This document shows positions 1-42,011 of a stretch of DNA of 42,011 bases, in pieces. The DNA is from an uncultured Hyphomicrobiaceae bacterium (GTDB taxonomy: Bacteria > Pseudomonadota > Alphaproteobacteria > Rhizobiales > CAMYJA01): NCBI GenBank assembly GCA_947258705.1, contig CAMYJA010000013.1, forward strand, positions 89,112 to 131,122. Reading direction: 5' to 3'. A model generated the notes under the pieces. The model did not search any database. It was not told the origin of the DNA and worked only from the letters and a program-made list of their open reading frames with translations. The position numbers were made by a program, and so were the translations under genes. How positions within the stretch are numbered: position 1 is the first letter of the stretch; every line of letters begins with the position of its first letter.

Positions 1-297
1 GATACGCTCAAGCTCGTTGATGAGGAAATTCACCGGTTTGTAGAAGAAGGCTATGAAACGGCGCGCAATATACTCGAAGAGCACATGGATCAGCTGCATA
101 TTATCGGTGAGGGGCTGCTTGAATATGAAACGCTCACCGGTACGGAAATCAAGGATCTCCTCGATGGCAAACCGCCACTTCGAGAGGATGACACTGATAT
201 TTCAGGCGGGCCAACGCCGTCGGCGGTGCCGACAACCGGCGTGAAGCCGAAGAGCAGCGATTCGGGTACAGGCGGCATGGAGCCGCAACCGACCTGA
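1..297 (+). CDS. ftsH: ATP-dependent zinc metalloprotease FtsH, C-terminal end (partial)
   Basis: The left edge opens inside a reading frame that runs to a TGA at 295-297. The 98 visible residues match the end of FtsH: a helical stretch (EEIHRFVEEGYETARNILEE) followed by LLEYETLTGTEIKDLL, which is the family's conserved GLLEYETL...EI..LL end of the protease domain. A low-complexity tail rich in Pro, Gly, Ser and Thr follows, as is usual in FtsH. The AAA+ domain and the HEXXH zinc site lie outside the window. FtsH is a membrane-anchored hexameric protease that degrades unstable regulators and misassembled membrane proteins. Its place just before folP and glmM is an old proteobacterial gene order. 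Confidence 0.93.
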   Translation, partial: DTLKLVDEEIHRFVEEGYETARNILEEHMDQLHIIGEGLLEYETLTGTEIKDLLDGKPPLREDDTDISGGPTPSAVPTTGVKPKSSDSGTGGMEPQPT

Positions 298-342
298 TAT
301 TTTGTCATTCGGCTTTGCTTGGATTGAAATAGAGCGTATTGA

Positions 343-371
343 GGGCTGCGGAATTAATCCGCGGCCCTTTT
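343..371 (+). terminator. Rho-independent terminator after ftsH
   Basis: A 9-bp stem pairs 343-351 (GGGCTGCGG) with 359-367 (CCGCGGCCC), with one U-G pair and a 7-nt AT-rich loop. Four T follow at 368-371. It lies between ftsH and folP and probably ends the ftsH transcript. Confidence 0.8.
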
Positions 372-393
372 CATCAATATGTCTTCCTGAAGC

Positions 394-1485
394 ATGTCAG
401 ACAATTCCTATATCCGCCCTCTCGGCATTATTCCAGCTCCTGAACTCGAAGATGGCGAGCGCTTTTTCGGCGGTTTGCCCCTGACCGGTGATGGTGCGCT
501 GTTTTATACGGCGGCGGAGATCATCGAGCGCCAGGATTCGGCCGTGGTGTCGCGAAAGCTGATAAGTCTCGGTGAGCTCTGGGAAAAAGATCTCAGCAAT
601 GATGGCGCGCGCGTTGCGGAGATGCTTGAGCGGATTTCGGACAGCCGGTCGCGGCTTTCGGGTCTGGATTATTCCCAGCCGATCGTCATGGGGATTGTGA
701 ACGTCACACCCGACAGTTTTTCGGATGGCGGTCAATTTTCAAATGCTCAAGACGCGATCGATCACGGGAAGCGCCTTGAGGATGAGGGGGCCCTGATACT
801 CGATATCGGCGGCGAGTCGACGCGTCCCGGTGCGGATGCGGTGCCGCTCGATGAAGAACTCCGCCGGGTCATGCCCGTGATCGAGGGGCTTTCGGGGCAT
901 GTCGAGGCGCGCATATCAATCGATACGAGAAAAAGCGATGTCATGCGGCGCGCGGCCGAGGCCGGGGTGGATATCATCAATGATGTGAGCGCACTTGTTC
1001 ATGATCCGGACAGTCTCGCGGTTGCGGCCGATACCGGCTTGCCTATCATTTTGATGCATGCGCGGGGCGATCCCGGATTCATGCAAAACGATCCGGTTTA
1101 TGAGGATGTCGTGCTTGACGTATTCGATTTTCTGAACGGCCGGATCAGGGCCTGCGAGGAGGCCGGTATCGGCCGCTCGCGACTGGTGGCCGATCCGGGT
1201 ATCGGTTTTGGCAAAACTGCGGAACACAATCTCGCGCTCATTCACGGGTTAAGCCTTTTTCACGGTCTGGGCGTGCCTTTGCTGATCGGTGCTTCGCGCA
1301 AGAGATTTATCGGAGCGATCACCGGTGAGGCGGACGCAAAAAAAAGACTGCCCGGATCTCTGGCGGCCGCACTATCTGCGGTGGGGCAGGGTGTGCAGAT
1401 CATCCGGGTTCATGATGTGGAGCAAACGGTACAGGCCCTCAAGCTTTGGCGCGCCATCGAGACCGGTCAGGGTTCTGTAATTTAA
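394..1485 (+). CDS. folP: Dihydropteroate synthase
   Basis: Condenses 6-hydroxymethyl-7,8-dihydropterin diphosphate with p-aminobenzoate to give dihydropteroate in folate synthesis, in the cytoplasm. The TIM-barrel enzyme starts near residue 97 with the pterin-binding signature MGIVNVTPDSFSDGG. DIGGESTRPGA follows, then DPGIGFGK and GASRKRFIGAI near the end. At 363 residues it is about 85-95 longer than minimal FolP because of an N-terminal extension (YIRPLGIIPAP...). From family knowledge such extensions are common in alphaproteobacterial FolP, so this looks like a lineage feature rather than a wrong start. No strong ribosome binding site is seen before the ATG. It lies between ftsH and glmM, as in many proteobacteria. 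Confidence 0.95.
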   Translation: MSDNSYIRPLGIIPAPELEDGERFFGGLPLTGDGALFYTAAEIIERQDSAVVSRKLISLGELWEKDLSNDGARVAEMLERISDSRSRLSGLDYSQPIVMGIVNVTPDSFSDGGQFSNAQDAIDHGKRLEDEGALILDIGGESTRPGADAVPLDEELRRVMPVIEGLSGHVEARISIDTRKSDVMRRAAEAGVDIINDVSALVHDPDSLAVAADTGLPIILMHARGDPGFMQNDPVYEDVVLDVFDFLNGRIRACEEAGIGRSRLVADPGIGFGKTAEHNLALIHGLSLFHGLGVPLLIGASRKRFIGAITGEADAKKRLPGSLAAALSAVGQGVQIIRVHDVEQTVQALKLWRAIETGQGSVI

Positions 1486-1502
1486 GAATATATTTTGTGA
1501 GA

Positions 1503-1508
1503 TATAAT
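1503..1508 (+). promoter_or_regulatory. Possible -10 element upstream of glmM
   Basis: A perfect TATAAT lies in an AT-rich stretch between folP and glmM. The matching -35 position, around 1480-1485, reads ATTTAA and is poor. This is a weak promoter call; the gene could also be read through from folP. Confidence 0.25.
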
Positions 1509-1625
1509 ATACGGCTGAAGGATGCATAATAAGCGCAATTATTGGCGTGATTCATGCAGGGCTCCAAGTTCGGATCTGCGCCGAATAACATTCAAAAAAC
1601 GCTCTTATTGAAAATGAGGAATGAT

Positions 1626-2972
1626 ATGTCGCGTCAGTATTTTGGGACCGATGGAATTCGTGGTTTGGCAAACAGCCATCCCATTACCTCTGATATTGCG
1701 CTCCGGGTCGGCATGGCGGCCGGAAACATATTCAAAAGCGGCGACCGTCGCCACCGTGTCCTTATCGGCAAGGATACACGGCTTTCTGGCTATATGATCG
1801 AATCCGCACTGGTGTCGGGCTTTACCGCGGTCGGCATGGAAGTGTTTCAGGTCGGTCCGCTGCCGACCCCCGCGGTCGCGATGCTGACACGCTCCATGCG
1901 CGCCGATCTGGGTGTCATGATTTCAGCGTCTCATAATCCCTATTGCGACAATGGCATCAAGTTTTTCGGACCCGACGGATACAAGCTTTCCGACGAAATG
2001 GAAAAGCGGATCGAAGAATTGATGGACGGCGAGATAAACGGCCTTCTCGTGCCCCCTGAGCAAATCGGGCGTGCAACACGCGTTGAAAGCGCACGGGAGC
2101 GCTATATCGAATTTGCCAAGCGAACCCTACCGAGAAATCTGAAGCTGAACGGTCTTCGTGTGGTAATCGATTGCGCCAATGGTGCGGGTTACAAGGTGGC
2201 CCCTCTGGCACTTTGGGAGCTTGGTGCGGAAGTCGTATCGATTGGCATCGATCCGGATGGAACGAACATCAATAAGGATTGTGGCTCAACATCGCCAAAG
2301 GCGCTGTGCGACAAGGTGCGGGAAGTCCGCGCGGATGTCGGTATCGCGCTTGACGGGGATGCCGACCGGGTCATGATTGCCGATGAAAACGGGCGTATCG
2401 TCGATGGCGACCAGATCATGGCCGTGATTGCGCAATCCTGGCAAAAGCGGGATTTGCTTACTGCCGGCGGGGTTGTTGCCACGGTGATGTCAAACCTCGG
2501 GCTTGAGCGGCATCTGGGGGATCTGGGCTTGACGCTGGCCCGAACGCCTGTGGGCGACCGCTATGTTGTCGAATATATGCGCAAGCATGGCTATAATGTC
2601 GGCGGCGAGCAGTCGGGGCATATTGTGCTTTCAGATTTTACCACCACGGGTGACGGACTTGTTTCAGCGCTGCAGATACTGGCCTGTGTGGTGGAAAGCG
2701 GAAAAAAAGTCAGCGAGGTGTGCGACCGGTTCGAGCCATTGCCGCAATTGCTCGAAAATGTCCGCTATTCGAAAGGTGCGCCGCTCAAGAACAAATGCGT
2801 ACGCGAGGCCATAACGTCGGGGCAGGACCGGCTTGGCCAGACGGGACGTCTTGTCATACGGCCATCTGGGACGGAGCCCGTCATCCGTGTGATGGCCGAG
2901 GGCGATGACGCGGGGCTCGTTTCCGATGTCGTTGGCGACATCGTTCAGGCATTGCGCAAAACCGCCGCATGA
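1626..2972 (+). CDS. glmM: Phosphoglucosamine mutase
   Basis: Interconverts glucosamine-6-phosphate and glucosamine-1-phosphate, the step before GlmU makes UDP-GlcNAc for peptidoglycan and LPS. The start at 1626 gives [13 protein letters not shown], the normal N-terminus. GAGGA at 1616-1620 sits 5 nt before it, so the longer frame from 1554 is not needed. The 448-residue length is typical. Visible sites are the phosphoserine loop ISASHNP with Ser102, the metal-binding DGDADR at 243-248, the sugar-binding GGEQSGH, and the C-terminal phosphate-binding RPSGTEP. It connects to the Mur genes in the right half of the window by pathway. Confidence 0.97.
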
Positions 2973-3070
2973 GCGGACCCCGCATTTGCGTCTATTGTTC
3001 CGGACGATCCGCCTTTATCCGATATCCGACAGTTCTGAACGGACAGAAAAAAATACGGTTATTTACCCGG

Positions 3071-3085
3071 TTAATGAACTTTTAA
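3071..3085. promoter_or_regulatory. CtrA-type box TTAA-N7-TTAA
   Basis: TTAA at 3071-3074 and TTAA at 3082-3085 are separated by exactly 7 nt. This is the full consensus for CtrA, the alphaproteobacterial cell-cycle response regulator. It lies about 95 nt upstream of the outer-membrane protein gene at 3181. The match is seen directly; binding is inferred. Confidence 0.45.
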
Positions 3086-3115
3086 ATTTTCTGAATCATA
3101 GTCCCATTATGAAAC

Positions 3116-3141
3116 ATGACAGGGCGATTGCGCGCTGTCAT
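3116..3141 (+). repeat. Inverted repeat in the leader of the outer-membrane protein gene
   Basis: ATGACAG at 3116-3122 is perfectly inverted as CTGTCAT at 3135-3141, with partial inner pairing (GCG/CGC). There is no T run, so it is not a standard terminator. It may be a 5' UTR hairpin or an operator. Confidence 0.4.
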
Positions 3142-3180
3142 TGACCGCGCATTGCGGTTGCACTGGTAGAGGGGACTCTG

Positions 3181-3966
3181 ATGACTAGATTCAGTATTTC
3201 GATTGTTGCGGGCGCGGCGCTGTTTATTGCTTTTTCCACAGTTGCTCAGGCAGGTGGAATTTATGCGGAGGAAGGCGGCAGCCTGAAGGATCCGGTTTAT
3301 ACCGGGGTGCCGGTTCCGGCTCCAATGCCCATTCCAGAAACAACTGCATGGTATATCCGAGGTGATGCCGGTTTTGCATCCTATCAAGAACCTGATGTGC
3401 TGGAAGAGAATATTGCCAGTCTCGTAAACACCGGTATTGACTCCACATGGACGGTCGGCGCCGGTATCGGTTATTATTTCACGCCTAATCTACGTGGTGA
3501 TATTACCGTCGACTATTTTTCCGAAACCATAGTCAAAGGCAGAAACATTTCTGCTGCGACGACTTTCGGGATCGGGCGGCGTGCGTTCGATCTCAACAGC
3601 CGTGTCGTGCTTGCCAACCTCTATTATGATTTCGATCAACGCGGCCATTTCTCTCCTTATGTGGGCGTAGGTATTGGCGCTGCGTGGAACAAGGCAGGGC
3701 CCGGGACGGCATATAGCGCTGCCGGAAACGGCATCATCCATGATGCAAGCACAACCGATATTGCCGTGGCCCTCATGGCCGGGGCGTCTGTCAAGATCGA
3801 GGAGGGGCTGCATTTCGATGCCAATTACCGCTATCTCTATCTCGGTGAAGCGCATACCGGAATCATTACCGATCCTGCAGCAGTCATTCCCGATGGCGGC
3901 GATACTGCAATTGACGAGCTTCATGTGCACCAATTCCGTGTCGGCCTGCGCCAGGACATCTGGTAG
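3181..3966 (+). CDS. Outer-membrane beta-barrel protein (Omp25/OmpA-barrel type)
   Basis: A 261-residue exported protein. Residues 1-24 form a signal peptide (hydrophobic core, then TVAQA before Gly). A short Pro-rich linker (VPVPAPMPIPE) is followed by alternating hydrophobic strands typical of a small 8-strand barrel, for example WTVGAGIGYYF, GHFSPYVGVGIGAAW and HFDANYRYLYLG. It ends in Trp, the aromatic terminal residue used for outer-membrane insertion. Alphaproteobacterial relatives (Omp25, RopB, 'outer membrane beta-barrel protein') are abundant surface proteins. A GAGGGG ribosome site lies just before the ATG. A CtrA-type box lies upstream and a strong terminator follows, so it is probably transcribed alone. 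The exact role is unknown. Confidence 0.85.
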   Translation: MTRFSISIVAGAALFIAFSTVAQAGGIYAEEGGSLKDPVYTGVPVPAPMPIPETTAWYIRGDAGFASYQEPDVLEENIASLVNTGIDSTWTVGAGIGYYFTPNLRGDITVDYFSETIVKGRNISAATTFGIGRRAFDLNSRVVLANLYYDFDQRGHFSPYVGVGIGAAWNKAGPGTAYSAAGNGIIHDASTTDIAVALMAGASVKIEEGLHFDANYRYLYLGEAHTGIITDPAAVIPDGGDTAIDELHVHQFRVGLRQDIW

Positions 3967-4030
3967 CAACCGGCGGGTGCGGATAGGCTCGCCAACGACC
4001 GATATGACGATGTTATGACGATACAGAATG

Positions 4031-4057
4031 AATGACGGGCTTCGGTCCGTCATTTTT
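4031..4057 (+). terminator. Strong terminator with UUCG tetraloop
   Basis: AATGACGG at 4031-4038 pairs with CCGTCATT at 4047-4054. Inside the stem, a G-U pair and C-G close a TTCG tetraloop at 4041-4044, an extra-stable C(UUCG)G cap. The 3' arm runs into TTTTT. It ends the outer-membrane protein transcript. Confidence 0.92.
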
Positions 4058-4090
4058 CGTATGGCGACCATTTGTCCCGCAATTGTCGTT

Positions 4091-4172
4091 GACTCTCTCC
4101 TCCATCATCTTTACCCACGGCGATGGGACACCTCTCCCCAACGAGAGGCAACTATCTGTGAGGGTAGATAAA
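4091..4172 (+). promoter_or_regulatory. Candidate serC leader RNA
   Basis: Three short hairpins stand in a row directly before serC. They are CCCA 4114-4117 / TGGG 4124-4127, CCTCTC 4131-4136 / GAGAGG 4143-4148, and TATCT 4153-4157 / AGATA 4166-4170. The last one holds the ribosome binding site GAGGG (4160-4164) in its loop. An upstream CT-rich run near 4092-4102 could compete for the GAGAGG arm. A conserved 'serC' leader motif has been described upstream of serC in alphaproteobacteria; position and shape fit, but a covariance-model match was not run. Confidence 0.55.
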
Positions 4173-5339
4173 ATGACAGCTACGAACAAACCGGCTTTGC
4201 GGCCGGCAAATCCTAATTTTTCATCCGGTCCCTGCTCCAAGCGGCCCGGGTGGTCTCTCGAAAATCTCAACAATGCAGTCCTTGGACGCTCTCATCGCGC
4301 CAAGATCGGTAAATCGCGTCTGAAGCTCGCGATCGATAAAACCCATGAGCTTCTCGGATTGCCTGAGGATTATCTGGTGGGCATTATGCCGGCATCCGAT
4401 ACGGGCACGTTCGAGGCTGCGATGTGGAGTTTGCTGGGCGAACGCGGCGTCGATGTTCTGGCATGGGAAAGCTTTGGCAGCGGCTGGGTGACGGATATCG
4501 TCAAGCAGCTCAAGCTGGCCGATGCGCGAAAATTCGAAGCCGGATATGGTGAATTGCCGGACCTTGCCCAGGTCGATTTTACAAGGGACGTCGTTTTTAC
4601 ATGGAACGGGACGACTTCAGGTGTGCGGGTGCCTAACGGGGACTGGATCAGCGATGACCGTCAAGGATTGACGCTCTGCGACGCGACATCAGCGGCATTC
4701 GCCCAGGATATCGATTGGCCGAAAATCGACGTGGCTTCATTCTCATGGCAGAAAGTCATGGGAGGCGAGGCACAGCATGGCATTCTCATCCTTTCGCCGC
4801 GCGCGGTCGCGCGTCTAGAAAGCTATGAGCCCGACTGGCCGGTACCAAAAATTTTCCGCATGACCAAGGGCGGCAAGCTTATCAAGGGTATTTTTGAGGG
4901 CGCGACCATCAATACGCCCTCAATGCTTTGTGTCGAGGATTATCTAGATGCTTTGTCCTGGGCGGAAAGTCTCGGCGGGGCTGCGGCCATGCGGGAGCGC
5001 GCCGACAGCAACGCCCGGGTGATTTCGGACTGGGTGGCGGATACGGATTGGGCTGACTTTCTGGCTTCGGATCCATTGATCAGGTCAAATACTTCGGTCT
5101 GTCTGAAAGTGGTCGACAAGGATGTCAACCAGCTCGATCAGGACGGACAGACTTCCTTTGCCAAGTCTATGGTTGCGCTTCTCGAAGGAGAAGGGGTTGC
5201 TTATGACATCGGTTCCTACCGCGATGCACCGGCGGGACTGCGTATCTGGGCCGGATCGACGATCGAGACAAGCGATCTCGAAGCATTGATGCCATGGCTC
5301 GATTGGGCATTCTCCGTGACCAAGGCGGAATCTGCCTGA
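4173..5339 (+). CDS. serC: Phosphoserine aminotransferase (Rhizobium/Methanosarcina type)
   Basis: Transfers the amino group of glutamate to 3-phosphohydroxypyruvate, giving phosphoserine; the same enzyme type often serves in PLP synthesis. At 388 residues it has the PLP Schiff-base lysine in [13 protein letters not shown] (Lys194). The N-terminal [15 protein letters not shown] is diagnostic of the alphaproteobacterial subclass rather than the E. coli one. The ATG at 4173 is chosen because it gives this N-terminus and has GAGGG 8 nt upstream; a longer frame reaches back to 4032 but would run across the terminator. It is followed by serA after 93 nt, so the two probably form a serine operon controlled at the leader. 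Confidence 0.95.
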
Positions 5340-5432
5340 CGTTGCGGCGAACAGTTTTTCTAACATCCTAAAAGACTATTCTGCCGGTTCATTACGGCCA
5401 GCAGATTTCACAATCAACCGGAGGATGCTGTG

Positions 5433-7013
5433 ATGGCACCAAAAGTACTAATATCAGACGATATGTCGCCGCTGGCGAAGGACGTGTTTGAGAAACGCGG
5501 TATCGATGTCGATGTCATAACGGGGCTCGATCGCGACGAGCTGATCAAGATCATCGGAAAATATGACGGTCTTGCCGTGCGGTCGGCCACCAAAGCCACG
5601 GAAAAAGTCATCGCGGCGGCCGATAATCTCAAAGTAATAGGCCGGGCCGGTATCGGCGTCGATAATATCGATATTCCGGCAGCCTCGGCGCGCGGCATCA
5701 TCGTCATGAATACGCCGTTCGGAAACTCAATCACGACAGCGGAACATGCCATTACGATGCTGATGGCCCTGGCCCGTGATATTCCTGCCGCCGACAAATC
5801 TACGCAAGGCGGGAAATGGGAGAAATCCCGTTTTATGGGCATTGAAGTGACCGGCAAGACGCTCGGGCTCATCGGCTGCGGTAATATCGGGTCGAATGTG
5901 GCTGAACGGGCGATCGGTCTCAAAATGAAAGTGGTGGCCTTCGATCCTTTTCTTTCAACGGAGCGGGCGCGCGACATCGGTGTCGAGAAAGTCGAACTTG
6001 ACGAACTCTATTCACGGTCCGATTTCATTACATTGCACACCCCCAAAACGGATAAAACCGCCAACATGATCAATGCCGAAGCTTTTGCGAAAATGAAAAA
6101 GGGGGTTCGTATCGTCAATTGCGCGCGCGGCGGTTTGATCGACGAGATGGCGCTGAAGGCGGCACTCGAGAGTGGTCATGTCGCCGGTGCGGCGCTGGAT
6201 GTATTCGAAGTGGAGCCCGCAAAGGACAACGAGCTGTTCGGCATGGAAAATGTCATATGCACGCCGCATCTGGGGGCATCTACAACCGAAGCGCAGGAGA
6301 ATGTTGCCGTTCAGGTCGCCGAGCAATTGTCGGAATATCTTCTGACAGGCGCCATTACAAATGCGATCAACTTCCCGTCCATCTCGGCCGAAGAGGCGCC
6401 TAAGCTGAAACCATATGTGAAGCTTGCCGAACAACTCGGATTATTCGCCGGTCAGATTACGGAAACAGGACTTAAATCCATCAAAATCGAATATGCCGGT
6501 GATATTGCCGAGATGAATACGCGAGCGCTGACATCAGCCGCACTGGCGGGTGTTCTCAAACCTTTGCTTTCGGACGTCAACATGGTTTCCGCGCCTGTTC
6601 TCGCCCGGGATCGAGGCATCAATATCGAGGAAACGACCCGCGGGCAGGAAGGGGCCTATGAAAGCTATATGCGCCTGACCATTGAAACGGAGCAGCAGGA
6701 GCGTTCGGTTGCGGGTACGGTATTTTCCGATGGCAAACCACGGCTTATCCAGATTCGGGGTATCAATATGGAGGCTGAACTGGGTCCACATATGCTTTAT
6801 ACGGAAAATTGCGACAAGCCCGGTTTTGTCGGCGCCCTCGGGACAGCGCTGGGCAATGCCAATGTGAATATTTCGACTTTCAACCTCGGGCGGGAAGAGG
6901 CTGGCGGCAATGCCATTGCGCTGATCGGGATCGACGATGAAATCAAGGACGAAACGATTGATGACGTTCGGCATCTTCCGCATGTGGTGCGGGCCCGCAG
7001 AATGGCCTTCTAA
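5433..7013 (+). CDS. serA: D-3-phosphoglycerate dehydrogenase, long form with ACT domain
   Basis: Catalyses the first step of serine synthesis, NAD-dependent oxidation of 3-phosphoglycerate. The protein has 526 residues. The nucleotide fold carries GLIGCGNIGSNVAERA at 145-160, followed by catalytic Arg232 (NCARGGLIDE), Glu261 (EVEP) and His279 (CTPHLGAST). After residue about 320 come the intervening allosteric substrate-binding domain and a C-terminal ACT domain (about 453-526), which in the long form usually mediates serine feedback. Start choice: GGAGG at 5420-5424 stands 8 nt before ATG 5433; a GTG directly upstream at 5430 is also possible. It sits downstream of serC and ends at a strong terminator. 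Confidence 0.96.
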   Translation: MAPKVLISDDMSPLAKDVFEKRGIDVDVITGLDRDELIKIIGKYDGLAVRSATKATEKVIAAADNLKVIGRAGIGVDNIDIPAASARGIIVMNTPFGNSITTAEHAITMLMALARDIPAADKSTQGGKWEKSRFMGIEVTGKTLGLIGCGNIGSNVAERAIGLKMKVVAFDPFLSTERARDIGVEKVELDELYSRSDFITLHTPKTDKTANMINAEAFAKMKKGVRIVNCARGGLIDEMALKAALESGHVAGAALDVFEVEPAKDNELFGMENVICTPHLGASTTEAQENVAVQVAEQLSEYLLTGAITNAINFPSISAEEAPKLKPYVKLAEQLGLFAGQITETGLKSIKIEYAGDIAEMNTRALTSAALAGVLKPLLSDVNMVSAPVLARDRGINIEETTRGQEGAYESYMRLTIETEQQERSVAGTVFSDGKPRLIQIRGINMEAELGPHMLYTENCDKPGFVGALGTALGNANVNISTFNLGREEAGGNAIALIGIDDEIKDETIDDVRHLPHVVRARRMAF

Positions 7014-7050
7014 AATCCCAAGGCCGGCAATCAGTATATTGCGTTTCTCA

Positions 7051-7081
7051 AAGCAGCCCCCTGATGGGGCTGCTTTTTTTT
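7051..7081 (+). terminator. Strong Rho-independent terminator after serA
   Basis: A perfect 10-bp stem pairs 7051-7060 (AAGCAGCCCC) with 7066-7075 (GGGGCTGCTT) around a 5-nt loop. Seven or more T follow. It ends the serC-serA transcript. Confidence 0.95.
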
Positions 7082-7167
7082 ACGGGAAGTTTAGGCACGA
7101 CAAAGTTCGGTCATGTTATGAGGGGTATGTTTTTTCTTTATTGGTTGTGCAATCGGGAGTGAAAAAT

Positions 7168-8862
7168 ATGCGTATCTTTCTTTTTTTCGGTGTGTTGTTT
7201 CTTATCGGAACCGGGCCAAGTTCTGCCGCCGAGTTTGCCGGGGCATCGAGGATCAAGGAGGTTACCGTATTTCCGCGCGGCGCCGATGTGACGCGCGAGG
7301 CGCGCGTTACGCTAGACGGTGGCGACCATGTCGTCGTTCTCGACGATCTGCCATATGGACTGCGCTCCAATTCGATCAGAGTCGAGGGCAGATCCCAGGC
7401 CGGGGTTGAGATCGGCGGGCTCGACGTCAAAACAATCTATGTAGGGCGGGAGAATGCCTCACAGAGAAAGGCGCTTGAGGATCAGATATTGAAGGCCGGT
7501 GACGAACGCCGTGCACTTGATGCCGTTATTCAGACGGCCGAGGCGCAAAAACGTCTCATTGCCAATCTTGCCGAGCTGCCGACACGTCCCATCAAAGGCG
7601 ATGGCGCAGCACTTGCGGGCGGCGCCGACTGGGGAAAGATCTTCTCTGTTATCGGCGGAAAAATGGCCGAGGCCCAGGCCGTTATTCTGGAAACACGGGT
7701 CAAGCAAAGGGAGATTGACGAAAAAATAAAGGATTTAAAAAAGAAGCTTGCGCAAACCGCATCAAGGCAGGAACGACGGACGCGATTGGCTATCCGCGTC
7801 ACGGCAGCGGCTGCCGGATCGGCCCAATTCACGATCAAATACCAGATCCGCGGGGCGTCCTGGCAACCGCTTTATGAGGCGCGGCTGGTAACGGGCGAGG
7901 GTGGCGGCGCGGCAGGGCTTCGTCTCATCAGGCGCGCCCGCATCTTGCAGTCGAGCGGCGAGGATTGGGACAATGTCAAACTCAGACTATCGACAACGCG
8001 GCCGTCGCAAGGCACCGCTGCGCCGGTACTCAATCCGGTGCGCATTGTTTTTCTGCCAAAGCCCGCTCCCAAGGTGAGGCCACAACAGCAGTCATACGGC
8101 ATGGGTGGCGCCATGTCGGACGAGGCGGAAAGAACAGCGATGAAACCTGCCACTCGGGTCGGAGGCGCTGGGACATTGACAAGACGTGTGATGAGGCAAA
8201 AAACTGCCAACATCATTCAAGCGCCGTTTCAGGCCATATATGAAATACCAGGGGCTCAGAGCATCCCGAATGAGGGCGATGCGAAGCAGGTTCAGATCGA
8301 TGCGCTCGAAATGAAGCCTGAACTTGTGGTGCGCAGCGTTCCCAGTCACTCGGCTACGGCCTATCTTTACGGAAAAATAAAAATAAATCCCGATGTTTCG
8401 CTATTGGGCGGGCAGGTCGCGCTCTTCAGGGACGGGGTGTTTGTCGGGAATGGCGGATTGCCGCTATTGAGCGGCGGTGAAGATCATGAACTCGGTTTCG
8501 GGGTCGATGACGGGGTACGCATAAAGTATGCGGTGATCTCGAAGAAGAAGGGCGAGTCTGGAATATTGACCAAGTCCAGAACGGATGAACGGAAATACAA
8601 GATCACGGTTTCCAATCTGCACAAGATCCCGGTCAAAATCGAAGTCATTGAGCGGATTCCGGTTTCGGGCCATGAGGACATTCTGATTAAACCTCTCTCC
8701 GGCGCGACGAAACCGTCGCGTGTGGATATTGACGACAAATCGGGTGTGCAGGCCTGGGATATGACGCTTAAACCTGGCAAGGACCAGACCGTCTGGTTCG
8801 GTTATGAAATCAGCTGGCCGAAAGACCGCAAGATCCGGGAAGTCGCTGCGGGTGTGCGTTAG
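7168..8862 (+). CDS. MuiA-like exported protein (DUF4140/DUF4139)
   Basis: A 564-residue protein starting at ATG 7168, with GGGAG about 8 nt upstream. An in-frame extension back into serA is rejected because it crosses the terminator. Residues 1-20 look like a signal peptide ending TGPSSAA. The mature N-terminus (RIKEVTVFPRGADVTREARV) matches the DUF4140 beta domain. A charged coiled coil follows at about 95-190, then the DUF4139 beta-rich domain, including FTIKYQIRGASWQPLYEARL and the C-terminal KVEVIERIPVSG-like region with a closing GY.ISWP segment. The family is called 'mucoidy inhibitor MuiA' from a capsule phenotype; its biochemical role is not established. It is a single gene, convergent with the EamA gene. 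Confidence 0.82.
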   Translation: MRIFLFFGVLFLIGTGPSSAAEFAGASRIKEVTVFPRGADVTREARVTLDGGDHVVVLDDLPYGLRSNSIRVEGRSQAGVEIGGLDVKTIYVGRENASQRKALEDQILKAGDERRALDAVIQTAEAQKRLIANLAELPTRPIKGDGAALAGGADWGKIFSVIGGKMAEAQAVILETRVKQREIDEKIKDLKKKLAQTASRQERRTRLAIRVTAAAAGSAQFTIKYQIRGASWQPLYEARLVTGEGGGAAGLRLIRRARILQSSGEDWDNVKLRLSTTRPSQGTAAPVLNPVRIVFLPKPAPKVRPQQQSYGMGGAMSDEAERTAMKPATRVGGAGTLTRRVMRQKTANIIQAPFQAIYEIPGAQSIPNEGDAKQVQIDALEMKPELVVRSVPSHSATAYLYGKIKINPDVSLLGGQVALFRDGVFVGNGGLPLLSGGEDHELGFGVDDGVRIKYAVISKKKGESGILTKSRTDERKYKITVSNLHKIPVKIEVIERIPVSGHEDILIKPLSGATKPSRVDIDDKSGVQAWDMTLKPGKDQTVWFGYEISWPKDRKIREVAAGVR

Positions 8863-8906
8863 CACCGCCGCCTTGTCTGCGGCCTGCGCATCATTTGCGG
8901 GCGGTG
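8863..8906. terminator. Possible bidirectional terminator between convergent genes
   Basis: Two nested inverted repeats lie here: GCCGC 8867-8871 / GCGGC 8879-8883, and CACCGCC 8863-8869 / GGCGGTG 8900-8906. They sit between the convergent MuiA-like and EamA genes, but there is no clear T run on either strand. Confidence 0.3.
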
Positions 8907-9784
8907 GTGATGACGCCCGCGACAATGAAAGCGAAACCAATCAGGTGATAGGATTTCAGTTCCTCGCCCAGGAGAATGATTGACAGCAAGGAGCCGAACA
9001 AAGGCACGAGGTGCATGAAAACGCCGGTGCGGTTGGCGCCGATGAGTTCGATGCTTCGGTTGAAAAAAATGAAGGCGAGGGTGCTCGGGAATATGGCGAC
9101 ATAGGCGACCGAGAGGAGCGTCGTCATGGTTGGCTGGATCTGGCGCAGCGCGAGATGCTCAAATATCCAGAATGGAACGTTGATGAGCGCCGCGATGAGA
9201 CTCAGTATCAGGATAAAGCTTGTCCAGTGGATGTTTGGCCGTTTGCGCAGATAGATCGTGTAGATCGCCCATGTGGCGAATGCAAACAGGATGAGGAGGT
9301 CGCCCGGATTGAGACTGAGGGATTTCAGCCTTGCCATATCGCCGGACGATATCACCCATAAAACGCCGACGAGCGAAAGACCTATGCCGAAGATTTGGGC
9401 GCGGCTCAAGCGGTCGGAAAAGACGAGATAAGCGGCTATTGCGATCATGACAGGTCCCGAGGACTGAATGACGAGGCCATTCAGGGCGGTTGTGTGATTG
9501 AGACCGATATAGGTCATGGTGTTAAAGGTGCCGCCGCCGACAACGCCGAGAAAGACGAGGATGCGCCAGTTGTTGATGATTTCCGGCCAGTCAGCGCGGG
9601 TCCGGGCGAGTGCGAAGGGTGCAATGAGGAGCGATGCAAAGCTCCACCGGAGACAGGACAAGGCAATGGGAGGTATATGGTCGGCGATGCCGCGTCCCAG
9701 TACGAAATTGCCGCCCCAGAAAAATGCCGTGAGAGTCATCAGAATATAGGCATTGTCGAATAACCGGCCGGTGAAGGCGCGCAT
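8891..9784 (-). CDS. EamA-family (DMT superfamily) transporter
   Basis: A 297-residue inner-membrane protein with ten predicted helices in two five-helix EamA repeats. The first repeat contains TLTAFFWGGNFVLGR and LRWSFASLLIAPFAL; the second begins near LLILFAFATWAIYTIY. It ends with the helix HLIGFAFIVAGVITTA. Family members export amino acids, purines or other metabolites; the substrate cannot be told from sequence. The Asn-Phe in GGNFVLGR and the Pro in HLVPLF are usual family positions. It is divergent from purA with 173 bp between, an arrangement I recall from other alphaproteobacteria. Confidence 0.88.
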   Translation of the reverse strand: MRAFTGRLFDNAYILMTLTAFFWGGNFVLGRGIADHIPPIALSCLRWSFASLLIAPFALARTRADWPEIINNWRILVFLGVVGGGTFNTMTYIGLNHTTALNGLVIQSSGPVMIAIAAYLVFSDRLSRAQIFGIGLSLVGVLWVISSGDMARLKSLSLNPGDLLILFAFATWAIYTIYLRKRPNIHWTSFILILSLIAALINVPFWIFEHLALRQIQPTMTTLLSVAYVAIFPSTLAFIFFNRSIELIGANRTGVFMHLVPLFGSLLSIILLGEELKSYHLIGFAFIVAGVITTARK

Positions 9785-9852
9785 CGCTTGGTCTTTCGAA
9801 TTGTTATCGTTACCGATTGAGGCGGGTACTGTTATACGCAGGGAAGCCAGGT

Positions 9853-9903
9853 TTGTGGACGAAAAAATAGACGGGTGGATAATGTTCCGATCTGCGCTAT
9901 AAA
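9853..9903 (+). promoter_or_regulatory. Possible purA promoter region
   Basis: Two weak -10 candidates are seen: GATAAT at 9878-9883 (19 bp after TTGTGG at 9853-9858) and TATAAA at 9898-9903. Either would place the terminator-like hairpin at 9914-9940 inside or at the head of the purA leader. Confidence 0.3.
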
Positions 9904-9913
9904 TGCGCCCGAA

Positions 9914-9940
9914 GGCCCCGAAAATTAAGGGGCTGCTTTT
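9914..9940 (+). terminator. Terminator-like hairpin in the purA leader
   Basis: GCCCC at 9915-9919 pairs with GGGGC at 9929-9933, with a flanking G-U pair and a 9-nt loop. TTTT at 9937-9940 follows. It lies between a possible promoter and the purA ribosome site AAGGA (9946-9950). The upstream gene is divergent, so this hairpin does not end another gene on this strand; it may be an attenuator. Confidence 0.45.
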
Positions 9941-9957
9941 ATGTGAAGGAACGGGTT

Positions 9958-11250
9958 ATGGCCAATGTGGTCGTTGTCGGCTCCCAGTGGGGAGATGAGG
10001 GCAAGGGTAAAATCGTTGACTGGCTGTCGGAACGCGCCGATGTGGTGGTGCGCTTTCAGGGCGGGCACAATGCCGGGCATACATTGGTTATTGATGGTGT
10101 GACGTACAAGCTGTCGGCACTGCCTTCGGGGATCGTGCGTGGCGGCAAACTTTCGGTTATCGGCAATGGGGTGGTACTCGATCCCTGGGCGCTTCTGGCC
10201 GAAATCGAGTCCATTGCGGAACAGGGTGTCGATGTATCGCACGAAAACCTTCGTATCGCGGAGAACACGACGCTGATTCTGCCCATTCACTCAGAACTTG
10301 ATAATCTGCGCGAGGCGGCCGCGGGCAAAGGCAAGATCGGAACCACCGGACGCGGGATCGGCCCGGCCTATGAAGACAAGGTCGGACGGCGCTCAATCAG
10401 GGCAATGGACCTTGCCAATCTCGACAGTCTCGGCGCAAAGATCGAGCGGGCGCTCAAGCATCATAATGCGCTCCGCCGCGGCATGGGCGAACCGGAAGTC
10501 GAGGCAGGTCCGCTATTCGACGCACTCAGTGAAATTGCCCCCAGAATTCTGCCCTATGTCGTACCGGTATGGTCGCTTCTCGACGGTGCGCGGCGCGAGG
10601 GAAAACGTATTTTGTTCGAGGGCGCACAGGGAGCGCTTCTCGACATCGATCATGGCACATATCCTTATGTGACCTCATCCAACACGGTCGGCGCGCAGGC
10701 GGCCACAGGATCGGGTATCGGGCCGGGGGCCATCGATTATGTGCTCGGCATCACAAAAGCCTATACCACGCGGGTGGGCATGGGACCTTTTCCGACCGAG
10801 CTTGAAGACGCTGTAGGTCAGAGGCTCGGCGAGCGGGGGCGTGAGTTCGGCACGGTGACCGGGCGACAACGGCGTTGCGGCTGGTTCGATGCGGCTCTCG
10901 TGCGCCAGACGATCAAGGTTGCTGGCATCAACGGGATTGCCCTGACTAAGCTTGATGTTCTGGATGGCTTTGAAGAGCTGAAAGTCTGTACCGGCTACGA
11001 GCTTGACGGCAACAGGATCGATCATCTTCCCGCCGCCGAAGGCGCCCAAGCGCGCGTAAAGCCGATATATGAGTCGCTCGAGGGATGGTCGCAATCAACC
11101 GAGGCCGCACGGTCATGGGCGGAGCTTCCGGCGCAATGCGTGAAATACGTCAAACGCATTGAGGAATTGATCGAAGCGCCGGTCGCACTTCTTTCGACAA
11201 GTCCCGAACGTGACGACACGATCCTGGTTCATGATCCCTTTCAGGACTAG
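9958..11250 (+). CDS. purA: Adenylosuccinate synthetase
   Basis: Joins IMP and aspartate using GTP to form adenylosuccinate, the first committed step to AMP. The protein has 430 residues, the usual length. The N-terminal [20 protein letters not shown] carries the GTP-binding P-loop GDEGKGK. The IMP-site loop [14 protein letters not shown] follows, then [25 protein letters not shown]-like PurA motif [11 protein letters not shown] is also present. ATG 9958 is chosen because AAGGA lies 7 nt upstream and MANVVVVG is the normal start; the in-frame GTG at 9943 is less likely. Confidence 0.97.
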
Positions 11251-11283
11251 TTTTCCTCCATCAGATGTTCACAAGGACTCTAG

Positions 11284-13137
11284 ATGGCACCACCATTACT
11301 GACATTGCAGGATATCCATCTGACCTTCGGGGGCACGCCCCTGTTCGAGGGCGCTGAGTTCAGCGTGTTCGAGCGCGACCGCTTGTGTCTCGTCGGACGG
11401 AACGGCTCGGGTAAATCCACTCTTCTCAAGATCGCCGCGGGCATGGTTCAGCCGGATGACGGCATCCGTTTCGTCAAACCCGGCGTGACCTTTCGCTATC
11501 TGGAGCAAGAACCCGATTTCTCTGGTTTCGGGACGGTGAGGGAATATGCAGCATCCGATCTCGACCCGGGCGGTGATGAATATATGATCGAAGTTCTTCT
11601 TTCCGAACTCGGGCTTTCGGGTGATGAAAAATGCGGAAACCTATCGGGAGGAGAGGCGCGCCGGGCGGCTATTGTGCGCGCAATTGTTTCCGAGCCTGAC
11701 ATCCTGATACTGGACGAGCCGACCAATCATCTCGATCTGCCTGCCATCGAATGGCTCGAGGGCAGGCTTAAAGAGATGCGCTCGGCGATTGTTCTGATCA
11801 GCCATGACCGGCGTTTTCTCACCAATTTGTCACGCCGGGTGATCTGGATCGACCGGGGAAAGACCAGAACGCTGGAGCAGGGTTTTGGCGCGTTCGAGGC
11901 ATGGCGCGATGAACTGCTCGAACGCGAGGAGCGGGATCGCCACAAGCTCGACCGGAAAATCGTTCGGGAAAACCATTGGGTTGTTCACGGCGTTTCGGGG
12001 CGGCGGAAACGCAATCAAAAACGACTTGCGGATTTGCGCGAATTGCGGGCTGAGCGGGAAAAGTTGAACGAGCGGTCCCGGCGGGCCAGGGACAATGTTT
12101 CCATGACGGCATCGGAAGCGCAATTTTCGGGTAAGCTGGTGGTTGAAATGAACGGTGTGTCGAAGTCCTGGGACGGGGCGCCGCTCATCCGCGATTTATC
12201 TCTTAAAATTCACCGCAAGGACCGGATTGGCATTGTCGGCCCGAACGGGTCGGGCAAGACGACACTGCTCAAGCTTCTGACCGGGCAGATTGAACCGGAT
12301 TCCGGCGATATTCGTATGGGAACGAATATCGAGCTCAACAGTCTCGATCAGAAACGCGAAAGTCTGGCAGCCACGACATCGCTCAAGGATGCACTGACGG
12401 GCTGCGGCGGCGACATGGTCAGCGTCGGGGGCACGCAGCGTCATGTGATCGGTTATATGAAGGATTTTCTATTTCAGCCGGAACAGGCAGGCACGCCCAT
12501 CGAGCGATTGTCGGGCGGAGAGCGCGGGCGTTTGATGCTGGCGCGTGCATTTGCGCGGCCGTCCAACATGCTGGTTCTCGACGAGCCAACCAATGATCTC
12601 GATCTGGAAACGCTGGATCTTTTGCAGGAGCTTTTAAGCGACTATTCCGGCACGGTATTGCTGGTCTCGCATGACCGGGATTTTATCGACCGGGTCGTAA
12701 CATCGGTCGTCGCCTCAGAGGGGGACGGCGAGTGGGTATGTTATGCCGGCGGATATTCGGACATGCTGGCCCAAAGAACGGGCCGTGGCATTGCCGGGGA
12801 GGGCGAAGGTTCGAAGAAAAAGCGCAAGAAGCGCGCGGCGGCAACGCCCAATACCGATGAAACGGGGGATGGTGCGTCTTCTCCCGCATCGGTCAAGCTT
12901 TCCTACAAGGATAAATACGCCCTTGAGGTTCTCCCCGGAGAGATGGAAGAACTTGCTACCGAAATTGCAGAACTGCAATCCCGGCTCGACGATCCGCAGT
13001 TCTTTACCACGGATCCGGAGGGTTTCAATGCGACGGCGTCGCGGCTCTCCGAGGCAAGGGCCGAACTCGACGCGCGGGAAGAAAAATGGATTGAGCTTGA
13101 AATGCTGCGCGAGACGGTCGAGGGGGATTTGAAGTAA
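11284..13137 (+). CDS. uup: ABC-F ATPase, Uup type
   Basis: A soluble duplicated ABC ATPase of 617 residues without membrane segments. The first cassette has Walker A GRNGSGKST (38-46), signature LSGGEARR (120-127) and Walker B ILILDEPTNHLDL. The second has GPNGSGKTT (319-327), LSGGERGR and MLVLDEPTNDLDL. The linker contains HGVSGRRKRNQKRL, the arginine-rich interdomain region of Uup. A Lys-rich stretch (KKKRKKRAAA) and a C-terminal coiled coil (about 545-617), the Uup C-terminal DNA/RNA-binding domain, complete it. ABC-F proteins act on ribosomes; Uup has been linked to transposon excision and ribosome functions. AAGGA precedes the ATG by 6 nt. The stop codon directly abuts the next gene. 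Confidence 0.9.
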   Translation: MAPPLLTLQDIHLTFGGTPLFEGAEFSVFERDRLCLVGRNGSGKSTLLKIAAGMVQPDDGIRFVKPGVTFRYLEQEPDFSGFGTVREYAASDLDPGGDEYMIEVLLSELGLSGDEKCGNLSGGEARRAAIVRAIVSEPDILILDEPTNHLDLPAIEWLEGRLKEMRSAIVLISHDRRFLTNLSRRVIWIDRGKTRTLEQGFGAFEAWRDELLEREERDRHKLDRKIVRENHWVVHGVSGRRKRNQKRLADLRELRAEREKLNERSRRARDNVSMTASEAQFSGKLVVEMNGVSKSWDGAPLIRDLSLKIHRKDRIGIVGPNGSGKTTLLKLLTGQIEPDSGDIRMGTNIELNSLDQKRESLAATTSLKDALTGCGGDMVSVGGTQRHVIGYMKDFLFQPEQAGTPIERLSGGERGRLMLARAFARPSNMLVLDEPTNDLDLETLDLLQELLSDYSGTVLLVSHDRDFIDRVVTSVVASEGDGEWVCYAGGYSDMLAQRTGRGIAGEGEGSKKKRKKRAAATPNTDETGDGASSPASVKLSYKDKYALEVLPGEMEELATEIAELQSRLDDPQFFTTDPEGFNATASRLSEARAELDAREEKWIELEMLRETVEGDLK

Positions 13138-13551
13138 ATGGCTTTCAAACTCGATCATCGGCTGGAGGCGGACAGTATCGAGGTCGCGCAATGGCCGCTT
13201 TCGGGCGTGCGGCTGATGAATGACGCGCGTTATCCATGGCTGATACTGGTACCGAGGCGGAGCGGTGCGACCGAGTTTATCGACCTTTCTCCAGACGACC
13301 GGAGCGCGTTGGGAGGTGAAATCGCACGGGCCTCGAAGGCGCTAAAGTCGCTTTACAATCCAGACAAGATGAATATCGGAATGCTCGGCAATATTGTGTC
13401 TCAATTGCATGTTCATGTCGTTGCGCGGCATGCAGGCGATCCGGGGTGGCCCGGTCCCGTTTGGGGGGTCGGTGCGGCGGTTGCCTATGAAGACAGCGCG
13501 ATTGCAGCTGTAAGGCAGCGGCTGAAGCTGTACTTTGATGAAAACCCGTAA
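13138..13551 (+). CDS. HIT-domain protein
   Basis: A 137-residue histidine-triad superfamily protein, expected to hydrolyse or transfer nucleoside phosphates. The motif is QLHVHVVAR (His91, His93): the middle histidine, the usual nucleophile, is kept, but the third triad position is Val95 instead of His. The WP.GPVWG segment after the motif is seen in alphaproteobacterial relatives from my recollection. Its ATG follows the uup stop with no gap (TAA then ATG), so translation is probably coupled to uup. The substrate is unknown. Confidence 0.85.
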   Translation: MAFKLDHRLEADSIEVAQWPLSGVRLMNDARYPWLILVPRRSGATEFIDLSPDDRSALGGEIARASKALKSLYNPDKMNIGMLGNIVSQLHVHVVARHAGDPGWPGPVWGVGAAVAYEDSAIAAVRQRLKLYFDENP

Positions 13552-13633
13552 AAACAATTGCATGAGGGTGCTTGAGGTTCGCGGCGAATAACGCCATATG
13601 TGAATCCTGTATTTTCCTGGAGATTAATTTCTA

Positions 13634-15211
13634 ATGTCGTCAGAGTTTGAGCGGCGTCGCACTTTTGCGATCATTTCGCATCCGGATGCGGGCAAGACCA
13701 CGCTCACGGAAAAACTGCTCCACATGGGTGGGGCCATTCATCTTGCCGGCCAGGTCAAGGCGCAGGGCAACCGCCGCCGTGCGCGGTCAGACTGGATGAA
13801 GATCGAGCAGGAGCGGGGGATCTCGGTCACCAGCTCGGTGATGACGTTCGAGTATAAAGGGCTGGTGTTCAATCTGCTCGACACGCCGGGCCATGAGGAT
13901 TTCAGCGAGGATACCTACCGGACGCTGACGGCGGTGGATTCCGCGATTATGGTCATCGACGCCGCCAAGGGTATTGAGAGCCAGACCCTGAAACTGTTCG
14001 AAGTCTGCCGGCTGCGCGATATTCCGATCATTACGTTCATCAATAAAATCGACCGTGAAGGGCTCGATCCCTTTGAGCTGCTTGACGAGATTCAGGACAA
14101 ATTAGCCCTTGATCTCGTGCCGCTCGTCTGGCCGATCGGGATGGGCGGTGAATTTCATGGTTGTTTCGATATCCCGAATTCGAAATTCCTGACGAGCACA
14201 GAGGGCAAGGGCGGTGTTTGTGACACGGTCGTCCAATGTACCGGGGTGGACGACAAGGTTCTAGACGAGGCCGTTGACGATGTTCTTCTTGCCTCGGTCA
14301 GGGAGAATGTCGAATTGGCCCAAGCCGCCTATCCCGCCTTCGACCGGGACGCCTATAATGACGGTCATCTGACACCGGTTATTTTCGGCAGCGCGCTCAA
14401 GGACTATTGCATCGAAACCATGCTCGACCTTATTGCAGCGAATGCGCCGGCGCCACAGCCGGTGAAATCGGCAAGCCGAACGGTCGAACCGGGGGAGGAG
14501 TCGGTTTCCGGATTCGTCTTCAAGGTACAGGCGAATATGGATAAAAACCATCGTGACCGCATTGCGTTTATGCGCCTGACTTCAGGAGAGTTCCGCCGCG
14601 GAATGAAGCTCAAACAGGTCCGCACGGGCAAGGACATCATGATACATAGTCCCATTCTCTTTTTCGCGCAGGACCGGGAGGTGGCCGAGGATGCCAGCTC
14701 CGGCGACGTTATCGGCATTCCCAATCACGGAACGATCCGGGTGGGGGATACTTTCACGGAAGGCGAGGAATTGCGCTTTACCGGACTGCCGGTTTTTGCA
14801 CCCGAAATTCTGCGCCGTGTGCGTCTTGGGGACACAACGCGGATCAAGCAGTTGCGGCAGGCTCTGAACGATCTGGCGGATGAGGGGCTTGTTCAGGTTT
14901 TCAAACCTTCGCTGGGCGCGAACTGGATCGTGGGCGTTGTTGGTGTATTGCAGCTTGACGTTCTCAAGTCGCGCGCCAAGCAGGATTACCGCATCGATAT
15001 CGAATTCGAGCCCATCAATTATTCGGTTGCGCGCTGGCTGCGTTCGGACGATGAGACGGTTCTTGAAGGCTTTATCGCGGCGCAATCGCTTCATGTCATG
15101 CGGGACCGGAATGAAGATCCGGTATTTCTCGCCAATGGCGCTTGGGAACTCGATTATCACATTAAAAAACATGACGGCATCGAATTTCTGAAAACCAAGG
15201 AAATCGAATAG
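13634..15211 (+). CDS. prfC: Peptide chain release factor 3
   Basis: A GTPase that removes RF1/RF2 from the ribosome after termination. The protein has 525 residues, close to the E. coli length. G1 is HPDAGKTTLTEK (16-27), the switch region has GISVTSSV, G3 is DTPGHEDFSEDTYR and G4 is NKIDRE. Domains II and III follow, with FKVQANMDKNHRDRIAF typical of RF3 rather than EF-G. ATG 13634 has GGAG 11 nt upstream. A compact terminator follows, and the next gene is convergent. Confidence 0.96.
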   Translation: MSSEFERRRTFAIISHPDAGKTTLTEKLLHMGGAIHLAGQVKAQGNRRRARSDWMKIEQERGISVTSSVMTFEYKGLVFNLLDTPGHEDFSEDTYRTLTAVDSAIMVIDAAKGIESQTLKLFEVCRLRDIPIITFINKIDREGLDPFELLDEIQDKLALDLVPLVWPIGMGGEFHGCFDIPNSKFLTSTEGKGGVCDTVVQCTGVDDKVLDEAVDDVLLASVRENVELAQAAYPAFDRDAYNDGHLTPVIFGSALKDYCIETMLDLIAANAPAPQPVKSASRTVEPGEESVSGFVFKVQANMDKNHRDRIAFMRLTSGEFRRGMKLKQVRTGKDIMIHSPILFFAQDREVAEDASSGDVIGIPNHGTIRVGDTFTEGEELRFTGLPVFAPEILRRVRLGDTTRIKQLRQALNDLADEGLVQVFKPSLGANWIVGVVGVLQLDVLKSRAKQDYRIDIEFEPINYSVARWLRSDDETVLEGFIAAQSLHVMRDRNEDPVFLANGAWELDYHIKKHDGIEFLKTKEIE

Positions 15212-15214
15212 GCG

Positions 15215-15238
15215 CCAATCCGGGGATTGGTATTTATT
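15215..15238 (+). terminator. Terminator after prfC
   Basis: CCAATC at 15215-15220 pairs with GATTGG at 15225-15230 around a CGGG loop (the outer stem can be read as 7 bp). TATTTATT follows. It lies between convergent prfC and the Nudix gene. Confidence 0.65.
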
Positions 15239-15256
15239 GACGGTGCTAACAGCCGA

Positions 15257-15688
15257 TCAGTCGCGGCCGGATTCGATATCGAGATAGGTTTTTATCACGA
15301 AAGCGGTGGCCGGCGTCATGCGCGCGAGATAGCTGACGATATTTTCGCGCTCGACCGAAACAAGCGTGCCTTCGGTGATTGTGAGTTTTTCTTCAGGGAC
15401 GCCCCCAAGCACGAAGTAATGACCCAGCACGCTGGTTCCATCGGGATAACGGGTTTGATATTCGACAAGAGGTTCGAATTTTTTTGCAGAAGGAGCATAG
15501 CCCGTCTCCTCACTGATCTCACGCGCAACGCACTCAAGAAATGTCTCGTCTCCCTCGCGATGGCCGCCAAAGAGACCGATCATGGCGGCGAACAGAAGGC
15601 CCGGCTTGTCGTCACGCAATTGCAGAAGAAAATTTCCGTCCGAGCCGATCAGGATCGCGCATGCGATCTCGCGGGTGTTTTGCGTCAT
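15257..15688 (-). CDS. Nudix hydrolase
   Basis: A 143-residue cytoplasmic Nudix-fold enzyme that should cleave a nucleoside diphosphate linked to another group. A complete Nudix box spans residues 42-64 (Gly42, Glu48, then REISEETGY), fitting GX5EX7REUXEEXGU with all metal-binding Glu present. The substrate is not predictable. Its ATG overlaps the stop of the upstream GNAT gene by 4 nt (ATGA, 15685-15688), indicating translational coupling. Confidence 0.88.
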   Translation of the reverse strand: MTQNTREIACAILIGSDGNFLLQLRDDKPGLLFAAMIGLFGGHREGDETFLECVAREISEETGYAPSAKKFEPLVEYQTRYPDGTSVLGHYFVLGGVPEEKLTITEGTLVSVERENIVSYLARMTPATAFVIKTYLDIESGRD

Positions 15689-16206
15689 TTGGCGGGCCGA
15701 TCGTTTGGTGCGCTTGCGGTGATGGGGCCGTTGCAGTTTTCGATGCGCTCTTCGTGCAAGGGCAGTATCAGCAGTCGGGTTGGATCGACCGGCCCCGGGA
15801 ACGTAAACTGGCCATTTCGAACCGGTTGAAAACCTGCCTTGCCGTAATAGGGAACATCTCCGACCAGCACGAGCGCGTCGAGGCCTTTTCTTTGGGACGT
15901 TTCCCTCGCAGCCTCGATCAGCCGGAGCCCCAGATTGTGCCCGGCATGGTCGGGATTTACAGTGAGCGGGCCGAGCAGCGCGCCAACGCAGTCCTGCCCA
16001 AGATTAATGTGGGTGAAGCGGATGGCCGCCGCCAATTCACTGTTCGACCAGGCGGTCATGCAGAGCGCCGTATGGCTCTCCTGCCCTTCGCGCAGCCTGT
16101 ACGCCGTGCGGGCGAAGCGGCCCGGCCCATAGACCCGAGCTTCGAGCTCCGCCACGTCATTGCGGTCGGAACTCCGCATGGCACGTATTTGATAGTGGGA
16201 TGACAT
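15685..16206 (-). CDS. GNAT-family N-acetyltransferase (YhbS-like)
   Basis: A 173-residue GNAT protein. The N-terminal IRAMRSSDRNDVAELE and the central strand LLGPLTVNPDHAGHNLGLRLIEAA form the acetyl-CoA pyrophosphate loop region (Q/RxxGxG/A type, here HAGHNLG). YYGKAGFQPV near residue 130 is the usual C-terminal motif of YhbS-like proteins. The substrate is unknown. It is the first gene of a two-gene reverse-strand unit with the Nudix gene that it overlaps by 4 nt. Confidence 0.82.
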   Translation of the reverse strand: MSSHYQIRAMRSSDRNDVAELEARVYGPGRFARTAYRLREGQESHTALCMTAWSNSELAAAIRFTHINLGQDCVGALLGPLTVNPDHAGHNLGLRLIEAARETSQRKGLDALVLVGDVPYYGKAGFQPVRNGQFTFPGPVDPTRLLILPLHEERIENCNGPITASAPNDRPAK

Positions 16207-16291
16207 CGTTTGCGATTTTCGCTCAATTCAAAATGTATTTATGCGCAGTGTTCATATCCGAGAGCGCGGCAATAGCAGATCGGGTGGTCCG

Positions 16292-16744
16292 TTACCAGTG
16301 AGGGTTGACCGGATGATTATGGAGGATTTCGCCAAGCCGCCGTTTTATCGCCGGGCGGGCGCCAGCGGGCAAATCATCGGGGGTAAAAAATTTTTGCTCA
16401 ATAATTTCGGCATTTGGCGCCGGCATTTCCCGGCGTTGCCAATCGCGGATGACGAACAGCGCCACATGATCGCCGGGAAATGCCTCGAAATTGGCAAACA
16501 AGCCGTGAAACAGGGCTTCTCCGCCGATATCGATGCCTGTTTCCTCACGAATTTCGCGGGCAACGCCTTCAAAGACAGTTTCCCCTTTTTCAACGCCGCC
16601 GCCCGGAAAATGCCATCCGGTCCTGTAACCATGACGAACAAGGAGGACGGAGTTATCTTCGCCGAATATAACGGCCTGCGCCCCCAATGTCTGACCGCGG
16701 GTCAGACGCCAATAGGGCTGCAATATTTTTCCGATTATTCTCAC
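16292..16744 (-). CDS. Nudix hydrolase (second)
   Basis: A 150-residue Nudix enzyme with a full box at residues 49-71 (Gly49, Glu55, REIREETGI). The N-terminal ILQPYWRLTRGQTLGAQAV is typical of alphaproteobacterial relatives. The start is GTG at 16744; the ATG two bases upstream is out of frame and stops at once. It lies 85 bp upstream of the GNAT-Nudix pair on the same strand and may share a transcript. It is not a close copy of the other Nudix gene. Confidence 0.85.
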   Translation of the reverse strand: MRIIGKILQPYWRLTRGQTLGAQAVIFGEDNSVLLVRHGYRTGWHFPGGGVEKGETVFEGVAREIREETGIDIGGEALFHGLFANFEAFPGDHVALFVIRDWQRREMPAPNAEIIEQKFFTPDDLPAGARPAIKRRLGEILHNHPVNPHW

Positions 16745-16830
16745 ATGGTTCTCTTTGATCGCACGCTCAACACGAATTTACTCTCCGAATGTGTGATTTG
16801 GTACTATATTTCCATTTTTCGTCAATGAGG

Positions 16831-16850
16831 GCGGGTGTGTTTTCACCCGC
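16831..16850 (+). repeat. Perfect inverted repeat in the phosphoesterase leader
   Basis: GCGGGTG 16831-16837 and CACCCGC 16844-16850 form a 7-bp stem with a 6-nt loop, ending 17 nt before the ATG at 16868. There is no T run. It could be a 5' UTR hairpin affecting translation or an operator between divergent genes. Confidence 0.45.
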
Positions 16851-16867
16851 ATGGTTTGGTAAGTCTC

Positions 16868-17824
16868 ATGAAACATGTGTTTCGCATAGCCCATTTATCC
16901 GATGTGCATCTGGGTCCGCTGAAAGGGCTCAATTGGCGTTCGCTCACGAACAAGCGCATTTTAGGCTATATCAACTGGCATCGAGGCCGGAAAAACGTGC
17001 ATTTGCGCGATAAAATCGATTTATTGATGCAGGACATCGAGTTGCATGAACCCGATCATGTTGCGGTGACGGGGGACCTGGTCAATCTCGGTCTGCCGGA
17101 GGAGTTTATCGCGGCCATGGAGTGGCTCGAAGCGATCGGTCCACCGGACTATGTCAGCGTCGTTCCCGGCAATCATGACGCCTATGTCAAATTGCGAAAC
17201 GATCCCGGCTTCAAGCGCTGGATGCCTTACATGACAAGCAATGAGGGTGGCCGCGCTTTTGAGGACAGCGAGGAGGCATTCCCATATGTCAAACGGTTTG
17301 GCGATGTCGCCCTCATTGGTTTTTCGAGTGCGGTTCCGACGCCGCCTTTCATCGCATCCGGCAGGTTGGGGCCGGAACAGATTGCTCCGGCTGGGGGTAT
17401 CTTCGAGAAACTGGGACGGGAGGGATTGTGCCGCATCGTTCTCATGCATCATCCGCCCATGACCAGCCGCTCGAACTGGTACCGGGGATTGTCGGATGCA
17501 AAAGCCTTTGGAAAAATCGTGAAATCGCATGGCGCCGAGCTCATATTGCACGGACACTGGCATAAGCAGACCATGAACTCCATGGATGTTGCGAATGGAC
17601 ATGTGCCGATTATAGGCGTGCCTTCGGCATCGTCGGGGCAGGTCGGACACAAACCTCTTGCCAGATATAATCTGTTCGATTTTTATCGACAGGGCGATCA
17701 GTGGACGGCGCATATGACGGGCCGAGGATTGAGTAGTCTGGAAGGACCGGTACAGACTATTGAAACGCACGAAATAGAGCTGGCGTTTCACAAGGAGCGC
17801 GAATCTGAAATGATCGATGGTTAG
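16868..17824 (+). CDS. Calcineurin-like metallophosphoesterase
   Basis: A 318-residue two-metal phosphoesterase of the Icc/CpdA group. The motifs appear in order: AHLSDVHLGP (Asp12, His14), VTGDLVNLG (Asp70), VVPGNHDAY (Asn102, His103), LMHHPP and ILHGHWHKQ. All metal ligands are present. No signal peptide is seen, so it is probably cytoplasmic. The natural substrate (cyclic nucleotide, phosphodiester or nucleotide sugar) is not clear. The internal ATG at 16868 is used because the motif I strand begins 5 residues later; a GTG at 16835 would lie inside the leader hairpin. It is divergent from the Nudix gene. Confidence 0.85.
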   Translation: MKHVFRIAHLSDVHLGPLKGLNWRSLTNKRILGYINWHRGRKNVHLRDKIDLLMQDIELHEPDHVAVTGDLVNLGLPEEFIAAMEWLEAIGPPDYVSVVPGNHDAYVKLRNDPGFKRWMPYMTSNEGGRAFEDSEEAFPYVKRFGDVALIGFSSAVPTPPFIASGRLGPEQIAPAGGIFEKLGREGLCRIVLMHHPPMTSRSNWYRGLSDAKAFGKIVKSHGAELILHGHWHKQTMNSMDVANGHVPIIGVPSASSGQVGHKPLARYNLFDFYRQGDQWTAHMTGRGLSSLEGPVQTIETHEIELAFHKERESEMIDG

Positions 17825-17885
17825 GTTCAGATGCTAATGAATCCAAATCATCAGTTACAGGATGGATTATAGGGGACGGTTGAAA

Positions 17886-18719
17886 ATGAGCGATATTTCT
17901 TCATCGGTTGATATCGGGGATCAGGCGGACCGGGGATTTAGAGGTTGGTTGAGGGGGGTGTTGTCGAGCACCGGATTCGAGAAATGCATCATTGCTCTGA
18001 TCGTAATCAATGCGATAACGCTGGGGATCGAGACGGACGAAGGAATGAAAGCTTCGCTTTCTCCGTTCATAGTGTATCTGGATCAGATTATTCTTGCGGT
18101 TTTTGTCGTAGAGATTCTATTACGCATCTTTGCATTCGGCGGTCAGTTCTGGCGCGATCCATGGAGCCTGTTCGACTTTACCGTCGTATCATTCGCGCTC
18201 ATACCGGCTACCGGAAATCTATCCGTTCTCAGGGCGTTTCGCATTTTGCGCGCAATGCGTCTCGTCTCGAGCGTGCCATCCATGCGCCGGGTGGTGAGCG
18301 GATTGCTCAACGCCCTTCCCGGCATGGGATCGATCAGTCTGCTGCTCGTTCTCATATTATACGTGTCTTCGGTAATGGCGACCAAACTATTCGGTCCAAC
18401 CGTGCCGGAATATTTCAGCTCGCTCGGCCATTCGGCATTTTCTCTGTTTAAGGTCATGACGCTTGAAGGCTGGCCCGATATCGCAGATGCCGTCATCAAG
18501 TTTCACCCATGGGCATGGACATTTTTCGTCCTCTATATTCTGGTCACGGCTTTTGCGGTTCTCAATCTTTTTATCGGCATCATCGTCGATGCCATGCAAC
18601 CGCAGAACCAGGCCATTCATGATGAGATTGACGTCGCCGAACGGGAACTCGATGAGGTTCTTCATGAATTGCGCGCCCTCAGGACAGAGGTCATGGCCAT
18701 GCGCGCCGAAGGGCGGTAG
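17886..18719 (+). CDS. Voltage-gated cation channel, one-domain BacNaV-like
   Basis: A 277-residue six-helix ion transport protein. S1 is about 32-50, S2 about 62-82, S3 about 95-108. S4 carries four regularly spaced arginines, Arg116, 119, 122 and 125 (LRAFRILRAMR). S5 follows at about 148-168, then the pore with selectivity filter TLEGWPD (192-198), S6 at about 210-235 (VLNLFIGIIVDAM), and a C-terminal coiled coil (about 245-275) as in tetrameric NaChBac channels. Classic bacterial sodium channels read TLESW; here Ser is Gly and Asp ends the filter. ATG 17886 has AGGGGA 9 nt upstream; an earlier ATG at 17862 is less likely. Confidence 0.88.
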   Translation: MSDISSSVDIGDQADRGFRGWLRGVLSSTGFEKCIIALIVINAITLGIETDEGMKASLSPFIVYLDQIILAVFVVEILLRIFAFGGQFWRDPWSLFDFTVVSFALIPATGNLSVLRAFRILRAMRLVSSVPSMRRVVSGLLNALPGMGSISLLLVLILYVSSVMATKLFGPTVPEYFSSLGHSAFSLFKVMTLEGWPDIADAVIKFHPWAWTFFVLYILVTAFAVLNLFIGIIVDAMQPQNQAIHDEIDVAERELDEVLHELRALRTEVMAMRAEGR

Positions 18720-18834
18720 CTTTTCCACCATCGCCCCGGCTTGACCACATGAGGGCTTTAGACCAGACTGACCGCCGCCTATCTTCAGGGTGAAACGCCG
18801 GGCAGAATTTTATTTTATTGTTGGAGTGTAATTG

Positions 18835-19371
18835 ATGTTTTTTTCGAATTCCGGTGTTCTATTGAAATCGCTCCTTGGCTCGGCCAGGGTATTGTCCCTG
18901 GCCATCATTCTGGTCTCCACCGGTGTTTTGATTATGGGCATGTCGAACAGCCGGGCGGTTGATGTGTCTCACCCTTTAAGGTTGTTCAAGGTTGAAACCG
19001 CCTATGACGATGTGAAGTTTGACGTTGAAAATTCGATCGTGGATGCGGGCTACAAAATTATATATCGCGGCGATATCGGCAAGATGCTGGAGCGAACCGC
19101 CGGCGAGGTGGGATCGAAGAAAAAGGTCTATGAGCAGGCTGGATTTTTTCTGTTCTGTTCCGCCCCACATTCCTATGCGACGATGGCTGCGGACCCCCGC
19201 AACATCGCTTTTTGTCCCTATAATTTGATTTTCTATTCCCTGCCCGGAGAAAAAGACACCACTTATGTCGGTTATCGCCGCCCCGCGCCCGTTGGATCCG
19301 AAGAATCGAAGGCTGCGTTGATGAAACTCGACGAATTGCTCGAGGGTCTGGTCAAGGCCGCATTGAACTAG
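18835..19371 (+). CDS. DUF302-domain protein with N-terminal membrane anchor
   Basis: A 178-residue protein. Residues about 15-37 are a hydrophobic helix (LSLAIILVSTGVLIMGM), either a signal anchor or an uncleaved signal, followed by a DUF302-like alpha/beta domain. KFDVENSIVDAGYKIIYRGDIGKMLERT and the strand FLFCSAPHSYATMAADPRNIAFCPYNLIFY are its typical core. The ATG at 18835 has GGAG 8 nt upstream; a TTG lies just before it. It is followed after 11 nt by the patatin gene, whose ribosome site overlaps this stop region, so the two are probably one unit. DUF302 has no settled function. Confidence 0.75.
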   Translation: MFFSNSGVLLKSLLGSARVLSLAIILVSTGVLIMGMSNSRAVDVSHPLRLFKVETAYDDVKFDVENSIVDAGYKIIYRGDIGKMLERTAGEVGSKKKVYEQAGFFLFCSAPHSYATMAADPRNIAFCPYNLIFYSLPGEKDTTYVGYRRPAPVGSEESKAALMKLDELLEGLVKAALN

Positions 19372-19382
19372 GAAGTTCCCGA

Positions 19383-20429
19383 ATGAGCCTGTTTGGATGG
19401 GGCGGGAAGAAGCTTAACCTCGCGCTTCAGGGCGGGGGTGCGCATGGTGCGTTCACATGGGGTGTTCTGGACCGATTGCTGGAAGAGCCGTCGATCAATA
19501 TCACGTCGATTAGCGGAACCAGCGCGGGCGCGGTCAACGGTGCGGCGCTGGCGTCGGGCTATGCGGAGGGTGGCGCCCCGGGCGCACGGGAGAAGCTCAG
19601 CGAGATCTGGGAGGCAATCGGACGATCCTCTCAACCCGATTTTCAACGTTACAATCCATTTTTGTTCGGGCTGGATACGATGGACCGAGCGGCGGGGGCA
19701 TCGGTCAAACAGTTCATGAAGATGTTTTCACCCGAGCAGCTCAATCCCCTCAATATCGATCCGCTGCGGGCGCTGCTGGAGGCGCATATCGATTTTGCAC
19801 GTCTCAGGCGGAGTTCTGAGGTCAGGCTGTTTATTGCCGCGACCGAGGCCCAAACGGGGCGGTCCCGCATATTTCAACATCATGAGCTGAGTTCGGACGT
19901 GGTGCTCGCATCGGCCTGTCTGCCGACCATCCACAGGGCGGTCAAGATCAAGGGCCGCTACTATTGGGATGGAGGTTTTTCGGCAAACCCCGACCTCGGT
20001 TCGCTCATTCTGAACTCGAATACGTCTGATACGTTGCTCGTTCTACTCAACCCGATGCGGATCGACGACGTGCCAAAATCCGCAGGCAAGATCGCGGAGC
20101 AAATGACCAATCTGACATTCAATCAACCGCTTCGACATGAAATCGAATGCTTTTTGGCGATAAGGGACATGAAAACGGGATTTTTTGCCAAGGACGCGTC
20201 GCGTCAGGAGCGATACAGACGGCACAGGTTTCATCATATTGACGGTGCGAAACACACGGCCCATCTGGCACCCGACAGCAAGTCCCGTCCCGACAAAACA
20301 ATGCTGCAAGACCTTTTTTCGGCCGGCCGCAAGGAAGCAGGGTCCTGGCTGGCGGTTCATGGCGATGATATTGGCCGACGGTCGAGCGTCTCGCTAAGCG
20401 CATTGCTGGAAGGGGAACAGCAGGATTAG
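19383..20429 (+). CDS. Patatin-like phospholipase
   Basis: A 348-residue lipid acyl hydrolase. It shows the oxyanion loop QGGGAHG (17-22), nucleophile motif GTSAG with Ser47, and the dyad Asp196 in YYWDGGFSANP. No signal peptide is present. The C-terminal 100 residues (IRDMKTGFFAKDASRQERYR...) match long bacterial patatin proteins of the kind seen next to lipid or polyhydroxyalkanoate metabolism, but nothing here fixes the substrate. AGGAA lies 8 nt before the ATG, formed at the end of the DUF302 gene. Confidence 0.87.
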   Translation: MSLFGWGGKKLNLALQGGGAHGAFTWGVLDRLLEEPSINITSISGTSAGAVNGAALASGYAEGGAPGAREKLSEIWEAIGRSSQPDFQRYNPFLFGLDTMDRAAGASVKQFMKMFSPEQLNPLNIDPLRALLEAHIDFARLRRSSEVRLFIAATEAQTGRSRIFQHHELSSDVVLASACLPTIHRAVKIKGRYYWDGGFSANPDLGSLILNSNTSDTLLVLLNPMRIDDVPKSAGKIAEQMTNLTFNQPLRHEIECFLAIRDMKTGFFAKDASRQERYRRHRFHHIDGAKHTAHLAPDSKSRPDKTMLQDLFSAGRKEAGSWLAVHGDDIGRRSSVSLSALLEGEQQD

Positions 20430-20521
20430 CTTGCCCTGTCCCCGGGCAGCTTCCCTTGACGGGCTAAAAATCATATTATCAAGAAGGGGAACCGCTGGAT
20501 TGGGACATGGGGGAATGGTTG

Positions 20522-22387
20522 ATGGCTGAATATCAAGAGCCTGCGACGTCGCGTTTGGGGCGATTTATCGATTATGTTGTCGGACGGAATGCGCTCATCG
20601 GCGTGGCCTCCCTGATGCTGCTTTGCATATCGGGTTTTGCCACCTGGAGCGGCATGACGGATTTCATCATCGGTGTGTCGACCTCGCCTGGCAGCACGGC
20701 CCGTGAAACGCCGCTCGGATTGTCGGTGACCAACGAGTTTCTGGTTATTGCCATTGTCGTTACCCTCACATTTCTGATGTGGCTGGCGCTGCGCGAAACC
20801 TTCGCGGCGTCGCGCTTCTGGCGCGAGCGGATGATCACACTGCCGCTATATATTTTTCTCGCTCTTTGGTCGATCGGGTTCGGCTACGGGTTCTGGTGGT
20901 CGCTCATTGCCGGTGAAGAGGCGACGCGGACAAGCCTGTCCGGTCTTCAGGAGGACGCCCGGGACGCCGGTGCGGTAGTGGCTGCGCGTCTCGATGCCGT
21001 GCGCATACAGCTCGACAATGTGGTGAGCTGGTCGGAAACGCAGATGGCGCGGGAGGAGCAAAGCGGCGGCAGTTGCGGAATTCCATCGGGTGCCGGTCAG
21101 GGGCCGCTCTACAATGCACGCCGGGGCGTGCGCGATTCCGTTGTCACGCTCAGGGACGGTATTACGAATTCCTGGGTGGCGCCCGTGCAGGCTGACCTCG
21201 AGCAATTACGCCGGGGCGCGGCCCGGCTTGAGGGCGCAACTGTGGCCGAGCGGCAGCAAACGTTCGAAAACCAGGCCTCCGAAATAAGGGGCAAGGCGCG
21301 CAGCATTGCAGCCAGAAGCAATCAGTTCGGCATTTCGACAGCGAGTGAGATGCGGGCGCTCGCCGATGCGGTTTCGGTGGCGCCGGGGGAAAGCGGTTTT
21401 AGCTGCTACGATCCGACTTTGGCCCAGAGACTGAGGCAGGCGGCAGACCAGGCGGCCGCACCGGCGGTGCTGAATTTGCGCGAGGCGGCGTTTACGGAAG
21501 GGGCCGCGGGCGTTGCCAATGCGGTCAAGAAATTATGGAACAATGTCGCGCAATTCGTGACCAGCATTCCCTCGCGCATCATGGGTGATGAGCAAGAGGC
21601 TGCGGAGACCGGTGCGCCAATGACCGGACGGGACCTGATCGCGCTTCTCGCCACGCTCGGGATCGATCTGGGGCTGTTTGCGCTGATGATAATTAATCCG
21701 CCGGCACAGCAACCGGTGCGCACCGCGCTCAAAGGGGCGCGGCTCAGCCTGCCGCCCGAGACCGTGATCCGGCACATACGGGATGCCATTCAAACAGCCA
21801 TTGCGCGCGCCCCCAATGCCGATTTCGAATGGGTGCGGAAACATTTTCTGCATCACAGGCAGTCGGCCTATTTCATCATTCCCAATCTGCATGGGGGTGA
21901 TCCGGATAATAAAGAAGAAACGGCGAAGGCGCTGGCAATGAACCAACTCGCGGGCGTGCTCAATGATCTTGATCTCGTGCGCTGGCCGAAAAAGGAGGAA
22001 ATGGAGGCTCTGATTGCCGAGGAGAAAGTGGCCAGCCAAACCGACCTAACCGAGATCAGGAAGGAATGGATCGCGTCGCAGAACATCGAAGGCAAGACAG
22101 CCGAAGAGCACAAGGCCAAGCAAATCCAGCGCAATCACGGTCTGTTCTCGAAAGCGGAACGGGCGCTTGAATTTGCCGGCTGGGGTGAGGGAGCCCGGCG
22201 GGATGTCGAAATATTCGTCTTTGAGGACACGGAAGGGCTGACGCCGCTTCTGACAGTCCTTAATTCCGAGGCGCTGGGGATCGAAGAGCCTGAAATTATC
22301 GAGAATGCGAAACAGGAAGAAACGCTGCGTATCGAGCATGATGGGCAGAAACAATTGCCCGCCGGAGAGCCAGGTAATAGCGATTAG
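20522..22387 (+). CDS. Unrecognised polytopic membrane protein
   Basis: A 621-residue protein that I do not recognise. Membrane helices are seen near 22-42, 72-90, 107-127 and 375-397. Between helices 3 and 4 lies a roughly 240-residue, Ala/Arg/Glu-rich, largely helical region expected outside the inner membrane. It contains exactly two Cys (SGGSCGIPSG and GFSCYDP), which could form a disulfide. After helix 4 (LLATLGIDLGLFALMIINPP) a 220-residue charged cytoplasmic domain follows, with HHRQSAYFIIPNLHGGD and a Glu-rich tail. The ATG at 20522 has GGGGGA 7 nt upstream; an in-frame ATG at 20507 is an alternative. It lies between patatin and tetR genes, same strand. No catalytic motif was recognised. 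Confidence 0.75.
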   Translation: MAEYQEPATSRLGRFIDYVVGRNALIGVASLMLLCISGFATWSGMTDFIIGVSTSPGSTARETPLGLSVTNEFLVIAIVVTLTFLMWLALRETFAASRFWRERMITLPLYIFLALWSIGFGYGFWWSLIAGEEATRTSLSGLQEDARDAGAVVAARLDAVRIQLDNVVSWSETQMAREEQSGGSCGIPSGAGQGPLYNARRGVRDSVVTLRDGITNSWVAPVQADLEQLRRGAARLEGATVAERQQTFENQASEIRGKARSIAARSNQFGISTASEMRALADAVSVAPGESGFSCYDPTLAQRLRQAADQAAAPAVLNLREAAFTEGAAGVANAVKKLWNNVAQFVTSIPSRIMGDEQEAAETGAPMTGRDLIALLATLGIDLGLFALMIINPPAQQPVRTALKGARLSLPPETVIRHIRDAIQTAIARAPNADFEWVRKHFLHHRQSAYFIIPNLHGGDPDNKEETAKALAMNQLAGVLNDLDLVRWPKKEEMEALIAEEKVASQTDLTEIRKEWIASQNIEGKTAEEHKAKQIQRNHGLFSKAERALEFAGWGEGARRDVEIFVFEDTEGLTPLLTVLNSEALGIEEPEIIENAKQEETLRIEHDGQKQLPAGEPGNSD

Positions 22388-22454
22388 AGCTGCGTGATTC
22401 GGACTTATGACGGAAAATCCTGACAGGCCGGGCATGCTTCCGTGCGACGCCGCC

Positions 22455-22476
22455 AATTTGTGTCGGGGACAGAATT
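22455..22476. promoter_or_regulatory. Imperfect palindrome upstream of the tetR gene
   Basis: The left arm AATTTGTGTC and right arm GACAGAATT are centred on GGG. TGTC/GACA pair exactly and the AATT ends match with one base offset. It lies about 70 nt before the likely tetR start and could be a self-regulatory operator. The call is weak. Confidence 0.22.
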
Positions 22477-22543
22477 ATCCCTTTCCCAATCCGGTGCTTT
22501 ATTCTATCAAATGATTGTTAGAAACGGCCATGGAGTTGGCGCT

Positions 22544-23200
22544 GTGCGCGAGCCGGAGAGCAGGAAAACCGCAAAGGCCGTCCAGGAGCCGAACAAGCGC
22601 AGGAAGGCGGCGTCGCAGGAGCATGTGACGCGGCGAAAAATACTGGATGCTGCATCCGATCTTTTTCGCGACAAGGGATATGCATCGACCACTCTTCGAC
22701 AAATTGCCGATGCCGCGGGAATGCAGGCCGGAAGCGTCTATTACCACTTCGAATCGAAAGACGCGATCGTCTCGGAAATCCTTGACCTCGGAATCACTTA
22801 TGTTTTCGATGAGGTGAAACGACGGGTCGAGAAGCTCGGCCCAGGTGCCGAGCCGAAGGCCAGGCTCGAGGTCGCGATCGATGGGCATTTGTCGGGATTG
22901 TTATCCCATGAAAGCTTCCTGTCGGCCAACATTCGCAACTATGGGCAATTGCCGGAAGATCTTCGCAAAAAAAACGTACCTCTGCGGCGTGCCTATGTCG
23001 GCTATTGGGATGCGCTTCTTCTCGAGGCGCAGAAAGCGGGCGCGATCAGAGCGGATCTCGATCTTAAAATATTACGGCTCTTTACGATAGGCTCGCTTAA
23101 CTGGACAGTGGAATGGCACAAGCCTGACAAAGGTTCGATCGAGGAGCTGTCGATGCAGATCAAATCTATTTTGTTCGATGGAATTTCGCCTGTCGGGTAA
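22544..23200 (+). CDS. TetR/AcrR-family transcriptional regulator
   Basis: A DNA-binding repressor of about 218 residues. After a basic N-terminal stretch (EPNKRRKAASQEHVTRR) comes the TetR_N helix-turn-helix at about 31-77, with TTLRQIADAAGMQAGSVYYHF as recognition region. The ligand-binding helical domain follows. The start is uncertain: GTG 22544 has GGAG 8 nt upstream and is preferred; ATG 22511 (11 more residues) has no ribosome site, and the frame stays open to 22442. TetR regulators usually act on neighbours; the MFS transporter 97 bp downstream is the obvious candidate target, but no operator copy was seen there. Confidence 0.87.
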   Translation: MREPESRKTAKAVQEPNKRRKAASQEHVTRRKILDAASDLFRDKGYASTTLRQIADAAGMQAGSVYYHFESKDAIVSEILDLGITYVFDEVKRRVEKLGPGAEPKARLEVAIDGHLSGLLSHESFLSANIRNYGQLPEDLRKKNVPLRRAYVGYWDALLLEAQKAGAIRADLDLKILRLFTIGSLNWTVEWHKPDKGSIEELSMQIKSILFDGISPVG

Positions 23201-23250
23201 TCGCTTTGCTACTTCGTGTAAAAAACTGTTCTCCCGCGATGCTGTATTAT

Positions 23251-23278
23251 TTGCGCCGGTCCGCGTGTAAAATATAAG
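23251..23278 (+). promoter_or_regulatory. Possible promoter of the MFS gene
   Basis: TTGCGC at 23251-23256 and TATAAG at 23273-23278 are 16 bp apart. The predicted transcript would start near 23285, leaving a very short leader if the GTG at 23297 is used. Confidence 0.3.
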
Positions 23279-23296
23279 AGATCAGGTCAGGGACGG

Positions 23297-24538
23297 GTGT
23301 ATTGGCTGAACGTGAATTGGATATTTCTGATGGGCGGGGGAAAATGGATCTCAATCGCGTTGCTTGTCTTGAGCACCGTGTTCGCCCTGAGCGTCTGGTT
23401 CTCTTCTGCCGCCATTCTTCCCATTATCAGCCACGAATTTGATCTTTCGCCAGGATGGGGCGCGCTGGCAGGCAGCTCCGTTGCAATCGGATTTGTCTTT
23501 GGAACGCTGACAAGCGCAATTTTCGGGCTTTCCGACCGCCTCGCTCCGCGCCGCTTCTTCATGCTTTGTTGTTTTATCGCCGCCCTTTCGAACCTGGCCA
23601 TGGTCTGGGTGCATCCTGACAGTTGGGCGACATTTGTGTTGCGCGGTGTGGCCGGCGCGATGATGGCGGGGGTTTATCCGGTCGGTATGAAAATCGCGTC
23701 TTCATGGGCGCAAAACGACCGCGGCCTTCTCATAGGGCTGTTGGTCGGCGCTGCGACACTCGGTTCGGCCTCGCCTCATCTCATTGGGTTTTTTACGCTT
23801 GAGGACTGGCGCAGTACAATCATTGCAAGTTCCCTTCTGTGCCTGATTGCAGGGATCATGATCAATGCGGTCCGCCTGGGGCCAGGCTATGCCGATGCGG
23901 TGCGTTTCAAGGCGCGATATGCACTCAGGGCCTTCACCGACCGCTCGCTGCGTCTCGCCAATATCGGCTATTTGGGTCATATGTGGGAACTCTATGCCAT
24001 GTGGTCCTGGGTGGGACTTTTTCTGGCTGCGAGCTTTTCGGTCGCACCCGGCGGCGATGACGCAGCCGGTTTTGCCAAGCTCGTGACTTTTCTGGCTGTG
24101 GGCGCGGGTGCTGCGGGCTGCCTCGCGGCAGGGCGGCTCGCGGATATTTTCGGGCGGACAATCGTGACAAGCGCCGCCATGACAATTTCCGGCATTCTGA
24201 GTGTTCTCGTGGGCTTCTTTTTCGGCGCCAATCCCTATCTTGTCAGCGTGATCTGCGTGATCTGGGGCATAGCAGCGGTTGCAGATTCGGCCCAGTTCTC
24301 GGCCAGCATCGTGGAGCTCAGCGACCGGGAGCTGGTCGGCACCATGTTGACGATGCAGACGTCCGCCGGATTTTTGCTCACCATAGTGACCATACAACTG
24401 ACCCCTTATGTTGTGGAGCTGGTCGGGTGGCGATACGGGTTTGCCTATCTGGCCCTTGGTCCGCTTGTCGGAACGATCGGCATGCTCAGGCTTCGCGCAC
24501 TGCCCGAAGCCCGGAAACTGGCGGGCGGGCTGAAATGA
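23297..24538 (+). CDS. MFS transporter
   Basis: A 413-residue inner-membrane transporter with about twelve helices. The loop 2-3 motif GLSDRLAPRRFF (major facilitator motif A variant) and its repeat AGRLADIFGRTIV after helix 8 are clear. Other recognisable parts are RGVAGAMMAGVYPVGMKIASSW and GWRYGFAYLALGPLVG. The N-terminal region begins WISIALLVLSTVFALSVWFSSAAILP, and MFS proteins with this 'ALSVWFS' start are annotated as general MFS exporters or nitrate/cyanate-like carriers; the substrate is unknown. The start is uncertain: GTG 23297 or ATG 23330. It is preceded by a TetR gene that may control it. Confidence 0.87.
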   Translation: MYWLNVNWIFLMGGGKWISIALLVLSTVFALSVWFSSAAILPIISHEFDLSPGWGALAGSSVAIGFVFGTLTSAIFGLSDRLAPRRFFMLCCFIAALSNLAMVWVHPDSWATFVLRGVAGAMMAGVYPVGMKIASSWAQNDRGLLIGLLVGAATLGSASPHLIGFFTLEDWRSTIIASSLLCLIAGIMINAVRLGPGYADAVRFKARYALRAFTDRSLRLANIGYLGHMWELYAMWSWVGLFLAASFSVAPGGDDAAGFAKLVTFLAVGAGAAGCLAAGRLADIFGRTIVTSAAMTISGILSVLVGFFFGANPYLVSVICVIWGIAAVADSAQFSASIVELSDRELVGTMLTMQTSAGFLLTIVTIQLTPYVVELVGWRYGFAYLALGPLVGTIGMLRLRALPEARKLAGGLK

Positions 24539-24546
24539 CGCGCGAT

Positions 24547-24574
24547 TGAAAACCATTGAGCGAACCGGTTTTCA
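24547..24574 (+). repeat. Inverted repeat after the MFS gene
   Basis: TGAAAACC at 24547-24554 is perfectly inverted as GGTTTTCA at 24567-24574. The right arm also overlaps a perfect palindrome AACCGGTT (24563-24570). There is no T run after it, so it is a weak terminator candidate or an operator for the following gene. Confidence 0.35.
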
Positions 24575-24673
24575 GCCGTCTCGATCAGGGCAGATCTGAA
24601 TTGGCTTGGGCGGCGGAAGCGGGTAGGATTGTTTTCATTCGTTCAATTTTGTGGTCGGGAGGTGTAGGCAGGC

Positions 24674-24952
24674 ATGAAGGGTACGGCTTTTTTGATATTT
24701 GGACTTTTGTTGATCGCGCTGGCGGCGCTGTGGTTTTTGTCACCTGTTTCGGAGATCGTCCTTCAGGCTCCGGCTCCGGAAAGAGAGCTGTCCACGCGCG
24801 GGATTGGAGGCAGCACCAGTACTTTTTTGAACTGGGCGGAAGTCGTGGTCGATGGACTGAACGCTTTTTTTGGCGCGTTCGGTTTTTATTTGTCCTTGAA
24901 GGGCTGGCGTCTCAGGCGTTCGGAGAAAGAAGCCACCGAAGAAAAAGCCTGA
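24674..24952 (+). CDS. Small two-helix membrane protein, hypothetical
   Basis: A 92-residue protein with helices at about 4-24 (FLIFGLLLIALAALWFL) and 58-76 (LNAFFGAFGFYLSLKGW), joined by a Ser/Thr-rich loop (RELSTRGIGGSTST). It ends in a charged tail KEATEEKA. GGGAGG precedes the ATG at a slightly long distance. No family is recognised. It lies between the MFS gene and the DUF1304 gene on the same strand. A longer open frame from 24556 overlaps it in another phase but looks like a shadow. Confidence 0.6.
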   Translation: MKGTAFLIFGLLLIALAALWFLSPVSEIVLQAPAPERELSTRGIGGSTSTFLNWAEVVVDGLNAFFGAFGFYLSLKGWRLRRSEKEATEEKA

Positions 24953-25027
24953 ACGAAATTACCGAACCAGGAAATATGACTGACCGGGCGAGGGGACAGA
25001 GGTCAATATTGTGAAGGGGGCTCACTC

Positions 25028-25384
25028 ATGGAACTCATTGCCAACGTCCTCATTGCACTCGTTGCGGCGCTGCATATTTATTTTCTGATCCTCGAGATGT
25101 TCCTCTGGGACAAGCCTTATGGATTGCGGGTCTTCGGCCAATCCCGGGAGGCGGCCAAAGCAAGCAAGGTGCTTGCAATGAACCAGGGGCTTTATAACGG
25201 ATTTCTGGCGGCAGGACTTTTATGGGGGCTTAGTCTCGGTGGAGCCGGTTTTTCGATCAAAATCTTTTTTCTGATCTGCGTCGTCATTGCCGGTGTTTTC
25301 GGCGGTGTGACCGTCAGCCGAAAAATATTCTTCGTGCAGGCGGCTCCTGCGGTGCTGGCGCTTGCCCTGCTATTGCCCGGCTGA
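25028..25384 (+). CDS. DUF1304-family membrane protein
   Basis: A 118-residue protein with four hydrophobic helices. The first helix, IALVAALHIYFLILEMFLW, and the following AMNQGLYNGFLAAGLLWGL are the conserved DUF1304 core. It is a predicted inner-membrane protein of unknown function. AAGGGGG lies 7 nt before the ATG. It ends the forward-strand accessory block; the next gene is convergent 23 bp away. Confidence 0.82.
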   Translation: MELIANVLIALVAALHIYFLILEMFLWDKPYGLRVFGQSREAAKASKVLAMNQGLYNGFLAAGLLWGLSLGGAGFSIKIFFLICVVIAGVFGGVTVSRKIFFVQAAPAVLALALLLPG

Positions 25385-25407
25385 CTCCAGGATCAGGGAA
25401 GGCGGCT

Positions 25408-26616
25408 TCATTTTTTCAAGATTGCCCTGACGCGGTCACGCAGCGTCTTGGCGGCCGCACGCAGCTTATGACGACAGGCTTCGGCGAAGGCCATGAGAGA
25501 GACATGATTTGCGCGTCCACCACCGCGTCCGGCGAACAGGATATCGCCCATGCGTTTTTTTTCTGTCCAGATTTTCTCGATGACATGACCCGGGATGCAG
25601 GCGGAATCGAAGTGATTGACACTCGCTTCATCGAGAACGCATTTGAGGTTTTCGAATGGCGCCAGAAGGCCGGGTGAATAGCGGCCCAATTCCTCATCAT
25701 AGGTCGGCTTGAGATACCAGCCGCTGTCGCCTGCGATCACCGTCACAGAAATGGCGACGGGGCGGCCATCGAGACGCAGCATGTCGACCCGCGTGCGTGC
25801 TTCCGCTTCGGAACCGGTAAATGCCTTGCGTGCGAACGCCAGGGTCTCGCCATTGTTCTTTATGGCGGTTCCGGCACGGCCTTTCCAACCCTTCGCCTCA
25901 AGCTCGATGAATTCCTCGACCGCGCCGGGCAGGTCTTGCCTGTCTTCATAAATGTGGAAAGTCAGTTCTCCCAGTTCGCGCAACCGTCTGAGTTTCCGCC
26001 TGAGCCCCTGGCGTGTTGAACGACCAATGCGTTCGGCGATATAGCTGTCGCCATCGAGATCGCTATCAAGCAATGCCCGTTGCCATGATTTGGTAATTTT
26101 CCAGGGGCGGTCGGTGGCGTCCAAGCCGCGTTTGAGCGCCGCGATCGCCGGGCCATCGAGGGCGACTTCGTTCATCATACAGGCTACGGGTTGCACCTCG
26201 CCATGATCGAGCCAGTCGAGAAAGGCGAGAACAGCGGTATTTTCGAAACCTTCGCGGAGAAGGGGGGCAGCGCTGGCGGAATAATTATTGATCCAGCCAA
26301 GATAAAGTTTGGCGGGATATCCCCAGCGGAACCGGGACAGGGAAAACGGAAAAAGGCCAATGAGTTGGGGGCAGCCTTCGCCGGGATCGTGCCAAACCAG
26401 GAGAACCCGCAGATCCAGATCACCGTCGAGGTGTTCAGCCGCGGCCAATGCCTGACGCGGGCTGTAGAAAAAATTGGGTTCGATGGCGTTGCGGCACAGA
26501 TCCGCCCAGACATCCACATGACCGGCCATGGTGCGGAGGTCGGTGAATTCGGTCGCGACGGTGGGTGGCGCCAGGGACCGTTTCATTTTTAATTGGTTAT
26601 GGTTCGATGTCAGCAT
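25408..26616 (-). CDS. BioF2/CelD-like GNAT acyltransferase
   Basis: A 402-residue protein of the GNAT fold, BioF2-like (CelD) type, which transfers acyl or aminoacyl groups. The central part EEFIELEAKGWKGRAGTAI is the characteristic motif, followed by DMLRLDGRPVAISVTVIAGDSGWYLKPTYDEELGRYSPG, the usual acceptor/CoA-site strand, then VNHFDSACIPGHVIEKIW. Relatives occur in polysaccharide and envelope gene clusters. The substrate is unknown. The start is either 26616 or the internal Met at 26586 (MKRSLAPP); neither has a good ribosome site. It lies 27 bp downstream of the JmjC-like gene on the same strand and probably shares its transcript. Confidence 0.8.
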   Translation of the reverse strand: MLTSNHNQLKMKRSLAPPTVATEFTDLRTMAGHVDVWADLCRNAIEPNFFYSPRQALAAAEHLDGDLDLRVLLVWHDPGEGCPQLIGLFPFSLSRFRWGYPAKLYLGWINNYSASAAPLLREGFENTAVLAFLDWLDHGEVQPVACMMNEVALDGPAIAALKRGLDATDRPWKITKSWQRALLDSDLDGDSYIAERIGRSTRQGLRRKLRRLRELGELTFHIYEDRQDLPGAVEEFIELEAKGWKGRAGTAIKNNGETLAFARKAFTGSEAEARTRVDMLRLDGRPVAISVTVIAGDSGWYLKPTYDEELGRYSPGLLAPFENLKCVLDEASVNHFDSACIPGHVIEKIWTEKKRMGDILFAGRGGGRANHVSLMAFAEACRHKLRAAAKTLRDRVRAILKK

Positions 26617-26643
26617 GGGGGCTCAAGGAGATGGAGTGATCGA

Positions 26644-27591
26644 TCAGGCCTGTTGAATAGGGCTGTGCCGTTCGGGGGGCAGGTCAATGGTTGCACCGAT
26701 ATTTCGAGGGTCGAGAACAAAACTCTGTATCATGTCTCTTTCAGCGGTTTTGGCGATGCCGCTTTTCTTTACGGCCAGAGCGATGGCGCATTTGGCCAGG
26801 GCACCGACGCCGTCGGGCGAGGTGTTGTTCGGGTTAAGTCCCAAATAACGCCGGAGCAGCCCGTTGGTGTAGTAGACACCATATTTTCGTTTGGCTTTTG
26901 CGGTCAGGTACTCCATCGATATGGAGACGTTCAGCCCGTCCAGATTGTCGACCTTGTGCGGTCCGTTATGCGGCCAGGTGATGCCGTCGCCGGGTTCCAG
27001 GTCGAAGATTTCCGCATGGTCGTCCCAGGACGGGTCGTAGGCTATTTCTTCCTCGGTCTGCCGCAGAATCACGCCCTCGAGCCGGTCGTCGGGGAGGAAC
27101 GTCTTGTTTTCCGCGTCCCAAAGGTAAAACCGTTTTCTGCCGCGAATATGCCAGAGGTTCACCAGCGGGATATCGGTATGATAAAAGACGCGCGCGCCGG
27201 GTGAGGATATCAGGAGCTGGGCCTGCTTGCGACCGATGTAACCGGACGGCATACAGGCATTAATCTCGCCGATTGCCGCATTGATGAGATCCTGATATTC
27301 GGGCGCAAATTGATCGAAATTGCGCAAGGCGAGCCAAAGTCGGCCCGTTTTTATGGCATCCAGGACTTCGCGGCCGCTGAGCCCGTTAAAATCGCCATTG
27401 CGCCAGATCTTCTTCTCACCGACATGGCTCATTGTGGTGATCATGTAATGTTCGCGCGGGGTGCGATCGATCAGTTCGGCCAGTTTATCGTCCTCGAACA
27501 AACCGCTGTCGCGCAACCGATGCTTGTAATTCACCGTGCCCTCACCGAAACGTTCCGACTGACCCTTATCGAGATTTATCCACTCACTCAT
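26644..27591 (-). CDS. JmjC/cupin-like Fe(II)/2-oxoglutarate-type oxygenase
   Basis: A 315-residue protein with a double-stranded beta-helix core. The metal facial triad is suggested by YHTD (His138, Asp140) and a later His in GDGITWPHNGPHKVDN (His208 or His212). RGRKRFYLWD after the first motif fits the cosubstrate-side strand of cupin-8/JmjC proteins. From family knowledge, such proteins hydroxylate protein or small-molecule targets; the target here is unknown. AAGGTGA lies 6 nt before the ATG. It starts the reverse-strand pair with the BioF2-like gene and is divergent from mraZ. Confidence 0.78.
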   Translation of the reverse strand: MSEWINLDKGQSERFGEGTVNYKHRLRDSGLFEDDKLAELIDRTPREHYMITTMSHVGEKKIWRNGDFNGLSGREVLDAIKTGRLWLALRNFDQFAPEYQDLINAAIGEINACMPSGYIGRKQAQLLISSPGARVFYHTDIPLVNLWHIRGRKRFYLWDAENKTFLPDDRLEGVILRQTEEEIAYDPSWDDHAEIFDLEPGDGITWPHNGPHKVDNLDGLNVSISMEYLTAKAKRKYGVYYTNGLLRRYLGLNPNNTSPDGVGALAKCAIALAVKKSGIAKTAERDMIQSFVLDPRNIGATIDLPPERHSPIQQA

Positions 27592-27724
27592 GACGTCACC
27601 TTCTTTGACCGCTGTTTAACCGTATTTCCCCGTTGGCACGGGATCTGGAGAGCTCTACTCATGAAAAGCAAGGATTGTGCCGGAACTTTCATTAGCTATC
27701 CCAATTGAATTCCTTAACAATCCG

Positions 27725-27753
27725 TTGACACCCATAAAATCCCATGATATCCC
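27725..27753 (+). promoter_or_regulatory. dcw cluster promoter (mraZ promoter)
   Basis: A perfect -35 TTGACA lies at 27725-27730. The -10 position 17 bp on reads TATCCC (27748-27753) and is weak, overlapping the MraZ repeats. The leader to mraZ would be about 240 nt. Confidence 0.5.
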
Positions 27754-27755
27754 AT
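27731..27755. promoter_or_regulatory. MraZ operator: three direct repeats, 10-bp period
   Basis: CCCAT occurs at 27731-27735, 27741-27745 and 27751-27755, so the opposite strand reads TGGG-type repeats with 10-bp phasing. This matches the known MraZ recognition pattern of TGGGN repeats spaced by 5 nt. It begins right after the -35 box, so MraZ binding would block the promoter and give negative autoregulation of the dcw cluster. Confidence 0.8.
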
Positions 27756-27782
27756 AAAAATCCGTCGAGCGGGGCGGATAAG

Positions 27783-27852
27783 GGTGTATGGCGCCCGTGA
27801 GGCTCATCTTGCGAGAGGTCTAAGAGATGATCTTCGCTGACCGCCATACCCC
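27783..27852 (+). ncRNA. Long stem-loop in the mraZ leader (first)
   Basis: GTATGGCG (27786-27793) pairs perfectly with CGCCATAC (27842-27849), and GG/CC flanks extend the stem past one mismatch. Inside, TCATCT (27804-27809) pairs with AGATGA (27825-27830). It forms an untranslated structured leader element or an undescribed RNA. Confidence 0.45.
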
Positions 27853-27899
27853 GTGAGAACAGAAATGGGCGTTTGGGCTGTTTGCCAACGCGCGGATCC

Positions 27900-27944
27900 C
27901 GGTCTGATCTGCTCTGACGAGTGCAGGGCGATCAGCCCGGACCG
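27900..27944 (+). ncRNA. Stem-loop in the mraZ leader (second)
   Basis: CGGTC (27900-27904) with GACCG (27940-27944) and TGATC (27905-27909) with GATCA (27930-27934) form an interrupted stem, with an inner CTGC/GCAG hairpin. It lies about 55 nt before the mraZ ATG. No T run follows. Confidence 0.4.
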
Positions 27945-27998
27945 CATCCCACCGGCCACATGGTTCAGGGTAAATGGTCAGGAGTATTGAGAAGAAGG

Positions 27999-28499
27999 AT
28001 GGATCGCTTTGTCTCGACCTTTACGAACAAAATCGATGCCAAGGGGCGGGTTTCCGTCCCGGCGCCATTCCGTGCGGTCCTTACCCGGGACGGCTATGAC
28101 GGGGGCATCTATTGTTACCCCTCGCTCGAGCATCCGGCCCTCGATGCTGGCGGCGACGCGTTGGCGCGGAAAATCGACACGCTACTCGAATCTCTCCCGG
28201 ACTTTTCGGATGAGCGGGATGAACTCTCTGTCGCGCTCTATTCGGATGTCCAGGTCCTCAATATCGACGGCGACGGGCGGATTGTCCTTCCCCCCTCGCT
28301 TAGAGAACACGCAAATATCACCACCCATGTTACATTTGTCGGCATGGGTCAGAAATTTCAAATCTGGGAAGCCGGTCAGTTCGAAGCGCACAGAGCGGTC
28401 GCGCGCGACAAGGTCCGGGATCACAGAAAGCTCTTCGGCGCGGGGGACCGTTCTCACTCCAAAGTGAATGAGCGCGGTAAAACTGGAGCGCGGGAATGA
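27999..28499 (+). CDS. mraZ: Transcriptional regulator MraZ
   Basis: A 166-residue protein and first gene of the dcw cluster. It has two AbrB/SpoVT-like swapped-hairpin repeats, seen at NKIDAKGRVSVPAPFR near residue 10 and IDGDGRIVLPPSLREHA near residue 90. MraZ forms a ring, binds TGGG repeats in its own promoter, and represses the cluster. The ATG at 27999 gives the standard MDRFVSTF N-terminus; a longer frame reaches 27921 through the leader structure and is rejected. The ribosome site is the purine run GAAGAAGG just before the ATG. Its stop overlaps rsmH by 4 nt. Confidence 0.95.
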   Translation: MDRFVSTFTNKIDAKGRVSVPAPFRAVLTRDGYDGGIYCYPSLEHPALDAGGDALARKIDTLLESLPDFSDERDELSVALYSDVQVLNIDGDGRIVLPPSLREHANITTHVTFVGMGQKFQIWEAGQFEAHRAVARDKVRDHRKLFGAGDRSHSKVNERGKTGARE

Positions 28500-29530
28500 T
28501 GGCCGAGCGCAGCCCTCTTGAGGGAGAGGAAGCTGCGGAAGAGGGGTCGGACCACATTCCCGTGTTGCTCCGTCAGGTGCTGGACAATCTCGATATCAGG
28601 GAAGGCGGACTCTATGTGGATGCCACATTCGGGGCCGGCGGCTACACGCGCGCCATACTCGGTTATACCGGTACAAGGGTTCTGGCGATCGATCGTGATC
28701 CAAATGCATGCCAATTCGCGGAATCCCTGGAAAAAGAATTTGGCGAACGGTTGATATTTCGCCATGGCCGCTTTGGCGAGTTGCACGAGGTAGCGGTCAA
28801 TGCCGGGTTCGGCCGGGTCGACGGCGTTGTCTTCGACTTAGGCGTCTCCTCAATGCAAATCGACGATGGCGCACGCGGATTTTCCTTTCAGTCCGACGGG
28901 CCGCTCGACATGCGCATGTCGGGTGCCGGTGTGAGCGCTGCCGATCTCGTCAATTCTCTCAGTGAGACGGAACTTTCGTTTCTCCTGAAATTCTATGGCG
29001 AAGAGCGCCGGGCACGGGCGATCGCCCGCAGGATCGTTGCGGTACGCGATGAAAACCCCATCACCAGGACTTTTGAGCTTGTCGATATTATCTGTTCCGT
29101 GCTTGGCGGGCCGCGACCGCACAAAAAGCACCCCGCCACCAGGACTTTTCAGGCATTGCGCATTGCGACCAATGAGGAATTGCACGAACTGGCACGCGGT
29201 TTGTCGGCGGCTGAAGCACTCCTCGCGCCTTCGGGCCGGCTTGTCGTGGTGAGCTTTCATTCGCTCGAGGACAGGATTGTAAAGCGGTTTTTTCGCATCC
29301 GTGCCGGGCAAACGCCCAAAGCCTCCCGCCATCTGCCGGAAATTCAGGACGAAATGATGCCGCAAAGTTTCCAAATCATTAACCGTCGACCTGTTATTCC
29401 TGGTGAGGAGGAGATTGCGCGCAATCCAAGAGCACGGTCGGCGCGCCTGAGGTCTGCCACCAGGCTCGAAGCACCGGCCTGGCCATATGAGCTTGATGAT
29501 TTTGGGCTGCCGGATTTGCAGAAGCGTTGA
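28496..29530 (+). CDS. rsmH: 16S rRNA (cytosine(1402)-N(4))-methyltransferase RsmH
   Basis: Methylates N4 of C1402 in 16S rRNA using SAM (formerly MraW). The protein has 344 residues. HIPVLLRQVLD near residue 20 and VDATFGAGGYTRAIL form the conserved N-terminal and SAM-binding regions. FDLGVSSMQIDDGARGFSF is the RsmH signature, and LVVVSFHSLEDRIVKRFF is the C-terminal one. ATG 28496 overlaps the mraZ stop (ATGA), consistent with coupling; a second in-frame ATG follows directly at 28499. Confidence 0.96.
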   Translation: MMAERSPLEGEEAAEEGSDHIPVLLRQVLDNLDIREGGLYVDATFGAGGYTRAILGYTGTRVLAIDRDPNACQFAESLEKEFGERLIFRHGRFGELHEVAVNAGFGRVDGVVFDLGVSSMQIDDGARGFSFQSDGPLDMRMSGAGVSAADLVNSLSETELSFLLKFYGEERRARAIARRIVAVRDENPITRTFELVDIICSVLGGPRPHKKHPATRTFQALRIATNEELHELARGLSAAEALLAPSGRLVVVSFHSLEDRIVKRFFRIRAGQTPKASRHLPEIQDEMMPQSFQIINRRPVIPGEEEIARNPRARSARLRSATRLEAPAWPYELDDFGLPDLQKR

Positions 29531-29549
29531 AAACAGATTGGATCCATAG

Positions 29550-29855
29550 ATGCGTAAGGCGATCATTTTGATACTGATGGTTGGCTGTATCGGCGCGGCG
29601 TTTTGGCTCTATAAGCTGAAATTCGATACACGGCGGGTCGAGCTGCGTGTGCAGCAGCTCGACCACCTCATTGAAAAGGCGGAAAACGATATTGCGGTGT
29701 TGCGCGCCGAATGGAATTTTCTGACGCGACCCGAGCGCGTCGAGCTGCTTGCCAAAAAGCATCTACGTATGAAACCCGCCGGATCGGATCAATACCGGAC
29801 GTTGTTGGACCTTGAAAGGGCTGGTGGCGCCGCGGCGCCAGCGGTGCGCAAATAG
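29550..29855 (+). CDS. ftsL: Cell division protein FtsL
   Basis: A 101-residue bitopic protein. A transmembrane helix at about 4-20 (AIILILMVGCIGAAFWLY) is followed by a periplasmic coiled coil (about 25-60, VELRVQQLDHLIEKAENDIAVLRAEW) and the short FtsL tail FLTRPERVELLAKKHLRMKP. FtsL with FtsB and FtsQ links the divisome to FtsW/FtsI. Sequence identity in the family is low, so the call rests on size, layout and the rsmH-ftsL-ftsI position. The 3' end contains a perfect 16-bp palindrome (29825-29840), ahead of the ftsI ribosome site. Confidence 0.9.
   Translation: MRKAIILILMVGCIGAAFWLYKLKFDTRRVELRVQQLDHLIEKAENDIAVLRAEWNFLTRPERVELLAKKHLRMKPAGSDQYRTLLDLERAGGAAAPAVRK
29825..29840. repeat. Perfect 16-bp palindrome at the ftsL 3' end
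   Basis: TGGCGCCGCGGCGCCA is its own reverse complement. It encodes part of the Ala/Gly-rich tail of FtsL and ends 27 nt before the ftsI ATG. As RNA it would be a strong hairpin just before the ftsI ribosome site. Confidence 0.6.
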
Positions 29856-29866
29856 GAGGGTGACCG

Positions 29867-31540
29867 ATGCCTCGTTCAAGCACCTCACCCCATCGCCTGC
29901 TCAAGGACCGTGGGAAAGCCGATAACCGGACAGGCAATCCTCTGCGCCGGCGCGCGCTGATCCTGTCGTTCATGTGTGCCGGTGCGTTCATTTCCATTAT
30001 GACGCAATTGATCCGCATTGGTGCGCAAGACGATCAAATCGTGCAGCTCAGCATGGCACGCACATTGGGGGGATCTTTGGCACGGCCGGATATTGTCGAC
30101 CGTAATGGGCGTTTGCTCGCAACCGATATTTCCATGCCGTCTCTTTTTGCCGATCCAGCACGCATTCTCGATGAGGATGAGGTGTCGGAAAAAATATCCG
30201 CCGTGTTCCCGGGACTCAAAGCTGCATCGATCCGCAAAAAACTCGGTAATAAGAGACGCCGGTTTGTCTGGCTCAAACGAGGTATTTCTCCCGCTCTTGC
30301 CCAGAAGGTACACGATCTGGGATTGCCGGGACTCGGTTTCAGAAATGAACTCAGGCGGATTTATCCGGCGGGTCAGATGGCCGGCCACATCCTGGGTTTT
30401 GTCAATGTCGACAATCGCGGCATGACGGGGGTTGAACGCTATATCGATGAAGAGGTCGGCGTTGCCCTGGTGCAGGGGCCGGGTGCGCGGGACAAGCTGC
30501 CGGTACGGTTAACCCTGGACCTCAAGGTTCAATATGCGCTGCGGGACGAAATTTCCAAAGGCGCGAAGCTCTATGGCGCAAAGGCGGCGGCGGGCATCGT
30601 GCTCGATGCAAATTCCGGCGATGTCCTGGCGATGACATCCCTGCCCGACTTCGATTCAAACCGCCCTTCCGGCAGCCTCGAGAAGGCCCATATGGATCGC
30701 ATGACCCAGGGCATTTTTGAGCTGGGATCGGTTTTTAAGGCCCAGACAGTCGCGATGATCCTCGATAGCGGCGTCGGTGATCTCAAGAGCACTTATGACG
30801 CGCGCAATGCGGTGAAGATCGGTGTTCACGAAATCGATGATTTTCACGGGCGCCGGCGAAGGCTCACTTTGGAAGAGGTTTTCCTCTATTCCTCCAATCT
30901 CGGCGCCGCGCAAATGGGAATGGACCTCGGTAAAACGCGCATGATGGAATATTTTCGTCAATTCGGTTTGATGACGCCCCTGAAGACGGAAATAGGGCGG
31001 TCCGCTTCTCCCCGTCTGCCCAAACACTGGGGGGAGGCCGAGGTCATGACAACGGCTTTCGGGCATGGCATGGCAGTGACCCCTCTTCAATACGCAGCTT
31101 CCAGCGTCGCGCTTGTGAATGGCGGTTTCTATGTACCCCCGCGCTTCGTTCTCACAGATGAGCCCGCAACCGCCGGGGGAAGGAAACGGATACTGAAGCG
31201 ATCGACGTCAGATATAATACGGAGTTTGATGAGGGCCAATGTTGTCGGTCGTCCGGGAACCGGACGCCGTGCCGATGTTCCTGGATATAATGTTGGCGGC
31301 AAAACGGGAACGGCTGAAATGCCGGGGCGCAACGGCTACGACAAAAGGCGCGTAATCGCATCCTTTGTCGGCGCTTTTCCCATGGAAGCTCCGCGCTACC
31401 TTACTTATGTGCTTCTGTTCGAGCCACAGCCGAGCGATGAGACCAAGGGAAAGATAACGGCGGGGATCAACGCGGCACCTTTGACTGCGCGGATTATCAG
31501 TCGTATTGCGCCCCTATTAAAGGTACTGCCGCAGTCGTAA
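29867..31540 (+). CDS. ftsI: Peptidoglycan D,D-transpeptidase FtsI (PBP3)
   Basis: The septal transpeptidase that crosslinks peptidoglycan at division. The protein has 557 residues. A short basic cytoplasmic tail and a membrane helix at about 29-50 precede the periplasmic class B PBP part. Active-site motifs are SVFK with Ser288 and Lys291, SSN at 342-344, and KTG at 479-481. AGGAGGG lies 6 nt before the ATG, an unusually strong site for this cluster. The next downstream gene is on the opposite strand, so the ftsI end is the end of the first dcw transcript or needs read-through. Confidence 0.96.
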   Translation: MPRSSTSPHRLLKDRGKADNRTGNPLRRRALILSFMCAGAFISIMTQLIRIGAQDDQIVQLSMARTLGGSLARPDIVDRNGRLLATDISMPSLFADPARILDEDEVSEKISAVFPGLKAASIRKKLGNKRRRFVWLKRGISPALAQKVHDLGLPGLGFRNELRRIYPAGQMAGHILGFVNVDNRGMTGVERYIDEEVGVALVQGPGARDKLPVRLTLDLKVQYALRDEISKGAKLYGAKAAAGIVLDANSGDVLAMTSLPDFDSNRPSGSLEKAHMDRMTQGIFELGSVFKAQTVAMILDSGVGDLKSTYDARNAVKIGVHEIDDFHGRRRRLTLEEVFLYSSNLGAAQMGMDLGKTRMMEYFRQFGLMTPLKTEIGRSASPRLPKHWGEAEVMTTAFGHGMAVTPLQYAASSVALVNGGFYVPPRFVLTDEPATAGGRKRILKRSTSDIIRSLMRANVVGRPGTGRRADVPGYNVGGKTGTAEMPGRNGYDKRRVIASFVGAFPMEAPRYLTYVLLFEPQPSDETKGKITAGINAAPLTARIISRIAPLLKVLPQS

Positions 31541-31582
31541 ATCCCTTCAACTGCTGCTGGACACATTGGCAGCTCCGGCGAT

Positions 31583-31597
31583 GCTCTCCGGCAGAGC
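31583..31597. terminator. Weak hairpin at the end of ftsI / tadG-like gene
   Basis: GCTCT (31583-31587) pairs with AGAGC (31593-31597) around CCGGC, between convergent ftsI and the TadG-like gene. CCTATTT follows on the plus strand. It is only a short stem with few T. Confidence 0.3.
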
Positions 31598-32872
31598 CTA
31601 TTTGACCAGCTTGATTTCGCCTGCCAGTTTGCCGGTAATTTCTGCGAAAACCGCGGCGAGATCGCTGTTGGTCTCGGCTTCAAAGAAGTAGCTTGTCGAG
31701 GATGCGCAATTTTCGAGACGGTTGCGGGTTGGTAAATCCTGCAGATCGAATGCGACGGTTACCACATTAATGTTGGCATTTTTCGCATTTTCACAAAGGG
31801 TCACGAGGTTCAGTTCTCCGTCAGCAACGCTCAGCGAACCCGCCGGCCCTTTGGCATTTTCGGTCTGTCTGCCATCCGTTAGAAGTATGATGAATTTTTT
31901 TGTTTCCTCCTCCGTGTAATCGGCTGCCTCGGTGAAGGGTGCGGCGGGTGAGATCAGGTGCCATCCCATCGCCATGCCCAGTGCAATATGGGTATTCGCA
32001 TAGGGCGTCATCGACGAAAGCTGTGACTTGATGGAGGTTATGTTGTCTGTCAGCGGCGCGACGACCAGATTGCGCGATAAATATTCCGGGCAAACTCCGG
32101 AGCCGGAACCGCCATTGTCAACGGGTGCCCCAGATGTCCATTTTGTTGTGTCATCCGACGAAATGGGTTCGTCATTCAACGTATTATGGGGATAGGGACG
32201 ATCCTGGAGACAATTTGTCCAGCTGCCGGAAGGATCCTGTCCGACCACGTAATTTCCGGGCAAGCTGAGATAGATATGGTCGGAAAACGGAACCAGACCA
32301 AATTTGAGATTGGGATTTGCTCCATTCTGATAAAGGTCATCGATCAACTTGATCGAAGCGTCACGCATGGCGTCATATTTACCTGCGCTGTCCATTGATC
32401 CCGAATAATCAAGAACGAGCACGATCTCAGCTTTCATCATCGCCGGGATGACAGCCTCCGAATGCGTGCTGACGCTTATCGTATCAAAACCCAAAACGGT
32501 GCTGATCGTTGTCGGGACGGAATAGTTCGTTGTGACCTTGACCAGGCCATCAACGATATTCACGATGGGTGAGATAGAACCGCCTGCCATACCGTTATAA
32601 TTTGCGGTGAACATGGAAGCGGCGAAGGCTTCAAGTTCGGATTGTTCCATAGCTTCAAAGGCCGCCGCCGAGGCTACGGAGGTGGCAACGGAATCCGCGG
32701 TTTTTTGCAAGTGGGATCGTTCCGAATAGGCCCGACTGTAATCAATCGCCATTCCGATAATACCGAATATCGACAAGGCCATGAGGCCGAAGAGAATAGC
32801 TACCGTGCCTTGCTGGTCCTGTCCAAAAGACCGGATCCGGAATTTTCTCCTGGCGACAATACTGCAGTCCAT
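31598..32872 (-). CDS. TadG-like pilus-assembly protein with von Willebrand A domain
   Basis: A 424-residue protein (426 if the outer Met at 32878 is used). An N-terminal TadE/TadG-type hydrophobic segment, GTVAILFGLMALSIFGIIGMAIDYSRAY (first 20 residues given in the form GTVAILFGLMALSIFG), is followed by SERSHLQKTADSVATSVA. A vWA domain then starts with the MIDAS DYSGSMDS (about 155-162) and later has Thr in YANTHIALGMAMGWHL and Asp in LLTDGRQTEN. TadG proteins belong to Flp/Tad pili or are exported pseudopilin-like adhesins; no other tad gene is here. The inner Met has GGAG 7 nt upstream. It lies reversed inside the dcw cluster. Confidence 0.85.
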   Translation of the reverse strand: MDCSIVARRKFRIRSFGQDQQGTVAILFGLMALSIFGIIGMAIDYSRAYSERSHLQKTADSVATSVASAAAFEAMEQSELEAFAASMFTANYNGMAGGSISPIVNIVDGLVKVTTNYSVPTTISTVLGFDTISVSTHSEAVIPAMMKAEIVLVLDYSGSMDSAGKYDAMRDASIKLIDDLYQNGANPNLKFGLVPFSDHIYLSLPGNYVVGQDPSGSWTNCLQDRPYPHNTLNDEPISSDDTTKWTSGAPVDNGGSGSGVCPEYLSRNLVVAPLTDNITSIKSQLSSMTPYANTHIALGMAMGWHLISPAAPFTEAADYTEEETKKFIILLTDGRQTENAKGPAGSLSVADGELNLVTLCENAKNANINVVTVAFDLQDLPTRNRLENCASSTSYFFEAETNSDLAAVFAEITGKLAGEIKLVK

Positions 32873-32922
32873 ACCCATGCTCCACGGAGGTTTGAAGTTG
32901 CAGCAGTAATAGTTGAAAATAG

Positions 32923-32950
32923 ATAATATTCCGGCAATAAGACGGGTTAA
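32923..32950 (-). promoter_or_regulatory. Probable promoter of the TadG-like gene
   Basis: On the minus strand, TTAACC (32950-32945) and TATTAT (32928-32923) are 16 bp apart and end about 50 nt before the start codon. Confidence 0.4.
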
Positions 32951-33033
32951 TCATTGGTTTCGAACCGGTTCAGTCTGGAATTTCTCGTGGACTGCGCCTT
33001 CAAGTGTTTTCTGGCGGACGAAATGCTTGCCTT

Positions 33034-33093
33034 CGTCTATCCGCGAGACAGGATTACCGCCATGGGTTATTTGACGCATAGGGTGGATAGACG
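33034..33093. repeat. 9-bp perfect inverted repeat upstream of murE
   Basis: CGTCTATCC (33034-33042) is inverted as GGATAGACG (33085-33093); a G-U pair and a C-G pair extend the stem to 11 bp. The loop is about 38 nt and contains the possible murE -35 box. The right arm ends just before the possible -10. Confidence 0.5.
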
Positions 33094-33099
33094 TAGTAA
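33071..33099 (+). promoter_or_regulatory. Possible murE promoter
   Basis: TTGACG (33071-33076) and TAGTAA (33094-33099) are 17 bp apart. murE needs its own promoter because the gene before it is reversed. The spacing is ideal but the -10 is poor. Confidence 0.4.
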
Positions 33100-33165
33100 G
33101 ATGGCAAAACCACATTCCCCCAGGTTCTGGCCAAATCCAATTTCTGAAATGTTACAACGCCCTCT

Positions 33166-34647
33166 ATGAAGCTTTCGACTCTCATCGATGGAACAGGAAT
33201 GTCTGACGACATTCAAACGGTTCCCGACAATCTGGATGTTTCGATTTCCGGGATTACGCCGGACAGCCGAGAGGTCGGTCCGGGTTTTCTTTTTGCGGCC
33301 CTTTCGGGAAGCACTGTGGACGGCACAACATACATACAGCCTGCGCTCGATGCCGGAGCGCAGGCAGTTTTGTGCCATGACGCGGCCGAAATACAGGTCC
33401 CGGTGGATATCGCTGTCGTCCGTGCAAAAGATCCGCGCCGCGTGCTGGCGAAGATGGCTGCCGGGTTTTACGGGCGCGGGCCGGAGACCATCGTTGCTGT
33501 AACAGGGACAAACGGAAAAACCTCGGTCGCCTCCTTTACACGGCAGATCTGGGAGCACCTTTCGATCCGGTCGGCCAGTCTTGGCACCGTCGGGCTGGAA
33601 ACATCCGGTGAAATCATTCCGGTCAGCCACACGACACCGGAGCCGGTTACGCTGCACAAACTGCTCGGGCGCGTCGCGGATAGCGGTGTAACGCATCTGG
33701 CGCTGGAAGCATCCAGCCATGGGCTTGCGCAGCGCCGTCTCGACGGGCTCGTAATCAAGGCGGCGGCCTTCACAAATATATCGCGCGATCACCTCGATTA
33801 TCATTCCAGTTTTGAAGATTATTTCGCGCAAAAACTTCGCCTGTTCGATACATTGCTGCCGGCTGGCGGAATTGTCGTTGTCAATGCGGATGCGAATGAA
33901 AGCCGGGCCGTTATCGAGATCGCCAATCGCCGTGGTCTCGAAACATTCAGCGTCGGCGAACGAGGGAGCGATCTTCGCCTCGTGGAATGCCGACCGGAGG
34001 GATTCGGACAGTTGCTCAAGATAGAAATGGCGGCTGATACCCATGAAGTTCTCCTGCCTCTGGCCGGCTCATTTCAGGCATCCAATGCGCTTGTCGCGGC
34101 CGGGCTTGTGATAGCGGCCGGGGCCGATCCATCCGAGGTCATTCCGGCCCTCGGCAGGCTCAAAGGGGCGAAGGGGCGTTTGGAACATGTGGGCAGCACA
34201 CCAGGTTTGGCACCGGTGTTTATTGATTACGCCCACACGCCAGATGCACTGGCGACTGCTCTGGAGGCGCTTCGGCCGTTCGCTAAAAACCGGCTTGCCG
34301 TCGTTTTCGGTTGCGGTGGCGACAGGGATAAGGGGAAACGCCCGCAAATGGGTGCGATTGCCGTGCGTCACTCAGATCTGGCGATTGTCACCGACGACAA
34401 TCCGAGAGGTGAAATGCCCGGCGACATCCGTGCGGAAATACTTTCCGAGGCGCCGGGGGCGCTGGAAATCGGAGACCGCGCTCAGGCTATAGGCCAGGCG
34501 CTAGAAATGCTCGATGAGGGAGATGTTCTGCTCGTCGCCGGCAAGGGTCATGAGACCGGGCAGATTGTCGGGGATAAGGTCCTGCCGTTTTCGGACCATG
34601 AAACCGTCCGCGCGCATCTTGAAAATATGCGGAGTGCGGTATCGTGA
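33166..34647 (+). CDS. murE: UDP-MurNAc-tripeptide synthetase (meso-DAP ligase)
   Basis: Adds meso-diaminopimelate to UDP-MurNAc-L-Ala-D-Glu in the cytoplasm. The protein has 493 residues. The ATP site TGTNGKTS is at 113-120; HTTPEP and LEASSHGL are the central conserved parts, and Lys in the YFAQKLRLF region is the expected carbamylated lysine. DNPR at 411-414 is the motif that selects meso-DAP over lysine, so this organism makes the Gram-negative DAP-type peptidoglycan. Its last 4 nt overlap the murF start (GTGA). Confidence 0.97.
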   Translation: MKLSTLIDGTGMSDDIQTVPDNLDVSISGITPDSREVGPGFLFAALSGSTVDGTTYIQPALDAGAQAVLCHDAAEIQVPVDIAVVRAKDPRRVLAKMAAGFYGRGPETIVAVTGTNGKTSVASFTRQIWEHLSIRSASLGTVGLETSGEIIPVSHTTPEPVTLHKLLGRVADSGVTHLALEASSHGLAQRRLDGLVIKAAAFTNISRDHLDYHSSFEDYFAQKLRLFDTLLPAGGIVVVNADANESRAVIEIANRRGLETFSVGERGSDLRLVECRPEGFGQLLKIEMAADTHEVLLPLAGSFQASNALVAAGLVIAAGADPSEVIPALGRLKGAKGRLEHVGSTPGLAPVFIDYAHTPDALATALEALRPFAKNRLAVVFGCGGDRDKGKRPQMGAIAVRHSDLAIVTDDNPRGEMPGDIRAEILSEAPGALEIGDRAQAIGQALEMLDEGDVLLVAGKGHETGQIVGDKVLPFSDHETVRAHLENMRSAVS

Positions 34648-36101
34648 ACCAGATTGCCGGTAAGAATGCCAGTAAGACTCTCTGGACGACAGAGGCGCTG
34701 CTCGATGCAACGGGCGGGCGGCTTGTCGGTTCACCGCCAACTCATATTACGGGGATATCCATCGATACGCGCACGCTTGAGCCCGGCGCTTTATATGTGG
34801 CGATCAGGGGGGACCGGCTCGACGGTCATGATTATGTTGAAGCGGCCTTTGCGGCGGGCGCTTCGCTGGCAATGGTCGCGAATGACTGGCCGGGCCTGTC
34901 GGATGGAGCCAGGCTGAGCGGTCCGGTTATTGTCGTGGAAGAGACGCTCGATAGCATGGGTGCGATTGGCCGGACCGCGCGTGACCGGTGCGCCGGTAAA
35001 ATTATCGCGGTCACCGGGAGTGTCGGAAAAACCGGCACCAAGGAGGCTTTGCGCCACTGTCTGGCGCCACAGGGGCGGACGCATGCGGCCGAGAAATCCT
35101 TCAACAATCATTGGGGTGTGCCATTGACCTTGGGGCGCATGCCGGCGGACACCGAATATGGGATATTCGAGATCGGCATGAATCATCCTGGTGAAATACG
35201 CCCCCTTGTAAAGATGGTCCGCCCCCATATTGCGATCATCACCACAGTTGAGCCGGTTCATCTTGGATATTTCGAATCGCTGGAAGAAATAGCGGATGCC
35301 AAGGCCGAGATTTTCGAGGGTGTCGAGCCACGGGGAGTGGCGATCCTCAATCGCGACAATCAGTTTTATGAAAGGCTGGCCCAGAGGGCGCGCGATGCCG
35401 GCATAGGCGAAATATTGAGTTTTGGCGCCCGGGACGACAACAGGAGTGCCGCGGATATGCAGCTGGTGGATGTACGACTGGAACCCACCGGTTCGGATGT
35501 GACGGCAATGTTCCGCGGGCAGGAAATCAGATACCGGCTCTCGATCCCCGGCCGTCACATCGTTCAAAATTCACTCGGCATTCTTCTCGCAATAGCCGCC
35601 GCCGATGCCGATATCGAACAGGCCGCGCAAGCGCTTCACGCCATTTCGCCGCAGAAGGGACGCGGAAAGCGCACCCTGTATGAGGTTCAGGGCGGGCGGG
35701 TGGCCGTGGTTGACGAGAGCTACAATGCCAATCCCGCATCCATGCGGGCAGCGCTCGAATCCATTGCCGGCACCCCGAAATCGGATTTCCCGAGACGAAT
35801 TGCGGTGCTCGGTGACATGCTTGAGCTCGGTGAGGCATCGGAAGACCTTCATGTGGCTTTGGTGCAGAATATTGAAGATGCAGATGTGGACCTCGTGTTC
35901 GCATCGGGCCCTTTTATGGAGCGACTGTTCGAGAAACTGCCGGCTTCTCGGCGAGGCGCCTATGGGCGAACTTCGGAAGAAATCCGCACCGCACTCATTG
36001 ACGCGGTCAGGCCAGGTGACCTAGTGATGGTTAAAGGTTCGCTGGGCAGTCGGATGGGACCGCTTGTGGATGCGCTGAACGATCATCTCATTGAGGCCTA
36101 G
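34644..36101 (+). CDS. murF: UDP-MurNAc-tripeptide D-Ala-D-Ala ligase
   Basis: Adds D-Ala-D-Ala to complete the pentapeptide. The protein has 485 residues. The N-terminal uridine-binding domain is followed by the ATP site TGSVGKTGTKE (124-134), the FNNHWGVPLTL segment diagnostic of MurF, EIGMNHPGEI and DESYNANPASM. It starts at GTG 34644, overlapping the murE stop by 4 nt. There is a 61-bp gap before mraY. Confidence 0.96.
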   Translation: MNQIAGKNASKTLWTTEALLDATGGRLVGSPPTHITGISIDTRTLEPGALYVAIRGDRLDGHDYVEAAFAAGASLAMVANDWPGLSDGARLSGPVIVVEETLDSMGAIGRTARDRCAGKIIAVTGSVGKTGTKEALRHCLAPQGRTHAAEKSFNNHWGVPLTLGRMPADTEYGIFEIGMNHPGEIRPLVKMVRPHIAIITTVEPVHLGYFESLEEIADAKAEIFEGVEPRGVAILNRDNQFYERLAQRARDAGIGEILSFGARDDNRSAADMQLVDVRLEPTGSDVTAMFRGQEIRYRLSIPGRHIVQNSLGILLAIAAADADIEQAAQALHAISPQKGRGKRTLYEVQGGRVAVVDESYNANPASMRAALESIAGTPKSDFPRRIAVLGDMLELGEASEDLHVALVQNIEDADVDLVFASGPFMERLFEKLPASRRGAYGRTSEEIRTALIDAVRPGDLVMVKGSLGSRMGPLVDALNDHLIEA

Positions 36102-36162
36102 TTCGTGCGTCAATTAAGAGCTGCTCGCATATGAACAGAAAGTAAGAAGCAGGGTTTGAGGG

Positions 36163-37248
36163 ATGCTATACGAACTTGTCAACTTCAGCGATCAATTTGG
36201 CGGCCTTAATGTCTTTCGTTACATAACGTTTCGAACCGGAGGGGCGATTATCACTGCGCTTCTGTTCGTTTTCCTGTTTGGGCCGGCGTTGATCAATGCG
36301 CTGCGCGTGCGCCAGGGAAAGGGTCAGCCCATTCGCGATGACGGCCCCGAAAGCCATATCATAAAAAAGCAGGGTACACCGACTATGGGTGGGCTGATGA
36401 TCCTTGCCGGGATTACTGTGGCGACGCTGCTTTGGGCCGACTGGCGCAATTCCTATGTGTGGATTGTTCTGGGAGTGACGCTGATTTATGGAATGATCGG
36501 GTTTTATGACGATTTTCTCAAAGTCTCAAAACGGACGACTGCCGGATTTTCGGGAAAAATAAAATTTCTCATTGAAATCATTGTCGCAGCAACTGCCACC
36601 TATCTCGTGATCAAGCTCGGCAAAGAGCCGTTTTCAACATCGCTGACGATACCGTTTTTGAAAAACACACTGATCGATCTCGGGCCATTTTTCATTCTGC
36701 TCGGCGTCATTGTTATCGCGGGTTCGGGCAATGCGGTTAATCTCACCGATGGGCTCGACGGGCTGGCGATTGTTCCCGTGATGATCGCAGCATCGACATT
36801 CGGTCTTATCGCATATCTTTCGGGAAACGCGATTTTCGCCAAATATCTGCAAATCCATTTTGTACAGGGCACGGGGGAGCTGGCAATATTCTGTGGGGCC
36901 ATTCTTGGTTCGGGCCTCGGTTTCTTGTGGTTTAACGCGCCGCCGGCGATGATTTTCATGGGCGATACGGGTTCGCTTTCGCTGGGCGGTGCGCTGGGCT
37001 CTATTGCGGTCGCAACAAAACATGAATTGGTTCTGGCCATTGTCGGCGGGTTGTTCGTCCTCGAAACCGTATCCGTGATCGTGCAGGTTGCATCGTTCAA
37101 GCTGACCGGCAAGCGGGTATTCCGAATGGCGCCGCTGCACCATCATTTCGAGCAAAAGGGCTGGGAAGAATCGACGGTGGTGATCAGATTCTGGATCATC
37201 GCCGTGCTGTTGGCCCTGATTGGCCTGGCCACCCTGAAACTGCGCTGA
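36163..37248 (+). CDS. mraY: Phospho-MurNAc-pentapeptide transferase MraY
   Basis: Transfers phospho-MurNAc-pentapeptide to undecaprenyl phosphate, making lipid I. A 361-residue inner-membrane enzyme with about ten helices. The catalytic aspartates are seen in [10 protein letters not shown] and [14 protein letters not shown], and the histidine motif [12 protein letters not shown] is present near the end. [11 protein letters not shown] is the N-terminal signature. The ribosome site is only a short GAGG close to the ATG. Confidence 0.97.
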
Positions 37249-37301
37249 TGATCGTGAATATTACGGCAAAACGCCGCGATTTTTGCGATAAACTCGCTTA
37301 A

Positions 37302-38711
37302 ATGATTCCCGTTACCACATTCGACGGCCAGACAATTGCCGTGTTCGGGCTCGGACTTTCGGGCCGCGCCAGCGTACGCGCACTTCTTGCCGGCGGCGCC
37401 AGGGTGGTTGCATGGGACGATTCTGATAAATCACGCGAGATGGCAGCCCAGGATGGGATCGAAACCAGTGATCTTCGGGATGAGGACTGGACGCGGTTTA
37501 CAGCCCTCGTTCTTGCACCCGGCGTCCCCCTGACCCACCCGGAGCCCCATTGGACGGTGCTCGCCGCTAAGACTGCCGATGTACCGGTCATCGGCGATAC
37601 CGAGCTCTTCTTTCTGGAGCGCAAAAAACGCGCGCCGGATGCCGGGGTGGTCGCCATCACCGGCACAAACGGGAAATCGACGACCACGGCGCTGACGGCT
37701 CATCTCCTGCGCGAAGCCCGTATGGATGTTGCCATGGGGGGGAATATCGGTGCGGCGGTTCTCGGCCTGCCCGATTTCGGGGCGGGAAGGGTTTATGTTC
37801 TGGAGCTGTCGTCATATCAGCTCGACCTGACGCCCAATGCGGCACCCAATGCTGCGGCGCTTCTGAATATTACTCCGGATCATATCGACCGGCATGGCAC
37901 CATCGATCATTATTGCGAGGTAAAATCCCGCATATTTGCCAATCTCGGTCCGGGCGATCTGGCTCTGATTTCTCTCGACGACGAATATTCGGCTCGGATT
38001 GCCGCAGGGCTGGAGGGCGCGTTCAAGACCTTTGACGTTTCGACCAGCCGCGATGTTGAAAACGGGTATGGTTATTCCAGGGATTTGATTTGGGAGATGC
38101 GCAAAGGTGAAAAGCTGCGCGAATTATCGCTGACCTCTGTCGATGCGTTGCGTGGTTTGCACAACAAGCAAAATGCCGCCTTTGCCTGGGGGCTGGCGCG
38201 TCATATGGGAGCAGACGATGCGGCTCTGGAGAAGGGGCTGAACAGTTTTCCGGGGCTGGCGCACCGCATGGAAATTGTCGCGCGCCTGGGTGGACATTTG
38301 ATCGTTAACGATTCCAAGGCGACGAATGCGGATGCCGCTGCTCAAGCGCTGTCTGCATTCGGGAACATCTACTGGATTGCAGGCGGACGGGCAAAAGCGG
38401 ACGGGCTCAAGGGTCTTGAAAAACTCTACCCGAGAATACGGAAAGCCTATTTTATAGGCGAATGCGCGTCCGACTTTGGCGAAGAACTCGATGGGGCTGT
38501 GCCCTGGGTAGATAGCGGCACCATTGAAGACGCGGTCGAGGCGGCGCTTGACGACCTCCGGTCGGAAGAATTGAACGAAGCGGTTTTGCTGTTGTCGCCC
38601 GCCGCCGCGTCATTTGATCAATTCGCCAATTTTGAAATTCGAGGCGATGCGTTTTGTGACGCCGTGAGGCGGTATGAAGGGGTGGAAATGGCGGAAGGGC
38701 GGGGCGCATGA
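37302..38711 (+). CDS. murD: UDP-MurNAc-L-alanine:D-glutamate ligase
   Basis: Adds D-glutamate to UDP-MurNAc-L-Ala. The protein has 469 residues. The Rossmann start IAVFGLGLSGRAS precedes the ATP site TGTNGKST (120-127). LELSSYQLD, NITPDHIDRH and HRMEIVARLGG...VNDSKATN are the family's conserved positions. The last 4 nt overlap the ftsW start (ATGA). The 53-bp gap after mraY has no clear ribosome site before this ATG. Confidence 0.97.
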   Translation: MIPVTTFDGQTIAVFGLGLSGRASVRALLAGGARVVAWDDSDKSREMAAQDGIETSDLRDEDWTRFTALVLAPGVPLTHPEPHWTVLAAKTADVPVIGDTELFFLERKKRAPDAGVVAITGTNGKSTTTALTAHLLREARMDVAMGGNIGAAVLGLPDFGAGRVYVLELSSYQLDLTPNAAPNAAALLNITPDHIDRHGTIDHYCEVKSRIFANLGPGDLALISLDDEYSARIAAGLEGAFKTFDVSTSRDVENGYGYSRDLIWEMRKGEKLRELSLTSVDALRGLHNKQNAAFAWGLARHMGADDAALEKGLNSFPGLAHRMEIVARLGGHLIVNDSKATNADAAAQALSAFGNIYWIAGGRAKADGLKGLEKLYPRIRKAYFIGECASDFGEELDGAVPWVDSGTIEDAVEAALDDLRSEELNEAVLLLSPAAASFDQFANFEIRGDAFCDAVRRYEGVEMAEGRGA

Positions 38712-39865
38712 GAATTTCGCGGTCCGATGAAAGCCTGCTGTCGCGATGGTGGTATTCCGTCGACCGGTTGCTGCTTACGGCACTCTTAATACTGATTGGT
38801 GCTGGTTTGGTCTTTTCACTGGCTGCGAGCCCGGCGGTCGCGGATAAAAAGGGTTATGATCTGTTCTATTTCGCAGAACGGCATGCCGTTTTCACGTTGG
38901 CCGGCGTGCCCTTGATGATTATTCTTTCGTTTCTCTCGCCAGAACAGATCAGACGTGTGGCGCTGGGCGTTCTGGTCGCATCGCTTGTGCTGGTGGTTGT
39001 CGCGCTCTTTTTCGGGCCGGAAATCAATGGCGCCCATCGCTGGGTCAGGCTTGGCAAGCAATCACTGCAGCCCTCCGAATTCATGAAACCGGGATTTATT
39101 ATTATATCTGCGTGGCTCCTCGATGAGGGCCGCAAGCGATCCGATATGCCGGCCTTTCCGATGGCGCTTGCGCTTTTGTCACTCACCCTGTTCCTTCTGA
39201 TCATTCAACCGGACCTGGGGCAGAGCATACTTGTAGCTCTCGTATGGCTGGGGATGTTTTTCATCGCCGTTTATTCGATCTCCTGGGTGATTGGATTGCT
39301 GGCGCTGGCAGGAATAGGCGTTGCCTGCGCATATATTTTTCTCCCTCATGTGCACGACCGGATCAATGTTTTTCTGGACCCCACGCGCGGTGACAGCTAT
39401 CAAATCGACCGGGCGCTTCAGTCTTTCAGGGAGGGTGGTTTTTTTGGTCGCGGTCCGGGCGAGGGAACCATCAAATCAATTCTTCCCGACAGTCATACGG
39501 ATTTTATTTTTTCTGTAATCGCCGAGGAATATGGTATTGCGGCCTGCCTCGTCCTGGTGCTTCTCTTTGCTTTTATTTCGTTGCGCGCACTGGCGTATGT
39601 GCGACGTGAGCCGGACGGATTCAGACGGGTTGCAATTCTCGGGCTGGCGCTATCGTTCGCACTGCAGGCGCTGATCAACATGGGTGTCAATTCCGGGCTT
39701 GTACCCACCAAGGGAATGCCGCTGCCGTTCATATCTTACGGGGGATCGTCATTTCTGGGTTTGTCTGTAACGATGGGCTTTCTGCTTGCCCTGGCTCGAC
39801 GCCGGGTGGCTGTTGACCGCCTGAAAAACACCAAGATTTTAACATCAGCTGACGCGGCACATTAA
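38708..39865 (+). CDS. ftsW: Septal peptidoglycan glycosyltransferase FtsW
   Basis: SEDS-family polymerase that builds septal glycan from lipid II with FtsI. A 385-residue protein with about ten helices. The SEDS signature is spread over RWVRLGKQSLQPSEFMKPGF, QPDLGQS, GPGEGTIKSILPDSHTDFIFSVIAEEYG and GMPLPFISYGGSS. The N-terminal 15 residues are cytoplasmic. It overlaps murD by 4 nt; the gap to murG is 27 nt. Confidence 0.96.
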   Translation: MRISRSDESLLSRWWYSVDRLLLTALLILIGAGLVFSLAASPAVADKKGYDLFYFAERHAVFTLAGVPLMIILSFLSPEQIRRVALGVLVASLVLVVVALFFGPEINGAHRWVRLGKQSLQPSEFMKPGFIIISAWLLDEGRKRSDMPAFPMALALLSLTLFLLIIQPDLGQSILVALVWLGMFFIAVYSISWVIGLLALAGIGVACAYIFLPHVHDRINVFLDPTRGDSYQIDRALQSFREGGFFGRGPGEGTIKSILPDSHTDFIFSVIAEEYGIAACLVLVLLFAFISLRALAYVRREPDGFRRVAILGLALSFALQALINMGVNSGLVPTKGMPLPFISYGGSSFLGLSVTMGFLLALARRRVAVDRLKNTKILTSADAAH

Positions 39866-39869
39866 CGCA

Positions 39870-39887
39870 ATGCAGGTTAAGGGATAG
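39870..39887 (+). other. Five-codon open frame in the ftsW-murG gap
   Basis: ATG CAG GTT AAG GGA TAG starts 4 nt after the ftsW stop and ends within the ribosome binding region of murG, in another frame. No ribosome site of its own is evident. It might couple murG translation to ftsW, or be chance. Confidence 0.2.
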
Positions 39888-39892
39888 GGGCA

Positions 39893-40993
39893 CTGGCAAA
39901 AGCATCGGTCATTCTGGCTGCCGGCGGAACCGGGGGGCATCTGTTCCCGGCATATGCGCTTGCCGAGGAGTTGGGAAAACGCGGTATAGAGGTCGACCTG
40001 ATGACCGATATGCGGGGGGATCGCTATGGTTCGGACTTCCCGGCCAGGAAAATTCATAAAATCCCGTCGGCCACTCTTTCAAAACGCTCCATTGGCGGCG
40101 CATTGAAAACCGGCTCCCAACTCGCACGGGGGATCGGTCGCGCTTACAAGCTGATCAGCGAGATCAAGCCCAGGGCGATTATCGGTTTTGGCGGCTACCC
40201 CTCATTTCCGCCGCTCCTGGCCGCAAAATTTTATGGTGTGCCATCGGTGGTTCATGAGCAAAACGCCGTGATGGGCCGAGCCAACCGGATGCTGGCGAAA
40301 TATATGGATGCGGTTGCGACTTCATTCGAAATGACAAAAGGGCTAGAGGGCAAGGCGCTTCGCAAGGCCAGGCTTGTCGGCAATCCGGTTCGTTCCCAGG
40401 TGCTTAAAAGGTCGGAGCAGCCATATCTTCCGCATGTGTCGGGAGGGGTTTTCACCCTGGTGGTCTTTGGCGGCAGTCAGGGGGCGCGATTTTTTTCCGA
40501 CCTACTCCCGGAAGCGCTTGCTCTTCTTGACGAAAAAACGCGTGCCAATCTGAGGGTCATACAGCAATGCAGGGAAGAGGATCTGGCACGTACAAATGCG
40601 GCATATGAACTTGCGGGGATTCACGCACAAACAGCCAGTTTTTTTTCTGACCTGCCCGAATTTATGGCAGAATCGCATCTTATAATTGCGCGGGCCGGCG
40701 CTTCCACCGTGGCTGAACTGGGAGTGCTCGGGCGTCCCGCCATACTGGTGCCTTTGCCGCATGCGCTGGATAACGACCAACTGTACAACGCCACATGTCT
40801 TGCCGAATCAGGCGGGGGATGGTGCATTGAACAAAAGGATCTTTCACCTGAGGTTCTTGCGGATCGCATTCGAATATTTTATGGCGATCCTGGACTTTTG
40901 AAAACGGCGGCCGATCAAGCCAAGAGCATGGGTGTCCCGGAAGCTGTGACACTACTTGCGGATCTGGTTGAGGAAATGGCGCAAACGGCATGA
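39893..40993 (+). CDS. murG: Lipid II synthase MurG, probable CTG start
   Basis: Adds GlcNAc from UDP-GlcNAc to lipid I at the inner face of the membrane. From CTG at 39893 the protein has 366 residues and reads M-AKASVILAAGGTGGHLFPA, with the essential GGTGGH loop at 11-16. The frame is blocked upstream by TAA at 39878-39880, and no ATG, GTG or TTG lies between that stop and the loop. The first TTG (39971) would delete GGTGGH. AAGGGA (39879-39884) lies 8 nt before the CTG. Other motifs: GFGGYPSFPP, HEQNAVMGRANR, FGGSQGA, RAGASTVAELGVLG and the PHALDNDQ region. Confidence 0.93.
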   Translation: MAKASVILAAGGTGGHLFPAYALAEELGKRGIEVDLMTDMRGDRYGSDFPARKIHKIPSATLSKRSIGGALKTGSQLARGIGRAYKLISEIKPRAIIGFGGYPSFPPLLAAKFYGVPSVVHEQNAVMGRANRMLAKYMDAVATSFEMTKGLEGKALRKARLVGNPVRSQVLKRSEQPYLPHVSGGVFTLVVFGGSQGARFFSDLLPEALALLDEKTRANLRVIQQCREEDLARTNAAYELAGIHAQTASFFSDLPEFMAESHLIIARAGASTVAELGVLGRPAILVPLPHALDNDQLYNATCLAESGGGWCIEQKDLSPEVLADRIRIFYGDPGLLKTAADQAKSMGVPEAVTLLADLVEEMAQTA

Positions 40994-41021
40994 ACAAGCT
41001 TTCGAACCTGGAGCATATTCG

Positions 41022-42011
41022 ATGAACATCCCGTCCAATAGCGGACCTTTCCACATTATCGGAATTGGCGGTATCGGGATGAGCGCCATTGCCGAGGTTC
41101 TGGCTGCGCGGGGTTATATCGTTCAGGGCAGCGATATCAAGGACAATGCCAATGTCGAGCGTCTCAGAAACAAGGGCATAAGGATTTTCATCGGCCATGA
41201 CCCCATCAATCTGATCGGCGCGCGATACATTATCGCCTCGACCGCAATCAAGGACGATAATCCTGAGTTCCGGGCCGCACGCGACAAGGGCATTCCCCTT
41301 ATCAGCAGGGCTGATGCATTGACGGAACTGATGCGCGCCACGCGCAATGTCTCCATTACGGGAACGCACGGCAAAACCACAACAACGGCCTTTGTCGGAC
41401 ACCTTTTCGAATATGCAGGCCTCGATCCCACCGTCATAAATGGCGGGATAATAGAGGACTGGGGATCGAATGCACGCATGGGCAAGGGCGAGTGGATGAT
41501 TGTCGAGGCCGATGAGTCGGATGGTACTTTCGTCCGGCTGCCGACCGAAATCGGGGTGGTCACGAATATCGATGCGGAACATCTCGATTATTACGGCGCG
41601 CTTTCGGCCCTTCACGAGGCCTATGGCCTGTTTATGCGGCAGATACCTTTTTACGGCACTACGGTGGCCTGTATCGATCATCCAATCGTGCGACAGATTG
41701 CGGAAGCCGAGTTGCTGCCCCGGAATCAGCGCTATTTGACCTATGGATCGTCCGAGGATGCCGATGCGCGGCTGATGAATGTGCAGGCGCGGCACGGGCA
41801 GATGCTGTTCGATGCGGATATAAGCGACCGCGTACAGGGCGGTGCGCGCCGTTTTGAGCGGCTCAGGGTTCCCATGCCAGGCCAATATAACGCCGTCAAT
41901 GCGCTGGCCGCGCTCCTGGTCGCGGCCGAAGCCGGAATTCCGGATGAAAAAATCGCCGAAGGTTTGATGAAATTCGGCGGTATAAGCCGGCGCTTCACCC
42001 CAACCGGTCAA
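41022..42011 (+). CDS. murC: UDP-MurNAc-L-alanine ligase, partial
   Basis: Adds L-alanine to UDP-MurNAc, the first peptide-stem step. The visible 330 residues include HIIGIGGIGMSAIAE at the start, the ATP site TGTHGKTTT (113-121), EADESDGTF and TNIDAEHLDYYG, and end in ISRRFTPTGQ in the C-terminal domain region. The gene continues past the right edge. GGAG at 41010-41013 lies 8 nt before the ATG; the murG stop is 28 nt upstream. Confidence 0.96.
   Translation, partial: MNIPSNSGPFHIIGIGGIGMSAIAEVLAARGYIVQGSDIKDNANVERLRNKGIRIFIGHDPINLIGARYIIASTAIKDDNPEFRAARDKGIPLISRADALTELMRATRNVSITGTHGKTTTTAFVGHLFEYAGLDPTVINGGIIEDWGSNARMGKGEWMIVEADESDGTFVRLPTEIGVVTNIDAEHLDYYGALSALHEAYGLFMRQIPFYGTTVACIDHPIVRQIAEAELLPRNQRYLTYGSSEDADARLMNVQARHGQMLFDADISDRVQGGARRFERLRVPMPGQYNAVNALAALLVAAEAGIPDEKIAEGLMKFGGISRRFTPTGQ

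Follow-up and report, generated by a model that had tools for sequence, protein, structure and literature searches.

The window, i.e. the whole 42,011-nucleotide stretch of DNA that was analysed, from an uncultured Hyphomicrobiaceae bacterium, encodes a channel that combines a canonical (NavMs/NavAb-like) BacNav body with an outer pore of the calcium type. On balance, its sequence makes it likely that the protein is a voltage-gated, calcium-permeable and probably calcium-preferring homotetramer built on a sodium-channel body. Its sequence, predicted fold, S4, filter, lineage and synteny, and the residues that change along with the filter, are observations; from these we infer how the subunits assemble, how the channel is gated, which ion it prefers and what it does in the cell. 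CavMr has been termed the sole identified prokaryotic calcium channel (PMC12919392), and features of its filter are now seen on the best-studied BacNav body. What makes the channel interesting above all is its set of relatives: natural channels of the sodium type and of the calcium type that share one body, some of them intermediates found at a single locus.

The channel gene and its lineage

The channel gene is an intact open reading frame with a product of 277 amino acids, possibly 8 residues longer if the in-frame ATG at 17862 is used. Its features are as follows.

17886..18719, plus strand: channel gene P0001, predicted six-helix voltage-gated cation channel (Pfam, AlphaFold2)
18231..18260, plus strand: S4 gating arginines 116, 119, 122 and 125 (RAFRILRAMR; alignment)
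18423..18458, plus strand: P1 pore helix, residues 180-191 (AlphaFold2 model, alignment)
18459..18479, plus strand: selectivity filter TLEGWPD, residues 192-198 (sequence)
18480..18503, plus strand: P2 pore helix after the filter, residues 199-206 (alignment)
18627..18701, plus strand: C-terminal heptad (coiled-coil) stretch, residues 248-272 (model and spacing)

The earlier note had described a six-helix channel with four S4 arginines, a TLEGWPD filter in place of TLESW and a C-terminal coiled coil, and this description was borne out throughout. Pfam assigns Ion_trans with an E-value of 4.2e-45, R116, R119, R122 and R125 are invariant across a 96-row alignment that includes the window channel, and the AlphaFold2 model made from 96 rows (mean pLDDT 92.4) has helices that fit S1-S6, with P1 at 180-191, P2 at 196-206 and a single helix at 210-276. 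Within the latter, residues 248, 251, 255, 258, 262, 265, 269 and 272 (I A L V L L V M) follow a 3-4 heptad spacing, and the C-terminal helices would assemble the tetramer. The intact S4, together with family membership, suggests that the channel is gated by voltage. The window genome contains a single match to the channel at E < 1e-15; the second-best PF00520 match in that genome, L002, has a potassium-type filter, TTVGYGD.

In order to place the channel in the family, we gathered 241 channel ORFs (234 distinct) from named and other genomes and aligned 226 rows, window included, leaving out L243, a duplicate of the window channel and all pieces shorter than 200 residues. A quick tree was built from 137 of 173 representatives, 36 Ser4/Met7 rows being omitted, and a careful tree from 91 of these 137 rows, from which long, ambiguous and near-duplicate rows had been removed by hand and in which the filter and P2 columns were left out. 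AnclNavs (CavMr/NavPp) were represented in the trees by TxEDWTD stand-ins, chosen by filter and proteobacterial occurrence, the filter of NavPp being TLEDWTD (PMC8002053) and AnclNavs being described from Proteobacteria (PMC7041947).

The 91-row tree is divided by a 100/99 split into 80 NavMs-like rows, among them the window channel, and 11 rows with TLEDWTD, TFEDWTD or TFEGWxD filters; the outgroup split in a separate tree agrees in putting the channel on the NavMs side. NavMs (5hvx), whose gene is present as locus L188 (which agrees with the 5hvx segment at 221 of 221 residues), is also the top single-domain relative in the PDB with 232 bits and 113 identical residues in 218 aligned columns (52%). 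Structural matches to the model include CavAb/NavAb (VIA Z about 20-21) and NavMs (Z 19.4); no Cav3 chain was among the structural matches listed (at most the best 50), which is uninformative on fold. Judged from the stand-ins, a strong but indirect comparison, the window channel would sit apart from the AnclNav branch. It has the single-domain 6TM Ion_trans architecture and the arginine S4 of a canonical BacNav and lacks the canonical TLESWxxG filter: its own filter is TLEGWPD, and the stretch before P2 is one residue shorter. By descent we read it as a variant of the canonical lineage and an untypical member of it.

The earlier note had likened the channel to CavMr and proposed a phylogeny of BacNav filters. 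The likeness holds for the filter (Gly4, an uncharged residue 6 and Asp7) and probably fails for descent, as the tree groups the channel with NavMs and away from the TxEDWTD stand-ins. That the channel is a true CavMr/AnclNav relative, as its filter would have it, is very improbable. The filter departs from that of CavMr at position 6 alone and the P2 length equals that of the TxEDWTD group, but the 100/99 split, with CavMr represented by stand-ins, argues for NavMs, and the channel is 35-58% identical to the remaining members of alignment A1 (95 rows), compared to 30-36% for the 15 TxEDWTD rows in the searches by which these were retrieved. Because the tree places the channel with NavMs and because the cysteine-bearing P2-S6 loop is missing, CavMr orthology was rejected as the main reading. 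Among sodium-type relatives, identity to the window channel reaches 60% (L008). The name CavMr is absent from the best 60 of 129 PDB matches, where most single-domain names are generic, and no Meiothermus is among the 117 loci listed for the motif MTLEGWxD.

Several other channel types were seen in the course of these searches. Filters reading TLSSWE, which we take to be the filter of NavRh (PDB 4dxw), occur in L033, L239, L240 and L242; three of these were included in the quick tree, all on the TxEDWTD side, and an AnclNav-like query matched 4dxw with 214 bits. L234 and L236 (DDY filters, e.g. VYDDYG) and L235 and L237 (GDDW, e.g. TGDDWA) are alphaproteobacterial and have long branches. Furthermore, genes resembling the channel, most of them annotated 'ion transporter', occur on plasmids or secondary replicons; 39 records match, all with less than 60% identity, and 17 of them belong to Leisingera.

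Gly4/Asp7 filters and the outer pore

According to PMC7041947, the canonical BacNav family does not show Gly4 combined with a residue 7 that is polar or acidic, and among the open-licence papers listed in our searches we found no report of Gly4/Asp7 motifs in canonical BacNavs. A scan of the named genomes for MTLEGWxD gave at least 117 loci; 92 of the 117 listed contain an ORF that matches the window channel at E 1e-5, and TLEGWPD is the filter in 33 of the 88 aligned rows from this motif-chosen set. Searches with the whole protein gave 137 channels, window excluded: 28 from the same order, 64 from the class (69 of 73 matches fetched) and 45 from the phylum (22 new loci and 20 hand-picked regions of 86 listed). 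In these sets, Gly4 occurs in 5, 15 and 8 channels (order, class and phylum; 28/137), never with Met7, and Gly4 together with Asp7 in 3, 5 and 4 (12/137). Ser4 is found in 20, 45 and 23 channels, with Met7 alongside in 77 of these 88. Contrary to the published statement, Gly4/Asp7 filters recur on the canonical BacNav body.

The filter is accompanied by other changes in the outer pore. The P2 of the window channel is one residue shorter than that of NavMs and other TLESWSM channels; in pairwise comparison, the filter and the residues that follow it up to HPW align without a gap to TLEGWVDIMYYVMDAH of Cav3.2 domain I, and NavMs requires one gap. Among the 226 rows, all 79 Ser4/Met7 filters are followed by a P2 of standard length, as are 31 of the 99 Gly4/Asp7 filters; the other 68, window included, have a P2 that is one residue shorter. 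Most Gly4/Asp7 rows of this alignment come from loci picked by that motif, and 6 of the 68 short-P2 rows fall on the TxEDWTD side. Gln189 is likewise kept by 79 of 79 aligned Ser4/Met7 channels. In a comparison of 69 Ser4/Met7 with 59 Gly4/Asp7 representatives from the NavMs side, Trp176, Gln189, Arg201 and Pro202 were each present in 69 of 69 of the former, and in the latter the turret Trp176 was kept in 11/59, Gln189 in 37/59, Arg201 in 34/59 and Pro202 in 21/59. The window channel has none of the four (Tyr176, Lys189, Asp201, Ala202).

In the 91-row tree, Trp176 goes with Met7 in 33 of 33 rows and with Gly4 in 7 of 46. Over 7 independent tree pairs, Trp176 tracks Met7 in about 5.4 and never the reverse (sign test p 0.03-0.125). 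For Gln189, Arg201 and Pro202, which track the filter in 0.8, 1.1 and 1.5 of 7 pairs and so offer too few contrasts, a tree-corrected coupling was unsupported. The filter seems to belong to a wider outer-pore package, for which proof from the tree is limited.

Filter changes among relatives and at the locus

Among canonical BacNavs, Gly4/Asp7 filters interleave with TLESWSM. Counting starred branches of the 91-row tree alone, there are at least 6 changes for Gly4/Asp7 with short P2, part of which fall on the TxEDWTD side, and at least 8 for Gly4/Asp7 with long P2. One origin for all 19 NavMs-side Gly4/Asp7 rows of a 53-row set was rejected (p_AU 1.06e-05); one origin for the NavMs-side short-P2 rows of this set was borderline, with a p_AU of 0.0507, and not rejected at 0.05. 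The direction of change may be either way: since the outgroup itself has a short P2, TLESWSM could just as well have arisen repeatedly from an older filter of calcium-like type as the other way round. The ancestral BacNav filter has been predicted as TLE[D/S]WTD (PMC7041947).

The clearest single case is in Pseudovibrio, where two adjoining BacNav genes with the filters TLEGWSD and TLESWSM (L118, 5160-7347, minus strand) are sisters at 100/99, and the same pair of neighbours is found at L036 and L319; from the sequences we read this as a gene duplication after which one copy switched its filter. In four genomes (G018, G537, G642 and G679), a channel with short P2 and Asp7 occurs together with a separate one of the TLESWSM type, and two channel types in one genome hint at different jobs.

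Paired genes were also seen elsewhere. L195, L199, L202 and L245 have adjoining channel genes with TTEGWPT (or TTEGWPS) beside TMEGWPD (or TSEGWPD), whose products might combine in a heteromeric channel, and one Hyphomicrobiales MAG and one Xanthobacteraceae MAG (L070 and L093) carry two neighbouring BacNav genes of the TLEGWVD type.

The genes around the window channel are the following.

15685..16206, minus strand: GNAT acetyltransferase gene, a further neighbour in part of the related loci (family match; synteny)
16292..16744, minus strand: Nudix hydrolase gene, conserved divergent neighbour (NUDIX, E 8.6e-20; synteny)
16835..17824, plus strand: metallophosphoesterase gene, conserved upstream neighbour (Metallophos, E 4.9e-16; synteny in 14 genomes including that of the window)
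18832..19371, plus strand: gene for a 179-aa protein that has relatives close to the channel in 4 further genomes
19383..20429, plus strand: patatin-like phospholipase gene (family match; also downstream of the channel in L264 and L270)

A calcineurin-like phosphoesterase gene does lie directly upstream of the channel, as the earlier note had it. Its statement that membrane-lipid genes follow applies to the second gene downstream, for the patatin-like phospholipase, and not to the next one: at an E-value threshold of 0.001, the 179-aa protein matches neither a Pfam nor an NCBIfam family. Relatives of this protein near a channel were found at L132/L285 (one genome), L288, L291 and L295. Against a model of anti-phage phosphoesterases, the window phosphoesterase scores 48 bits with a cut-off of 420.

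We scored a channel as linked if it lies on the same strand within 4.5 kb of a relative of the window phosphoesterase, with one channel per genome; linked and unlinked loci were hand-picked, mostly from the top-scoring matches, and are no random draw. Linked channels were found in 14 genomes of the window's order, window counted, with the Nudix gene beyond the phosphoesterase in 13 and the GNAT gene in 8 of the 14. Their filters are TLEGWPD (2, the window and L285), TLENWPD (1), TMEGWAD (6, one genus), TLEGWSD (1), TLDGWSA (1), TLESWSE (1) and TLESWSM (2, one of them L286), i.e. the standard filter at 2 of 14 linked loci. Among the 54 channel rows not scored as linked, TLESWSM is present in 40, in one of these with an ambiguous letter; at least 3 of the other 14 (L009, L293 and L296) are located at contig ends.

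Eleven rows, including the window, L285, L264 and the TMEGWAD genus, form a starred clade (98/91) in which all have a short P2 and Asp7. A single clade of all phosphoesterase-linked channels was weakly rejected (p 0.042), and such a clade with L009 added, whose contig stops before the position of the phosphoesterase, was not rejected (p 0.123). Due to this weak clade support, orthology of the distant linked channels L269, L270, L284, L286 and L287 rests mainly on synteny. In a sister genus with the same architecture, dN/dS is 0.05 and 0.04 in two pairs that share L267 and 0.12 in a third, at high dS (0.95, 2.7 and 1.8); two further pairs gave no usable dS. With these low ratios, the channel genes look to be under purifying selection.

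A broader reading, which we hold tentatively and at somewhat less than even weight, is that canonical BacNavs switched between Na+ and Ca2+ many times via one package (Gly4, Asp7, often a short P2, and loss of Trp/Gln/Arg-Pro), that the window channel is a native calcium channel outside the CavMr group and that its locus retains intermediate steps in relatives. Since its relatives appear to have switched their filter several times, the window channel is a good natural test of how ion selectivity changes. The sodium-type and calcium-type relatives in one genome or side by side are natural, expressible pairs that address which residues beyond the filter motif decide between Na+ and Ca2+.

Ion selectivity and comparison with known channels

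Among the open-licence papers listed in our searches, we found no currents of the window channel or of any Gly4/Asp7 canonical BacNav and, CavMr excepted, no filter clade like TLEGWPD with measured selectivity. Published measurements on related filters bear on the selectivity of the channel. For CavMr (TLEGWVD), a P_Ca/P_Na above 200 is reported to require Gly4 and an uncharged residue 6, Asp7 being dispensable there (PMC7041947). In NavAb, Gly4 alone (S178G, TLEGWSM) is described as Li+/Na+ selective with P_Ca/P_Na < 0.01, position 7 (Met181) sorts monovalent from divalent ions, and exchange of Met7 by Ala gives a non-selective channel with about 10-fold Ca2+ selectivity (PMC12919392). Because Gly4 alone is not calcium-selective in NavAb, the calcium inference is less certain than the analogy to CavMr suggests. 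The earlier note had drawn it from a short motif; as several outer-pore residues change with the filter, it is stronger than such a motif would make it.

These measurements also bear on the possibility that the channel is still sodium- or sodium/lithium-selective, the NavMs-like body setting the filter geometry and Gly4/Asp7 tuning conductance or lithium preference. The S178G mutant speaks for it, as do the 52% identity to NavMs, on which Ca2+ current was reported as unmeasurable (PMC4972137), and NavPp, described as Na+-selective despite three acidic filter residues (PMC7041947, PMC8002053). The NavAb mutant, however, retained Met7 and the long P2, and Gly4 is paired with Met7 in 0 of the 226 aligned channels (many of them chosen for Asp7) and in 0 of the 28 Gly4 channels from the whole-protein searches; moreover, loss of Met7 is what made NavAb non-selective with a preference for Ca2+. 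We consider sodium selectivity unlikely. That Gly4 was never seen with Met7 in nature suggests why Gly4 alone failed to convert NavAb.

Quite unlikely in our view is a pore that passes cations non-selectively, or one for monovalent ions that external divalents block. NaChBac filter mutants and the natural NsvBa (TLDSWGSG) are reported as non-selective and not calcium-selective (PMC4225499, PMC4972137), and Ca2+ is reported to inhibit NavPp (PMC7041947), but the filters of the NaChBac mutants and NsvBa lack the combination of Gly4 and Glu3, and NavPp with position 4 changed to Gly gains divalent selectivity (PMC7041947). Against the calcium reading, it is of note that Asp7 alone in NavMs (LESWSD) is reported to give no functional current (PMC4972137) and that 2 of 4 expressed AnclNavs gave none (PMC7041947); the NavMs result implies that a NavMs-like body may not carry TLEGWPD as CavMr does.

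The calcium-preferring channel, which remains our preferred reading, might work as follows. Four subunits would be bound into a homotetramer by their C-terminal helices, and depolarisation would shift the four-arginine S4 so that the pore opens. In the filter, Glu3 would retain the high-field site, Gly4 would widen access by opening the entrance, and Asp7 would contribute four charges at the pore mouth. The shortened P2, without the sodium-type Trp/Gln/Arg-Pro, may allow a calcium-type filter shape on the NavMs-like body. Such a pore would admit Ca2+, favouring it or at least not excluding it relative to Na+, and Ca2+ entering upon depolarisation might then be removed by exchangers such as those encoded by the two CaCA genes of the window genome. 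These genes say little on a calcium role, since CaCA exchanger genes are common in control genomes (11 of 14).

Among known channels, NavMs (5hvx) resembles the window channel in having six helices, four arginines in S4 and a helical tail at the C-terminus, and lies on the same side of the tree. It differs in its filter (TLESWSM versus TLEGWPD), in a P2 that is one residue longer, and in the Trp176, Gln189, Arg201 and Pro202 that are constant in Ser4/Met7 channels and that the window channel lacks. CavMr, the native calcium channel of Meiothermus ruber, shares Gly4, an uncharged position 6 and Asp7 (TLEGWVD versus TLEGWPD; PMC7041947), but belongs to another branch of the family, as judged from the TxEDWTD stand-ins, and its P2-S6 loop is described as long and closed by a disulfide (PMC10120453), whereas the sole Cys of the window channel is residue 33. 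Domain I of Cav3.2 (PDB 9ayg) matches filter and P2 without a gap, TLEGWVDIMYYVMDAH against TLEGWPDIADAVIKFH; it is one of four domains in a 24-helix animal protein and overall a weak match (51 bits for S1-S5, 25 bits for the pore). CavAb (TLDDWSD) and LivAb (TLEGWSM), finally, are NavAb mutants that carry artificial calcium and lithium filters on a canonical body (PMC12919392, PMC4972137, PMC6259924). Unlike the window channel, CavAb has Asp3, Asp4 and Asp7, LivAb has Gly4 but Met7, and both retain the P2 of NavAb.
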